A DNA stretch of 51,676 nucleotides, from positions 1 to 51,676 of the IMG/VR virus record IMGVR_UViG_3300009183_000012. One strand, 5' to 3'. Made by a program: the position numbers and the translations under genes. Below are positions 1-51,676 of this stretch, one piece after another. The notes beneath the pieces are model-generated. The model had not been told where the DNA came from. It saw nothing but the letters and a program-made list of their open reading frames with translations, and ran no database searches. Position 1 is the first letter of the stretch; the number at the start of each line of letters is the position of its first letter. The DNA is from a virus.

Positions 1-104
1 ATTGGCTCGAAACGCCATCAGGCATGGATTGGCAGTGGGAACCGGAGCGGCTGACGGTGAGTCGCGCAAGTATTGACGCGGCTATGAAGGAGGATGCGAA
101 ATGA
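1..104 (+). CDS. 3' end of tandem coiled-coil paralogue B (partial at contig edge)
   Basis: This is the last 33 codons plus stop of the gene that starts at 51103. The first whole codon is at base 3 and the protein ends in the family tail AAMKEDAK. The AAG-GAG-GAT codons of that tail double as a Shine-Dalgarno sequence seven bases before the next ATG at 101. The stop overlaps that ATG (ATGA). Confidence 0.9.
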   Translation, partial: WLETPSGMDWQWEPERLTVSRASIDAAMKEDAK

Positions 105-123
105 ACACACCCACCGAGGCGCA
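1..123. repeat. Terminal direct repeat, left copy (contig closure)
   Basis: These 123 bases are identical to 51554-51676. The repeat cuts through one coiled-coil gene and carries the start of the next, and reading frames continue through the join. This is what a circular or circularly permuted genome assembled by a k-mer method looks like. A true short terminal repeat would look the same from sequence alone. Confidence 0.93.
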
Positions 124-466
124 CCTTGATTTGGCGCTGCAAATAGCCGAGGCGCTTGCGCGTAGCGGAAACGTCGCTGCCGCTGAACTCATCGCCGATA
201 GCGAGGCGAGGGCTATTGCGAAGCAAGTCGAGGCGCTCGCAATTCTAACTCTGCGCTGGGATAAGGTGGAAAAGGAGCGGGACCAGCTCCGCGCCCGCGC
301 CGAACGCGCCGAGGCCGAACTCGCCAAGGAGCGGGCGCGGTTGGAGTGGCTGGAAAAGCGTGGACCGTGGGAGTCATGGAACGTGCCCTGCGGAGAAGCA
401 GAGATCACACTCCGGGGACCTATCCGCGCCGCCATCGACGCGGCGATGCGGGAGGAAACCAAATGA
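101..466 (+). CDS. Tandem coiled-coil paralogue C, unknown function
   Basis: A 121-residue charged, helical protein. Residues about 60-90 hold the heptad-like segment RARAERAEAELAKERARLEW, and the C-terminus is AAIDAAMREETK. Both elements are shared with the two genes before it (50477-51106 and 51103-51657), so the three are diverged tandem duplicates. The start has a clear AAGGAGG at 87-93. The first gene-end and next ATG overlap by four bases on both sides. No enzymatic motif is visible. Proteins of this build are common, short-lived accessory genes in phages; any role in DNA binding or host takeover is a guess. Confidence 0.8.
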   Translation: MNTPTEAHLDLALQIAEALARSGNVAAAELIADSEARAIAKQVEALAILTLRWDKVEKERDQLRARAERAEAELAKERARLEWLEKRGPWESWNVPCGEAEITLRGPIRAAIDAAMREETK

Positions 467-726
467 GCACCGACCGCACCGCATACTGGCGCGAATACGC
501 CCGCAAGAACGCCGCGAAGCGCAAGGCGACCAAGGCCGCGTATCGCGCGCGCAACAAAGAAAAAATCGCGGCTTACAAACGCGCCTACCGGGCAGGGCAT
601 CCAAGCAGCTCTACCCCCCGCAAACCCCGTATCCAAAAACCCAAGACCACTGAAGCGAAGACCGAGGCACTTATCTCCCTCAAGGAGAGGTTTGCCGCTT
701 TTCGGGCTTCCCGACAATCTCCATGA
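463..726 (+). CDS. Small very basic protein, unknown
   Basis: 87 residues from the ATG overlapping the previous stop (ATGA), with GGAGGAAACC upstream as ribosome site. The first 45 residues are rich in Lys, Arg, Ala and Tyr and likely helical (AYWREYARKNAAKRK), which suits nucleic-acid binding. The C-terminal part is Pro/Lys/Thr-rich and probably flexible. I do not recognise the family. Longer upstream starts in this frame read through the previous gene and are not needed. Confidence 0.7.
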   Translation: MSTDRTAYWREYARKNAAKRKATKAAYRARNKEKIAAYKRAYRAGHPSSSTPRKPRIQKPKTTEAKTEALISLKERFAAFRASRQSP

Positions 727-860
727 GTCCTGCCGCGCATCTCAACCTCCGCATCTTCCTAGTGTGTGCCACGCTCGTCAGCTGCCTCTACCTCTGGGGC
801 AAGCCCAAGGCAATGGACGTCACGCTAAAGATCTCGCTTCCGCCAAAGGCCAGTCCGTAA
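723..860 (+). CDS. 45-residue single-span membrane protein
   Basis: Starts at the ATG overlapping the previous stop (ATGA). Residues about 9-26 (LRIFLVCATLVSCLYLW) form one hydrophobic segment, followed by a short Lys/Pro-rich tail. A lipoprotein-like Cys pattern is not convincing. It is the last gene of the plus-strand arm and ends two bases before the end of the opposing minus-strand gene. It could be a lysis accessory or membrane protein; nothing in the sequence decides. Confidence 0.6.
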   Translation: MSPAAHLNLRIFLVCATLVSCLYLWGKPKAMDVTLKISLPPKASP

Positions 861-862
861 CT

Positions 863-1120
863 TCAGCAGTCCCAAGCCTTGCGCGACCAGTAATTAGCCG
901 AGAGTTTGCCGTCGCCGCCCTTGATCCCACCACTGCGAGCGCAGTACGACGCCTTGTTGGCCGACTGGTTTTTCTTGATCGGCATCTTGGGATCGCCGAA
1001 ACGCACCAGCTTCACCTTGTTGCCGACCTTGGCCAGCACCGCTGATTTCTTCGCCGCACCCGGGGTGCGCTTGGGCTGGTTGTACGCATCGAAGATCGTG
1101 CCTCGGTAGTTGATGCTCAT
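863..1120 (-). CDS. Small basic phage protein with SxC/YWSRKxW motifs
   Basis: 85 residues, last gene of the minus-strand arm. The C-terminal half reads KKNQSANKASYCARSGGIKG then SANYWSRKAWDC. From memory, small proteins with a SYCARSGGIK-like stretch and a final YWSRK-W motif recur in podoviruses and marine phages without an assigned function. The start is supported by GAGGAG nine bases upstream, which is encoded by the last codons of the preceding gene. It lies just after the holin-like genes, so a late or virion role is likely but unproven. Confidence 0.65.
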   Translation of the reverse strand: MSINYRGTIFDAYNQPKRTPGAAKKSAVLAKVGNKVKLVRFGDPKMPIKKNQSANKASYCARSGGIKGGDGKLSANYWSRKAWDC

Positions 1121-1126
1121 GGTGAG

Positions 1127-1297
1127 TTACTCCTCAAGGTTTCCGGACTTCCACTGTTTACGCCAGCGCCAAAGCAAGAAGGCGATGCCGAGCAGCGACC
1201 CTACGAGTGCGGCAACCTCGTTGATTTGAGCCAGCGAGACCATTGCAATCGTTGGTGTTGCGGCGGTCAGGAAGGCTTTCGTGTTGTCGAGGCTCAT
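1127..1297 (-). CDS. Small holin-like membrane protein
   Basis: 56 residues from the ATG that overlaps the stop of the upstream gene (ATGA). Residues about 24-43 (EVAALVGSLLGIAFLLWRW) form one membrane span, followed by a Lys/Arg/Trp-rich tail, which is the layout of small holins or holin partners. An in-frame start 48 bases upstream would lie inside the preceding gene and is less likely. The neighbours (another membrane protein and a signal-peptidase-like protein) support a lysis role. No antiholin can be separated from holin by sequence. Confidence 0.6.
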   Translation of the reverse strand: MSLDNTKAFLTAATPTIAMVSLAQINEVAALVGSLLGIAFLLWRWRKQWKSGNLEE

Positions 1298-1731
1298 TTT
1301 GATTTGTTGTATCGTGCTCCGACCCACCAGAAGATCAGGGTCCACGCCCCAAATTGAATCTCTGGTGACATCGTGGTGCGAACTTCAGGAGTTGCGGAGA
1401 AATAAACCGAGGTCAAGAAAATGAATCCTGCCCACGTCAACCCGGGGCGGGTGAACTGGCGGAAGGCATCGACAAGCACGTAAATGGATCCGGCCCATGG
1501 CCACGTACCAACAGGGATTACCAAAGTATTGTCCCCCGTTTTCTGAGAGGCGGTGAACGCATTCCATGCAGCCTCTTTCTCTGCTGCTGCAAGCTTGGCG
1601 TTGAGCAGCATGATCTCGACTTCAGCATCCTTCTTCTTGCGCCACGTCTCAAAGAAGCTGGTGCCCAAGTGTAGCAGGGAACCAACTACGCCACCACTCG
1701 CAGCATTGAAAAGAATGTCGGTCAGGTTCAT
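1294..1731 (-). CDS. Holin-like multi-span membrane protein
   Basis: 145 residues from the ATG overlapping the upstream stop (ATGA). A Gly-rich amphipathic N-terminus (NAASGGVVGSLLHLG) and a charged helical stretch (residues 30-55) precede hydrophobic segments around 77-92, 98-113 and 125-140. I recall this order in a group of phage 3TM-holin-like proteins. The likely role is timed permeabilisation of the inner membrane. Position beside a second small membrane protein agrees. It could instead be a membrane component of DNA ejection. Confidence 0.6.
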   Translation of the reverse strand: MNLTDILFNAASGGVVGSLLHLGTSFFETWRKKKDAEVEIMLLNAKLAAAEKEAAWNAFTASQKTGDNTLVIPVGTWPWAGSIYVLVDAFRQFTRPGLTWAGFIFLTSVYFSATPEVRTTMSPEIQFGAWTLIFWWVGARYNKSK

Positions 1732-2210
1732 GGTAGAATAGGCTGCCAAACGTACGTCCGTGCAACAATCCCTACAAAGTTACTCGCTGTCACCCGCTCA
1801 CCGCTTTCGGAATACCTGTTTGACAGTCCCGTCATGACCCATCCATCGCCGTCGATCTTGGCGGCTTGGTGTATCACGTTACGTCCAGCCCAGTTTGGGG
1901 TGTAGATGCAGAGGGCACCCGAGGTGATGTCCGTGTAGCGGGCATCGGGGGCAAGGATGACCAGAGCGCACACCGTCCGGAGTGGGTCAGCCCCAGCTGG
2001 AGCCGCCGGGATGTAGGGAGCCATGCTGCCAGTCCCCAGCACCACGACAGCCGTGGGACCGGCAAGCGCCCACGCCTCATTCTCTGAAGCAACTACGATG
2101 CGCAGTGGCAGACCCCGCTCAAGCATCCAGCTGTTCTTCTTAGACACGAACAGCAGGGCGGCAATCGCCGTCAGGCCCAGCAGGATGAAGAGCGTGAGGC
2201 GGGAGTTCAT
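1728..2210 (-). CDS. Signal-peptidase-I/S26-like Ser-His membrane protease
   Basis: 160 residues. An N-terminal membrane span (about 5-22) is followed by GTGSMAPYIP, where Ser62 fits the catalytic serine of the SMxP box of S26/S24 peptidases. NVIHQ at 111-115 places His114 where Sec11/SipW-type enzymes have their general-base histidine; bacterial LepB uses lysine. GDGWVMTGLSNRYSES then resembles the third conserved box. The start overlaps the stop of the giant virion gene and has GGAGAAG upstream. Known family members cleave secreted or membrane proteins. Here the substrate could be a virion or lysis protein, which is inference. The family assignment rests on motifs only. Confidence 0.55.
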   Translation of the reverse strand: MNSRLTLFILLGLTAIAALLFVSKKNSWMLERGLPLRIVVASENEAWALAGPTAVVVLGTGSMAPYIPAAPAGADPLRTVCALVILAPDARYTDITSGALCIYTPNWAGRNVIHQAAKIDGDGWVMTGLSNRYSESGERVTASNFVGIVARTYVWQPILP

Positions 2211-5200
2211 GGCTTCTTCTCCAGCAGGCGTCTATGGACTTCCATCTCCAAGAGGGTTCCCCGGTCCACGACTCCACGTTCCACCAACTGCCGGAGTACT
2301 TTCTTCTTTCCTTCAGGGGTCTTCATCTTGTCCATGGCCGCATTGGCGTAGGCTGCCCTGCTCTCCTGAGATAGGCGGCGGGCTGCCCGGTCCACGTCAG
2401 TAGTCCCGGCGGTCTCATCCTTCAAGGCTTGGAGAACCGCACGACCATTGGACTCGGGATCTTCTTTGACGAAATTCAGAACCTCGGCGGGCCAACTCTC
2501 CGTGCCTTTCCGTTTGACCAGATCCTTGAGCTTCCGGTCCCGTTCGATGTACTGGTCAGCGTCACTGGTGCGGAGCTTGTCCAGCATGTCCCAAGACTCC
2601 TCGTTGGCGACACTGGGGCCAGAGAAGAACCGGGACAGGATTGGATTCGATTTGCGCGGATCCACTCCTTCGGGGGTTTTCTTCATCAGCTGAGTCAAGG
2701 CACCACCGGTCAAGTTCTCGGTAAGCCTCTCCAGTTGCAGCGGGCTGCGGAAGCTGGCACCAAAACTCTGGGGGACTGCCGCAGCTGCCCTCTTGAAAAA
2801 CTCCGGAGTGGCATCGGTGTACTGTTCTTGCGGAGAAGCATTCTGCAAATTGCGCGGAACTGTCGGCTGGTGCCGGAAGGTGTTTCTCCCCGAAGCAAAC
2901 TCCACGACGGCTTTTACTGCTGGGTTAACTCCCGATACCACCGACTCTGCCCTCTGCTCAACAGTATCGCCGGAGATGGGGAAGGGGCTAAGACCTTCCA
3001 AGAAATTCTCTCCCGCTCGGGCCAATGCCTGTGGGTCTTTGGTCTTAGAGAAATTCAGACCGCCCTCTACCAGATTGGCCATCTGAGAGTAGATGTCGAA
3101 TTTGGGGGCTCGGTAGTACTGGCGGACCATTTGACCCTTGGAGTTTTCCCGGTAGAACGGCTGCCCATTGTCGTCGTAGCGAGGGATGTTCAAGTACGCC
3201 ATCTTCTCAAACTTGGACAGCGAGTTGTAATCCTGCTCATTCTCTGGTCTCTGGTTCATAAACCAGATGTAGGTTGTTGGGATGCCCACCATCAGCGTCA
3301 GCTTGCTTGCGGCAATGGCTGCTTCCTTTGGCCCTCCGGAACGTCCGATCAGCCTGCGCATGTCTGCGGTCTGACCTTGGAGACGGGCGTTGTAGAACAT
3401 GAAGAGCGCATTCAGTTCGCGACCAATGTTGCCCGCCTTGGCGAAGTCCGGACTGCCGACGTAGTTTCGAACTTCGTAGGCGACACGCTCCAGTGCTTCC
3501 TTCTGGGCCTTGCCCGTCAGGTTGTTCAGATTCTCCGACCGGGCCACGCGACGGTAGCCCGTCATCTTGGTGGTCTCCTCCAAGACGTTGCCGATCTTGG
3601 CGGCAGTATCTATGATCGACTCCACCGGGATGCCCAAGAGACGGGCTATGGGGGCGTGATTGCCTGCTTGGGCAGCCCTCATGTAGGGGTTATCCCTCAG
3701 GTTGGAGGACATGGTGGATCCAGCAGCTCCGCTCGCCAAGTACTCCTTCGACAGGCTGGTGTTGTACCCGAACGGCTTCAGGAGCGACGAACCCAAGCCT
3801 TCCAAATAGTCCAACGGGAACTGGACGAGGTCGTCTACACTGCGCACTCCCGCCTTCGACATGACAGTCATCCGGAATTGATCTCGGAGATGATTGAACG
3901 TCTGGAATGCGACGAGGGCTGTCGTCGCGCCCACCCTCAATCCAGTGGACAGAGTTTTGAGCGCCCCGGTGTAGACCCCCAACTGGGCCGGGTTCAGACC
4001 CTTGAGGGATTTTGCAATCTCTGGAGTGACTGCCAGATTTTGGACGAGCCCATCTTTGGAATACGACACCGTCTCCCATCCGCTCGGAGCCTTGGTGTTG
4101 GGGGCAAGCCTGCGAACGAAAGCCCCATTGGTGTCGAGCGGAGCCAGATCGGCGAAGTCCGCCATCATCATGTTCTTCTCCGCCAGCATCTGTGCCCGGA
4201 GTTTGTTCTCTGCCGCCGCGACCATCATGTCGCCGAGCTTCAGTTCTTGATCCGTCACTCCGGACACGGCTTTGGTAAATGGGACTGACGATCCCATCGA
4301 AGTAGAAGTGCCCTTTCCTTCCATGCCTCCGGAATCGTACAAGTGCTTCATCACTTTGAACGGCGCGTAGAACCCGTTGTCGGCCTTGATCTGGTTGTAC
4401 TGCTTTTGGTTCATCAGGCCCGATGCCATCACCAGACGCAGGTTGTCGTCGGCATCTTTCTGATACGCATTGGTGAAAGCCTCCAACCTCTGCCACTTGT
4501 CCGGACCCAGCAAAGCTTCATGATCCCGCAACAGGCGTTGCGCATCCGCGATCTCGTAGTCCAACACTTCGCGTGAAGCCTTGTCCAAACCAGCCGCTTG
4601 GTTCTTGGCTTGGGTGGTGAGCCGGTCGACCGTTCGCTTGTTGAACAGGTAGACGTTCAGGTCCGACGGCTCCACGTCTTTCAGGAGATCTTTGCGCAGC
4701 TTCAGGAGCGGTTCAAACGCTACCTCCGCCTTGCCTGCCGCACCCGCGACCAGACTGAACCGGTCGCCCATGGGCAGGTCAGGCCGGGAACCGCGCAGCT
4801 TCTCCTCTACTCGCGTGATCTCGTGGAGGGCATTCTGAAATTCCGAGATGACCTTGCCCGGGAACCGTTTGACGATTTCCGCCGTTGTGACGGCGTCAGG
4901 AGCATGTTCGAACATCTTCCGCTGACCTTCTATGGTAATGGTCTTGGCCGATGTCGGGCCGATGGGCGTCTTGGGTTTCGTGACTATGGCCGAAATTGCC
5001 CGACGTGCCACTGAAGGTGCCAGTCCTCCAGCCGCTGCCCATTTCAATGCATTCGCCAGACGCTCCTCGGGAGAAGCTTTGCGGTCTTCGGAAAAGCCGT
5101 AGGCAAATCCGCCCGCCGCACCTCCGAGGTTGGCCAAGAGAGGATTATAGGCAAACCCTGAAATGCTAGAGCTTCGTGGGTTGAACTGGCCAGAGCCTCC

Positions 5201-8200
5201 AGTGGCGTTCGACTTGTTCCCGAGTGCAGAGCGCCAGTCGGTAAACTCCTCGGGCAGGAGCGCAGTCTTCTGAGCCGCGAATGGGCGGTCTTTGGCCGGG
5301 ATGTTTTTGTTGACTCCGTTCTCGTAGTTCTGGGCTCCGAAATTGACCCATGAGTTTTGACCTCTGGTCTCACTCGACAACGCCCGCTGGGCTTCCGGAC
5401 TGAACATCTGGGAGTGCTTGATCCAAGCGTTCTCCTCGCCCCGGGGGCCGAACTGATAGTCTTCGGCGGCATGTCCAAACAGGTCGTGAACTGCTCGAAG
5501 TTTGTCGTTGGTGGTAAAACCGGTTTTAGGATCAACTGCATTGAGGAATGGATGCGGATCGCCACCTTGAAAGAAGTAGATGTGGTTGTTGTCCCGAACA
5601 TCTTTCACCATCTCGCGGGAGTTGGCGTAGGGCTGACCTTCTTTAGTCCACGGCTCAAACTTTATGCCGAGATTATTGACGGCGAAGTCCCATTGGTCTG
5701 CCACCTCTTTTGCGAGAGCCTCATACGCCTTGATGGTCTCGGGAGACCGACTAACTTCCGGCAGTTCGTCGTAAGCTTTAGCAATCCTTTGAGCCAGACT
5801 CTCGTCTACCGGAACGTAATGGCCATGCTGAATCGGCTTCTGACCCGATTGGGCGTTGTAGTCGTCGGCAATTCTCCTTACTGCTTCGTTGGGTTGGCGG
5901 CTGCCAGTTTTCGCGCCTGTTCTGGCGTCCACCCCCGAGGACGGCGATAGAACTCCTCCTCCGCCTTGCCTGACGCCGGGCGCGTAGCGGTCGAAGGCTT
6001 GTTCAAGGATCGTGCGGTACTGCCCGCGAAGACCATCGAGCTGCTGTACTTTTGAGCCGATTCCTCGTCGGTTAAGAATCTCAAGGTATGCTTGCCCTTT
6101 TTGATTGCGGGACCAGTCGTTGGCATAGGCGGTGATTCTGGTTGTGGGGCTGTCGACGTCAAGAGCGACATTGCGGACGTCAGCCCAAGTAGTCAGTCTA
6201 TCAAAGATCTGCTGCACCTTTTTTTCGGTGAATGCTTTGGGCGTGAAATTGCTGTCCGCATCGACGATGAGTGCCTCATTCCCGCCGGGAAGTTGATGCA
6301 CTGAAAAGCCGCTGAGTTTGGCGTCGTCAGCCAAAGAAGAAATTTCTGCGCTGTTAAACGGAGATCCATCGCTCTTTTTGAAACGGATGGACCGCGAGTT
6401 TTTGCCGCCGACGCCAAACGTAGCAGACATGGTAGCCGCTTGTTCAGAGGCGTGGGCCAGAGCGACTGCGAAGAGGTCAATGGCTTCGGTACTCCCCAAA
6501 AGCTCTATCGCAACCGATGGCGCAGGCTGGCCCCCGAAGATGCCGTCCCCCATGGAAATCTTTCGTACTCGCAGTGAGCCCCCGACCATGTCGGCGATCA
6601 TCGGTACTGCCTGCTCAAGCACGTCCTTAGTGATCGCTTGCTGAGTAGGGTACGGGAGTTGACCAAAGGATGGCAGGGTATTCCGAAGCCCCGCACCCGA
6701 ACTGTAATTGACCTCGGCATAGACGCGCCCGGTATTTTTCGCGAGGGCGCTTTCAACGCTCTCCTCGGGGAGACCGTACTGGCGCAGGGTACGCATCCAT
6801 CCAACAGCCTGTACCTCGGAAGGAGTCCAGTTGCCACCCTTCCACTGCTTCTCGTTGAGGTCTCTCGTAAGAGCGTTGCCCCACTCCGAAATCCCTTCGT
6901 AGCGCGGGCCGGAAGGACTGCCCGTCTGGTCGATGTTGAGCCCGAATGGCTTCATGCCCTCTGCCGTCACCCAAACTCGCGTCGGGACCTGAGAGATTTC
7001 AGTGCCTTTTTGAAGCGTTTTTGTCCGGGTGACCTTTATCGCGACTGGCTTGCCCGCGATGAAGAGGTTACCCTCGTCGGCCTTTTTCTTGAGGCGGGAA
7101 AGGGTCTGGTGGTCAACGTGGCCAGAGTCGCGCCCAGTGTGGACGTCGGCTACGAAGGGTTCGCCACCTCGGGCGTCTCCGCCCATATATGAACGCACGC
7201 GCCGCATGAAGCCCGCGTCCACGAAGTCGGTGAGTTTGGCTCCAAATCCCTTACTCTGCACCTGTTGAGTGAGCACCCCTTCAATTTTTTTGTCGGCCAA
7301 TCCACCCTTCTTGCCCACACCGATTCCAGCAAGACGGTCTTCCACCTTGAAGACATTACCGAGTGCTGCGCCGGGGCTGACATTCTGCTGCGCTGCAAGC
7401 CAAGCCATCATCATGGTAGGCGCTCGCTTCTCCCCAAAAGTAGAGACGAATTTCTGGTTCAGTTCACTGTACCAATTCCTGAACGTGGAGATATCAGCGT
7501 CGTTCAACCACTTCTCAGTTTCGGAAGCCCATGTCCCGAACGGTTTGCCGCCGAAATTCTTGTCCGCACCCACCGCAATCGGCCTTCCCTGCAAGTCCTC
7601 AAACTCGACAAGCGCATTTTTCGCGGTGCCGGTGCCGGGACGTTTCCCGAGTTTCATCCGCAAATTTTCTGCCGTGTCCCCCACGGAGGCGCGAAGAAAT
7701 TCTTCCGGCGTCTTCAGCACCGACGGGGAGTTGGACTTATCCCACAAGTCTTCCAGATGCGGCCTAACAGCTTCACCAAACTCCTTGGACATGAGCCCGC
7801 TCCAGTTGTCGTAGTCCTTGGCTCCCTTGGCCAGCAACTGGGCACCTTTGACTGAGACAGCCGCAGCCAATTCCGGATCGAGGAAAGCATTCGAGCTGAC
7901 TCGGCCTCCTCTGAAGGCACGCCGGATGACGCCATCGGCCCAGCCGTCGGCATCTTGCATCTGCTGCGCCTGCGCAGACAGCTGTACGGCGGGTGGCGGC
8001 TCGACGGGTGGAAGCTCACGGGCAAAAGCCTCTGCCTGCACGCGGGCCGGGTCGGGAATCTGCTCGGGAGCTGCACCCTGACGCGCCCGAATAGCCCGTT
8101 CCAGATCGCCCTGAGCCACCGACTGGACGGCAGCTTGGTCTTCAAACGCTTGCGCCGAAAACTCCGCGTTGCGCCCTGCGATGGGCGAAGCCTGACGACG

Positions 8201-9304
8201 TAGTGCTTCTTCGGATTCAGCGATTACTGGCCCAAATGCTTCGGCGCGAGCTAGTCCAAGATTGGATGGTCCAGCAGGAGGCGAGACAGGCTGTGGAGGC
8301 ATGTTCTGCTCCAAGATCTCCGCAGACCGTTGAGCAGACAAAGCAGCCTCAAGATCTGATTGAGCAGTTGGTCTTACGGTGACGACGGCTGGCTTCTCAA
8401 TCTCCCGAGCGGCTGCCAAAGCTTGGTCGATGAGAGGATCTCTCGGCTCGGCCTGCAAGATGGCCACCGCTTCACTCGGAGTCTTGCCTCGGATCTTGGC
8501 CCAGACCGACGGGATGGATTTCTCCAAAGCCCCGAAAACTCCGCCAAAAGCACTCCCGATCAAAGCTGATGCCCCCAATTCCTTAAAGCTGAAGTCCTCG
8601 TTTGCAGGTCGGTCTATTACCTGTTCTGCCACGTTCTGACCGGCTGCCATCACTGCGCCTTGGAGACCACGAGTCATCGCGTAGTTCGCCGCATCCTGAG
8701 CAAACTCGCCGGGGAGCTTTTCCGCTAGGCTCCTTTGAAGCCCCGGTCCAAGAACGTCTCGGGCAGCACTGGGGTTGGGGATGTTCTTCAGCACTGCACG
8801 GCTCGGAAGATCCGTGACTGGCCTCAACGCCTTGACCGGTGCAGGCACAATGCCGCCGAGAACTACGGACGCGCCGAACCGACCCTTCTTCAGCTTGAAG
8901 TCTTCGTCCCCTCCACCCTCACGGGCGTATTCCCGCAGTTGAGTCCAATAGTCCGCCAGACCACCGGCAATGGCACCTCCGGCCTTCCCTCCGGTAGCCG
9001 CTCCGGCGATTGCACCCGGCCCGGTAGGAGCGGTGGCGAGTCCGCCAGCCACTCCGCCTGCGATACTGCCAGCCATGGGCACGCCCACGTTGACGGCGAA
9101 GTCCGTCCAACTCCCGCCGGGAGCTTGGAGAGACCACAGAACCGCTTCAGGGAAGCCCTGCTTGCGGAGCTTCTCAATGCCCCTCTCGGTCAACGCAGCC
9201 TGCTCCTCGTCGGAGCGGGGTGGTCCGAGATCTGAGAACGCGAACGGAGTCTTCGGCCCGAGGTCGGAGAAAGCGAACGAGGTGGGGTCGTTTGGTGCGG
9301 CCAT
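2207..9304 (-). CDS. Giant multidomain virion/ejection protein (2365 aa)
   Basis: The largest gene of the window. The N-terminus repeats FAFSDLGP twice, then residues about 70-115 are a Gly/Ala-rich, membrane-active-looking stretch, with a second Gly-rich patch near 245. A conserved block around 1280-1310 has HDLFGHAAEDYQFGPRGEE and TRGQNSWVNF, which I recall from other very large phage proteins of unknown activity. Near 1975 the segment LNALFMFYNARLQGQ and the hydrophobic stretch after it resemble the LPD38-type large polyvalent domain. Size, position after the nozzle and internal virion candidates, and lack of a tape measure suggest an ejected internal protein comparable in place to T7 gp16. 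No RNA polymerase or lysozyme motif was found. Its start overlaps the upstream stop by one base (TAATG). Confidence 0.7.
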   Translation of the reverse strand: MAAPNDPTSFAFSDLGPKTPFAFSDLGPPRSDEEQAALTERGIEKLRKQGFPEAVLWSLQAPGGSWTDFAVNVGVPMAGSIAGGVAGGLATAPTGPGAIAGAATGGKAGGAIAGGLADYWTQLREYAREGGGDEDFKLKKGRFGASVVLGGIVPAPVKALRPVTDLPSRAVLKNIPNPSAARDVLGPGLQRSLAEKLPGEFAQDAANYAMTRGLQGAVMAAGQNVAEQVIDRPANEDFSFKELGASALIGSAFGGVFGALEKSIPSVWAKIRGKTPSEAVAILQAEPRDPLIDQALAAAREIEKPAVVTVRPTAQSDLEAALSAQRSAEILEQNMPPQPVSPPAGPSNLGLARAEAFGPVIAESEEALRRQASPIAGRNAEFSAQAFEDQAAVQSVAQGDLERAIRARQGAAPEQIPDPARVQAEAFARELPPVEPPPAVQLSAQAQQMQDADGWADGVIRRAFRGGRVSSNAFLDPELAAAVSVKGAQLLAKGAKDYDNWSGLMSKEFGEAVRPHLEDLWDKSNSPSVLKTPEEFLRASVGDTAENLRMKLGKRPGTGTAKNALVEFEDLQGRPIAVGADKNFGGKPFGTWASETEKWLNDADISTFRNWYSELNQKFVSTFGEKRAPTMMMAWLAAQQNVSPGAALGNVFKVEDRLAGIGVGKKGGLADKKIEGVLTQQVQSKGFGAKLTDFVDAGFMRRVRSYMGGDARGGEPFVADVHTGRDSGHVDHQTLSRLKKKADEGNLFIAGKPVAIKVTRTKTLQKGTEISQVPTRVWVTAEGMKPFGLNIDQTGSPSGPRYEGISEWGNALTRDLNEKQWKGGNWTPSEVQAVGWMRTLRQYGLPEESVESALAKNTGRVYAEVNYSSGAGLRNTLPSFGQLPYPTQQAITKDVLEQAVPMIADMVGGSLRVRKISMGDGIFGGQPAPSVAIELLGSTEAIDLFAVALAHASEQAATMSATFGVGGKNSRSIRFKKSDGSPFNSAEISSLADDAKLSGFSVHQLPGGNEALIVDADSNFTPKAFTEKKVQQIFDRLTTWADVRNVALDVDSPTTRITAYANDWSRNQKGQAYLEILNRRGIGSKVQQLDGLRGQYRTILEQAFDRYAPGVRQGGGGVLSPSSGVDARTGAKTGSRQPNEAVRRIADDYNAQSGQKPIQHGHYVPVDESLAQRIAKAYDELPEVSRSPETIKAYEALAKEVADQWDFAVNNLGIKFEPWTKEGQPYANSREMVKDVRDNNHIYFFQGGDPHPFLNAVDPKTGFTTNDKLRAVHDLFGHAAEDYQFGPRGEENAWIKHSQMFSPEAQRALSSETRGQNSWVNFGAQNYENGVNKNIPAKDRPFAAQKTALLPEEFTDWRSALGNKSNATGGSGQFNPRSSSISGFAYNPLLANLGGAAGGFAYGFSEDRKASPEERLANALKWAAAGGLAPSVARRAISAIVTKPKTPIGPTSAKTITIEGQRKMFEHAPDAVTTAEIVKRFPGKVISEFQNALHEITRVEEKLRGSRPDLPMGDRFSLVAGAAGKAEVAFEPLLKLRKDLLKDVEPSDLNVYLFNKRTVDRLTTQAKNQAAGLDKASREVLDYEIADAQRLLRDHEALLGPDKWQRLEAFTNAYQKDADDNLRLVMASGLMNQKQYNQIKADNGFYAPFKVMKHLYDSGGMEGKGTSTSMGSSVPFTKAVSGVTDQELKLGDMMVAAAENKLRAQMLAEKNMMMADFADLAPLDTNGAFVRRLAPNTKAPSGWETVSYSKDGLVQNLAVTPEIAKSLKGLNPAQLGVYTGALKTLSTGLRVGATTALVAFQTFNHLRDQFRMTVMSKAGVRSVDDLVQFPLDYLEGLGSSLLKPFGYNTSLSKEYLASGAAGSTMSSNLRDNPYMRAAQAGNHAPIARLLGIPVESIIDTAAKIGNVLEETTKMTGYRRVARSENLNNLTGKAQKEALERVAYEVRNYVGSPDFAKAGNIGRELNALFMFYNARLQGQTADMRRLIGRSGGPKEAAIAASKLTLMVGIPTTYIWFMNQRPENEQDYNSLSKFEKMAYLNIPRYDDNGQPFYRENSKGQMVRQYYRAPKFDIYSQMANLVEGGLNFSKTKDPQALARAGENFLEGLSPFPISGDTVEQRAESVVSGVNPAVKAVVEFASGRNTFRHQPTVPRNLQNASPQEQYTDATPEFFKRAAAAVPQSFGASFRSPLQLERLTENLTGGALTQLMKKTPEGVDPRKSNPILSRFFSGPSVANEESWDMLDKLRTSDADQYIERDRKLKDLVKRKGTESWPAEVLNFVKEDPESNGRAVLQALKDETAGTTDVDRAARRLSQESRAAYANAAMDKMKTPEGKKKVLRQLVERGVVDRGTLLEMEVHRRLLEKKP

Positions 9305-10737
9305 TATAGAACCGTCCCACCCATATCCATAGCTTTCTTGACATTCTTATCAAGGACCAGACCCACATTGCCGTTAGTGTCCATCATGTAAACGGACCCC
9401 TTTGGTGCGGGAGGGAGACCCGGATTTGTGGAAGCTTTCGGCGTGACTGCGGCACCACGGGCTGCGGCAGCGGGCGTTTGCGTGGAAGCAGCTCCAGTCT
9501 TTGACTTCTCAGCTGCGTCTCTCTCTACACGCTCATTCAGCATTCTCTCAAATGCCGCCGCTTGGCTTTCCGGTGGGGTACCAGCTTTGACAAAGAAGTC
9601 CTTAATGTATTTAATTTGCTCATCTCTAGTGATCCATCCCTCGTCGTAGGCCCGCCGCATGCTCGCTACAATGGGACTAGGATCAGAGCCAAGCTTGGCC
9701 GCCCGTATTTCCAGCAAGACACCTTGAAGTTCGTTCTTAACCCTCTGATTCTCAGCTGCGGCAGTTGCCTTATTAGCTGCGGCGGTTGCGACCAAGTCCC
9801 TGCCAGTGAGATTGACCATTTGCTCGTCCGTCAGGTTGATGCCCTGTGCAATCATCTGCCCCAAACTGGTGCCCTCAAGAGCTTCGGCCCTACGCTTGAT
9901 CCGGTCTGCCGCTTGGGTCGTCAACACGCCAGCCCCTCCCATGTTGCTTGCCACGGGGACGTTGCCCATCTTGTTTTCCAAGACGTTGACGTTTGGTGTA
10001 GGAGTCGCAGTGCCCGAGCGTAAGGGACTGTTGGGTACGTCGATGGATGGCGGCGGAACGGGAAGGGTGAACGGATTACCCGAGGTGACTGGGGCTGTGA
10101 TTGGGGCTGGGAGTGGGGCTGGACGGAGCACGTCCTTGTAACCGCCCAACGAAGCCGGTCCTGCTGGGGGGGCGTCGGGTAACTGACGAACAACCGCCGC
10201 ATTGAGAGTACCGGCAGTGTCCATAGTCCTCCGCATGTTTTCGACTGTTGCGGCGTTCCGGTTGAACTGCTCTTGGGTTCGGGCGGCAGCCGCTTGCTGA
10301 CGAGCATTCTCCGCCTGTGCGATACTGCTGGCCTGCTGGGCTATGGTACTCTGCTGTTTCATCTGCTCCATCTGCGCAGTCCGAAACGCCCGCTGCTGCT
10401 TGTCTTCCTCGGTCTTGATGTAGCTGCGGGCAAATCCCCCGAGCAGCGATGCCTCCCGCGCACCAAGACTGCCTTCCTTGTTGAGCTTGAGATACGCTTT
10501 GACCACGTCGGAAGGCAGTGTGGCCCGCTGCTCCTCGTCGGCGAGCAACGCTTTCAACGACTCGCTGTTGGCCACCGCCGCACCGAAATCAGCAATGGAG
10601 GTGTCCGCGATTTGCTTGTTCTGCTCGTAGGTTTTGATGCCCGCATTGAAGCCTTCGAGCAGGCTGTTGATGCCTCTGGTCATGCCTTGGGCACGGATCT
10701 GCCCGCTGATGTCAGATACGCCGGGATTGTAGGCCAT
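9304..10737 (-). CDS. Helical/low-complexity internal virion protein candidate
   Basis: 477 residues. Residues about 110-175 are Gln/Ala-rich and coiled-coil-like (QMKQQSTIAQQASSIAQAEN), followed by a Pro-rich linker (about 190-260), a helical region with NLTDEQMVNLTGRDLV, and an Ala/Pro-rich tail. The leader before the ATG is TAAACCACC with no Shine-Dalgarno. Place in the operon, between nozzle/fibre proteins and the giant ejection protein, matches the internal core proteins of podoviruses. No enzyme motif is visible. Confidence 0.6.
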   Translation of the reverse strand: MAYNPGVSDISGQIRAQGMTRGINSLLEGFNAGIKTYEQNKQIADTSIADFGAAVANSESLKALLADEEQRATLPSDVVKAYLKLNKEGSLGAREASLLGGFARSYIKTEEDKQQRAFRTAQMEQMKQQSTIAQQASSIAQAENARQQAAAARTQEQFNRNAATVENMRRTMDTAGTLNAAVVRQLPDAPPAGPASLGGYKDVLRPAPLPAPITAPVTSGNPFTLPVPPPSIDVPNSPLRSGTATPTPNVNVLENKMGNVPVASNMGGAGVLTTQAADRIKRRAEALEGTSLGQMIAQGINLTDEQMVNLTGRDLVATAAANKATAAAENQRVKNELQGVLLEIRAAKLGSDPSPIVASMRRAYDEGWITRDEQIKYIKDFFVKAGTPPESQAAAFERMLNERVERDAAEKSKTGAASTQTPAAAARGAAVTPKASTNPGLPPAPKGSVYMMDTNGNVGLVLDKNVKKAMDMGGTVL

Positions 10738-10743
10738 GGTGGT

Positions 10744-11622
10744 TTAGATTTGGGAGCGACCAAAGAAGGCGTTCATGTCGTTGAACCGCCCACCGGTATT
10801 ACGGAGTTGTGGACTGCCGACGCCATATTTGCCAGCTTGTTTCGGAGAATAACTTGGCTGCCCTCCGTAGGTCGGAGCGTTGGCCACGCCGTAAGTCGGT
10901 GCGGGTTGGGGCGGAGACCCGTAGGTTGGCGCGGCTTGGAACGGAGACCCGTAGGTTGGTGCGGCTTGGAACGGAGACCGGTAGAGCTGTGCGGGTTGGG
11001 GCGAGGGCCGGTAGATCGGTGCGGGTTGGCGCGAGGGCATGTATGCCGTGTTGACTGGGGAGGACTGACGCGGGGGCGTGTAGACTGGTGCGGGCTGGGG
11101 CGATGGTCGGTACTCCATCGTGCGGGGGACGTTGACCGGTGGGGGCGTGTAGACTGGTGCGGGCTGGGGCGATGGTCGGTAATCCATCGTGCGTGGGCCA
11201 GTGCCGGAATCGCCTCCGGCGTAGTTAATGCCGTAGAAATTCGGGCTGCCTCCGGGGTAGTTAATGTTGTCGGGATTGACGCCACCGTATCTGGGGTTGT
11301 CGGGAACGTAGTTAGTGCCGTCCGGATTGACGCCACCGTATCTGGTGTTGTCGGGGACGAAACGAGTGCCGTCGGGATTGATGCTCCCAGCCTCAGACAA
11401 ACGGCTCAAGTCAAAGCCGTCGAAATTCGGGCGGGGGAGTCCCCTAAGACGTGCAGCATCTTGGGGGGTCATCATTTGTGGACGGTACTCCGCCTGCTCC
11501 GCTTCGGGGGTGGCTGCCGTCATGCGCGGGCCAGTGCCGAAATCGCCTCCGCGCAGTTGTCCAGACGAGCGTTGAGTGGCCAAGAACTGTTGGATCTTTT
11601 CGAAATCTTGTGGCGTGTTCAT
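10744..11622 (-). CDS. Pro/Tyr-rich repeat protein, virion candidate
   Basis: 292 residues. From residue about 80 it is built of short repeats: VNPDGTxYVPDNxRYGG two to three times, then YRPSPQPAPVYTPP and APTYGSPFQ units. The corresponding DNA repeats lie around 10880-11360. Such Pro/Tyr-rich repeats are probably unfolded or extended. The last residues (FNDMNAFFGRSQI) look folded or helical. It sits between two internal virion candidates, so packaging in the particle is likely. Repeat number may vary between relatives. Confidence 0.6.
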   Translation of the reverse strand: MNTPQDFEKIQQFLATQRSSGQLRGGDFGTGPRMTAATPEAEQAEYRPQMMTPQDAARLRGLPRPNFDGFDLSRLSEAGSINPDGTRFVPDNTRYGGVNPDGTNYVPDNPRYGGVNPDNINYPGGSPNFYGINYAGGDSGTGPRTMDYRPSPQPAPVYTPPPVNVPRTMEYRPSPQPAPVYTPPRQSSPVNTAYMPSRQPAPIYRPSPQPAQLYRSPFQAAPTYGSPFQAAPTYGSPPQPAPTYGVANAPTYGGQPSYSPKQAGKYGVGSPQLRNTGGRFNDMNAFFGRSQI

Positions 11623-11640
11623 TGTAATAGTGGTTTGGGT

Positions 11641-14124
11641 TTAGCCTCCGAAGACCCATCTCAGTCCGTTCCAGATGGCTCCAGCGTTTTGCATCGCGGC
11701 AGCGGTAAGGCCATACATGCCAGCCTGTCTTGCCGCCTCGACAGAAGCCGCGTTGTTGGCAGCCGAAATACTCGCCGCCGTTGCCGCATTGGCGTTGAAG
11801 TCGTAGATGTTGTTGGGGTATTCGCCCACCGGGTTGAAGGTCTTCCGCACGTAGTCCTGCGTGCTACCCGCTTGGTTCGCAGCTTGGCCGTAGAGCGCCG
11901 CATTGGTGCCGTAGTTCTGGGTCTGCATCCCGTACTGGTTGCCCAGAATGGCAGCCTGAGGATCGAAGACGTTGGCCATCTCCATGGCGGTCGCCTGCTG
12001 AAGATTGCCGTAACTCTGTTGTACCTTGGCCCGCGCCTCGGCCTCACGTTGGCGGGCCAGAGAGTCGCGGTTCAGGATCTCCGACCCTACCGCACCACGA
12101 CTGTTCACCAGACCACGGGCAGACCACGCTTCACGGGCTGCCTGCTGGGAGTTGCGGACGTCCTCGGGCGATAGTTGCTTGGCCTCGGCCATGCGGAGAG
12201 CATCCATGTCTCGACCAAGGCCCGCTGAAGCCTCCTTGCTGAATTGGCCGAGATTGCCGTAGAGCTGCGAGTTGAGGGTCTGGCGGTTGAGCAGAGCCTC
12301 GCCTCCCAGTCGGTTCACATCGGCCAGATTGGCTTCCCGCAATGCCCGGTTGGATGCGATGGTCTGAGCACTGGCAGCTGCCGTGTTGGCGGCATTCGTG
12401 CCCCGCATCCGATTTGAGACCTTGTCGAAAGCGTCTAAGTCTGCATCGGTGTAATCGTCAAGGGCGTCGCCATACACCTGTTTCAGCGCATCTCGTCGGG
12501 CCTTGAATGCAGCAGTAGTCTTGCCTAGCTCGGTATCTAAATCTCGTTGGCCGGGTGTTATGGTTGGCATGGTAAAAGGGTTTGTAGGAGTGGCTGGAGT
12601 GGTGGGAATAACGGGTGTAGTGCCGCCGCCACCCCCGCCGCCGCCGACGACGACACAGACGCCAGCAGCATTGCGCTCTTGGCCTGCTGGGCAAGGGTCA
12701 GTAGGCGGCGGTCGCTCGATAGCGGGAATCGTCGTCGCACCTCCCGGAGCCGGAAAAGTAACTGGCACTACCACGTTAGGCGGCGGTTGCTCGATAGGGG
12801 GAATCGTCTTCGCGCCTCCCGAAGGCGGAAAAGTAACTGGCGTTACCACGTTGGTGGTAGTCGGCGTCTGAGTTGCGACTGCCTTTGCGGCATCCTCTGC
12901 TTTTTGCTCCGGAGTCCGCGTGTCGAATGGCCCCATGTCCCCGGGTTTAGGGGGTCCGGAATTGGCAGCCCCCGTCGATATGACCAATGGGCCGGAGTTC
13001 GGCGTCTGAGTTGCGACTGCCTTTGCGGCATCCTCTGCTTTTTGCTCCGGAGTCCTCTGGTCGAATGGCCCCATGTCCCCGGGTTTAGGAGGTCCGGAAT
13101 TGGGAGTCTCCGTCGAGATGACCAATGGGCCGGAGTTCGGCGTCTGGGCTGCGGCTGCCGCGTCTGCCGCTCTTTGCTCTGGAGTCCTCTGGTCGAATGG
13201 CCCCATGTCCCCGGGTTTAGGGGGTCCGGAATTGGGAGCCCCACCAGTCAATATGCCCAATGGGACGGTGCTCGGCGTCTGGGTTTGGGCAGCTGCGGCT
13301 GCGGCTGCGGCTGCGGCTTCGGCATCCAGCTGGGCCTGTACTTCGGGCGATGCCCCCGCTGCCTTTGCTGCTTCGGCTGCGTCCCTAGCTCGTGTTGCCG
13401 CTGTCGCATTGGCGGCTACGGCTCCGGTAATGATCAATCCAGTGATCGGATCAACCGGGAGAGGAGTGATGGAGATGTTGCCATTTCCCGTACCGAAGAT
13501 GCCCTCTCCGATATTCGTGATGACGTTGCGGGCACCGGTTATAGGATCGCTGACGATTTGCCCTATTCCTGTGGCAGCAGAGCCTATGACGTCGATGGGG
13601 TTGCCGATTGTAATGGGGGGCGGTCTCCCCTTAGCGACCATATCGGCAATCTCCTTCTCCGCCTTTGCATCAGCAGCAGCTTTTTCTCTCGCTTCGTATT
13701 CGGCTCTTTCACGGGCTTCGAACTCCGCAGTTCCTACAACGTTAGGGTCTTTGTTGATCGGGATGATCAAGCTCGGGTTTCCGATGGTGACAGCATTCGG
13801 TGGAGAGAAGATGTTTGGACCTGAGCTGCCGCCATCACCCTCGCCATCGCCATCGCCCTCGCCTGCACCGCTGCCTGCACCGCTGCCTGCATCACCGCCT
13901 CCGAGACGTGTTAAGGGTACGAAGAAAGGGTCCATTACGATGGTGCCGTCACCCTCCGCTTCTTTTGATTTTGCCAGACGTGCTTTCTCTTCCTCGATAT
14001 CTGCCAGACGTTTATCTTCCAGCAGGCGTGCTTTCTCTTCCTCGATAGCTGCCAGACGCTCTTTTTCGTCCTCCTCGTAGGGGTCGAGGATCTCTCCTGC
14101 GTAGTATTTTTGCCAGTTGGGCAT
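11641..14124 (-). CDS. Large repeat-containing internal virion protein candidate (827 aa)
   Basis: Start chosen at the ATG at 14124, one base after the stop of the preceding gene; the longer frame would run into that gene. Residues 12-60 are a charged coiled coil with two copies of an EEEKARL unit. Acidic Gly/Ser repeats follow, then Ala-rich helices near residue 225-285, three ~46-residue units containing NSGPPKPGDMGPF, two VVxPVTFPxxGGAxTIP units, a PCPAGQERNAAGVCV box and an eight-glycine run. The C-terminal ~300 residues are Gln/Ala/Asn-rich helix (AAREAWSARGLVNSRGAVGS), which resembles internal virion proteins of other podoviruses. Function in the particle is inferred. Confidence 0.6.
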   Translation of the reverse strand: MPNWQKYYAGEILDPYEEDEKERLAAIEEEKARLLEDKRLADIEEEKARLAKSKEAEGDGTIVMDPFFVPLTRLGGGDAGSGAGSGAGEGDGDGEGDGGSSGPNIFSPPNAVTIGNPSLIIPINKDPNVVGTAEFEARERAEYEAREKAAADAKAEKEIADMVAKGRPPPITIGNPIDVIGSAATGIGQIVSDPITGARNVITNIGEGIFGTGNGNISITPLPVDPITGLIITGAVAANATAATRARDAAEAAKAAGASPEVQAQLDAEAAAAAAAAAAQTQTPSTVPLGILTGGAPNSGPPKPGDMGPFDQRTPEQRAADAAAAAQTPNSGPLVISTETPNSGPPKPGDMGPFDQRTPEQKAEDAAKAVATQTPNSGPLVISTGAANSGPPKPGDMGPFDTRTPEQKAEDAAKAVATQTPTTTNVVTPVTFPPSGGAKTIPPIEQPPPNVVVPVTFPAPGGATTIPAIERPPPTDPCPAGQERNAAGVCVVVGGGGGGGGTTPVIPTTPATPTNPFTMPTITPGQRDLDTELGKTTAAFKARRDALKQVYGDALDDYTDADLDAFDKVSNRMRGTNAANTAAASAQTIASNRALREANLADVNRLGGEALLNRQTLNSQLYGNLGQFSKEASAGLGRDMDALRMAEAKQLSPEDVRNSQQAAREAWSARGLVNSRGAVGSEILNRDSLARQREAEARAKVQQSYGNLQQATAMEMANVFDPQAAILGNQYGMQTQNYGTNAALYGQAANQAGSTQDYVRKTFNPVGEYPNNIYDFNANAATAASISAANNAASVEAARQAGMYGLTAAAMQNAGAIWNGLRWVFGG
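12861..13271 (-). repeat. Three tandem ~138-bp coding repeats
   Basis: Units begin at 12861, 12999 and 13137 with TCGGCGTCTG, and the same decamer follows at 13272. Periods are 138, 138 and 135 bases, so each keeps the frame. The units encode the NSGPPKPGDMGPF modules of the 827-residue protein and differ by scattered substitutions. Confidence 0.9.
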
Positions 14125-14125
14125 G

Positions 14126-14824
14126 TTAGGAAGTGACGCCCTTGATGACTGCGAAACTAAGGACCAATGCCTCAGAAAGGGAGCCAGCGGTTTGATTGTT
14201 TGTGATGTACAATGTCGCAGCGCCTGCACCGCAGGAAACATTGAACACGTAAGCTCCGATAGTGCCGCCTGACTTGTGATTGATAATCACTACATCTGTA
14301 GCGGCAATCTTACTGTTAGTCCAAACAGCTGAAACGACGGTTGCATGGCCCAATGAATCTGCGGCAGTGGTGATCTGACCACACATAGCGTTCAAAGTGA
14401 ACGCAGTAGCCTTGCTGGTCGCTTGAGTTACAGTGCCCCCGGCACCCGTGTAAAAGCCCAGACCGGTGACCGTCGTATCCACAGCTTCGAAGTTGCCAGC
14501 ACCGGCAGTAGAACGAGCAAGGAACGTGTTGTTGCCCGCCGCTGCGACAACTTTGGCAAGAGTCACTGCATTATTCGCGAGCTTGCCCGTCGTCACTCCA
14601 AGGTCGTTGATCTTGGCAGTGGTAACCGCGAGGTCGTTGATCTTGGCGGTGGTAACCGCGAGGTCCGCAAGTTTGCTGGTGATGATCGAGCCATCCGCAA
14701 TGGTCGTCGCAATCACCTCGTTGTTCCCAAGTGTCACGGAGGGCGTGCTCAACAGGTTGAGCTTGGTGAAGGTGATCGGGTCGGTGGTCCCCGTGAAGGT
14801 GTAGCCGGGTGATACAGATGGCAT
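14126..14824 (-). CDS. Tail-fibre/spike-like protein
   Basis: 232 residues. Residues about 40-95 are repeats of the type DLAVTTAKINDLAVTTAKIN, typical of trimeric fibre shafts; the DNA repeats are at 14570-14690. The C-terminal ~110 residues (TLNAMCGQITTAADSL, then DVVIINHKSGGTIGAYVFNV and NQTAGSLSEAL) form a beta-rich module that I recall as a recurrent terminal domain of phage structural proteins. It follows the nozzle-like gene. Role: receptor-binding or decoration fibre. Confidence 0.7.
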   Translation of the reverse strand: MPSVSPGYTFTGTTDPITFTKLNLLSTPSVTLGNNEVIATTIADGSIITSKLADLAVTTAKINDLAVTTAKINDLGVTTGKLANNAVTLAKVVAAAGNNTFLARSTAGAGNFEAVDTTVTGLGFYTGAGGTVTQATSKATAFTLNAMCGQITTAADSLGHATVVSAVWTNSKIAATDVVIINHKSGGTIGAYVFNVSCGAGAATLYITNNQTAGSLSEALVLSFAVIKGVTS

Positions 14825-14835
14825 GGTGGTAAGTG

Positions 14836-17403
14836 TTAGACTTGGACGAGACTGCTCCGTTGGCCAGTGTGATTCTCAAAGCCGATCCCGCGAATTTTAA
14901 TGATCCCCGTGGTGTTGGTGATGTTGAGCCATGAGAGTCTCCCCTGTCGCCGGGTGATAATGGGGAACCGATAGTCCTGCGTCATCTCCGGCTGGAAGCC
15001 CGTACCGCATTGCAGTCCGGTGATGGGCAATCCCGGCGTCGACCCTGCGGCCAAGGGGCCAGTGGAGTAGTCCTTCCGGTAGGCCCGGTTGAAGTCGTCG
15101 TTGACGTTGGTCTGGTCGTAGGTCGAGTCGTTGAACAACCAGCTCTCTGCCCGGGTATAGGTCTGGTCGGTCAGAATGGTGGAGCTTTCCGAGGCTCCAT
15201 CGGTGTAGGTGGTGACGCTGAAATCCGGGCGATTGGTGCCAAGGTCGACCCACATGCGTCGTTGGGTGGCGTTGTTGCCCTCAAAGTTGTAGGCCCGGGA
15301 GGTCAGCGAAGTGGCGATGTCTGCCACATTCGTCCCGCTGATGTCGTTCTGCCCCTCGCCGGTCACAAAGATCTGCCCATCCTCAGTGATGGCGTGCAGT
15401 CGTTGCGGCCCGAGATAGTTCGCGACGGCCCAGCCTTGAATACCCATGGAGAAGGAGGACGCAAAATTCCATTCCCCAAACCAGTTCTCGGTGACGAAAT
15501 TGTAGACAAGGACGGTGTTGCAGAAGACCGCATTATCGAGGGGGACTGCCACGAACAGCTTGTTGTCGAAATAGGCCATGCTCACCTTGTAGCCGTAGTC
15601 CCAATTCACCCGCTTGAGGAGGCTGGAGATGTTGCGCGAAAGAGGCAGGGTCTTGTGCTGGACCGAATTGTTGGTGGCGGTCAGCGTGATGAGGTTGATG
15701 TTGCGGTCGCTCATGTAGACCACGTCGGGTCCGACCGAGACCACTGAGTTGATGCCGATGCACCCGACCTGCCGCGTTATCTCCGTAACGGTTACATCGT
15801 CCAAAGCCCCTTGCACGTTTTGCAGGACCAAGATGGACTTGTTCTTGAAGACGAGAAGGCTGTTCTCTCCAAACGGATACGTCCTTACCAGATAGTCGGA
15901 CGACCCCTTGTTCAGGTTGAAGTTGTTGGCGAGGTCGTCGTAGGTGTTGAAGTCCAGCGTGTCCGACGCCGCGACTTCGTCCTTCCCGTCGATCACCCAC
16001 AACCGGTCTTGATAGTAGGTGGCCTGACTGCTGTTGGGGATATTTGAGAATCCGGGCAACGGAGTCGGGGTGGGGACGGCGACAAACGTCGTGTTCCAAT
16101 CCCCGTTCCAGTAGATCGGTGCCTCATCCGGGCCACGGAACAGGTAGACGAGATTGTTGCACTGGACGATGGTAGACTGGTTTGAGACCGTGAAGGAGCC
16201 CAGTGAGATGGTGTGGGGGGCTCTGCCGTTGGCGTAGAATCCCACCGAGGTATTGCCCACCAGCATGATCCACTGAGAGCCCGGGTCCGTCTGGTCGGAG
16301 TAGACCCCTGAGGCCCAGACCGTGACGGCGTAAGAGGTCATCACTTGCGTGCCCGGAGCACCGGAGTCATCGGAGACTGCGACGAAAAGCCCGTTCCCGT
16401 AAGTGACCGCAGCCCATGTTGGACCGGCAGCCCCGACCCGTGACTGCCAGTCGGTGCCATTGTAGGAGGTCATCACGCCGTATCCGCTTGAAGCCAGCGA
16501 AACTGCCACGAACCGGTCGTACCCGAAGGTCACCGATTTATATCCGTCATTGTCGGGCGTGGTGCGGGCGGTCCATGTAATGCCGTCGGGCGAGGACATT
16601 GCCCGCTGACTCCCAAAGTCACCCACGGCCACGAATATGCCATCTCCGTAGGCGACACTCTGCCAGTTCGATGCGGCGGCAGTTCGCGAAGTCCATGTGA
16701 TGCCGTCGTTCGAAGTTGCCGCCACCCCATTCCCGCCACTTCCGCCGACAGCGACAAAAAGTCCGTTCCCGTAAGTGACGTCTGTCCAGAGGGAAAATGC
16801 CAAAGACGTACTGGATGCCCATGTAATGCCGTCAGTCGAATACATCGACCGCGCAGCCCCACCTTGAGCCACTGCAACGAAACGCCCTGCGCCATAGGTC
16901 ACCGCGATCCAGCTACTGTCTGCGGCAGAGACTCGGCTCGTCCATGTGATACCGTCGGGCGAAGTCATCACCCGGTCGCCAACACCTGAGGTAGATACCG
17001 CAACAAAAAGACCTTCGCCAAAGGTGACCGAAAACCAAAAGTTTGTAGTAGCGGGAGTGCGGGCGGTCCAAGTGCTCCCGTCGGGCGAGGACATCACCCG
17101 AGTTCCCAGTGGCTCTACCGCTACAAAGGTGCCGTTGCCGTAGGCCACGGATTGCCAATAACCATTCTGAGCTGATTGCGAGATCCAAGCACTGTCGAAC
17201 GGAGCCGCACCCAAGCTGGGGAGGCAGACAAACCCGCCACGGGTGACGGCGTCCTGCGTGGTGAAGTCCATGTTGACCGCTGACTGGACTTGGCCGGGAC
17301 CGATGTTCTCCGGTGCGTCCCAGTCGTTAGACCCTATGAGCGAACGATCCCCCTCGATGAGAGGGGGATCGTCGGCCTGTCCATAGGAGCGATAGCGGTT
17401 CAT
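14836..17403 (-). CDS. Nozzle/tail-tubular-B-like protein with inserted seven-repeat propeller
   Basis: 855 residues. The first ~75 (GSNDWDAPENIGPGQVQSAV) and the part after ~380 (YYQDRLWVIDGKDEVAASD, NTYDD, YRFPIITRRQG) resemble the phage stabilisation/tail tubular B family, itself a propeller forming the short-tail nozzle. Between them, residues about 82-375 hold seven units of ~42 residues of the form W-x-x-VTYGxGxFVAV followed by MTSPDGITWTSR. Seven such units should close a second beta-propeller. It lies in the tail gene cluster. An exposed propeller at the nozzle could bind host glycans; that part is inference. Confidence 0.7.
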   Translation of the reverse strand: MNRYRSYGQADDPPLIEGDRSLIGSNDWDAPENIGPGQVQSAVNMDFTTQDAVTRGGFVCLPSLGAAPFDSAWISQSAQNGYWQSVAYGNGTFVAVEPLGTRVMSSPDGSTWTARTPATTNFWFSVTFGEGLFVAVSTSGVGDRVMTSPDGITWTSRVSAADSSWIAVTYGAGRFVAVAQGGAARSMYSTDGITWASSTSLAFSLWTDVTYGNGLFVAVGGSGGNGVAATSNDGITWTSRTAAASNWQSVAYGDGIFVAVGDFGSQRAMSSPDGITWTARTTPDNDGYKSVTFGYDRFVAVSLASSGYGVMTSYNGTDWQSRVGAAGPTWAAVTYGNGLFVAVSDDSGAPGTQVMTSYAVTVWASGVYSDQTDPGSQWIMLVGNTSVGFYANGRAPHTISLGSFTVSNQSTIVQCNNLVYLFRGPDEAPIYWNGDWNTTFVAVPTPTPLPGFSNIPNSSQATYYQDRLWVIDGKDEVAASDTLDFNTYDDLANNFNLNKGSSDYLVRTYPFGENSLLVFKNKSILVLQNVQGALDDVTVTEITRQVGCIGINSVVSVGPDVVYMSDRNINLITLTATNNSVQHKTLPLSRNISSLLKRVNWDYGYKVSMAYFDNKLFVAVPLDNAVFCNTVLVYNFVTENWFGEWNFASSFSMGIQGWAVANYLGPQRLHAITEDGQIFVTGEGQNDISGTNVADIATSLTSRAYNFEGNNATQRRMWVDLGTNRPDFSVTTYTDGASESSTILTDQTYTRAESWLFNDSTYDQTNVNDDFNRAYRKDYSTGPLAAGSTPGLPITGLQCGTGFQPEMTQDYRFPIITRRQGRLSWLNITNTTGIIKIRGIGFENHTGQRSSLVQV
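16290..17165 (-). repeat. Seven coding repeats (propeller blades)
   Basis: About 120-130-bp units, each encoding an FVAV strand and a SPDGITWT-type strand. The antisense CCATGTGATGCCGTCG-type string recurs at roughly 16570, 16690, 16820 and 16940. Units have diverged, so this is an old duplication maintained in frame. Confidence 0.85.
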
Positions 17404-17414
17404 GGGTTACCCCA

Positions 17415-17567
17415 TCAGGACTTGGCGAGATTAACCCGGATGGCCTCAATCTCCTTTTTGACGGAGTCGATCTCTTCCTTCGCTTTCGCCAGCTCGTTGA
17501 TGAGCAGGTTCACGTTCGTCTGGGCGAGTTCGATGGCGATGGCTGATTTGTATTCGTTGGTCGTCAT
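17415..17567 (-). CDS. 50-residue coiled-coil protein
   Basis: Runs from ATG at 17567 to TGA at 17415-17417. It is almost entirely predicted helix with heptad spacing (LLINELAKAKEEIDSVKKEI). It sits between a small tail-region protein and the nozzle-like protein in the same operon, with stop-to-start spacing of a few bases and no Shine-Dalgarno. It could be a chaperone or small structural protein. Confidence 0.7.
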   Translation of the reverse strand: MTTNEYKSAIAIELAQTNVNLLINELAKAKEEIDSVKKEIEAIRVNLAKS

Positions 17568-17577
17568 GGTTAGATAT

Positions 17578-17910
17578 TCAGGCTTGCGTCAGACCGAGGT
17601 TGGTCGCGAGGCAGGCGAGCTGATACGCTTCGTCGGGGTTGGTGCGACCCCAGTTGGCCCACTGCGCAGCGGTCATGGCCTCGTTACCAGAGGTCAGCGT
17701 GGTCGTGGAGTAAACCGCCTCAACCGCAGGCACCTCAGGGGTGTCGTCGGTGGCCGGGATGGCGGGCGTGGCCGGGGTGACGAGTTGGCGGTCGGAGAGT
17801 TGCCAGAAGTAATTCGGGCAACCCGAGTCATCCACGGGGCCAACGCCACGGATTTCGAGCGTGTTGGCGGTGGAGGGAAAAACTTTGACGGGGACGATGG
17901 GAGTTTGCAT
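17578..17910 (-). CDS. Small tail-region protein, unknown
   Basis: 110 residues. The N-terminus looks beta-rich (VPVKVFPSTANTLEIRGVG). A Pro/Ala/Thr linker of the type TPATPAIPATDDTPEVPAVE follows, then a helical end (AAQWANWGRTNPDEAYQLA). It lies just downstream of the fibre-like gene 17920-18876, so it may be a fibre partner or assembly factor. I do not recognise the family. Confidence 0.6.
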   Translation of the reverse strand: MQTPIVPVKVFPSTANTLEIRGVGPVDDSGCPNYFWQLSDRQLVTPATPAIPATDDTPEVPAVEAVYSTTTLTSGNEAMTAAQWANWGRTNPDEAYQLACLATNLGLTQA

Positions 17911-17919
17911 GGTGAGTGA

Positions 17920-18876
17920 TTAGACGAGGACGGGAACGCGATACGTGGTCCCGGTGGAATCTTGGATTGTGACGTATCCGGTCCCGACAACAGCGCCGGC
18001 GACGTAGGCGTTCGCGAGGCGAAGCGCGCCCGAAAGAATCGTTCGCTGCGACGTGTCGAGGGTAAGGGCGGTGGTGCCGTTGGATACAAGGTCAATGGAA
18101 CCGGCGCTTAAAAGCCTGACCTCACAACTGCCTCCAGAAACATTTGCAAGGCTAACGTAACCAGCAGTTCCCATATTTAGGGCAGCAGTAGTCTGCGTGC
18201 CGCCGAATCTAAGAAGTCCTGCGGAATTGCGGTGAATGGATGTGTCAGTGGAGAACACAATTCCGTTGGTTGCTGCGGTCGTGGTGCCTGCTCCGCCAAG
18301 TTGCAGGAGTGCGCCGTAGTCGGTGGTGGTGCCGAGGAGAAAACGTCCGTCGGTTGCTGTAAACCTAGCTTTTTCAACTGAATTAACGTTGAAGGAGATA
18401 AAACGACTCGCGGCGAGTGTGTTGATATAAAGGCCTAAACCGTTGTATCCAATTTGAAAATCTCCGTTAGCGTAGGTCGTTCCGCCGATGCCGATTCCGG
18501 CGACCGCCGAGAGAACCAGATTTCCAGACACAAGAGTGGTTTGCCCCGTCCCGCTCGGCGTCAGCGTGATGTTTTGGTTGGTGCCGAGCGCAAACAAAGC
18601 AAGACCACCGCCCGCGCCAACGTTGCTAATGTATCCCGCGTTAATCCCGCCGGGAATAAACGTCGTTCCAGTGCTGGACATCTGTAACGCATCGACACCG
18701 TTCGAAGAAAAACGAACATTTCCCGATGACGAACGATAAAACCCCGTGTCCGTATCCGCCGCAAAACTAATGCTCGGCGCGGCGGCGGTGCCGTCGGCAA
18801 AGAGGCCGATGCCTCCGATGGTGTTGTAGGCGGTCCCGCCACCGCTACCCAGAACAGACGGGTGATTGGAGAGCAT
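17920..18876 (-). CDS. Tail-fibre-like protein
   Basis: 318 residues, rich in Gly, Thr, Ser and Asn with few charges, as in beta-structured trimeric fibres. Residues about 25-60 contain the common fibre segment AAPSISFAADTDTGFYRSS. Repeating ALxxxxxGxxxL strands follow, and the end GYVTIQDSTGTTYRVPVLV looks like a trimer-closing tip. The leader is TCCTAAC directly before ATG. Role: host recognition or head/tail fibre. Confidence 0.7.
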   Translation of the reverse strand: MLSNHPSVLGSGGGTAYNTIGGIGLFADGTAAAPSISFAADTDTGFYRSSSGNVRFSSNGVDALQMSSTGTTFIPGGINAGYISNVGAGGGLALFALGTNQNITLTPSGTGQTTLVSGNLVLSAVAGIGIGGTTYANGDFQIGYNGLGLYINTLAASRFISFNVNSVEKARFTATDGRFLLGTTTDYGALLQLGGAGTTTAATNGIVFSTDTSIHRNSAGLLRFGGTQTTAALNMGTAGYVSLANVSGGSCEVRLLSAGSIDLVSNGTTALTLDTSQRTILSGALRLANAYVAGAVVGTGYVTIQDSTGTTYRVPVLV

Positions 18877-18877
18877 G

Positions 18878-19219
18878 TTAGGATTGGAGGGCTGACGAGA
18901 AGATCACTGCGTCAGCAGTTGCGGTAGAACTGCGGATAAACTTGGAGGCGTTGAACTGCGAGACAGCCCAAGTGTAGGCACTGCCCGGGTAGAGGAGGTG
19001 TCCCACGGTGCTCGTCGGATCGGTGCCGTCCCAGCGGACTCGCACCGAATCGGTCTGCACGTCGAAGGTGACGTAGTTGACCCCATTGACGGCAGGGGAT
19101 GCGGTGTAACCGGCAGGGGCTACCGCAGCGGTAGAGACCGTGAGTGATTGGCTGGCGACCGGAGACCCGGCGACCATGGCACGAAAGGGGTAGGAGACGT
19201 TGGCAGTGGAGAAGCTCAT
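18878..19219 (-). CDS. Small beta-rich structural protein
   Basis: 113 residues, mostly short beta-like segments (VNYVTFDVQTDSVRVRWDG, HLLYPGSAYTWAVSQF). It starts two bases after the stop of the adaptor-like gene and ends one base before the fibre-like gene. I recall similar small proteins beside head-tail genes in podoviruses, but I cannot name a family. It could be a head-fibre, tail or decoration subunit. Confidence 0.6.
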   Translation of the reverse strand: MSFSTANVSYPFRAMVAGSPVASQSLTVSTAAVAPAGYTASPAVNGVNYVTFDVQTDSVRVRWDGTDPTSTVGHLLYPGSAYTWAVSQFNASKFIRSSTATADAVIFSSALQS

Positions 19220-19220
19220 G

Positions 19221-20549
19221 TTAGTAGGCGGGTCGAGAGGTTAAGTGGCTTTGGACCTTCATCGGAGAGATGGAGTTCATCTGGCGTTCGATCACGTCAA
19301 ACTGGTCGCCCATCTTCCCCTCTGCAATACTGTAAGCGGCTTGAGCCTTGTCCATCTGACCATCAGCAATCAGCCAATCGCCGTAGGATTGATAGGTGCA
19401 AAATTGCAGGAACACCTCGTAGAACGGAATGACCTCCCAGCTGGTTGGGGTGGTGGTGGGACTCTGACCAGCGGTCGTGGCCACGATGCACTTGTAGAAA
19501 TCCCCGTAGCCTGCGGTGCTGGTGAAGTAGACTTGCTGGTCGACAGTGTAGGTGCTGGTCGCGCTGTAAACGTCGCCAGAATAGGTGGGAGCGGTCTTGC
19601 GGTAGTAGATGTAGACCGGGTTGCTGGGTGGGGCACCGTAGAGATTGTTCTGGGCTACACCGTTGTTGTAGACGACGTACTGATACGGCGTCCCGTTGAT
19701 AATCTGAATGCCTTGTGGCAACAGGTTGTAGCCAAACTGAGAAGGGAAATTGCTGGCGAAGGGAGAGCATGGCCAGACGTTGAAGACGACGTCGATGGTG
19801 GATTCTCCCGTCTGATCCCACTCCAGAATGAGATCTTGAACAGGGGTGTTGCTGGTCTGTTGCACCAACGCGCCCCAGAAATACGCACCCTTGGCGGTGT
19901 CCCCTGCATAGGAAAGGGTGGAGCCATCGGACGACAGTTGCAGCGTGACCGATCCGCTAGACGTGGCAGCCACGTTGGCGGTGAACGTCGCTTGGCAGAG
20001 CCAAAAACCGTTGGGCTGCTGGGCAATCGTGGTGGTGGTGAAGTTGGTCGCCGTGCCCACCACTCCGGTCGTCGTGTTGAAGAACGCCGTGTAGGTGGTG
20101 ACTCCATCCGTGACCGACAGGTACTGGAATGCCCGACCATTGGGGCGAGCGTAGAACGAGACCGTATAACTGGTCGACGGGAAGAAGTTAGTGACCGTCT
20201 GCACCACCTTGTGGGCAGAGTTGGCCGCAGTCTCCATCAGCTTCGTGGCAGTTACATTCCCATCTGCTGGGTTCGATACGCTGTTCGCGGTGGCTGTCAC
20301 CGCCGTAGCCGTCCAGACCGAGGTCTTGGACAGGTTGTTGGGGTAGGTCAGACGGTTCCCGAGAAATCGTGCCTCACCGTAAGGGCAGATCTCCATCCAC
20401 TGCCCGTCGCCCCACATCTTCGACAGTGCGGAGTTGAATGCCGCGTTGGCGGTCGCCGCAATCTCTGTCGTCAGTCGGGACGTGGGGATCCCCACCAACG
20501 AAGACCAGTTCGTCAGGAACGTAGAGTAGTGACTGACGAGACGGGCCAT
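19221..20549 (-). CDS. Tail-tubular-A/adaptor-like protein with inserted jelly-roll
   Basis: 442 residues. The N-terminal ~60 residues are helical (LTTEIAATANAAFNSALSKMW) and the last ~60 are helical again (DKAQAAYSIAEGKMGDQFDV), the pattern expected of a head-tail adaptor or gatekeeper. In between, residues about 72-235 (WTATAVTATANSVSNPADG, SFYARPNGRAFQYLSV) resemble carbohydrate-binding jelly-roll modules that phages insert into structural proteins. A WEVIPF segment near 385 follows a chitin-binding-like YxVDQQVYF stretch. Gene position between head and nozzle genes supports the adaptor call. Confidence 0.65.
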   Translation of the reverse strand: MARLVSHYSTFLTNWSSLVGIPTSRLTTEIAATANAAFNSALSKMWGDGQWMEICPYGEARFLGNRLTYPNNLSKTSVWTATAVTATANSVSNPADGNVTATKLMETAANSAHKVVQTVTNFFPSTSYTVSFYARPNGRAFQYLSVTDGVTTYTAFFNTTTGVVGTATNFTTTTIAQQPNGFWLCQATFTANVAATSSGSVTLQLSSDGSTLSYAGDTAKGAYFWGALVQQTSNTPVQDLILEWDQTGESTIDVVFNVWPCSPFASNFPSQFGYNLLPQGIQIINGTPYQYVVYNNGVAQNNLYGAPPSNPVYIYYRKTAPTYSGDVYSATSTYTVDQQVYFTSTAGYGDFYKCIVATTAGQSPTTTPTSWEVIPFYEVFLQFCTYQSYGDWLIADGQMDKAQAAYSIAEGKMGDQFDVIERQMNSISPMKVQSHLTSRPAY

Positions 20550-20553
20550 GGGG

Positions 20554-21192
20554 TTACCGCATCCCCATCGGGCGTGAAGGATTGAACAGGTCCAAGAGAG
20601 ACACCGGAGACTTCTTCTTCTTGTCGGTGATGTTCTCGGTGTCGGCAGGAGCGGGGCGATACTGCTTGTGACGCTTCAGCAGGAGTGCAGACCATTCCGA
20701 GATGTCGCCTTTGATCCGCTTCTTCTCGGCGTCGTCTTTGGCCTCGGACAGTTGGTCGCGCAGGAACTTCAGATGCTCCATGCCATCCTTGACCGCATCG
20801 TCATTGGATTTGTCGAGGTCTTCGTCTCCATAACGCTCGCCCGTCTCGATGGACTTGGACTTTTTATCTTTAGCTATGAGGGCATCCGCGATCTCAATAC
20901 TTTCGTCACTGAGCCCTTCGTTCTCTGGGAGCTTTCGCTTCTTCCCGATCACGGTGAACTTGGTCACTGGGATGCCCTCGACTACGCCACCGTCTTCGCC
21001 TTCGTCGAGTAGGTCGTCATCCTTAGCCAGCCGCTTGCTGGTCACGGTGAACTTGGTCATCGGGACGCCATCGACTACGCCGCCGTCTTCGCCTTCGTCG
21101 AGCATGCCCTCGCCCATGCCGTCCTCCTCGCACTCAGGGCAGATCTTTCCACGTTTCTTACACTCGGCACAATGGTTGGATTTTGGTTTCAT
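20554..21192 (-). CDS. Zinc-ribbon protein with duplicated acidic module
   Basis: 212 residues. Cys8, Cys11, Cys18 and Cys21 (CAECKKRGKICPEC) form a plausible zinc site. The unit LDEGEDGGVVDGVPMTKFTV occurs twice; the DNA copies are 59 bases each at 20951-21009 and 21044-21102. The remainder is a charged helix and a basic Pro-rich tail. It lies between the capsid-side terminator and the adaptor-like gene. Function is unknown; a scaffold, chaperone or minor head protein would fit the place. Confidence 0.6.
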   Translation of the reverse strand: MKPKSNHCAECKKRGKICPECEEDGMGEGMLDEGEDGGVVDGVPMTKFTVTSKRLAKDDDLLDEGEDGGVVEGIPVTKFTVIGKKRKLPENEGLSDESIEIADALIAKDKKSKSIETGERYGDEDLDKSNDDAVKDGMEHLKFLRDQLSEAKDDAEKKRIKGDISEWSALLLKRHKQYRPAPADTENITDKKKKSPVSLLDLFNPSRPMGMR

Positions 21193-21194
21193 GA

Positions 21195-21560
21195 TCAGAC
21201 AGGTTTACCGTTGATGAAGGTTTTGCCGTGGCGGAAATCGCCTTTGCGACGGGGGCGATAGCCCGGGGCGCACAGTTCAGGGTTGTCCTTGAGGAGGTCG
21301 TCGATCCAGTTCTCTTCATGGCCTCGCTCGGCGAAGCAGCGGAAGTACAGGCGACGGTCCATGCTGGTGATCCTTTGGCCGAGGGTGTCGATCTGTATCG
21401 AGCCTGCCTGCCTCATCACCCGTGACAGTTTCTCTTGCCGCAGTTGGGCAGCGACCTTCTCCGCAGGCACATGCCCCCGGATCTCGGCCTCAAACTCGTC
21501 CAAGAATGATTGTGGGAGGCCGGTAATCAGGTCTCCACTTCCGGTGGCTTCGTAAGACAT
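21195..21560 (-). CDS. Unknown protein downstream of capsid terminator
   Basis: 121 residues from the ATG at 21560, directly after the T-tract of the terminator. A start 18 bases further upstream would lie in the terminator stem and is less likely. Residues 10-60 are helical (FLDEFEAEIRGHVPAEKVAA), and the C-terminus is basic and Pro/Gly-rich (PGYRPRRKGDFRHGK). No family is recognised. It is the first gene after the likely drop in transcription. Confidence 0.6.
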   Translation of the reverse strand: MSYEATGSGDLITGLPQSFLDEFEAEIRGHVPAEKVAAQLRQEKLSRVMRQAGSIQIDTLGQRITSMDRRLYFRCFAERGHEENWIDDLLKDNPELCAPGYRPRRKGDFRHGKTFINGKPV

Positions 21561-21596
21561 AAAAAGGGTGGGGCACATGGCTAGGCCATGTGCCCC
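21561..21596 (-). terminator. Rho-independent terminator after capsid/decoration genes
   Basis: Read on the minus strand, perfect 12-bp arms (GGGGCACATGGC with GCCATGTGCCCC) flank a 3-base loop, followed by ACCC and five T. It lies 17 bases after the stop of the decoration-like gene and just before the next ATG. It probably ends a large share of head-gene transcripts and lets part read through to tail genes. Confidence 0.85.
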
Positions 21597-21613
21597 TCAC
21601 ACTCAACTGCCAA

Positions 21614-22081
21614 TTACGGCAGGAGAGCGGTATTGACGAGGTTCAGGTAGATGTCCAACTGACCCGCCGTGAGTGCAGCAGGACCGCCCGTGCCCGCAGC
21701 CGTGAAGGTCGCGACAAGGTTGCGGGAAGCCGTACCCGTGGTGTTCGTCAGGACCGCAGTGCCTACCGTCTGGTTCAAGAACGCCGCCGTGAGGAGGGTC
21801 GTGGACGAGGTGAGCGCAGCGGTGGACGAGGTGGTGCCGACAATGATGGTCGCCGCAGTGATACCAGTGAAAGCCGTCGTGATGTTGACACCAGCTTTGT
21901 CGATATACCACTTGGCCGGGGTCGCGCCCAACGTCATCGTGACGGTGTCGCTGGCCCCAGTGCCGTAGAGGATGTCGGTCGAGAGCACGCGGAAGCGTGC
22001 GTTGTAGCCGGTCGCCGAAACCTCTTGTTCAGAGAGGGGGGTGACGCGGGTGGGCGAGATCGTGATTGCTGTATCAGCCAT
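21614..22081 (-). CDS. Decoration-like head protein
   Basis: 155 residues, Thr/Ala/Gly-rich and beta-like after residue 25 (DTVTMTLGATPAKWYIDKAG, LDIYLNLVNTALLP). It directly follows the capsid gene and is one of few genes in this arm with a clear Shine-Dalgarno (AAAGGAG 13 bases before ATG), fitting high expression. It is followed by the terminator. A head decoration or stabilising role is inferred from place and composition. Confidence 0.6.
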   Translation of the reverse strand: MADTAITISPTRVTPLSEQEVSATGYNARFRVLSTDILYGTGASDTVTMTLGATPAKWYIDKAGVNITTAFTGITAATIIVGTTSSTAALTSSTTLLTAAFLNQTVGTAVLTNTTGTASRNLVATFTAAGTGGPAALTAGQLDIYLNLVNTALLP

Positions 22082-22108
22082 GGTGTGGGTTCTCCTTTAG
22101 GTTAAGTG

Positions 22109-23116
22109 TTAGCTGGATCCGGCGAATTTGCCGAGACCGCGAGGATTCTTGACCAGCAGCAAGAGAGCCGACTGGACAAGGCCGCGACGGCCACCACCCT
22201 GATTCTCAAGCTCCATCGAGTCGACGCCGAGCATGGTGCCGATGCCGACCAGCTGGGGGTCGATGACGTAGCCACGGGCCATCTGCTGATTGGTCGTGGT
22301 CGTGACCGCCGAACCGTCCAACAGGCCGTTGAACATGTCGGGGATGATCGTCACGGTGTGGAACGAGCCTTTGTAGACCGAGACATCGAGGTCGATGCGG
22401 TTACTGGCAGCGTCTTGGGAGACCTGATAGGTCTTGGTCGTGCCCGAGGCACCCTCAACACGTTGGAACGTGTTGATGGCGGTCATCAGGTTAGGGCCAG
22501 CGAACAGCGAGTAGGCGCGACGTCCACCGTTCTGGGTGAAGATCGAGCGGAACACGCCGTTGAAGGTGGCTTCCGTGAGGGAAGCCGTCGCCGTGGCGTC
22601 GATGTTGCCGGACGGCGTGAGGAACGCCGTGGGGACAGGATTCACGGTCTGAGCCGTGGACTGGATCCACTTGCCAAGGCCACGGGTCTTGTAAGGCAGG
22701 AGACCGGTGTCGGCCTGCATGTCGTTGTCGGAACCGATGGCGGCTTCGATGGAGCGTTTCAGCTCGCGCATCGCCTTCACCTTGGAGTTCGCGACTTCAC
22801 CGTCGGTGCCCGCCGGGTCGGAGGCTTCTTGGAGGTCCGAGACCATCCAAGGACGCCAGAACTTCTGGATGTAGTTGCCGAAGCGGGCGCGGTTGGCGGC
22901 TTCGTTGTTGAACGCATTGACGTCTTGGCCTTCCAAGACACCTGCGAAATCAACATTGGCGAGAGTGTCAGCCTGCCACGTTTGGTAGGTGTTGGTGACT
23001 TTGGTCGTCTTCGCGAACGAAGACGTCTTTGGGCAATCCTCGGGTTCAAGGATTGTGAGGAAGTTCGTGAGAGCTTCGCGATCTCCGGATACGTTGTATG
23101 ATGTTGCTAGAGCCAT
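22109..23116 (-). CDS. Major capsid protein, SU10/DUF5309-like
   Basis: 335 residues. The N-terminal part (KTSSFAKTTKVTNTYQTWQADTLA, broken here by family variation) matches the start of the SU10 major capsid family, where proteins open with a TPF/S-type loop followed by TxxxWQxDxLA. The middle (NGGRRAYSLFAGPNLMTAIN) and the end (GYVIDPQLVGIGTMLGVDS) fit an HK97-fold core. It lies after a scaffold-like gene and before a decoration-like gene, the usual order. The start has the leader TAAACCACC. Confidence 0.85.
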   Translation of the reverse strand: MALATSYNVSGDREALTNFLTILEPEDCPKTSSFAKTTKVTNTYQTWQADTLANVDFAGVLEGQDVNAFNNEAANRARFGNYIQKFWRPWMVSDLQEASDPAGTDGEVANSKVKAMRELKRSIEAAIGSDNDMQADTGLLPYKTRGLGKWIQSTAQTVNPVPTAFLTPSGNIDATATASLTEATFNGVFRSIFTQNGGRRAYSLFAGPNLMTAINTFQRVEGASGTTKTYQVSQDAASNRIDLDVSVYKGSFHTVTIIPDMFNGLLDGSAVTTTTNQQMARGYVIDPQLVGIGTMLGVDSMELENQGGGRRGLVQSALLLLVKNPRGLGKFAGSS

Positions 23117-23122
23117 GGTGGT

Positions 23123-24301
23123 TTATCGAGATTTTCTAAGTTGTTCGTGTCGTAAAAGGAGGCTTTGCGCGTCTGCCGAATTGATCCCGCCCTTGCTTAC
23201 CATTTTCGCCATCTCTGCGGAGAGTTTGCCACGTTCACCATTTGCTGCCGGTTGCCGAACTGCTGAAGCCGATCCAGAGGATACCACTGCCTGATCGCTG
23301 CTCGGCTTATTGGCCGGTGCTTTGGGTTTGGTCTTGGCTGCCGCAGCTGCGTCCTCCGCTAGTGCGCGGAGACCTCGGATCTGCACCCCGAGAATGTACT
23401 CCGCCTGAGGCATCGACATGATCGTTGCCAGTGCGGGGTTTTTGCGGGCTGCTTCGGCAATCTTGTATTCAGGAGAACTGGTGTCGGTGAGGAAGGGGAA
23501 CTGGATGTGCGCTTGTCGGGTCGACTCGATTCGGGTGGCAATGAATTGCTCTCGCTTCGGAATGTGATCTTCCAAAGTTGCCCGGGCTTGGCGTCGTTGA
23601 CTGATGAGATCTGCCTTCGTATAGGAGACATCCCCTATATTGTGGTAGGTCACTTCGCGCTCGTCTCCAGTTACTGGGTCGACCACGGTGCTTACATTCC
23701 ACCGTGATGGATCTTCCAAGACTTCTTCGACGTACCGTAGGGCATCTTTCGCCGTCTTCTTCAGATCGGCCAGTGCGGCTGGATCATTGAAGCCTGACAG
23801 CGGTTCAGAGGCTACTACGATTGGCGGGGGTGGTGGCGTGGGCGGCGCAGCCGGTTGGCTGTTGAGCTTGGCTTCCACTTCCCTGAGCTTGGCTTTGGTC
23901 TCCTCCATCTGCGCTTGAATTGCAGAGGTCTTGGCCAATTCCTTGCGCAGTCGTCGGTTAAAGATCTCCTGTTGTTCGGGAGTGAACGAATGGGTTTGAG
24001 AAGGAACGGGGTCGGCCTCCGTCGTGGGAGTCTCGGTGGCAACCTCAGTCGTCTCGGATGCTGGAGTCTCTTCCGTGGTGGCTGTTAATTCGGGAGCCTG
24101 CTCGGCCCTCGCTGTCGGAGTTTCTTGGGTCTCAGTGGAAGTATCTTCCGCAGCTTGTCGGGTTGGCGATGGCGAAGATGCTTTGCTGGCCGAGGCCAAC
24201 ATCATCATCGCTGCCGCACCCGTAGAGATATTTTCCGACCCGGACTTTGACGCATCACCTGTAGAAGCTGGTGAAGAAGCTTGAGAAGTTTCTGACGACA
24301 T
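23123..24301 (-). CDS. Scaffolding-like protein
   Basis: 392 residues. Residues 1-105 are Ser/Thr/Ala/Glu-rich and disordered, followed by a coiled coil at about 108-150 (RRLRKELAKTSAIQAQMEET), a Pro run, helices, and a basic helical C-terminus (LLLRHEQLRKSR). Placement between portal and capsid, the coiled coil and the charged C-terminal helix are the standard look of tailed-phage scaffold proteins, which guide capsid assembly and then leave. No protease motif is visible. Confidence 0.75.
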   Translation of the reverse strand: MSSETSQASSPASTGDASKSGSENISTGAAAMMMLASASKASSPSPTRQAAEDTSTETQETPTARAEQAPELTATTEETPASETTEVATETPTTEADPVPSQTHSFTPEQQEIFNRRLRKELAKTSAIQAQMEETKAKLREVEAKLNSQPAAPPTPPPPPIVVASEPLSGFNDPAALADLKKTAKDALRYVEEVLEDPSRWNVSTVVDPVTGDEREVTYHNIGDVSYTKADLISQRRQARATLEDHIPKREQFIATRIESTRQAHIQFPFLTDTSSPEYKIAEAARKNPALATIMSMPQAEYILGVQIRGLRALAEDAAAAAKTKPKAPANKPSSDQAVVSSGSASAVRQPAANGERGKLSAEMAKMVSKGGINSADAQSLLLRHEQLRKSR

Positions 24302-24402
24302 GTTTTACGTAAACAAGAACCGTTGTCTAACATCCTGACGCATGGCTGAAGTGCCAAGAACCATAGCCAAGTCCTAAAACTGGTTTCAGGTCAACAACAA
24401 AA

Positions 24403-24663
24403 TTACAGCGCCGCTTCTTCTGCCGCCCGGTTCAATGCTTCCTGATACAGGGATAGGATTGATTCGTAGCTGGCGATCTCTCCGATGCAAGCCAGTGTGG
24501 CCCGCTCATTGACGATCACATTGCCATCGCAAAGGTTGGACACCGCAGCCTCGCGCATGGACCGAACCTCCGCCATGAACTCGGCGAAGCGGGTATCCTT
24601 GGCCAGCCCGAGGAGGGCATTCTGCAACCGCTTCTGGGCTTTGACTGAGTCTTGAGGAGGCAT
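24403..24663 (-). CDS. Small helical protein beside the portal
   Basis: 86 residues, predicted helical throughout (MAEVRSMREAAVSNLCDG, YESILSLYQEALNRAAEEA). It begins where the portal gene ends (stop and ATG one base apart). A 100-base gap without a gene separates it from the scaffold gene. Role unknown; a minor head or assembly protein would fit. Confidence 0.65.
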   Translation of the reverse strand: MPPQDSVKAQKRLQNALLGLAKDTRFAEFMAEVRSMREAAVSNLCDGNVIVNERATLACIGEIASYESILSLYQEALNRAAEEAAL

Positions 24664-24664
24664 A

Positions 24665-26782
24665 TTAGACCGCTCCTAAACGCCCGATCCGGGCATTGTT
24701 GCGCTGGGTTTTCTGAAATTCCGCCTGCTTCATCAATTTCTCGATGCGCTTGCCGAAGGGATCCTGCGGGTTCTGCATCTTGGCTTGGACCGTGGGGTCT
24801 CCCTGAAGGTAGTTCTGGATGACTGAGAGGGCGAGATCTGGGGGCGTGCCCGGACTCAGGTCTTGGTCGATGCCTGAGTACACCTTGGTCAGCATGTCCT
24901 GCACGTCGCCGGATGCCCGCTGCTGGCCTACCTCTTTGGGGTCCAAGATCATCTCAGCGATGGTCGGGTCGATGGCGTTGACCATGACTTGCAGCCACTC
25001 AGAGTAGTTGACCATGCCTTCACGGTCGCCCGTGGCTACGATCTTGGCGATCTGCTCCAGCTTGGCGAAGGTCTGGTCAGGGCTCATGCTGTCGACCGAG
25101 AACCGCAACACGAAGTCGAACTGCTCATCCTCCTCGCCCTTGCGGAACTCGACGGGGTCTACTTGCTTCAGGCCGACCACCCGGTAGTAGGTCTCCTCTT
25201 TGCCGAACTGCTTGAAGAGCTGCCAGCACTGGAGATAGACCTTGTTCCACCCGATGAGGAACTCGTCGGCCTCGTCCTGCGTCAGCAGGGGGGTGTAGGT
25301 CGGGTCGCTTGAATTGGTGGCAAACCCGAGATAGCCGTTGAAGTCGGACTTCAACTCCTTGTAGCTGGCCTCAGTACTGGGAGAGTAGGAGGGGGTGGTG
25401 CCGAAATGGTACTCACCGGGCCGACGTTCCGCGATACGCGCACCCGCACCCCACCGCAAGGGCGGACGCCCTTGGGGGTACATGAGTGGGGGCATGATCT
25501 GCATCGAGGCGTTGTCGATCAGCGAGTCCTTGTGGACCTTGATCTGCTGCTGCAACGGCTTGCCCGGTTCTGGAATGCCCCGGGAGTCGTGCAGTTTGCG
25601 GGACAGATGCTCCCGGCGGAAGATGGTGAAAGGGTACTGGCCATGGGCGTAGCCCAGCAGTCCCGTCTTGGCGTAGCCCTCATGGCTGCCGTCCGGACCC
25701 ATCTTGGGGTTGAAGATGGTCAGGTAAATGCCCGCGTTGCCGTCCTCGTCGGACAGCCGTTGATAGGCGAACACCACTCCGATGAGGTTGGTGAACTGGC
25801 TGCTCTGGAAGGTGAACGAGCGACCCATCGGTTGGTTGTACTCGTTCTGGGTGTTGGTGATTAACTGCCCACGGCAGGTGGTGATCGCCGCCTCGACCCA
25901 TGCCTCGTCCCAGCCGGAGGTATTGACGAAGCCCCGCAGCTGCTCGGCGGTGTAGTACTCCACGCGGAACATGGCCGAGCAGGTCTCCGGATCGGTAGAC
26001 TCAGCCGGGATGAAAAGGTTCTGATTGAGGTTGAATGCCCGAATGACCGGTCGGGACTTCTTGCGTGAGACGGTAGGGACGGTGGTCGTCTGGGATTTGC
26101 GCAACTCGGCCAGCATCTTCTTCGCCTTGGCCCGGGAGCACTGGTACAGGCTGACAAAGATCTCGACCAGCTGGTCCTCACCCTCGGTGGAGTAGAGGAC
26201 GGCAGTGAGGTCGGCCTCGGGGGACTGGGCCTGAAGTTGTTCCAGTGTGACGGTGGTGAGGATTCGCTCCTGACTCTCCTCCCAGAAAGTGCCGATGGCC
26301 CCAATACCCTGTTCTTGGACAAAGTTGGCCAGCAGCTTGACCTCCCGAGCGACTTCGGGGATCTGGGTCTGGACCATCCAGCGCATGAAATTGGCCACCG
26401 TCTTGGCCCGCTTGATGTCGTTGCCTTCGACCGGAGTGGCTGAAATGCCTGCCCGTCGAAACGCCATGCACAGCATGGCCACCTTCTTGATGATCGCTTC
26501 GTCAGTCAGGAAGACCTGAAGATCCGACGCCCCGTCCCATGGAGTGGGGTCGATCTTGGATCCCTCACGGGCGTGCTTCTTTCCATCGGCACTCTGACCG
26601 GACCACAGGGCGTAGCGGGTATTGAAATTCTCCTCACACTGGTCGAAGAAACCTTGCAGGTTGGCCAGCGTCGTATTGAACGTCTTGGACAAGAGCGCAT
26701 GATCCGGCCCGTCGTTACCAGCGGGGGCGAGTTGCAGACCGGCATCGGCCTGACCATCAGTAGTGCCCGAATAAGAACTCAT
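24665..26782 (-). CDS. Portal protein
   Basis: 705 residues, the size of podovirus portals. Visible features include PTPWDGASDLQVFLTDEAII (residues ~79-98), common in P22-type portals just before the clip/wing region, a long helical middle, and a Gln-rich helical C-terminus. It lies immediately after the large terminase gene and before scaffold and capsid. It forms the dodecameric ring through which DNA enters and leaves. The assignment rests on size, context and these segments. Confidence 0.88.
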   Translation of the reverse strand: MSSYSGTTDGQADAGLQLAPAGNDGPDHALLSKTFNTTLANLQGFFDQCEENFNTRYALWSGQSADGKKHAREGSKIDPTPWDGASDLQVFLTDEAIIKKVAMLCMAFRRAGISATPVEGNDIKRAKTVANFMRWMVQTQIPEVAREVKLLANFVQEQGIGAIGTFWEESQERILTTVTLEQLQAQSPEADLTAVLYSTEGEDQLVEIFVSLYQCSRAKAKKMLAELRKSQTTTVPTVSRKKSRPVIRAFNLNQNLFIPAESTDPETCSAMFRVEYYTAEQLRGFVNTSGWDEAWVEAAITTCRGQLITNTQNEYNQPMGRSFTFQSSQFTNLIGVVFAYQRLSDEDGNAGIYLTIFNPKMGPDGSHEGYAKTGLLGYAHGQYPFTIFRREHLSRKLHDSRGIPEPGKPLQQQIKVHKDSLIDNASMQIMPPLMYPQGRPPLRWGAGARIAERRPGEYHFGTTPSYSPSTEASYKELKSDFNGYLGFATNSSDPTYTPLLTQDEADEFLIGWNKVYLQCWQLFKQFGKEETYYRVVGLKQVDPVEFRKGEEDEQFDFVLRFSVDSMSPDQTFAKLEQIAKIVATGDREGMVNYSEWLQVMVNAIDPTIAEMILDPKEVGQQRASGDVQDMLTKVYSGIDQDLSPGTPPDLALSVIQNYLQGDPTVQAKMQNPQDPFGKRIEKLMKQAEFQKTQRNNARIGRLGAV

Positions 26783-26824
26783 ACGTTTTTAGCAGGTAGG
26801 TTGCAGGGCGGTCATAAGGCAAGT

Positions 26825-28507
26825 CTAATATACGCCCGTCCGGTTGCGATCCTCGGTGACGGGAGGGACATACTCGCACCCACCTTTGCGCAGGTAGCGA
26901 AGGCAGTCGACGAAGTCCTTGGTGTGCTCCTTGCCTCCCAGTTTGCCGGTGTACTCCTGCATGGCGTAGATGAAGTTCTCGCAACGGTCGGACACGTAGA
27001 GGCGGGGGGAGTTCAGGCTGTCGATGGGCTTCTTGGTATCATAGGCCAACAGGTTGGTGATAAGTTGGATGCCGTCCTCGATCTCACCCCGGTCTGACTC
27101 CGAGACCGCTGCGGGGGCTGGGATCATGCTGATGCCGCAGTCGTCCAAGTCCGAGATGATGGTGGTTGCTCCCCGGTCCTTGGTCTGGCGCTCGGCGGCT
27201 CCCATGCGTGGGTCGATGAACCGCTCAAAGATCTTCTCCGTCCCCTCGGCATCCTTGATGAGGCTGACGTAGCCCTTGATGTCCAAGCCGATCCCCTTCT
27301 GGGCCGGACCCTCCTTGTCCCCGGGGAGCGCCCAGTCGCCGTAGCTGACGTCGGGCCACTCCCGGTAGACCCACCACGTCCCGCGCACGTCGATGGCCAC
27401 CCACAGCATGCACCAGTTCTTGGACCCGCCCAAGTCGATGGCCATGTAGCGGGTGATGGGGTAGGGGATCTCGCCTCCCTTGGCATTGAACTTGGGCTTC
27501 AGCCATGGGAGGTCGTCGTGAGAGACCACGTTGACGTCCCGGCTGAAGAGGGGGAAAGCTGAGCTGACCGACTTGGTCGGTACTCCGTAGGCGCGGGCGA
27601 GGATGACCTCCCGGCTCTCCGAGCCGTAGAGCTTCATGAACTCCGTAATATCTGTAAATGGGTTGTCCTCGGTCCAAGCGTAGTGGATGCAGCAGGATCC
27701 CACCGACAGGCTCTCCTGCATGACCGGCAGATTGGCCATGATCTTGGGGTGGTTGCAGAAGCGGGTCTTGAGGGTGCGGGTCTTGGCGAGGATCTTTTCG
27801 ATGGTCTCGTTCCAACCGTCGACGACGGTGTAGGTCAGCAGCATCCGGCCATGGTAGGTGCCCAGTCGCCCCATGCGGATCGTCTCAAACAGGTCGTAGG
27901 GAATTTTTTCATCGGCCCAGACGAAGTGAGCCTTGATGCCTTCGATGATCTGGCTGTTCTGAGAGAACTGGGCGAAGTTGTAAAATTTTATGGAGCCGCC
28001 CCTCCGGTAGCCCTTGGAGGGTGGGAGGATGGCAATCGAGTCGGTGAAGCCGTTCTTCTGCGAGTATTGAAGGCTGTGATACGTACCCTTTTTCGTGGAC
28101 ACATTGCGCAGGTTCTCCGGCAGGGACTCGTAGACGAAGCGTTGCTGGTCGTCGATTGACCGTCGGTCGGAGATGTGAAAGCCGTAGACCTCGGCCTCGG
28201 GGATGGTCGAGGCAGCCCAGACCGTCATGCGTGCGCCGAGCGTGGTCTTCGAACTTTGGTTGCCCCCCAGAAGTACGTGGACGTTGTAGTGCGGCCAAGC
28301 GTCCATCACCTGATCCCAGACCGGGGGTGCCCAGCCCCAGCCCACGGGATTCTCCTGCATCTTGGCCTCGACCATCTTGCGATGGGAGACGTACTGCCGG
28401 AGTTCCGCATCGGACATCGCGGCCAGTTGCTCCGGTTTTAACGGTGGCACCCACGGTACGCCGAACCGGGGCTGGAACTTGTCGGCGTATTGAATGCTGG
28501 AGGCCAT
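26825..28507 (-). CDS. Terminase large subunit
   Basis: 560 residues from ATG at 28507; an in-frame ATG at 28534 would begin inside the palindrome. Walker A GGNQSSKT is at 81-88, Walker B FVWADE at 195-200, and the nuclease core begins with MAIDLGG (Asp358) and ends with HTKDFVDCLRY near 540. It is the ATP-driven packaging motor and headful or site-specific nuclease. It is separated from the small subunit by a plus-strand cassette, so it should have its own promoter near 28.52 kb. Confidence 0.93.
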   Translation of the reverse strand: MASSIQYADKFQPRFGVPWVPPLKPEQLAAMSDAELRQYVSHRKMVEAKMQENPVGWGWAPPVWDQVMDAWPHYNVHVLLGGNQSSKTTLGARMTVWAASTIPEAEVYGFHISDRRSIDDQQRFVYESLPENLRNVSTKKGTYHSLQYSQKNGFTDSIAILPPSKGYRRGGSIKFYNFAQFSQNSQIIEGIKAHFVWADEKIPYDLFETIRMGRLGTYHGRMLLTYTVVDGWNETIEKILAKTRTLKTRFCNHPKIMANLPVMQESLSVGSCCIHYAWTEDNPFTDITEFMKLYGSESREVILARAYGVPTKSVSSAFPLFSRDVNVVSHDDLPWLKPKFNAKGGEIPYPITRYMAIDLGGSKNWCMLWVAIDVRGTWWVYREWPDVSYGDWALPGDKEGPAQKGIGLDIKGYVSLIKDAEGTEKIFERFIDPRMGAAERQTKDRGATTIISDLDDCGISMIPAPAAVSESDRGEIEDGIQLITNLLAYDTKKPIDSLNSPRLYVSDRCENFIYAMQEYTGKLGGKEHTKDFVDCLRYLRKGGCEYVPPVTEDRNRTGVY

Positions 28508-28519
28508 CGGGTTTAGCTG

Positions 28520-28550
28520 TTGACAATGTTGCAAAATGCAACATTGTCAA
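28520..28550. promoter_or_regulatory. Perfect palindrome, probable operator between divergent genes
   Basis: Arms TTGACAATGTTGCA and its exact reverse complement (14 bp each) flank AAA. The site lies 13 bases before the large terminase ATG on the minus strand and 8 bases before the small regulator ATG on the plus strand. Each arm carries TTGACA on its own strand, so two divergent promoters may overlap it. There is no T-tract, so it is not a terminator. The adjacent ribbon-helix-helix protein is the obvious candidate binder. Confidence 0.75.
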
Positions 28551-28558
28551 GTTCTTCA

Positions 28559-28720
28559 ATGGCCAAGACCCCCAAACTGAGACAGGTACGGATCGCCAAG
28601 GATGTAGAACCCTTGATGCTTGCCGCCATGTTGGAGAGTTCCCGGTCTGCGCCCGCTGAAGTAAACCATGTCCTCCGTAAAACATATCTTGCCCGACGCC
28701 TCCGTCTACGACCGCGTTGA
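28559..28720 (+). CDS. Small ribbon-helix-helix-like DNA-binding protein
   Basis: 53 residues. KLRQVRIAKDVEPLMLAAML fits the beta strand and first helix of the RHH/Arc fold, and SAPAEVNHVLRKTYLARRL the second helix with basic end. It overlaps the start of the methyltransferase gene by 53 bases in another frame. It sits beside a 14-bp-arm palindrome, which suggests autoregulation and control of the terminase promoter. An alternative TTG start at 28520 inside the palindrome would add 13 residues. Confidence 0.55.
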   Translation: MAKTPKLRQVRIAKDVEPLMLAAMLESSRSAPAEVNHVLRKTYLARRLRLRPR

Positions 28721-29315
28721 AGATCTGAAGCTGCCGTTCGACGGCCAGACTTTCCCCTCCGCGCTCTCGCCGGTCTTTGATGATCTCGTCGGGAAGTTGA
28801 AGGCCAAGGTGGTCATTGAGGTCGGCTCGCACAAAGGCGGATCGGCAGTGCGTTGGGCCGGGGCCATGGGGGCGGAGGGGAAACTCTACTGCGTCGACAC
28901 TTGGCTGGAGTCTGCGGAGGCAGTCCTGAACAACTCCCAGACGTACACCATCCTCCGCCAGAACGGTCATCCCATGACCTACTGGCAGTTCCTGACGAAC
29001 ATGAAGTCCCGTGGCCTGCAAGACCGGGTGGTGCCCATCGTCAACACCTCTGCCGAAGGGGCCATCCTGCTGGGTGCTGCGGAGGTGGTGGCTGACATCA
29101 TCTACGTCGACGCCTCGCACACTTTTCGGGCAGCCTATCAGGACATCTGCGACTACTGGCCGTTGCTGCGCAAGGGTGGGGTGATGCTGGTCGATGACCT
29201 GACAACCTATCCTGACGTGTACGCGGCCATGCTGCGGTTCGTATCCGAGCAAGGTCTGTGGAGCAGCTTTGAAGCTGTCGACAACAACACCTTCGGTCTG
29301 CTGACCAAGCCATGA
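28668..29315 (+). CDS. Class I SAM-dependent methyltransferase
   Basis: 215 residues. Motif I is IEVGSHKGGS (50-59), the acidic residue ending strand 2 is Asp77 in YCVDTW, and IIYVDASH (Asp148, His151) plus GGVMLVDD (Asp176-Asp177) match the Methyltransf_24/TylF-like group. In that group the Asp pair and His often bind a metal, and substrates are usually sugars or small molecules. DNA-methylase motifs (DPPY, PC) are absent. It is followed by a glycosyltransferase-like gene in the same cassette, so modification of a glycan or virion sugar is a reasonable inference. Confidence 0.8.
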   Translation: MSSVKHILPDASVYDRVEDLKLPFDGQTFPSALSPVFDDLVGKLKAKVVIEVGSHKGGSAVRWAGAMGAEGKLYCVDTWLESAEAVLNNSQTYTILRQNGHPMTYWQFLTNMKSRGLQDRVVPIVNTSAEGAILLGAAEVVADIIYVDASHTFRAAYQDICDYWPLLRKGGVMLVDDLTTYPDVYAAMLRFVSEQGLWSSFEAVDNNTFGLLTKP

Positions 29316-29575
29316 ATTGCCAGACGTTGCAGTTAATCGTGACCTACGCCGGGGACATCACCGAGCGAGTGATCGAAAGCGGTGTTTCAGACCCCTCCCA
29401 GATCCGGCTCAACGCCTCGGGCAACACTGAACAGGTGTGTGCTGGTCTCATCCATCCCCACATGGACCCCATGCTGGTCATTGAGATTATGGGGGAAGAT
29501 CTTTTGAATGATGCCCGGAAAAACGGTGAGGTTCTTTCCCACCGCTGGGTCACCCACCAACATATCCAACCATGA
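29312..29575 (+). CDS. Small cassette protein, unknown
   Basis: 87 residues, start overlapping the methyltransferase stop (ATGA). A mix of short strands and helices (LQLIVTYAGDITERVIESG, MLVIEIMGEDLLNDARK). The N-terminal strand followed by an ERVIESG helix would suit a small alpha/beta fold. No motif is recognised. It is translationally coupled to its neighbours on both sides. Confidence 0.6.
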   Translation: MNCQTLQLIVTYAGDITERVIESGVSDPSQIRLNASGNTEQVCAGLIHPHMDPMLVIEIMGEDLLNDARKNGEVLSHRWVTHQHIQP

Positions 29576-29859
29576 GCCAAACCATCCAAGCCCGTTCGAT
29601 CAAGATTCTCCCCAGTCAGACGCTGGATCTGCCGCTGCATTGCAAGCTGCTCGACGTCCATCTGGACATCCGCCACAACAACTGCCTCCTGTGGACCTTG
29701 GAGGACAAGGAGCGGACAACGGAGAAAGTGGACATCATTATGCTTACGGTGGATCAAACGCTCACTCCCGAGAACGCCCGGTATGTGGGCAACTTCAAGG
29801 GCAATGCCGGGGTGTGGCAGGTCTTCGCGTTGCGGGCTTCGGAGAAACTCTTCGCATGA
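29572..29859 (+). CDS. DUF7352-like small phage protein
   Basis: 95 residues. The order of strands, with LDLPLHCKLLDVHLDIRHNN, LLWTLEDKE and a late RYVGNFKGNAGVWQVFAL, matches what I know of the DUF7352 family: Pxxxxxlxvqxqxxxxxlwxlvd, then a GTxxxxxxxwHvF end. Family function is unknown. It is coupled by ATGA overlaps to both neighbours. Confidence 0.6.
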   Translation: MSQTIQARSIKILPSQTLDLPLHCKLLDVHLDIRHNNCLLWTLEDKERTTEKVDIIMLTVDQTLTPENARYVGNFKGNAGVWQVFALRASEKLFA

Positions 29860-30080
29860 ACTCCCGTAAAGACTTCGTCAAATTGTCCACGGGTGACATC
29901 ATCCCCGTCAGTCAACTCCACGGCGTGGTGATTGCGAAGAAGTGGCTCTGGCTGAAAATGCAGTGGTCGTTCCGCGTGACCATCACCATGGCCGCCGCGA
30001 CTTACAGCATCGGGTTCTCCTCCCGAAAAGGGGCAGAAGATTTTTCGGATGAAGTTTTCCTCGCTTTGACCGCACCATGA
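29856..30080 (+). CDS. 74-residue cassette protein, unknown
   Basis: Starts at the ATG overlapping the previous stop and ends overlapping the glycosyltransferase start. It looks beta-rich with a small hydrophobic core (GVVIAKKWLWLKMQWSFRVT, ATYSIGFSSR). It has no signal peptide and no known motif. GC-rich third positions match its neighbours, and both overlaps support a real gene. Confidence 0.6.
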   Translation: MNSRKDFVKLSTGDIIPVSQLHGVVIAKKWLWLKMQWSFRVTITMAAATYSIGFSSRKGAEDFSDEVFLALTAP

Positions 30081-30874
30081 AAAAACGTGTCCTCGTCTCC
30101 TGCTCCGCCAAAGGTGGAGTCCCTTACTACTGGTTCTCGTCCTACGATCAGATGATGCGGATGGACCATCCCGACTACTCGTTTGAGTTCGTGATGGAGT
30201 CGGGCAACTCGGCCATCAGCATTTCCCGCAACATCGCGGCAGCCTCGGCCATTGAGCAGGGCTACTGGAAGCTGGTCCAGATCGACAAGGACCAGTTCTG
30301 GAACCCGTCCCAGTTGGTGGCCTTGGTGTCCCGTGACGAGGACATTGTGGCTGCGCCCTACGTGAAGAAGAAGAGTGGGCCGGTCTCGTGGCTGATCGTG
30401 AAGACGCCCGGTGCCGAGGTCCGTGAGGACGGACTGCTCCAGTGCGACTTCGTCGGCACGGGCATGCTGTCCACCTCAGTGTCGGCCTTGCAGCACATGG
30501 TCGACTTCTTCCCCGAGCGCAGGTTCGACTACGAGGATGAGAGCGGGAAGACCAAGTCCATGACCGAGCTATTCCCCATTGGGCTGGTGGGTCCGAACAC
30601 CCCGGAGGGGAAGCTGGCCCGGATGGCCTTGGCCGGTACTTTCCGCGAGATGCAGGACATCCTGCACACCGACATCGAGGGAGGAGGAGGGGCCAGACTG
30701 CTGGGCGAGGACTACGGCTTCTGCCATCTGGCCCGCAAGTCCGGACTCAAGCTGTGGTGCGACACCCGTCAAGTGGTGGGCCATGTGGGCGACGTCGTGT
30801 ACCCGATCACCCCTGAAGCTCTCAGTTCTCCCGCTTCCATCCCGACCCACTCTCTCTGCCTCGACAGCTACTAA
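30077..30874 (+). CDS. Glycosyltransferase-like protein (GT-A fold)
   Basis: 265 residues. A Rossmann-like start (KKRVLVSCSAKGGVPYYWF) is followed by QIDKDQFWNPS (Asp70-Lys71-Asp72 as the DxD metal/nucleotide-sugar site) and CDFVGTGMLSTSVSAL. LGEDYGFCHLARKSGLKLW (Glu211-Asp212) fits the ED acid-base motif of GT2-like enzymes, with His236 in VVGHVGD as a possible metal ligand. Phages carry such enzymes to glycosylate DNA or virion proteins. It shares a cassette with a methyltransferase. Confidence 0.7.
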   Translation: MKKRVLVSCSAKGGVPYYWFSSYDQMMRMDHPDYSFEFVMESGNSAISISRNIAAASAIEQGYWKLVQIDKDQFWNPSQLVALVSRDEDIVAAPYVKKKSGPVSWLIVKTPGAEVREDGLLQCDFVGTGMLSTSVSALQHMVDFFPERRFDYEDESGKTKSMTELFPIGLVGPNTPEGKLARMALAGTFREMQDILHTDIEGGGGARLLGEDYGFCHLARKSGLKLWCDTRQVVGHVGDVVYPITPEALSSPASIPTHSLCLDSY

Positions 30875-30881
30875 AACCCCC

Positions 30882-31367
30882 ATGCCTAAACACACTCCAG
30901 AACAGCTTGCAGCAAAGAGGCGTTTGGCGAAACAGAAGTCCGCTGTTCGCACTGCCATGATCGAAGGGGATCTGGCCTTGGCCAAGTCCATCGCGGCCAA
31001 GGAGGGCTTTGACCTCCAAGACGCCCGACTGCCCCTGATCTACAACAACCCCTCGGAACCGTTCTTCGCGGCTCTGGATCTCGGGGAAGATGAGGCAGTG
31101 GCAGTGGCAGAGGTGGAGGTGGAGGTGGCAGAGGTGAAGGAGGTGGTGCTGGAGAACGGGTGGCCGGTGGAGTGCGAGGCCGAGGTCTGGGGTCTATGCA
31201 CCAACGCCAGTCTGATCATCGTGAAGCTCGACGACGGGCGGAAGGTGTCCCTGCAAAAGACCCGGGGTCTCCCTTACCGCACCCGGGACCGGATAGCGGT
31301 CAAGCTGTCCAAGTCTTTGGGAGACCCCCTCTACGTCGAACTGCCAAGGGCTACGACTGCGTTCTAA
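30882..31367 (+). CDS. Cassette end protein with charged repeat linker
   Basis: 161 residues. A basic helical N-terminus (AAKRRLAKQKSAVRTAMIEG), an acidic Val/Glu repeat (VAEVEVEVAEVKEVV, about residues 70-85) and a small beta-rich C-terminal domain (SLIIVKLDDGRKVSLQKTRG) resembling an SH3-like barrel. Its stop overlaps the stop of the opposing small-terminase gene by four bases. Longer upstream starts would overlap the glycosyltransferase. Function unknown. Confidence 0.55.
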   Translation: MPKHTPEQLAAKRRLAKQKSAVRTAMIEGDLALAKSIAAKEGFDLQDARLPLIYNNPSEPFFAALDLGEDEAVAVAEVEVEVAEVKEVVLENGWPVECEAEVWGLCTNASLIIVKLDDGRKVSLQKTRGLPYRTRDRIAVKLSKSLGDPLYVELPRATTAF

Positions 31368-31861
31368 ATAACGTCGAGGTCGATGACCTTCTTCTCTCCT
31401 CTCAAAGAGGAGAGAAGCTCCTCCCGGCTCATGTCGCCGTAGTTGTTGATCTGGACGCTCAGGTTGCCCTGAGAGGGCTTGGAGTTCATGGCTGCCAGCT
31501 TGTCCACCGAGATGGCCAGTGTCATGTTGAGGTCGCTCAACTTCTGTCCGCCCTCGGCCAGTTTCTCCTGAATACGGTCTACGGCCATGTCGGCCAGAGA
31601 ACGCAGACGTTCGGAGAACAGAGCCTGAAACTCTTCGGCAGATGCCCCTACCACTCGTTGGATCATGGCCCGATCATCCCCGGTAATGGGCTTACATGTC
31701 GAGCCTGTTCGTGGGACCGACTTACCAGCGATAGCCCGCTCGGCAAATTCGTCGATGACGGCATCCAGTTCGTAGGTTCTTTTCTGCGCCTTCCTTTGGG
31801 CAGAGAGGTTTGGGTTGCCCCCTTTAAGGCCGTTCAGTCGATTGATTTCGCTGCGGGTCAT
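31364..31861 (-). CDS. Terminase small subunit-like protein
   Basis: 165 residues from the ATG at 31861 (MTRSEINRLNGLKGG), which overlaps the upstream stop (ATGA). The N-terminus is polar and basic, as in DNA-binding ends of small terminases (NGLKGGNPNLSAQRKAQKRT). A long helical oligomerisation-like middle and a C-terminal SREELLSSLRGEK tail follow. Its place at the head of the morphogenesis arm, upstream of the large subunit, supports the call, but sequence similarity alone is weak. Five plus-strand genes and a regulator lie between the two subunits. Confidence 0.55.
   Translation of the reverse strand: MTRSEINRLNGLKGGNPNLSAQRKAQKRTYELDAVIDEFAERAIAGKSVPRTGSTCKPITGDDRAMIQRVVGASAEEFQALFSERLRSLADMAVDRIQEKLAEGGQKLSDLNMTLAISVDKLAAMNSKPSQGNLSVQINNYGDMSREELLSSLRGEKKVIDLDVI
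31391..31417. terminator. Hairpin at the convergent gene ends
   Basis: Perfect 12-bp arms (CTTCTCTCCTCT and its complement) flank CAA. The site lies 24 bases past the stop of the plus-strand cassette, inside the end of the small-terminase gene. There is no T-run on either side, so it may stop or pause transcription of the cassette rather than act as a classic intrinsic terminator. Confidence 0.45.
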
Positions 31862-32193
31862 ATGGGTGAGTCTTTGTCGGCCAGTAAGCGGGAGATCCGG
31901 TCGTCTTTCAACGCATTTCCCAGTTTGGCCAGTCGCTCGGATTCGGTGACCGCTGCCAAGGCTTTGGTCAGGGATTGGACTTGGGTGATGGCCTCTTGCA
32001 GTTTGGACTCGGTAATCTTGAATTGGGCCAGCTCTTCGCGCAGAACCTTGCAGCGTTCCCGGTAGCGGGCGGTCACCCCCTTCATCAGGGACAGTCGGAT
32101 GATCTCGCGGTCTTTCGAGGCGAGCTTGCTGTGCAGTTCGTCGAAACGCTGCTGCCACTCGGCAACGGTCTTATCAAATTCTTCGTCGTTCAT
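31858..32193 (-). CDS. Coiled-coil protein upstream of small terminase
   Basis: 111 residues from the ATG overlapping the previous stop (ATGA). Nearly all helix (EEFDKTVAEWQQRFDELHSK, KLQEAITQVQSLTKALAA). The longer in-frame start at 32493 would run through the zinc-knuckle gene and has poor composition. It is coupled by ATGA overlaps on both sides. It may assist the terminase or be an unrelated early-late border gene. Confidence 0.65.
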   Translation of the reverse strand: MNDEEFDKTVAEWQQRFDELHSKLASKDREIIRLSLMKGVTARYRERCKVLREELAQFKITESKLQEAITQVQSLTKALAAVTESERLAKLGNALKDDRISRLLADKDSPI

Positions 32194-32585
32194 ATATGGG
32201 TCTTGATGGCTTTGGCTCTGCGTTCCTTGATCAGGTGTGGTAGGCATAAAGTGCGATTGGGGGCTGCGGGCTGGCTGCATTGGCGGCAGATTCCCTGTTG
32301 TGACCGGCGAAGGGACCAGAGGAGCTTGGCCTCCAGTCGGGCCTGTGCGATAGCGGTGTGCTGGTGGCAGTGACGCCTGCCCTTGACGGCGCACTGGCCA
32401 CAGATGACGCATAGGCCCATTGCGACCCTTTCCGCCCTCTTCAGGGCAGAAGCACGCCTCCGTTCCGCGCTTCGCGCAGAATGGATAGGGCACAGGGTCT
32501 GGCCGGGGATCACTGCTCCATTGCAGTGGGTGCAGAGGTTAAGGGCTTTGTGCTCCATTCTCCACTGAGCTTTCGATTTCGCCAT
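32190..32585 (-). CDS. Triple zinc-knuckle protein
   Basis: 131 residues with three similar units of pattern C-x2-C-x8-9-C-x2-H: LCTHCNGAVIPGQTLCPIH, LCVICGQCAVKGRRHCHQH and ICRQCSQPAAPNRTLCLPH, separated by basic helices. Each should hold a zinc ion. Similar small multi-knuckle proteins are widespread in phages with no fixed function; some HNH nucleases have related knuckles, but no HNH core is seen. It is the first gene of the minus-strand arm beside the large noncoding region. Confidence 0.7.
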   Translation of the reverse strand: MAKSKAQWRMEHKALNLCTHCNGAVIPGQTLCPIHSARSAERRRASALKRAERVAMGLCVICGQCAVKGRRHCHQHTAIAQARLEAKLLWSLRRSQQGICRQCSQPAAPNRTLCLPHLIKERRAKAIKTHI

Positions 32586-32627
32586 GCGTTCACCAGATCG
32601 GGGGGCGTTGGCCGAGTCAAGAGTTTT

Positions 32628-32824
32628 CCCAATAAAAATGGGGGATCTCCCGCAAAACTCCGCCTATAATCAAGTATTATGCTTTTCGGGCTGTATATAT
32701 ATTTTTTATTATTATTTCTATAATTTATCTCGCGTGTAAAGTAAATCAAATAAAATAAAATACGGTAAACAATAAATCCCGTAATCTGGCGGAGTTTTCC
32801 GGCAGCTCCCCCATTCTACTTGGG
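32628..32824. repeat. 37-bp imperfect inverted repeat around AT-rich core
   Basis: Left arm 32628-32664 and right arm 32788-32824 are reverse complements with about six mismatches; the GGCGGAGTTTT ends are exact. The 123 bases between are strikingly AT-rich (runs such as TATATATATTTTTTATTATT) in an otherwise GC-rich genome. An AT-rich unwinding element beside iterons is typical of theta-type replication origins. The arms could also be ends of a lost mobile element, but no target duplication or transposase is seen. Confidence 0.8.
32717..32745 (-). promoter_or_regulatory. Candidate promoter for the minus-strand arm
   Basis: On the minus strand, TTTACT and TATAGA are separated by 17 bases within the AT-rich core, about 130 bases upstream of the zinc-knuckle ATG. 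Each box matches four of six consensus bases. AT-richness makes chance matches likely. Confidence 0.3.
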
Positions 32825-32841
32825 AATATCTGACCGGCCCT

Positions 32842-32907
32842 GAACTGGGGGAAGACCTACTCCGAACTGGGGGAAGACCTACTCCGAACTGGGGGAAGAC
32901 CTACTGT
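32842..32907. repeat. Three 22-bp direct repeats (iterons)
   Basis: GAACTGGGGGAAGACCTACT begins at 32842, 32864 and 32886 with exact 22-base spacing, i.e. two helical turns. The copies differ only at the junction bases. Place (18 bases after the inverted repeat) and spacing fit initiator-protein binding sites. Confidence 0.85.
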
Positions 32908-33184
32908 AAAATTCGATTTGGGGGTTCCAATGGATAATAAGAATTGCGCGAGCGCCCGCGCCTGACCCCCTCCCCCCCTCCCTGCTCCAGATCTGGTGCC
33001 TCGCTCCACCCGAATACCGGTCTCCCGCCGTGCCCCCACGGTCTCGTATCCGCTCCCCGCATACACGCAGCGCAACCCCATGCGGCACAAGCACTTCCGC
33101 AGACAGCTAGGACCGAACTTAACATAATCACCATTGTACGTTACCGGAGCGCAGACGAGTGCGGCGCAGGCACTTACGCAAACA

Positions 33185-33268
33185 GGCACCCGGCACCCGG
33201 CGACTGCGGCACCCGGCACCCGGCACCCGGCGGCACCCGGCTCCGGCGGCACCCGGCTCCGGCGGTCG
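33185..33268. repeat. GC-rich CGGCACC-type tandem repeat
   Basis: Irregular head-to-tail copies of CGGCACC and CGGCTCC, with a few interruptions. It encodes nothing convincing in any frame. Confidence 0.8.
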
Positions 33269-33325
33269 ACGGCGGAATCCGGCGACTAGGAAACGATTCC
33301 TGCTAGTTGAAACCCATTCTCAATA

Positions 33326-33337
33326 ACTTACGTAAGT
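33326..33337. promoter_or_regulatory. ACTTACGTAAGT palindrome, copy 1
   Basis: Perfect 12-bp palindrome. Exact copies recur at 33687-33698 and 33700-33711, and a one-mismatch copy (ACTTGCGTAAGT) at 33467-33478. A related TTTTACGTAAAA lies at 24303-24314 before the scaffold gene. Repetition of a perfect palindrome points to a protein-binding site. Confidence 0.65.
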
Positions 33338-33352
33338 CGCTCCCAGATCAAC

Positions 33353-33600
33353 TTCCCCACGTCCCCACGTCCCCACGTCCCCACGTCCCCACGTCACCCG
33401 TCACCCGTCGCCGGATCCCGTCGCCCCACGTCACCCATCACCCGTCACCCGTCACCCGTCGCCCCACTTGCGTAAGTCGCCCCACTGCCCCACGTCACCC
33501 GTCACCCGTCGCCCCACTGCCCCACCGCCCCACGTCACCCGTCACCCGTCACCCGTCACCCACCAGCCCACCAGCCCACCAGCCCACCAGCCCACTTCCT
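33353..33600. repeat. Compound short tandem repeats
   Basis: Successive arrays of CCCCACGT (about five units from 33356), CACCCGT (several blocks), CCACTGCC and CCACCAGC (four units to 33595). Units are 7-8 bases without spacers, so this is not a CRISPR array. The strand is strongly C-rich. Confidence 0.9.
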
Positions 33601-33645
33601 CACGTCACTCCACTGCCCGCCCCAACTGGTAACCGCGCCTCGAAA

Positions 33646-33661
33646 TGTTCCACATGGAACA
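33646..33661. promoter_or_regulatory. parS-like palindrome
   Basis: TGTTCCACATGGAACA matches 13 of 16 bases of the widely conserved parS site (TGTTTCACGTGAAACA), and its arms TGTTCCA/TGGAACA are a perfect inverted repeat around CA. No ParB or ParA gene is seen in the window, so it may capture the host ParB, serve another dimeric protein, or be coincidental. Confidence 0.4.
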
Positions 33662-33686
33662 ATTTCTAACTTCATGCACCGCATGC

Positions 33687-33730
33687 ACTTACGTAAGTCA
33701 CTTACGTAAGTTACTGCGGCACAGTAACTT
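33687..33730. promoter_or_regulatory. Tandem ACTTACGTAAGT palindromes plus overlapping hairpin
   Basis: Two perfect 12-bp palindromes are 13 bases apart (33687-33698, 33700-33711). The end of the second also forms the 5' arm of AAGTTACTG-CGGCA-CAGTAACTT (33708-33730, 9-bp arms). Binding by a protein could therefore compete with the hairpin. Confidence 0.7.
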
Positions 33731-33938
33731 AGCACCGGCGTTTCCTGCCCTTTTAAGCCCACTCTAATACGTTTTCTGTCCCTGCTCTGAAATCGCGCAA
33801 GTCGCTAGTCCATCAGCGACTTCCGCATTTATGACACGGCAACCCTCTACCCATACCGCCACCGACCCCCTCAGGCCCGCAAATCGAAAGGAAACGGCCT
33901 TAGAATCGATTTCACCTAAGTCGTTCTTTCGCAACACT

Positions 33939-33968
33939 TTGGTGAGATCGGACTCTCCACACTATATA
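33939..33968 (+). promoter_or_regulatory. Candidate promoter for the plus-strand arm
   Basis: TTGGTG and TATATA with an 18-base spacer, followed by a purine-rich start-like GGAAAAA. It lies about 500 bases upstream of the first plausible plus-strand gene, so the transcript would carry the structured leader. The -35 box is a weak match. Confidence 0.35.
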
Positions 33969-34150
33969 TAGGAAAAATCCCACGCCCCCAAAGCTTATGA
34001 CACACAGAGATTACAGAATCTGTCACTTTGTTGTCGACACCTACCAATACCTGTTTCAGGGTGACGTCGTTGGTGACGGGGACGGTAGCAGAGGCGGGGG
34101 GCGCGGCCCTCCAAATCTCCCCCCTCGGCCCCGACCTGACGGCCCCGAAA

Positions 34151-34308
34151 ACCGCGCTACGTCGCGGTGGGTGATGGTGGGCCAAGCGCAAAGGAGGTGA
34201 CCGACTGCATGGGCTAACGCCCCTGCGACTGGTCTCGATCCCCCGCCCCGACCGTCTCGGTCGAAGTAGCTGCCCCCGGCAACCGCGTTCCAACCAACGC
34301 ACCGGGGG
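34151..34308 (+). ncRNA. Structured leader hairpins with strong anti-SD match
   Basis: Three local hairpins: ACCGCG/CGCGGT (34151-34168), CGACCG/CGGTCG (34249-34263), and a two-part stem CCCCCGG/CCGGGGG enclosing GCGTT/AACGC (34273-34308). Between the first two, AAAGGAGGTGA (34190-34200) is an 11-base perfect complement to the 16S rRNA 3' end, followed by ATG-GGC-TAA at 34209-34217. An open frame from CTG at 34205 to TGA at 34384 would give 59 residues, but its composition is unconvincing. Confidence 0.5.
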
Positions 34309-34397
34309 ACGTACAGGTCATCCCCCCGCCTGCTGCGCATCGCTCACCGAAACCACGATCCTGACCGACGTGGAGGACCAGTGAGCAGGAACACCAA

Positions 34398-34452
34398 GTG
34401 GGTGTTTCCTACAGTGACCACGCCCCGCGTGGACCCTGTTGGAAGCACCCAC
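34398..34452 (+). ncRNA. Long 22-bp hairpin in the leader of the first plus-strand gene
   Basis: The outer arms GTGGGTGTTTCC (34398-34409) and GGAAGCACCCAC (34441-34452) pair over 12 bp with one G-U pair. ACAG/CTGT adds 4 bp, and after a 3x3 internal loop CCACGC/GCGTGG (34418-34432) adds 6 bp closed by CCC. It ends 23 bases before the ATG at 34476. No T-run follows, so it is more likely a leader structure than a terminator. Confidence 0.6.
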
Positions 34453-34475
34453 GCTTCACCCAACCAACCAAAAAC

Positions 34476-34757
34476 ATGTCTGCCGATCACATCGCCTCGC
34501 TCTGCGCTCGCTGCGATAGCGCCAGCGCCAACGCCTCCGCCTCCCTCGCCCAACTCGCAGCCCAGACCGGGCCACGCAACCGGGCCAAGTGGCGGCGCGA
34601 ACATGTCCTCCGCGTCGGCCAGCTCGACCGCGCTGCCCTCGCCCTCGCCCTCGCCCTTTGGGTCCAGCCTCACGCCGAGGACCCGCTGCCCGCCTCCTAC
34701 CGCCAGTACGCAACCACCATCCACGGCTATGCCGTCAAGCACCTCAACGTCCTCTAA
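34476..34757 (+). CDS. First gene of the plus-strand arm, unknown
   Basis: 93 residues from an ATG preceded by the unstructured leader CAACCAACCAAAAAC, a type seen before several genes of this arm. Mostly helical, Ala-rich, with a basic middle (TGPRNRAKWRREHVLRVGQL) and RYATTIHGYAVKHL-like end. Cys10 and Cys13 (CARC) could be part of a metal site, but partners are lacking. Another frame is also open here for 78 codons further upstream, but it has poor composition. No family is recognised. Confidence 0.6.
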   Translation: MSADHIASLCARCDSASANASASLAQLAAQTGPRNRAKWRREHVLRVGQLDRAALALALALWVQPHAEDPLPASYRQYATTIHGYAVKHLNVL

Positions 34758-34758
34758 C

Positions 34759-35094
34759 ATGTCCAAACTCATCCTCCCCCGGATCCACCTCGGTGGCACC
34801 GGCCCCACCACGCTCATCGCCGATTACTCCGCTGCCATCGCGGCGTTGCAGGAAGCCCTCCGCCTGCTCGGCGAGAGCTACCACGACCGCGACTACTACC
34901 TCCTCGGTCAGGATATCCACCGCGAGGCTCGTGGTCAGCACGTCGAACGCTGCGCCGCCATCGGCGGCGTGATCGCCGCCCTCCGAGCCATGCAAGACCA
35001 CGCTGCCGACGAGCGCGACGCCCGCGACGGCATTGCCCGGGCGTGGCTCGACGCTGACGCCGACGACCACCACGCCCGCACCCGCCAACCCTAA
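34759..35094 (+). CDS. Conserved phage protein of the HLxGT...RDYY type
   Basis: 111 residues. RIHLGGTGPTTLIADYSAAI at 8-27 and HDRDYYLLGQDIHREARGQH at about 64-83 fit a small phage family that I remember by an IHLNGT start and a RDYY box, always of unknown function. Helical throughout, with an Asp/His-rich tail. Its TAA stop is immediately followed by the first base of the hammerhead ribozyme, so the mRNA end left by cleavage would lie 25 bases past this gene. Confidence 0.65.
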   Translation: MSKLILPRIHLGGTGPTTLIADYSAAIAALQEALRLLGESYHDRDYYLLGQDIHREARGQHVERCAAIGGVIAALRAMQDHAADERDARDGIARAWLDADADDHHARTRQP

Positions 35095-35147
35095 GGACGA
35101 AACGCCCCCACCGGGCGTCTCGGCGTTTCGCGCCGACTGACGAGTCC
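35095..35147 (+). ncRNA. Type-II hammerhead ribozyme
   Basis: All core elements are present in type-II order: GGAC (35095-35098), GAAA (35099-35102), stem III CGCCC/GGGCG with loop CCACC, GUC with predicted cleavage after C35119, stem I UCGGCG/CGCCGA with loop UUUCG (35120-35136), CUGACGA core (35137-35143), and GUCC (35144-35147) closing stem II with the first four bases. Every invariant base (C3, U4, G5, A6, G8, A9, G12, A13, A14, A15.1-U16.1, H17) fits. It occupies the 84-base gap before the AAA+ gene. Cleavage would give the AAA+ message a 5'-hydroxyl end 59 bases before its ATG. Confidence 0.9.
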
Positions 35148-35178
35148 AGCCGCCTCACCTGTTCCACCTGTTCCTCCC

Positions 35179-36213
35179 ATGTCCTCCTCCTCCCGCCTCA
35201 CCCAACTCCTCAACGCCAACCGCCGCGTCCTCCTCGTAGGTCCGCCCGGTTGTGCCAAAACCGCTCGCGTCGCCGCCGCCGCCCTCGACTGCAACCGCAA
35301 GCTCATCGTCTTCCGTTCCGCCCTCGCCGAGAGGGTGGACCTCGGTGGGTGCTACGTCCCCAACCAAGCCAAGGGCGTCACGGAATCGCTCCCGCTGCAA
35401 CTCCTCTGGGACTTGCGGCACACCACCGTCCCCACCCTGCTCTTCCTCGACGACCTCGGGCAGGCCCCCGTCGACGTGCAGGCTGCAGCGATGGCCCTGT
35501 TTGACGACGGTGCCATCAGCAAGTCGGTCGTGATCTGGGGTGCCACCAATCGACCCGGCGACAAGGCCGGTGTGACCTCGCTCTGCGAGCCGCTGCGCTC
35601 GCGGTTCCACGTTGCATTTGCGATTGCAACGCCCCAGACCGAAAACAAGACCGACGGCCCGACCTACGTCGCCCCGTGGCGCGATGAGGTCGATGCGTGG
35701 GCCGCGTGGGCGAACGAGCAGGGCTTCGCCCCTGAGCTCGTCGCGTGGCACCGGTCCACGACCGGGCGTACGTTGTACGCTTGGAAGCCCGCCGCCGACC
35801 CGGCCACCCGCATGCCCGACTTCCGCAGCTGGGAAACGGTCGGTCACCTCTGGGAGGCGGGTCTCCGCGACTTCGACACGATCAGCGCCGCAATCGGCAA
35901 GGCTGCCGCCGCAGAGTTCCTCGCCTTCGCCGCCCTCGCCGACCAGCTGCCCACTCCACAACAGGTGTGGATGGACCCGCACGGTGCCACGGTGCCGACC
36001 GAACCGGCGGCGCAGTACCTGATCGCCTCCATGCTCGGTCGGGCGGCGGAGGCCAAGTTCGCGCCGCAGCTGGTCACGTACCTGTCCCGCCTGCCCCGCG
36101 TGATGGGTGCCTACTGCGCAAAGGACGCCTTCGCCCGCCTCGGTGCCAAACTCGTCGCCAACAAGGCATGGCAGGAGTGGTGGGTCGCCAACCAAGCCCT
36201 GTTCACTGCCTGA
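35179..36213 (+). CDS. MoxR/CobS-like AAA+ ATPase
   Basis: 344 residues. Walker A GPPGCAKT is at 21-28, Walker B LLFLDD at 87-92, and the sensor-1 Asn is in WGATNRP (121-126). Arg residues in PLRSRFHV near 140 fit the arginine finger. The C-terminal half is helical and less conserved. MoxR-type ATPases work with VWA-domain partners, often encoded nearby, to remodel or load metals into target proteins. Here a VWA/metallopeptidase gene lies two genes downstream. The leader contains the hammerhead ribozyme. Confidence 0.85.
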   Translation: MSSSSRLTQLLNANRRVLLVGPPGCAKTARVAAAALDCNRKLIVFRSALAERVDLGGCYVPNQAKGVTESLPLQLLWDLRHTTVPTLLFLDDLGQAPVDVQAAAMALFDDGAISKSVVIWGATNRPGDKAGVTSLCEPLRSRFHVAFAIATPQTENKTDGPTYVAPWRDEVDAWAAWANEQGFAPELVAWHRSTTGRTLYAWKPAADPATRMPDFRSWETVGHLWEAGLRDFDTISAAIGKAAAAEFLAFAALADQLPTPQQVWMDPHGATVPTEPAAQYLIASMLGRAAEAKFAPQLVTYLSRLPRVMGAYCAKDAFARLGAKLVANKAWQEWWVANQALFTA

Positions 36214-36224
36214 TAGCTCACCGA

Positions 36225-36251
36225 CCTACCACCCTGCCGCAGGGTGGTGGG
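36225..36251 (+). terminator. Hairpin after AAA+ gene
   Basis: A 12-bp stem (CCUACCACCCUG with CAGGGUGGUGGG, one G-U pair) closed by CCG, 11 bases past the stop. It is followed by TTGCCTTAG, not a clean T-run, so it may be a weak terminator or an RNA-stability hairpin. A similar CCACCCT/AGGGTGG hairpin lies at 38308-38331. Confidence 0.5.
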
Positions 36252-36299
36252 TTGCCTTAGCTCTCAACTCAACTCAACCAACCAACAACAGGTATCACC

Positions 36300-37082
36300 A
36301 TGAAACTCAGTTCCCGCGCAGTTATCGCAGTCCTCAACGTCGGTGCATGGCGCGTCGTCAAACGCCATGCCGCCGAGACCGCAGTCGAGAACGCTCGGCA
36401 CGGTCTCACCAACGAAGCCCGCGTCGACGTCAAGATCTGCGCCCACCATGCCTTGGAATCCATCGCCGAGCTTCATTCTGAAGCTCGGCTTGAGCACTAT
36501 CGGCTCACGCTCCCCTGCGCAGACAAGGGTTTGCGCCTCCTCCCTGCCGCCCGACAGTTCGAACACAGTGAGATCATGAAGGACTTCGCCGCCCGCATCC
36601 AGCAGCTGGTGACGACGTTCCTTGCGGACTACGACACCGTCCGCACCGACGCCCCGGCTCGGCTCAACGGCCTCTACGTCGCCGCCCATTGGCCAACGCA
36701 CGAGGTGGTTGAGTCCAAGTTCTACTTCACCACCCGCTACCTCCCGGTGCCCGACGTCGGGCAGTGGGCCGAGTGGCTGGAAGAGGCGTCGGCCTGCGCC
36801 CAAGATGAACTGCGCGAGCGTCTCGCCGATGCCGTCGTCAAGGTCGCGCAGAAGTTGCGCGACCCCAAGGCAATCTTCCGCGACACCCTCGTGTCCAACC
36901 TGACCGAGATCCTCGCCCTCGTCCCCGACCTCAACCTCGCCGACGACCCGGTCATCGCCGACCTCGCTCGCCAAGCGGGTGACCTCGTCGAGCACGACGC
37001 CGACACCCTGCGCGATGACCCCATCGCTCGCGCTAACACGGCGTCCCGCGCCAATGAAATCTGCACCATGTTCTCCCTGTAA
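36300..37082 (+). CDS. Helical protein between AAA+ and VWA genes (DUF3150-like candidate)
   Basis: 260 residues, predicted helical with an early beta start. NEARVDVKICAHHALE and YRLTLPCADKGLRLLPAARQ are followed by a GLYVAAHWPTHEVVESKFYF stretch. In other phages a DUF3150-type protein lies between a MoxR/CobS-like ATPase and a VWA/CobT-like protein, so position suggests the same part here; sequence similarity is not certain. It is probably a substrate or adaptor of the AAA+/VWA machine. The leader is CAACCAACCAACAACAGGTATCACC with no Shine-Dalgarno. Confidence 0.55.
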   Translation: MKLSSRAVIAVLNVGAWRVVKRHAAETAVENARHGLTNEARVDVKICAHHALESIAELHSEARLEHYRLTLPCADKGLRLLPAARQFEHSEIMKDFAARIQQLVTTFLADYDTVRTDAPARLNGLYVAAHWPTHEVVESKFYFTTRYLPVPDVGQWAEWLEEASACAQDELRERLADAVVKVAQKLRDPKAIFRDTLVSNLTEILALVPDLNLADDPVIADLARQAGDLVEHDADTLRDDPIARANTASRANEICTMFSL

Positions 37083-37094
37083 ACCTGTTTTACC

Positions 37095-38300
37095 ATGTCC
37101 ACCACACCCATCGCTATCGACAAAGCCCGCTACTGGGCGCTCACCACTCCGCACGCTGCCTTCTACGGCAGCCTCGCCTCCAACTTGGTCGACGTCATGG
37201 ACCCCTCGGTCCAGACCGCTGCGACCGACGGCAAGGTCATCCGCTGGAGTCCGGAGTTCGTCGCCTCCCTCACGCCGGAGGAGGTGCGCTTCGTGCTCCT
37301 GCACGAGACCCTCCACTGCGCCCACAACCACTTCGACCGCTTGCCCATTACCCCCGAGGGTAACGAGGCAGGCGACTACGCGATCAACGCCGTCCTCGAA
37401 AAGGTCGCCGGGATCACGATGCCCAAGGGTGGGCTGCGCGACACCAAGTACGACGGTCTCGCGGAGGAGGAAATCCTCGCCGCCCTCCGCCGCAAGCCGC
37501 AGCCCAAGCCGCAGGATGGCCAGCCCGGCCAGCCCGGCCAGCCCGACCCCAACGGCCAGCCCGACCAGCCCGACCCCAACGGCCAGCCCGACCCCGGTGG
37601 CTGCGGCGGGTTTGGCCCGCCTGCACCCTCTGCCCCGCCTGCCCCCGGCAAGGCCGCGCCGCAGACGATGGCGGAGAAATGGACGCAGGCCATCGTGCAG
37701 GCCGACATGGCCGCACGCAGCCTCGGCAAAGGCAATGCGCCCGCCGAGATGCAGCGCATCATCGACGCCGCGACCGCTGCGGCCAAGCTCAACTGGAAAG
37801 ACGAGACCGCGGACTTCCTCAAGTCCAGCATCGCGACCCGCAACGATTGGACCCGCTCGGCCCGCCGGTTCGCGGGTGCTCCCGTGATCTATCCCCGCCG
37901 CCGGGTCGACTCGACCGGTCTCGTGGTGTTCGTCCGCGACACGTCGGGCAGCGTCGACGACAAGCTCACGGCGCAGTTCACGGCGCTCATCGCGCAGTGC
38001 TGCGGCGACCTGAACTGTGAGGCTCTGGTCATGGACTGCGACACGATCATCCACGCCGAGTATCGCCTCGCACCCGGCGAGGAAGCGCCCCTGCACGCCA
38101 AGGGCGGCGGAGGCACCGACTTCCGCGAGCCCTTCGCCCGCGTCGCGGAGCTGGTCGAGTCGGGCGAGAACGTCGCCGGTCTGGTCTACCTGACAGACCT
38201 CTGCGGTGACGAACCCGACACGGTCGACGTCTCGACCCTGTGGTTGTCCACGACCAAGTCGGTCGCCCGCACTGGTCACACGGTCCACGTCGACCTGTGA
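37095..38300 (+). CDS. Metallopeptidase/VWA-domain protein (DUF2201-like)
   Basis: 401 residues. HETLH (70-74) followed by CAHNH (75-79) is a zinc-peptidase motif. A collagen-like linker of QPGQPGQPDPNGQP repeats covers about 142-168. The VWA-like domain has the metal-ion site DTSGS (282-286), Thr341 in GGGGTDF and Asp368 in YLTDLCGD. This layout is the DUF2201 putative metallopeptidase plus VWA-like pair. Together with the MoxR-like ATPase it forms a chaperone-type module of unknown target. In phage T4-like and cyanophage relatives, CobS/CobT-like pairs also occur without a cobalamin pathway. Confidence 0.8.
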   Translation: MSTTPIAIDKARYWALTTPHAAFYGSLASNLVDVMDPSVQTAATDGKVIRWSPEFVASLTPEEVRFVLLHETLHCAHNHFDRLPITPEGNEAGDYAINAVLEKVAGITMPKGGLRDTKYDGLAEEEILAALRRKPQPKPQDGQPGQPGQPDPNGQPDQPDPNGQPDPGGCGGFGPPAPSAPPAPGKAAPQTMAEKWTQAIVQADMAARSLGKGNAPAEMQRIIDAATAAAKLNWKDETADFLKSSIATRNDWTRSARRFAGAPVIYPRRRVDSTGLVVFVRDTSGSVDDKLTAQFTALIAQCCGDLNCEALVMDCDTIIHAEYRLAPGEEAPLHAKGGGGTDFREPFARVAELVESGENVAGLVYLTDLCGDEPDTVDVSTLWLSTTKSVARTGHTVHVDL

Positions 38301-38307
38301 CCCACCA

Positions 38308-38331
38308 CCACCCTCCCTCGGGGGAGGGTGG
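38308..38331 (+). terminator. Hairpin before the Gly-X genes
   Basis: 10-bp perfect arms (CCACCCTCCC and GGGAGGGTGG) around TCGG, 8 bases after the VWA stop, followed by CCCCTTTC and then the ATG at 38340. It could attenuate or process the message before the repeat genes. Confidence 0.5.
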
Positions 38332-38339
38332 CCCCTTTC

Positions 38340-38645
38340 ATGACCACGATCAACGGCAACGGCATCGGCATCGGCTACGGCTACGGCAACGGCTACGGCA
38401 ACGGCTACGGCGACGGCTACGGCGACGGCGACGGCAACGGCTACGGCGACGGCTACGGCGACGGCGACGGCGACGGCTCCGGCAACGGCTACGGCTACGG
38501 CTCCGGCTCCGGCTACGGCTACGGCTACGGCATCGGCATCGGCGACGGCTACGGCTGCGGCATCGGCGACGGCTACGGCTGCGGCGACGGCGTCTTCGCC
38601 CGACGCGCCGACGACCCATTGCAGGCACTCACCACCCTCTCATGA
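38340..38645 (+). CDS. Gly-X repeat protein 1
   Basis: 101 residues. MTTINGNG opens a run of about 75 residues in which every second residue is Gly and the others are Tyr, Asn, Asp, Ser, Ile or Cys (YGNGYGDGYGDGDG). It ends with the tail GVFARRADDPLQALTTLS. Codons are GGC plus NNC throughout. The stop overlaps the next ATG (ATGA). Alternating Gly suggests an extended silk-like sheet or a flexible Tyr-rich polymer; no signal peptide is present. It is downstream of the AAA+/VWA module. Confidence 0.8.
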   Translation: MTTINGNGIGIGYGYGNGYGNGYGDGYGDGDGNGYGDGYGDGDGDGSGNGYGYGSGSGYGYGYGIGIGDGYGCGIGDGYGCGDGVFARRADDPLQALTTLS

Positions 38646-38881
38646 CGACGATCAAAGGCGACGGCATCGGCTACGGCTCCGGCTACGGCTACAACAACGG
38701 CGACGGCTACGGCTACGGCTACGGCTCCGGCTACGGCTACGGCTACGGCATCGGCAACGGCGACGGCTACGGCGACGGCTCCGGCGACGGCTACGGCATC
38801 GGCGACGGCTACGGTGACGGCGACGGCGTCTTCGCCCGACGCGCCGACGACCCATTGCAGGCACTCACCACTCTCTCATGA
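38642..38881 (+). CDS. Gly-X repeat protein 2
   Basis: 79 residues, the shortest copy. Start MTTIKGDG, Gly-X body with one interruption (YGYNNGDG, where Asn-Asn breaks the alternation), and the tail GVFARRADDPLQALTTLS unchanged. Compared with copy 1, the tail DNA differs at one third-codon position (ACC to ACT), a silent change. ATGA overlaps at both ends. Confidence 0.8.
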   Translation: MTTIKGDGIGYGSGYGYNNGDGYGYGYGSGYGYGYGIGNGDGYGDGSGDGYGIGDGYGDGDGVFARRADDPLQALTTLS

Positions 38882-39257
38882 CGACGATCAAAGGCGACGG
38901 CTACGGCTACGGCTCCGGCTACGGCTACAACAACGGCGACGGCTACGGCTACGGCATCGGCTCCGGCTCCGGCTCCGGCTACGGCAACGGCAACGGCTAC
39001 GGCTACGGCATCGGCATCGGCTACGGCAACGGCAACGGCTACGGCTACGGCATCGGCAACGGCTACGGCGACGGCGACGGCTACGGCTACGGCCATGGCT
39101 ACGGCTACGGCGACGGCTACGGCTCCGGCTACGGCAACGGCTCCGGCTCCGGCTCCGGCTCCGGCAACGGCGACGGCTCCGGCAACGGCAACGGCCAAGG
39201 CACCGGAGTCTTCGCCCGACGCGCCGACGACCCATTGCAGGCGCTCACCACCCTTTC

Positions 39258-39261
<4 letters not shown>
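38878..39261 (+). CDS. Gly-X repeat protein 3
   Basis: 127 residues, the longest copy. The start is nearly identical to copy 2 including the YNNGDG break. The body adds His and Gln positions (YGHGYG, NGQGTG) and a Ser-rich stretch. The tail is again GVFARRADDPLQALTTLS. The tail DNA has three silent changes against copy 1 (GGC/GGA, GCA/GCG, CTC/CTT), which favours selection on this frame. Confidence 0.8.
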
Positions 39262-39563
<302 letters not shown>

Positions 39564-39594
39564 CAAACAACAACAACCAAAAACAGATATCACC

Positions 39595-39861
39595 ATGAGC
39601 AACATCATCACCCCCGGCTGGCACATCGTCGTCGTCGACAGCGGCTTCGTCTTCTGCGGCGACTGCATCCACAACGAGGATACCCTCGTCATCACCAACG
39701 TCAAACAACTCCGCCAGTGGGGCACGACCCGTGGCCTCGGCGAGTTGGTCAACGGACCCACGACCAAGACCGTCATCGACCCGATCCCGTCGGTCATCGT
39801 GCCCCGCGCCCGCGTGATCTTCACGATCCCCGTGAACGACAAGAAATGGAGCAAGGCATGA
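39595..39861 (+). CDS. Small beta-rich protein, unknown
   Basis: 88 residues from ATG after the leader AACAGATATCACC, nearly the same as the leader of the gene at 36300. WHIVVVDSGFVFCGDCIHNE (9-28) contains CGDC, and TLVITNVKQLRQWGTTRGLG follows. The body has strand-rich character ending in RARVIFTIPVNDKKW. A short zinc or redox site is possible. The stop overlaps the next ATG (ATGA). Confidence 0.7.
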   Translation: MSNIITPGWHIVVVDSGFVFCGDCIHNEDTLVITNVKQLRQWGTTRGLGELVNGPTTKTVIDPIPSVIVPRARVIFTIPVNDKKWSKA

Positions 39862-40134
39862 TCACCACGTACTGGGTCACCCCCACGAAAGGGAACCTTG
39901 GTAGCGGCACCTTGCGCAAGCAGCGGGGGGTACCGCCACATCGTGTCCCGACCGGTGCTGATCTGGGACGACTCCACCACGCCCCCCACGCTGCTGCGCC
40001 AACAGCAGCCGTGGAAGGCCGTGAGTGCTGGCGCACCCATGCACCCCTTCTTCCTCCACCGCGACAAACTTTATCGCGTGCCGTCTATCACTGAACCCTG
40101 CATCGCCGAACTCGTCTTCGATCATCAACCGTAA
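39858..40134 (+). pseudogene. Small gene split by a +1 frame change at a G6 run
   Basis: Frame 1 from ATG 39858 (overlapping the previous stop) reads MITTYWVTPTKGNLGSGTLR. After the six G at 39925-39930 its composition turns Arg/His/Pro-rich and unprotein-like, while the +1 frame becomes good (YRHIVSRPVLIWDD to the TAA at 40132) with GC-rich third positions. Dropping one G gives one 91-residue protein. It may be a homopolymer error, a true mutation or programmed frameshifting. Confidence 0.6.
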
Positions 40135-40139
40135 CCACC

Positions 40140-40721
40140 ATGTCCATCTACATCACTCCCGAAATTCAGAAAGCCCTCACCGACCTCGGCTGGCCCGAAG
40201 TTCCCGATGCCCGTCTCAGCACTTACGTTCACCACCGCTCCACCAGCGAGCCTTCGATCTACGTGCGAGCGGTCAAACGTCGTGGCTATGGGCACCCAAC
40301 CAGTCCCACCAAGTTCGTCGTGGGCTGCGACTACAAAGACGCTATCGGCGTCGACGCGATCAAACCCCACACCGTCAACATCGAAGCGACCAAGTGGGTG
40401 CAGTCGCTGTTCCGCTGGCACACCACCGCGACGTTCAAGCTGGTCGAGATCCGCGCCAAGCATGCCGAGCGCGACCGTGAGACGAAGCGCAAGAACTCTC
40501 GCCGCGAAGCTCACGCCGAGGAACTCAAGGCGATTACCGGCGACACCGGCTGCCTTGTGGCCGGTGGCGTAGCCGACGACGGCAGCTATACCAGTATCCG
40601 GTTAAACCTGACACTGATCAACAAGCTCAATGAGCGACTCGCTTACCAGCCGATTGCCGCTGCGGCGAAACGTGGAGGGGAGTTGATCACGCTCCTCAAG
40701 GAGCACGGCTTCCTGACGTGA
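40140..40721 (+). CDS. Conserved-looking protein before the primase, unknown
   Basis: 193 residues after the leader TAACCACC. Mixed alpha/beta first half (YVHHRSTSEPSIYVRAVKRR, TKFVVGCDYKDAIGVDAIKP), a basic helix around 105-125 (KHAERDRETKRKNSRREAHA), and a helical C-terminus. Basic charge suggests nucleic-acid contact. No catalytic motif is seen. Confidence 0.65.
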   Translation: MSIYITPEIQKALTDLGWPEVPDARLSTYVHHRSTSEPSIYVRAVKRRGYGHPTSPTKFVVGCDYKDAIGVDAIKPHTVNIEATKWVQSLFRWHTTATFKLVEIRAKHAERDRETKRKNSRREAHAEELKAITGDTGCLVAGGVADDGSYTSIRLNLTLINKLNERLAYQPIAAAAKRGGELITLLKEHGFLT

Positions 40722-40752
40722 GATAGTTCAAGGCAGGTATTGTAGGCATTGA

Positions 40753-40770
40753 CACGAACGCGAGTTCGTG
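40753..40770 (+). promoter_or_regulatory. GNRA-type hairpin next to TTGACA
   Basis: CACGAAC-GCGA-GTTCGTG has perfect 7-bp arms and a GCGA tetraloop. TTGACA (40749-40754) overlaps its 5' side. No good -10 box follows, so it is listed as a possible operator or mRNA structure ahead of the replication genes. Confidence 0.4.
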
Positions 40771-40789
40771 ATCGTGGTGCCACCCTGCA

Positions 40790-40921
40790 ATGACTCCCTC
40801 TCAACTTGCCGCCGCCCTTGGACGATTGTCCAAAGGCAAAAAGAAAACCCTGTCGAAGGCCGAGATCGCCCGACGGACCAAGCGATTGGCCGAAGCGCGG
40901 AAGTTGAGGTGGTCCAAATGA
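40790..40921 (+). CDS. 43-residue basic protein
   Basis: MTPSQLAAALGRLSKGKKKT followed by LSKAEIARRTKRLAEARKLR: a small helical, Lys/Arg-rich protein. The stop overlaps the primase-helicase ATG (AATGAG), so it is probably translationally coupled to it. It may be a small DNA-binding partner; unknown family. Confidence 0.6.
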   Translation: MTPSQLAAALGRLSKGKKKTLSKAEIARRTKRLAEARKLRWSK

Positions 40922-43362
40922 GCGCCCGCTACTTCAGCGGACTCGCCAGCCACCTCGGACAGGTCCACGAGTTGCCCCACCAGACCTTCGCAGAGCTGGT
41001 CGAGGCAACCGTGGCCAAGCCGGTGCAGCTGGCACTCACTCGGCCCCAGATGTTCGCCCTGCCCGACAAGGCGCAGAACGAAGCCAAGCGCACTGCCTAT
41101 CTGGTGCCAGCGGTCTTCAAGACCAACCCCTCACCCCGCCAGACTGACGCGGCAACACACTGCAACCTGTTATTCGTCGACATCGACGACGGAGCAGAGA
41201 CGCAACGCATCCTCAACGTCGGACCCGCCACCCTGTTGGGGGATCTCGCCGCCGTGGTGTGGCACACTGCCCGCTCGACCCCCGACAAGCCCCGCCTCCG
41301 CGTCATGGTCTCAACCGAGAATCTGCCGGTCACCCAGTACGCCCGGGCAGTGACCGCACTGGCGGGACTGCTCGGCATGAGTTCAGTCACCCACGAATCC
41401 AAGGTTGCCGTCCAACCCATGTATGTCCCGGTTCAATACGCGGGAGATGCGACCACCCCGCTGGTCTATGACAACCCGGATGGCACCAGCTTCGACCACG
41501 CCACCCTTGCGGCACTCGACAATCTGCGCTCGGCCAATCCCCCCGCGCCGGAGGATGCCGACTTGGGCGACATCGAATACCTCCGTGCCCCGGTCGAGGA
41601 TATCACGACCGAGGAGATCACCGAAGCACTGACCAAGCTTGACGCCTCCTGCTCCATGCAGGCGTGGGTCGAGGTTGGCATGGGTCTCAAGCACCAGTTC
41701 GGACCCGCCGGTCTCGCCCTGTGGGACCAGTGGTCTGCCACCTCCGACAAATACCCGGGCCGGGAGGAGTTGCAGAAACGCTGGGACTCCTTCGCCGCTT
41801 CGCCCGCAGGGCGCGTCCCCATCACCATCCGCAGCATCATCCACGCTGCCACCGAGAACGGCTGGGACAACCGAGCCCTTGCCTCCCGCCTCTTTGAGAC
41901 CACCCGGGAATGGATCAGGTCCGACCAACGCTCCTCCGAGGAACTGCTCGACCAAGGGGGCAAGCGCATAGCCAAACTGGATACGATGATCGGAGCCTTG
42001 GAGCGCAAGGTTCTCCTCTCCGATCTCCACTCTGCGACCAAGGCCCGTGGGCTGCGTGGACCCACGGTGCAAGACCTGTCGCGTGAGGTGCAGCGATTGA
42101 CCCAGACCGCCACCCGTGCCGCCAGCAGTGCCCCACCTTGGACGGTCGGCATCGCTTTCCTCACTGCCCCCAACCTGTTTTACCGTTACCTCGACCGTCG
42201 CAAAATGCGGGGCGAGGTGGTCGACCTCATCTACCGCAGCCCCGACCCGACCCAGATGACCCGGCAATACCTCGTCCACGACGTGGGCATCCCCGTGGTG
42301 GAGAATCTGCGTTACGCACCCTCCGAGAGGAAACGTCTGTTCTCCTCTGGTGGCGTGCCGTATCTCAATACCTACTTCCCCTCCTTCGCCCCGCCCGATG
42401 CCAGTCAGTCGGTCTTGGCAGGCACACACTGGGAGGAGCATGCGATTAACCTTATGGGTGCAGACTATTGGGTCACCCTCACCGACTGGCTGGCTTACCA
42501 AGTGCAGCACCCCGGCAAGAAGATCCGCTGGGCACCCGTCATCCAGTCTGCGGTAGGCGGGGGCAAAGGGCTGGTTGCCCACGTCGCGACCCTTGTCTTG
42601 GGCAGCCCCAACGTGCAACGGCTCGCAGCCGAACATGTCTTGGAAGGCAGCCACAACGGCTGGGCTGCCAACTTTCAACTCACCGTCTTGGACGAAGTCC
42701 GCATCATCGGAGCCAACCAGCACCGGGTCATGGACAAGCTCAAGCCCTGCATCTCGGACGACTCCATCTCAGTGCGTCAGATCTATGAGCCGGTGATGAC
42801 GACGCCTAACGTCACCAACTACATCTTGTTCACCAACTATCACGACTCGCTCGCAGTCCATGACGAGGACCGTCGCTACTTCGTCGTCAACAGTCCTCTC
42901 AAGGACCGGCAGGCGATCCTTCGCTTGGGTTCCGACTACTTCGACCGCATGTACTCCACCTTCGCAGCCAACGCAGGCGGACTGCGGCACTTCTTTGAGA
43001 ACTGGAAGATCTCCCCCACGTTCAAGCCCGAGGGTCGGGCACCCATCACTCCGTTCCTCGGTGCCCTCGCCAAGCAGACGGCTTCGCCTCTGTCCCGTGC
43101 CGTGAGCGAGGCATTGGAGGATGAACCCACCCCACTGGTGCGCCGTGACCTCGTGTCCCTGACGGAACTACGGCAATCCCTCCCCTCGCACCGACTGCCA
43201 GCCTTCACCGATCAAGGTTTGTCCGGCATCCTGAGGGACAAGGGCTTCACCGATCTCGGTCGGCATCCCCTGAACGGCGAACGGCACTCGCTCTGGACGA
43301 CGAGAGACGAGCCATTGGCTGTCACCCTTGGCCACGCGCAGGCGCGACTCGATCTTTTCTGA
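40918..43362 (+). CDS. Primase-helicase (archaeo-eukaryotic primase type, SF3-like helicase)
   Basis: 814 residues from the ATG at 40918. LLFVDIDDG (84-92) provides the DxD of an AEP-type primase, and RSTPDKPRLRVMV follows. A PriCT-2-like linker lies around 225-330 (MQAWVEVGMGLKHQFG, ITIRSIIHAA). The helicase part has Walker A SAVGGGKG (544-551) and Walker B LTVLDE (588-593) and matches the DUF5906/NrS-1-like group. It should open the origin and make primers. It starts the replication block. Confidence 0.85.
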   Translation: MSARYFSGLASHLGQVHELPHQTFAELVEATVAKPVQLALTRPQMFALPDKAQNEAKRTAYLVPAVFKTNPSPRQTDAATHCNLLFVDIDDGAETQRILNVGPATLLGDLAAVVWHTARSTPDKPRLRVMVSTENLPVTQYARAVTALAGLLGMSSVTHESKVAVQPMYVPVQYAGDATTPLVYDNPDGTSFDHATLAALDNLRSANPPAPEDADLGDIEYLRAPVEDITTEEITEALTKLDASCSMQAWVEVGMGLKHQFGPAGLALWDQWSATSDKYPGREELQKRWDSFAASPAGRVPITIRSIIHAATENGWDNRALASRLFETTREWIRSDQRSSEELLDQGGKRIAKLDTMIGALERKVLLSDLHSATKARGLRGPTVQDLSREVQRLTQTATRAASSAPPWTVGIAFLTAPNLFYRYLDRRKMRGEVVDLIYRSPDPTQMTRQYLVHDVGIPVVENLRYAPSERKRLFSSGGVPYLNTYFPSFAPPDASQSVLAGTHWEEHAINLMGADYWVTLTDWLAYQVQHPGKKIRWAPVIQSAVGGGKGLVAHVATLVLGSPNVQRLAAEHVLEGSHNGWAANFQLTVLDEVRIIGANQHRVMDKLKPCISDDSISVRQIYEPVMTTPNVTNYILFTNYHDSLAVHDEDRRYFVVNSPLKDRQAILRLGSDYFDRMYSTFAANAGGLRHFFENWKISPTFKPEGRAPITPFLGALAKQTASPLSRAVSEALEDEPTPLVRRDLVSLTELRQSLPSHRLPAFTDQGLSGILRDKGFTDLGRHPLNGERHSLWTTRDEPLAVTLGHAQARLDLF

Positions 43363-43420
43363 GATTGCGGCTTGACGCATCAACGATAACTGTTTTAGTC
43401 CCCAACAACCCAACCACCTC

Positions 43421-43561
43421 ATGAAAAAACAACCCTACTGCCGGTTCCCCATCGCTGTTCAGCCCCACCTCAAACTCGGAGCTTCGACCATCCTCATCTC
43501 CATCGCCATCGGCGTGGCGTTGGGGATCGGCTTCGTGCTCATCCTCACGTCCCTATCATGA
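43421..43561 (+). CDS. 46-residue single-span membrane protein
   Basis: A short basic start (MKKQPYCRFPIAVQPHLKLG) and one hydrophobic segment (about 21-44, ILISIAIGVALGIGFVLIL). The leader is CCCAACAACCCAACCACCTC with no Shine-Dalgarno. The stop overlaps the next ATG (ATGA). Function unknown. Confidence 0.6.
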   Translation: MKKQPYCRFPIAVQPHLKLGASTILISIAIGVALGIGFVLILTSLS

Positions 43562-43713
43562 ACACGGTCATCGTCATCGTGGCACTGCTGGCAGTGCTTG
43601 TCCTCCCGGCCCGCATCGTGAGAGCGATGCGCCATGACTACTTCGCCCGGGGCTACGGCATGAGCCCATGCAAGCGGGCCATGCTCGCCCTCCGCAATAT
43701 CTTTTCCCTGTAA
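43558..43713 (+). CDS. 51-residue membrane protein
   Basis: N-terminal hydrophobic segment (MNTVIVIVALLAVLVLPARI) and a basic cytoplasmic-like tail with YFARGYGMSPCKRAML. It is coupled by ATGA to the previous small membrane protein, and the pair may act together in the host membrane. It does not belong to the lysis cluster. Confidence 0.6.
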   Translation: MNTVIVIVALLAVLVLPARIVRAMRHDYFARGYGMSPCKRAMLALRNIFSL

Positions 43714-43737
43714 GTACAACCATAAACCAGTATACCT

Positions 43738-44151
43738 ATGTCACTAGAAACTGAAATCGCCAGCCTCACCCTTGCGGTGCAGGCTTTGACCAAAGCTCTC
43801 GCCTCCCAGCAGACCGCGCCCGTCGAGGCTACGCAGGAAGCCCCCGCCCCCGCCCCCGAGCCGGTCAAGGCCAAGCCCGCCAAGGTCGCCAAGCCCGCCA
43901 AGGTCGAAGCCCCGGCCCCTGAGCCCATCGTCGAGCCCACGCCCGAGCCCGTCGCTGCCGCCGAGCCTGCCCCGGCCAAGAAGTACACCGTGCAGGACAT
44001 CCGCACCCTCGCCCAACAAGCCTTGGACGACGGCAAGCTGGCCGGAGTCGTGGCGATCAACAAGGAGTTCGGCCTGAAGAAGATCTCCGAAGCGACCGAG
44101 GACAAGTTCGCCGACATCATCGCCCGCCTGACCACCCTCGTCCATGGGTAA
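43738..44151 (+). CDS. Protein with Ala/Pro linker and small helical C-terminal domain
   Basis: 137 residues. A helix at 3-24, a Pro/Ala/Lys/Glu linker (about 27-80, APAPAPEPVKAKPAKVAKPA), and a C-terminal helical domain (YTVQDIRTLAQQALDDGKLA, EFGLKKISEATEDKF) of a kind common in phage recombination or ssDNA-binding accessory proteins. It overlaps the DUF2800 gene by eight bases. It may tether the nuclease or ssDNA-binding proteins that follow. Confidence 0.65.
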   Translation: MSLETEIASLTLAVQALTKALASQQTAPVEATQEAPAPAPEPVKAKPAKVAKPAKVEAPAPEPIVEPTPEPVAAAEPAPAKKYTVQDIRTLAQQALDDGKLAGVVAINKEFGLKKISEATEDKFADIIARLTTLVHG

Positions 44152-45280
44152 GATCGACATCGGAGCCTCCTCGGCTCATCGGTGGACAGTCTGCACCGCA
44201 TCGCCGCAGTTCATCCTCGACCACGAGGATGACCTCCCGTCTGACCGGTCCAGTTACGCCGACGAGGGCACTCTCGCCCATGCCGTAGCTGCCAACATCC
44301 TGCTCAACCAGCCTATTCCAACTGGGCTGTCGGACGAACTTGTCGGCTACGTCAACGGCTACGTTGCTCACGTCCAATCGCACGGTGGCAAGCTGGCGGT
44401 GGAGACCAAGCTGCCGCTGTTCTACATGCCAGACCGCAACGGCATTGTCGATGCGGCAAGTTCGACGCCTGACGCCATCTACATCGACGACCTCAAGTAT
44501 GGGGTCGGGGTGTCGGTGGACGCACAGGACAACGAACAGCTGGCCATCTACGGCGAGTCAATCATCCGCCAGTGGGAGCAGGCGATCACGTTCAAGCCCG
44601 ACCACCGCATCCACCTCACCATCTACCAACCCCGTGACCGCAACAACCCAGAACCTGTTCGCACATGGGTGCTGACTCGTCGTGAGTTGGCGGAGTTGGC
44701 TGGCTGGATCGAGGGCAAGGCGGAGGAAGTCATGTCAGGCAAGGGGGTGTTCAAGGTATCGGACAAGGGGTGCCGGTTCTGCAAGGCCAAGGGGCTTTGC
44801 TCTGCCTACGCAAACCAAGGTCTGGTCGCACTGCCCGAGGCTGCCCGCGTGATCGAACTGCCGGATGCGAGTACGCTCCCCCGCTCCGAGCGGGTCAAAG
44901 TCTTGGCTGCCAAGAAAGTTCTCATCGACTGGCTGGAAGCAGTCGAGGACCAAGAGGTATCTGAACTGATGGCTGGCGCAGACCCGCAGGGGTTCAAGCT
45001 GGTCAGCGGGAAGAGCAACCGTGTGTGGTCGGATCCCGACTCCGCTCAGAAGCTGCTCTCCCTGCACCTCAATTTAGACGTAACGAGGCCGAGAGCAGAC
45101 CTCATTTCGCCCCACAAGGCGGAACAAGCTCTCAAAAACAAAGAGTTGTCGAAGCGTTTCCAGACGCGCCTTCACTCGCTCATCACAAAGCCGGAGGGGA
45201 GACCCACGTTGGTCGCCGAAAGCGACCCACGACCGGCACTACTGCTAGAAACCACGTTCGACAACCTCGACGTAATATAA
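44144..45280 (+). CDS. DUF2800 protein, PD-(D/E)XK nuclease-like
   Basis: 378 residues. SSAHRWTVCTASPQFI at the start, DEGTLAHAVAA, YIDDLKYGVGVSVDA (D-x-K core) and QLAIYG fit the RecB/Cas4-like DUF2800 family. Cys210, Cys213 and Cys219 in CRFCKAKGLC plus the early Cys17 may hold an iron-sulphur cluster. In phages it is normally followed by DUF2815, a family A polymerase, VRR-NUC and an SNF2 helicase, exactly as here. Likely role: DNA end processing in recombination or replication. Confidence 0.85.
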   Translation: MGKIDIGASSAHRWTVCTASPQFILDHEDDLPSDRSSYADEGTLAHAVAANILLNQPIPTGLSDELVGYVNGYVAHVQSHGGKLAVETKLPLFYMPDRNGIVDAASSTPDAIYIDDLKYGVGVSVDAQDNEQLAIYGESIIRQWEQAITFKPDHRIHLTIYQPRDRNNPEPVRTWVLTRRELAELAGWIEGKAEEVMSGKGVFKVSDKGCRFCKAKGLCSAYANQGLVALPEAARVIELPDASTLPRSERVKVLAAKKVLIDWLEAVEDQEVSELMAGADPQGFKLVSGKSNRVWSDPDSAQKLLSLHLNLDVTRPRADLISPHKAEQALKNKELSKRFQTRLHSLITKPEGRPTLVAESDPRPALLLETTFDNLDVI

Positions 45281-45282
45281 CC

Positions 45283-45816
45283 ATGGATACTAATACTAAT
45301 GTCAAGCTCACCAACGTGAGGCTTTCGTTCCCGTCCCTGTTCTCCGCCCGCAAGTTCGCGCCGACCGATGCCAAGGGATCGTTCTCCGCTGCGCTGATCC
45401 TCGACAAGAAGGTCAACGCCAAAGACATCGCCGCCGTCAAGGCTGCCATCGCTTCGGTCGTCGCGACCGACTTCAAGGGCAAGGCTCCCAGCAAGACCTG
45501 TCTGCGCGACGGCGCGGAGAAGTCTGACACCGACGGCTACGGCGACGGGGTCATGTTCATCTCCGCCCGCAGTGACAAGCGCCCACAGGTTGTGGGTCGT
45601 GACCTCACGCCCCTCACCGAGGAAGACGGCAAGCCCTACGCGGGCTGCTACATCAACGCCACCATCCAGATCTGGGGACAGGACAACCAGTATGGGAAGC
45701 GCATCAACGCCAAGCTGCGGTGTGTGCAGTTCTACAAGGACGGGGAGACGTTCGGCGAGGCCCCGATCAACATCGAGCAGGAGTTCAGCGTCATCACTGA
45801 CGACGACGTCCTTTGA
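45283..45816 (+). CDS. DUF2815 ssDNA-binding-like protein
   Basis: 177 residues from ATG 45283 after the short leader TAATATAACC. VKLTNVRLSFPSLFSARKF and YAGCYINATIQIWGQDN followed by KRINAKLRCVQFYKDGE fit DUF2815, an OB-fold group with T7 gp2.5-like ssDNA-binding character. The C-terminus is acidic (ITDDDVL), as in ssDNA-binding proteins that recruit partners by an acidic tail. Neighbour order supports the call. Confidence 0.85.
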   Translation: MDTNTNVKLTNVRLSFPSLFSARKFAPTDAKGSFSAALILDKKVNAKDIAAVKAAIASVVATDFKGKAPSKTCLRDGAEKSDTDGYGDGVMFISARSDKRPQVVGRDLTPLTEEDGKPYAGCYINATIQIWGQDNQYGKRINAKLRCVQFYKDGETFGEAPINIEQEFSVITDDDVL

Positions 45817-45821
45817 TCAAC

Positions 45822-46007
45822 ATGAGCACCAACCCGATCCAGCGGGCCAGTGCCTTGGCCAAAATGTTAGACTCCGATCCCGTTGTGGCAGCCCAGATCA
45901 AGGAGCACATTCCGGTCATCCGACTGCTGCAACTTCTTGAGATCACCGAGGAAGATCTCGTGAAGGCGATGCAGCTGGCAGCACCAGAAAACGAGCAGGA
46001 CAGTTAG
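45822..46007 (+). CDS. Small acidic helical protein
   Basis: 61 residues from ATG 45822, six bases after the previous stop. Helices with IPVIRLLQLLEITEEDLVKA in the middle and an acidic end (PENEQDS). No motif recognised. It lies before a terminator-like hairpin and the polymerase gene. Confidence 0.6.
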   Translation: MSTNPIQRASALAKMLDSDPVVAAQIKEHIPVIRLLQLLEITEEDLVKAMQLAAPENEQDS

Positions 46008-46016
46008 ACCCTCAAG

Positions 46017-46046
46017 CCCCGTGTGGAAACACACGGGGCACAATTT
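46017..46046 (+). terminator. Terminator-like hairpin before the polymerase gene
   Basis: Perfect 9-bp arms CCCCGTGTG and CACACGGGG around a GAAA tetraloop (46017-46038), followed by CACAATTTT. The hairpin lies in the 43-base gap before the polymerase ATG. It may lower polymerase expression relative to the ssDNA-binding protein. Confidence 0.65.
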
Positions 46047-46050
46047 TCCC

Positions 46051-48018
46051 ATGAAAGTATGCCTAGATTTCGAGACCCGTAGCCGTGCAGATCTCACCTC
46101 CGTGGGTGCCCACCGCTACGGTTGCGATCCATCCACCGAGGTGTTCATGGCCGCAGTCTCCGACCTTGAAGACGAGTACGCCCCGGTCTACCTGTGGATC
46201 AACCCCAAGTTCGCAGACGCTGGCGTCACGTCGGACATCGAGGCCCTGCCGTTTGTCCGGGCTGCGACCGAGGTCCATGCCCACAACGCCCCCTTTGAGC
46301 AGGCGATTTGCAGTGGTACGGGAATGCTGCCCGAGATCGGCCTCAACAAATGGCGTTGCACCGCAGCCATGGCCCGCATTGCCGCGCTGCCTGACTCGCT
46401 GGAGAAATGCGGCGAGGCTCTCGATATCTCCAACAAGAAGGACAAGCTGGGCAAAGACCTCATCAAGTTTTTCTCGCTGCCGCAGGAAGACGGAACCTTC
46501 AATGAACCCCGCGAGCACCGGCGGGAGTGGGCACAGTTCTGCGAGTACTGCCGCCAAGACGTGCGGGCAGAGAAGGAGATTCATAATCGCCTGAAAACCC
46601 GTTTCAGTTTGGTTGGAGCCAATCTGGACACGTTCCAATTCACGCTCCGTCTCAACGACACGGGGGTGCCGGTCAATATGACTGCCCTGCGCAACGCCCA
46701 GAGCATTCTCACCGAGGTGGAGACCGAGGCTGGGGCAGAGTTCTTCCAGTTGACCAAGCTCAACATCACCCAGCGGGCCAAGATCCTTGCACTGTTGCAG
46801 GCTGGCGGATTGCAGATCGACGACATGCAGGGCGACACGTTGCAGACAGCTCTTGCCGAGCAATTCATGACCCCCGCCATCCGCCGGGTGCTGGAACTGT
46901 ACTGCCAGTTGTCATACGCTGCGACCAAGAAGATCACGTCCATGTTGAACTGGGCCTGCCCCGACGACCGACTCCATGGAGTGTTCAAGTTCTACGGCGC
47001 GGGCACGGGTCGCTGGACTGCTGGCGGACCACAGGTGCAGAACGCGAAGAAGCCTTCCAAGGAGATGCGCCCCATCGTGGCTGATGCCTTTGCCTATGTC
47101 GCCAAGGGAGGCACGGCAGAGGGTCTGCGGGCAGTCTATGGAGAACCCATTGAGGTGCTCTCCTCCTGCATCCGGCAGTTCATCCAATCACCTGACGGTC
47201 AGTTGTTGGATGGAGACTACAACGCCATCGAGGCACGCATCGCCTGCTGGGTAGCCGGTGAGACTGTGGCCTTGGACGAGTATCGCCGTGGTGTGGACCG
47301 CTACCGGACCATGGCGGCAGAGATCTACTCGGTCCGCGTCACCGACGTCACCAAGGACCAGCGGGAGGTGGGCAAGCGGGCGATCCTCGGGCTGGGTTAC
47401 GGCATGGGGTCGGAGAAATTCCGGAGTTCCTGCCGGGATCTTTACGGCATCATCCTTAGCGACCAACTGGCTGAAGACGCCAAGCATGCTTTCCGGAACA
47501 CCCATCCTAAGATGGTCTCCTGTTGGAAAGCTTTGGACCGGGCCATACGCTATGCGGTGGGAGGCAGGTCAACCTTCACTGCGGGGGATGGGGACATGAT
47601 CTCCATCTGGAAGGAAGAGGCTGCCGGAATCCCCTATCTCTTTGTCCGCCTGCCCTCGGGTCGCCGCTTGGCCTATCCCCATCCCAAGGTGGAAGACGAC
47701 CCGAAGTTCGGCACCCAATTCACCTACTGGGGGGCGCTCCCCGGCTCGACCCAATGGGGCAGAGTGAAACTTTATGGGGCAAAGCTGTTTGAAAATATCT
47801 GCCAAGCCATTGCCGCAGACATCATGTCCCATGGAGCGAGAGTGGCCGAGTCGAGGTGGATGCTGCCGTTCGCCCTGATCCACGATCAGGCGCTGGCTGT
47901 CGCGCTCCCCAACCAGAACCCGTCAGATTTCTCCACTGCCCTCGCCTCCTCGCCTTCATGGGCGGAAGGTTTGCCACTCAAGGTCGAGGCCCATTTCGCA
48001 CCCTATTATTCCAAATGA
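46051..48018 (+). CDS. DNA polymerase, family A (phage type)
   Basis: 655 residues from ATG 46051. The 3'-5' exonuclease has VCLDFETRS (3-11), AHNAPFEQ and YCRQDVRAEKEI. Polymerase motif A is LDGDYNAIEARI (Asp389), motif B KRAILGLGYGMG (about 441-452), and motif C LIHDQALAV (His611, Asp612, Gln613). Most family A enzymes have HDE, so Gln613 is unusual. It replicates the phage genome; the longer upstream frame would begin in the terminator hairpin. Confidence 0.93.
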   Translation: MKVCLDFETRSRADLTSVGAHRYGCDPSTEVFMAAVSDLEDEYAPVYLWINPKFADAGVTSDIEALPFVRAATEVHAHNAPFEQAICSGTGMLPEIGLNKWRCTAAMARIAALPDSLEKCGEALDISNKKDKLGKDLIKFFSLPQEDGTFNEPREHRREWAQFCEYCRQDVRAEKEIHNRLKTRFSLVGANLDTFQFTLRLNDTGVPVNMTALRNAQSILTEVETEAGAEFFQLTKLNITQRAKILALLQAGGLQIDDMQGDTLQTALAEQFMTPAIRRVLELYCQLSYAATKKITSMLNWACPDDRLHGVFKFYGAGTGRWTAGGPQVQNAKKPSKEMRPIVADAFAYVAKGGTAEGLRAVYGEPIEVLSSCIRQFIQSPDGQLLDGDYNAIEARIACWVAGETVALDEYRRGVDRYRTMAAEIYSVRVTDVTKDQREVGKRAILGLGYGMGSEKFRSSCRDLYGIILSDQLAEDAKHAFRNTHPKMVSCWKALDRAIRYAVGGRSTFTAGDGDMISIWKEEAAGIPYLFVRLPSGRRLAYPHPKVEDDPKFGTQFTYWGALPGSTQWGRVKLYGAKLFENICQAIAADIMSHGARVAESRWMLPFALIHDQALAVALPNQNPSDFSTALASSPSWAEGLPLKVEAHFAPYYSK

Positions 48019-48287
48019 AAATACCCACCAAATATCAGATTTTTGAGGACACTGTGGAAATCTTGGACAAAGACGTCGAACGTCTGTCCTCCTGCATCGG
48101 AGGATGGAACCGGCTGCATGAACTGTTCATGCTGGGCGGCGTCAACGAGCCCGATCTCAAACGTCTTGTCGTCATGGAGCTAATGGGCAAGCAGCGCAAA
48201 CCCCTGCTCGCCCGCCTGCTGGGTCGGCTGGCCAAGCTGGATCGCCAACGCTACACCCGGCGCATTGATCAGGTCATCAACCTGTGA
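48015..48287 (+). CDS. Small helical protein in the replication block
   Basis: 90 residues, start overlapping the polymerase stop (ATGA). Helical with a basic end (RKPLLARLLGRLAKLDRQRY). It may be a polymerase or nuclease accessory. It is coupled to VRR-NUC by another overlap. Confidence 0.65.
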   Translation: MKIPTKYQIFEDTVEILDKDVERLSSCIGGWNRLHELFMLGGVNEPDLKRLVVMELMGKQRKPLLARLLGRLAKLDRQRYTRRIDQVINL

Positions 48288-48568
48288 TGACCGAAGCCCA
48301 ACTGGAACGCAAGGTGGTGGAGTTCTGCCATGAGTATAAGCTCCTCACCTACAAGTTCTCCTCCCCCGCCCACCGAGGAGTGCCTGACCGCGTCATCCTT
48401 TACCACGGTCGCGCCCTCTTCCTTGAACTGAAACGCCCCGGCAAGAAGCCCACCAAGCTGCAAGAGCGGGAACTGGGGCAGCTGCGGGCCTCGGGTTGCG
48501 CCGCCGACTGGGCCGACAACTTGGAGACTGCCCGTAATATCATCCTCAAATTCGCCGTCTCCACATGA
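48284..48568 (+). CDS. VRR-NUC domain nuclease
   Basis: 94 residues, the usual size of stand-alone phage VRR-NUC proteins. GVPDRVIL (Asp35), LFLELKRPG (Glu48, Lys50) and Gln60 in KLQERELGQL form the PD-(D/E)XK active site. Expected role: structure-specific or junction nuclease in replication/recombination. ATGA-type overlaps with both neighbours. Confidence 0.9.
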   Translation: MMTEAQLERKVVEFCHEYKLLTYKFSSPAHRGVPDRVILYHGRALFLELKRPGKKPTKLQERELGQLRASGCAADWADNLETARNIILKFAVST

Positions 48569-49878
48569 TCTTAAAACTTGAGCCCTACCAAGTCCAACTA
48601 CGCGACTTCCTATTGTCCCATGATCGTGCCTACACCAACGTGGGATTGGGATTGGGCAAGACGGCATCCACGTTGGATGCACTCAACCACCTGTTCATGG
48701 ATGGTGCCATCAGTTCTGCGCTGGTGGTGGCTCCGCTTCGCGTGGCTCGGATGACTTGGCCCAACGAGATCCGCAAGTGGGGTCAGTTCCAGTGGATGAA
48801 GTCCGAGATCCTTGCAGGCAAGCCCCCCTCTGGGAAAGCCCAGATCTACCTCATCAACTACGAACGGCTGGCGCAGTTAAAGTCTCTGGACTTCTGCGAC
48901 GTGGTCATCTTCGACGAGATCACCAAGGCCAAGAACCCCAACAGTCTTCGCATCAAGGCCATCCGCCCCTTGTTCAAGCATCATCGTCGTTGGGGTCTGA
49001 CGGGGACACCTCGCCCCAACTCCCTGCTGGAGTTGTTCGCCCAAGTGCGGCTGATCGACGACGGCGTGAGACTGGGCCGAACGTTCAGTGGATACCGGGA
49101 TGGCTACTTTTTCCCGACCGACTACATGCGCTACAACTGGGAGCCCAAGGCAGGGTCAGAGGCTAGGGTCTACGCCAAGCTGTCCGACATCACCATCACA
49201 CTCCGCAGCAGCGACCACCTCAACGTGCCAGACACCATCTTAGAGGACGTCGAGGTATGCCTCCCACCCAAGGCCCGAAAGGCTTATGACACTTTGGAGA
49301 AAGAGTTCCTCATCGTCCTCCGCAAAGAGGTGATCGCCCGCAACGCTGCCACCCTCGCAGGCAAGCTGCACCAGATCGCGGGGGGCAACATCTACAACGA
49401 GGCAGGCGAGCCGGAAGAACTGCACGACGCCAAGCTTGTCGCCCTGAAGGCGCTGATCAAACGCGCCCCCACCGAAAGAGTGTTGGTTGCTTGCCAGTAC
49501 ATCCACGAACGGGAGCGGGTCTGCAAAGCCTTCCCGCAAGCGGTTAATGCGGCCAAGTTCAAGGGCGACATCGAGCAGACGTGGAACTCGGGATCAATCC
49601 CCATGCTTGTGGCCGATCCCCGGTCACTGGGCCACGGTCTCAACCTGCAACAGGGCGGCAGGACAATCATCTGGTACAGTCCGACGTGGAGCCGGGAACT
49701 CTACGATCAGTTCAACGCCCGCGTGGCCCGCAAAGGCCAAGCCACTCAGCCCCTCCTCTATCGCATCATCGCCACCGACACCATTGACGAGGCCATCGTC
49801 GCCACCCTCCGCGAACGAGGGGACGCCCAGCATGAGATGTCCCGCGTCATGGCCAATTACCTTAACCTGAACCCATGA
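48565..49878 (+). CDS. SNF2/DEAD-like helicase
   Basis: 437 residues. Walker A GLGLGKT is at 27-33, motif II is DEIT (117-120, in place of DEAH), and motif III is LTGTPRPN near 148. The C-terminal RecA domain has ADPRSLGHGLNLQQG and YSPTWSRELYDQFNARVARK (motifs V-VI; the final Arg may be the finger). It is the standard partner of VRR-NUC in this phage cassette and probably translocates on duplex DNA to aid repair or replication. Confidence 0.9.
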   Translation: MILKLEPYQVQLRDFLLSHDRAYTNVGLGLGKTASTLDALNHLFMDGAISSALVVAPLRVARMTWPNEIRKWGQFQWMKSEILAGKPPSGKAQIYLINYERLAQLKSLDFCDVVIFDEITKAKNPNSLRIKAIRPLFKHHRRWGLTGTPRPNSLLELFAQVRLIDDGVRLGRTFSGYRDGYFFPTDYMRYNWEPKAGSEARVYAKLSDITITLRSSDHLNVPDTILEDVEVCLPPKARKAYDTLEKEFLIVLRKEVIARNAATLAGKLHQIAGGNIYNEAGEPEELHDAKLVALKALIKRAPTERVLVACQYIHERERVCKAFPQAVNAAKFKGDIEQTWNSGSIPMLVADPRSLGHGLNLQQGGRTIIWYSPTWSRELYDQFNARVARKGQATQPLLYRIIATDTIDEAIVATLRERGDAQHEMSRVMANYLNLNP

Positions 49879-50480
49879 ATAAATCCATCCCCCAACACCT
49901 CTACGGCTTGGTCGACCAAGGCATCTTGCGCGGTTCGATCAAGGAGACCGGAGAACATGAACGCTGCGTGATGTTTGGCGTGACCTCTATCCCCTCACGC
50001 GCCCTCCACTTCTCGATCCTTTGCGAATCCGGTGCGCAGTGGGCGCGGATACCGCTGCACAAGCTACGGCATGAGAAGCCCACCTCCGGGCAAGTTCACG
50101 ACCTCCCCCAACTGCAATCGTGGGACTGTCACGGCTGGGACTTTTGCGTGACCCAGTACGAGTATCTGCGAGAGATGAACTGCCAGTACAAGACTCGCGA
50201 CGGAGTCATGATCCCGGCCAAGTACTGGTTCACTTTGGACCACACCGATAACGGCTACAGTCAGTATCCGCCAGAGCACAAATGTTACCACGTCCTGTTG
50301 CTGGATGATGGCTCAGGCCAGATCGCCGCTCAACCCAACAACCGAATCTTGTGGCGTGACGACAGTTTTGTACGCCCCAACCCTGCACAGATTTCAGAAT
50401 ACCGAGTGATGCCCGCAAAAACGTGGCACGCAGAAGTGGGCCGCAATGCGGACCTAACAAAGATAACCCAAGAAACATGA
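49875..50480 (+). CDS. Conserved-looking phage protein, unknown
   Basis: 201 residues, coupled to the helicase stop (ATGA). Beta-rich with many aromatic residues (QSWDCHGWDFCVTQYEYLRE, PAKYWFTLDHTDNGYSQYPP, CYHVLLLDDGSGQIAAQPNN). The order of segments suggests a single compact domain. I recall similar proteins after SNF2 genes in phages but no function. Confidence 0.7.
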   Translation: MNKSIPQHLYGLVDQGILRGSIKETGEHERCVMFGVTSIPSRALHFSILCESGAQWARIPLHKLRHEKPTSGQVHDLPQLQSWDCHGWDFCVTQYEYLREMNCQYKTRDGVMIPAKYWFTLDHTDNGYSQYPPEHKCYHVLLLDDGSGQIAAQPNNRILWRDDSFVRPNPAQISEYRVMPAKTWHAEVGRNADLTKITQET

Positions 50481-51106
50481 ATACACCAATCACAGTTTGC
50501 CCAAACTTCGCTCGCAAGCTGGAGCGCGAACTCGCCGCACTCTCCGCCGAGCGCGACCAACTCCGCGCCCTTCTGGTTTACGCCGATCAGATTTTAGACG
50601 ACATCGACACCTGCTCGGATGCTCACAAGCCAATGTATTCAAGTTACTCACAAAACGTGTTTAAGTTGTGCATAAAGGGTAGAGATTCTCGCCGCGCTGC
50701 CATCGCCGACAGCGAGGCTCGTGCGTGCGACCAACTCCGCGCCGAGGTGAAATTGTTGAGCGAGTGGCAACAAGGCGTTATCGAAAACGCGAGAGCGCAC
50801 CACGCAGAACGCAAAGATGCCAACGCCCGCGCCGAACGCGCCGAGGCGGAGCTTGCTGACCATAAGACCGCTCTGGAAATCGCCAACCGTTCCGCCGACG
50901 AGCAAATGCGCTACAAGCGCGAAGCCGAGGCCGAACTCGCCACCGAGCGGGCGCGGTTGGATGCCGTGGTAGCTAACTGCTGGGCGGTTCATTCGGAGGG
51001 CGGGAGTTCGTTCTCGGTATTTAGCAACGTATGCGGCGACTACATCGCGACGGCACAGACCTACCGCGCTGCCATCGACGCGGCGATGAAGGAGGAAACC
51101 AAATGA
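50477..51106 (+). CDS. Tandem coiled-coil paralogue A
   Basis: 209 residues, start overlapping the previous stop (ATGA). FARKLERELAALSAERDQLR near the start, RAERAEAELADHKT and EAELATERARLDAV in the middle, and the family tail AAIDAAMKEETK. It is the longest of the three tandem paralogues. The tail codons AAG-GAG-GAA give the Shine-Dalgarno for the next copy. Function unknown. Confidence 0.75.
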   Translation: MNTPITVCPNFARKLERELAALSAERDQLRALLVYADQILDDIDTCSDAHKPMYSSYSQNVFKLCIKGRDSRRAAIADSEARACDQLRAEVKLLSEWQQGVIENARAHHAERKDANARAERAEAELADHKTALEIANRSADEQMRYKREAEAELATERARLDAVVANCWAVHSEGGSSFSVFSNVCGDYIATAQTYRAAIDAAMKEETK

Positions 51107-51657
51107 GCACACCGACACCACGGACGGACGCCGCTTGGGCGGCATCGTTTTCACCGGAAAAACCCGGCTTTAATATGCGCGACCTCGCCAGCACGCTGGA
51201 GCGCGAACTTGCGGACCAAGCTGCACGATTTCACGACGAGCTTGCTCGCAGGCAGGAAACGGTGAGAGCAAACAACAAGTTAAACAAAAAGGAACTCGAT
51301 CAACTCCGCGCCGAGGTGGAGCGGTTGAAGACCGCCCTTTCAAAGTCCTGCGACGACGAGCGCGAAATGTCCATCAGTGAAGGACCGGCGCACGGCGTCT
51401 GCGGATTGGCCGTAGAACTGATGACCCGCGCCGAACGCGCCGAGGCCGAGGTGGCGAGACTCAAGGCGGACGGAGCTGCAAGTGCGTTCATTGATATGGC
51501 TTGCCGTGCATCGCACGCCGAGGCTGAACTCGCCACCGAGCGGGCGCGGCTGGATTGGCTCGAAACGCCATCAGGCATGGATTGGCAGTGGGAACCGGAG
51601 CGGCTGACGGTGAGTCGCGCAAGTATTGACGCGGCTATGAAGGAGGATGCGAAATGA
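51103..51657 (+). CDS. Tandem coiled-coil paralogue B
   Basis: 184 residues from ATG 51103 (overlapping the previous stop), with GGAGGAAACC upstream. LASTLERELADQAARF, LDQLRAEVERLKTALS, RAERAEAEVARL and ELATERARLDWLE match copies A and C. The C-terminal SGMDWQWEPERLTVSR segment is its own. It ends with ASIDAAMKEDAK and overlaps paralogue C. The circular join of the contig falls inside this gene. Confidence 0.75.
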   Translation: MSTPTPRTDAAWAASFSPEKPGFNMRDLASTLERELADQAARFHDELARRQETVRANNKLNKKELDQLRAEVERLKTALSKSCDDEREMSISEGPAHGVCGLAVELMTRAERAEAEVARLKADGAASAFIDMACRASHAEAELATERARLDWLETPSGMDWQWEPERLTVSRASIDAAMKEDAK

Positions 51658-51676
51658 ACACACCCACCGAGGCGCA
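51554..51676. repeat. Terminal direct repeat, right copy
   Basis: Exact copy of bases 1-123. See the left copy. Confidence 0.93.
51654..51676 (+). CDS. 5' fragment of paralogue C (continues at 101)
   Basis: The first seven codons of the gene that is complete at 101-466. It is the duplicate created by the contig overlap. Confidence 0.9.

Follow-up and report, generated by a model that had tools for sequence, protein, structure and literature searches.

A type II hammerhead ribozyme abutting a stop codon at a phage gene junction, with relatives in many viral loci

In a metagenomic phage, a stretch of 53 bases lies in the junction between two genes of the replication region, which raises the question of what these bases are and what they might do to the RNA that crosses them. 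The window examined here is the whole IMG/VR record IMGVR_UViG_3300009183_000012 (51,676 bases), and the element occupies positions 35095-35147 of its plus strand. A first-pass annotation had taken these positions for a type II hammerhead ribozyme that has every core base, three stems and a GUC cleavage site, is permuted so as to be open at stem II and starts on the base after a stop codon. That description is borne out by the sequence, and its coordinates are right to the base. The 5′ strand of stem II (GGAC, 35095-35098) stands immediately 5′ of the GAAA core box (35099-35102), which is invariant in our alignment A2. The stem III hairpin CGCCC-CCACC-GGGCG follows (35103-35117), its strands 35103-35107 and 35113-35117 forming five pairs that covary in A2 around the loop CCACC, with A35102-U35118 extending the stem by one further pair. 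At the junction of stems III and I lies the NUH triplet, here GUC (35117-35119), for which established hammerhead chemistry predicts a cut between 35119 and 35120. The stem I hairpin TCGGCG-TTTCG-CGCCGA (35120-35136) consists of six pairs (35120-35125 with 35131-35136) and a UNNNG pentaloop, UUUCG; it is followed by the CUGACGA core box (35137-35143) and by the 3′ strand of stem II (GTCC, 35144-35147), next to which stands the common A (35148). Loops close stems I and III while stem II is open to the flanks, as in the type II permutation. Stem II is flanked 5′ by an A in nearly all relatives, and in the window copy this conserved base is A35094, the last letter of the stop codon TAA (35092-35094).

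Hammerhead motifs are small, and a chance or decayed look-alike is the first alternative to be weighed. A strict structural finder, which requires the core, an NUH triplet at the junction and all three stems, gave a single match in the window with both strands taken together; neither 30 shuffled windows nor 1.06 Mb of shuffled loci contained any. The Rfam type II covariance model, proposed as a check in the first-pass annotation, did find the motif, but below its threshold: RF02276 (Hammerhead_II) aligned over its full model with 28.1 bits (E = 2.9e-5 for the record), short of the gathering score of 37 bits. We therefore built a model, R1, from 54 other phage copies, leaving out the window and its AAA+ relatives; it scored the window copy at 65.3 bits (E = 2.1e-18) as the sole match in the record. 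In 19 loci (128 kb), R1 identified 87 copies at E<0.001 and the RF02276 cut-off three, a ratio that describes this subclass only, because the loci had been found by pattern. The sub-threshold score of the window copy is thus explained by the insensitivity of the Rfam model to the subclass. That score and the small size of the motif are what a look-alike has in its favour; with an R1 E-value near 2e-18, the lack of any motif in shuffled sequence and compensatory changes in orthologous leaders (below) all pointing the other way, we strongly disfavor it, to the point of regarding it as negligible, and the identification of 35095-35147 as a type II hammerhead stands. A second weak RF02276 match (10137-10199, 18.4 bits) was rejected, since it carries GAAG in place of GAAA, lies inside a minus-strand gene and is blank with R1. 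Weak matches to HDV, MIR531 and Bcj14 near the motif, far under their own cut-offs, were likewise discarded.

The gene directly upstream of the ribozyme is most likely an open reading frame of 111 amino acids (34759-35094, plus strand) for which no family was found, and a similar frame, read by eye, stops just 5′ of the ribozyme in a related locus (L004). Open reading frames were called by length, without a trained gene finder. A count of frames of at least 100 amino acids spanning the motif was set aside, because GC-rich phage DNA has long spurious ones. Downstream on the same strand is an AAA+ ATPase gene (PHROG 1297, Pfam AAA/AAA_5; 35179-36213), whose ATG at 35179 leaves 31 nt between it and the ribozyme, so that the motif does not fill the leader as first described. 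Further along the same strand is a gene for a DUF2201 metallopeptidase-like/VWA-like protein (37095-38300). Around the junction we detected neither a terminator-like site nor a promoter-like one, the promoter scan covering sigma-70-like sites. Gene starts on both strands of the window generally lack a Shine-Dalgarno sequence, many reading ACC-ATG or CC-ATG, and the host probably starts translation without Shine-Dalgarno pairing. Our searches found no isolated phages with similar DNA, and the AAA+ homologues from isolates are less than 30% identical among the matches listed.

A search of viral contigs with the AAA+ protein recovered eight loci. The leader of L003 is the same sequence as that of the window, and L004 and L010 carry the motif in the same AAA+ leader. 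A second ribozyme copy is present in L010, one gene upstream, and L005 has a single copy, located before an upstream gene. The two ribozymes of L010 (3493-3549 and 3903-3960) are nearly identical and lie at neighboring junctions, which suggests a recent duplication of a junction module. In L006-L009 the strict finder detected no ribozyme with the AAA+ orthologues, and the ribozyme is therefore dispensable for this gene. The window and L004 share the stem I sequence TCGGCG/CGCCGA, where L005 and L010 have CAGTGC/GCACTG; among the close relatives, five of its six pairs have changed on both sides, with 100% of cells still paired. Stems II and III are invariant among the five closest copies and variable in the wider set. 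The compensating changes that the first-pass annotation had suggested looking for in relatives were thus found, with all three stems maintained. Across 54 aligned copies, 14 of 16 pairs have changed on both sides, and the covariation score is 0.647, compared with 0.135 for shuffled versions and 0.10 or less after sliding, although these copies are paired by construction because the finder chose them.

How widespread are such ribozymes? Pattern scans that fixed the core and stem II only returned at least 119 stretches with C at core position N7, at least 120 with T and 37 with a purine. After removal of duplicates, at least 410 motifs in at least 221 viral loci pass the strict finder, a non-random sample biased to GGAC/GTCC stem II sequences. 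Stems I and III also form in 273 of the 293 distinct pattern matches listed, whereas they form in only 19 of 5,860 versions with the interior shuffled, and hence these stems are no product of the search. Judged by sequence, then, the collection shows a large phage class of predicted ribozymes, most of which a search at the standard Rfam cut-off overlooks. In cellular genomes, a pattern scan matched 42 stretches. Two of the cellular loci, from Phycicoccus jejuensis NRRL B-24460 (L272) and Streptomyces iakyrus NRRL ISP-5482 (L274), hold three tandem copies each with identical scores, and these arrays may be the same element, such as a shared prophage, or contamination.

Among the matches listed, 386 motifs were examined for the stop codon of an upstream open reading frame of at least 50 amino acids; in about 47% of them it falls within −3 to +2 nt of stem II, compared with 47 of 2,188 control AGGAC sites (2.1%). 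Stop positions peak where TAG overlaps the motif by one base (59 cases) and where TAA or TGA abuts it (58), and the conserved A 5′ of stem II is accordingly often supplied by the stop codon itself. No earlier description of this fusion with the stop codon was found in the open-access literature searched. Downstream, the ATG follows at a median of 23 nt, and of 75 loci that hold at least two copies, 74 have all of them on one strand (both among the matches listed). Copies can be clustered: one 45-kb record has 12 of them in a stretch of about 7.4 kb, and one 58-kb record has eight in about 4 kb; the record of the window has one. The 80 downstream proteins that were scanned gave matches to 34 PHROG and 22 Pfam families, none of them seen more than five times, and one other copy precedes a gene of the DUF2201 family, which neighbors the AAA+ gene in the window. 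Given this diversity, the ribozyme is tied to junctions and not to the AAA+ gene. The emphasis that the first-pass annotation laid on that gene could not be sustained in view of the orthologues in L006-L009 that lack the ribozyme and the unrelated genes that follow copies elsewhere; the AAA+ link is incidental.

What recurs in many phages is thus a conserved ribozyme structure at gene junctions on the sense strand, and we consider it highly probable that the window copy is a cis-acting type II hammerhead serving as punctuation in a polycistronic phage transcript. The separation of upstream and downstream messages is, we infer, its most likely role. A transcript would run from the 111-amino-acid gene into the AAA+ gene, the motif would fold once the RNA passes 35147, and self-cleavage would follow between 35119 and 35120. 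The stem III hairpin would then form the 3′ end of the upstream message, which would carry a 2′,3′-cyclic phosphate 25 nt past its stop codon; the AAA+ message would begin immediately at the stem I hairpin with a 5′ hydroxyl, 59 nt upstream of the ATG. With a stable hairpin capping each new end, the two products could be translated and degraded independently of one another, and neither a terminator nor a second promoter would be required. Cleavage in vivo, with an effect on RNA stability or gene dosage, would be the expected consequence.

The spread of the copies could also be read as that of a selfish or freely moving intergenic module that brings the phage no benefit. Related phages do carry the ribozyme at different junctions (two in L010; one in L005, before another gene), and the genes that follow it are unrelated. 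However, stem sequences often differ widely within one record while their pairing is kept, which argues for long maintenance; strand and junction position are common to almost all copies; and we saw no mobility gene associated with the copies. We judge a purely selfish module to be distinctly improbable and continue with message punctuation as the preferred reading.

The main doubt about the predicted fold of the window copy concerns stem II, whose four pairs are weak without tertiary contacts. In thermodynamic calculations, which take in neither tertiary structure nor Mg2+, stem II of the window copy has a probability of 0.85 when the motif is folded alone, which decreases to 0.51 when short flanks are added and to 0.02 when the flanks are 30 nt long; the family median with 30-nt flanks also drops, to 0.08. 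The low values with long flanks may reflect a limit of the energy model, and tertiary contacts would have to help stem II to form. A competing pairing of six bases between GUUUCG (stem I and loop I) and CGAAAC (core) was considered and rejected as implausible, at a predicted probability of about 0.002.

In a subset of the class, a different competitor appears. The hammerhead consensus leaves core position N7 free. In a first set of motifs TCAG was strongly over-represented 4-11 nt 3′ of the CUGANGA box, and the base preceding it tracked N7. The prediction that motifs with N7 = T would have ATCAG tails was fixed before a second scan, in which the base before TCAG was A in 33 such motifs, G in one and T in one, and G in four of four motifs with N7 = C. 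With identical tails collapsed, the combinations of N7 and tail base are U-A 36, C-G 27, U-G 3 and C-A 1 (Fisher p = 2.6e-14); the association persists with one motif per locus and N7 (p = 8e-12). Tails exactly complementary to their own CUGAN box number 60, against 4.7 expected, and where the offset leaves the next base outside stem II, a C stands opposite G8 in eight of eight cases. Contrary to prediction, none of 51 motifs with A or G at N7 has a complementary tail, and the hairpin is therefore confined to pyrimidine N7. Altogether the covarying tail hairpin is found in 66 of 410 copies (about 16%) among the matches listed; the window copy lacks it. Examples occur in L054, L227, L059, L040 and L176, of which L227 holds seven copies whose N7 and tail base switch jointly within one genome. 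Two cellular cases agree with the N7-tail pairing. Tail-hairpin hammerheads with U at N7 and A in the tail occur on two contigs of the Acidobacteria MAG SZAS-4 (L270 and L286). No earlier description of an N7-covarying tail was found in the open-access literature searched. Tails complementary to the 5′ strand of stem III are also in excess across the class (12 against 3.2 expected), possibly as mere purine-rich ribosome-binding sites.

The hairpin, CUGAYG-AGUC-CRUCAG, is mutually exclusive with stem II. In motifs with the tail, the hairpin is predicted to be favored by a median of 2.6 kcal/mol, and in those without it the active fold by 1.0 kcal/mol; the predicted probability of stem II, 0.985 before the tail, drops to 0.019 once the tail is included, compared with 0.984 and 0.963 in motifs that have no such hairpin. 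We lean towards the view that a substantial share of type II hammerheads in phages carry a timer or lock in which a (C)RUCAG tail would form 5-6 bp with CUGAY(G). As a timer, the tail could limit folding to the short interval before its transcription; as a lock, it could form after cleavage and stop re-ligation of the products. If this is true, the tail-hairpin copies are natural self-limiting hammerheads.

Such competitors raise the possibility that the window element, too, is regulated and often off, cleavage being set by a ribosome at the abutting stop codon or by competing RNA structures. In about half of the copies the stop codon overlaps stem II or lies directly against it, and a ribosome terminating there would thus mask part of the core, although this adjacency could just reflect the compactness of phage genomes. 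Competing structures placed downstream are known to prevent ribozymes from assembling in vivo as effectively as those placed upstream (PMC2817708), and a covarying competitor accompanies the 66 of 410 listed relatives noted above. The window copy, however, is without that tail, and in short context its active fold is favored by 3.2 kcal/mol over the state with stem II open. A mostly silent, regulated element, as opposed to constitutive punctuation, is in our view unlikely here, though it deserves more weight than the other alternatives.

Hammerheads from bacteria and phages have been on record since 2010-2011. Type II examples, and the proposal that they split polycistronic phage mRNA, were reported by Perreault et al. 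2011 (PMC3088659), with a frequent pseudoknot between loop I and the tail and with clusters around prophage genes. Hammerheads from prophage clusters or tandem arrays were active in vitro and one triple set cleaved in E. coli, whereas four of 18 tested consensus hammerheads were inactive (PMC3088659). Since type, clusters and processing proposal are all found there, the window element belongs to a known kind. The functions of hammerheads in DNA genomes are only starting to be learned (review PMC6155905). Already known, then, are the element type and the mRNA-processing idea; additional here are the phage class missed by Rfam, the stop-codon adjacency and, in a subset, the N7-covarying tail. 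These make phage mRNA processing by ribozymes testable, including activity that is timed or tied to translation, and in practical terms they provide a simple model of the subclass with which to annotate phage genomes.

Outside ribozymes, a functional likeness is seen in phage T7, in which RNase III processes the polycistronic early mRNA at sites between genes, the resulting ends being capped by hairpins. Intergenic cutting and hairpin-capped ends would be common to both systems, but T7 relies on a protein enzyme of the host, whereas here the RNA would cut itself to give the predicted 5′ hydroxyl and 2′,3′-cyclic phosphate. With the type II hammerheads of RF02276 the window copy shares the permuted order, the core and the GUC site, and both they and the phage class described here occur at phage or prophage junctions with tandem copies around genes. 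It differs from them in its four-pair stem II, the 5′ flanking A and the UNNNG pentaloop on stem I. A pseudoknot between loop I and the 3′ tail is not evident, with two exact 5-mer complements class-wide against 3.8 expected and, by eye, no 4-nt complement of the window loop UUUCG in its tail AGCCGCC. HHphage of the haloviruses HF1/HF2 (PMC3088659) offers another parallel, a hammerhead just upstream of an early-region gene (a helicase) in a lytic virus, for which a 5′ end was mapped at most 3 nt from the cleavage site. HHphage is a core variant related to a high-Mg2+ form, whereas the window copy carries the full consensus core.
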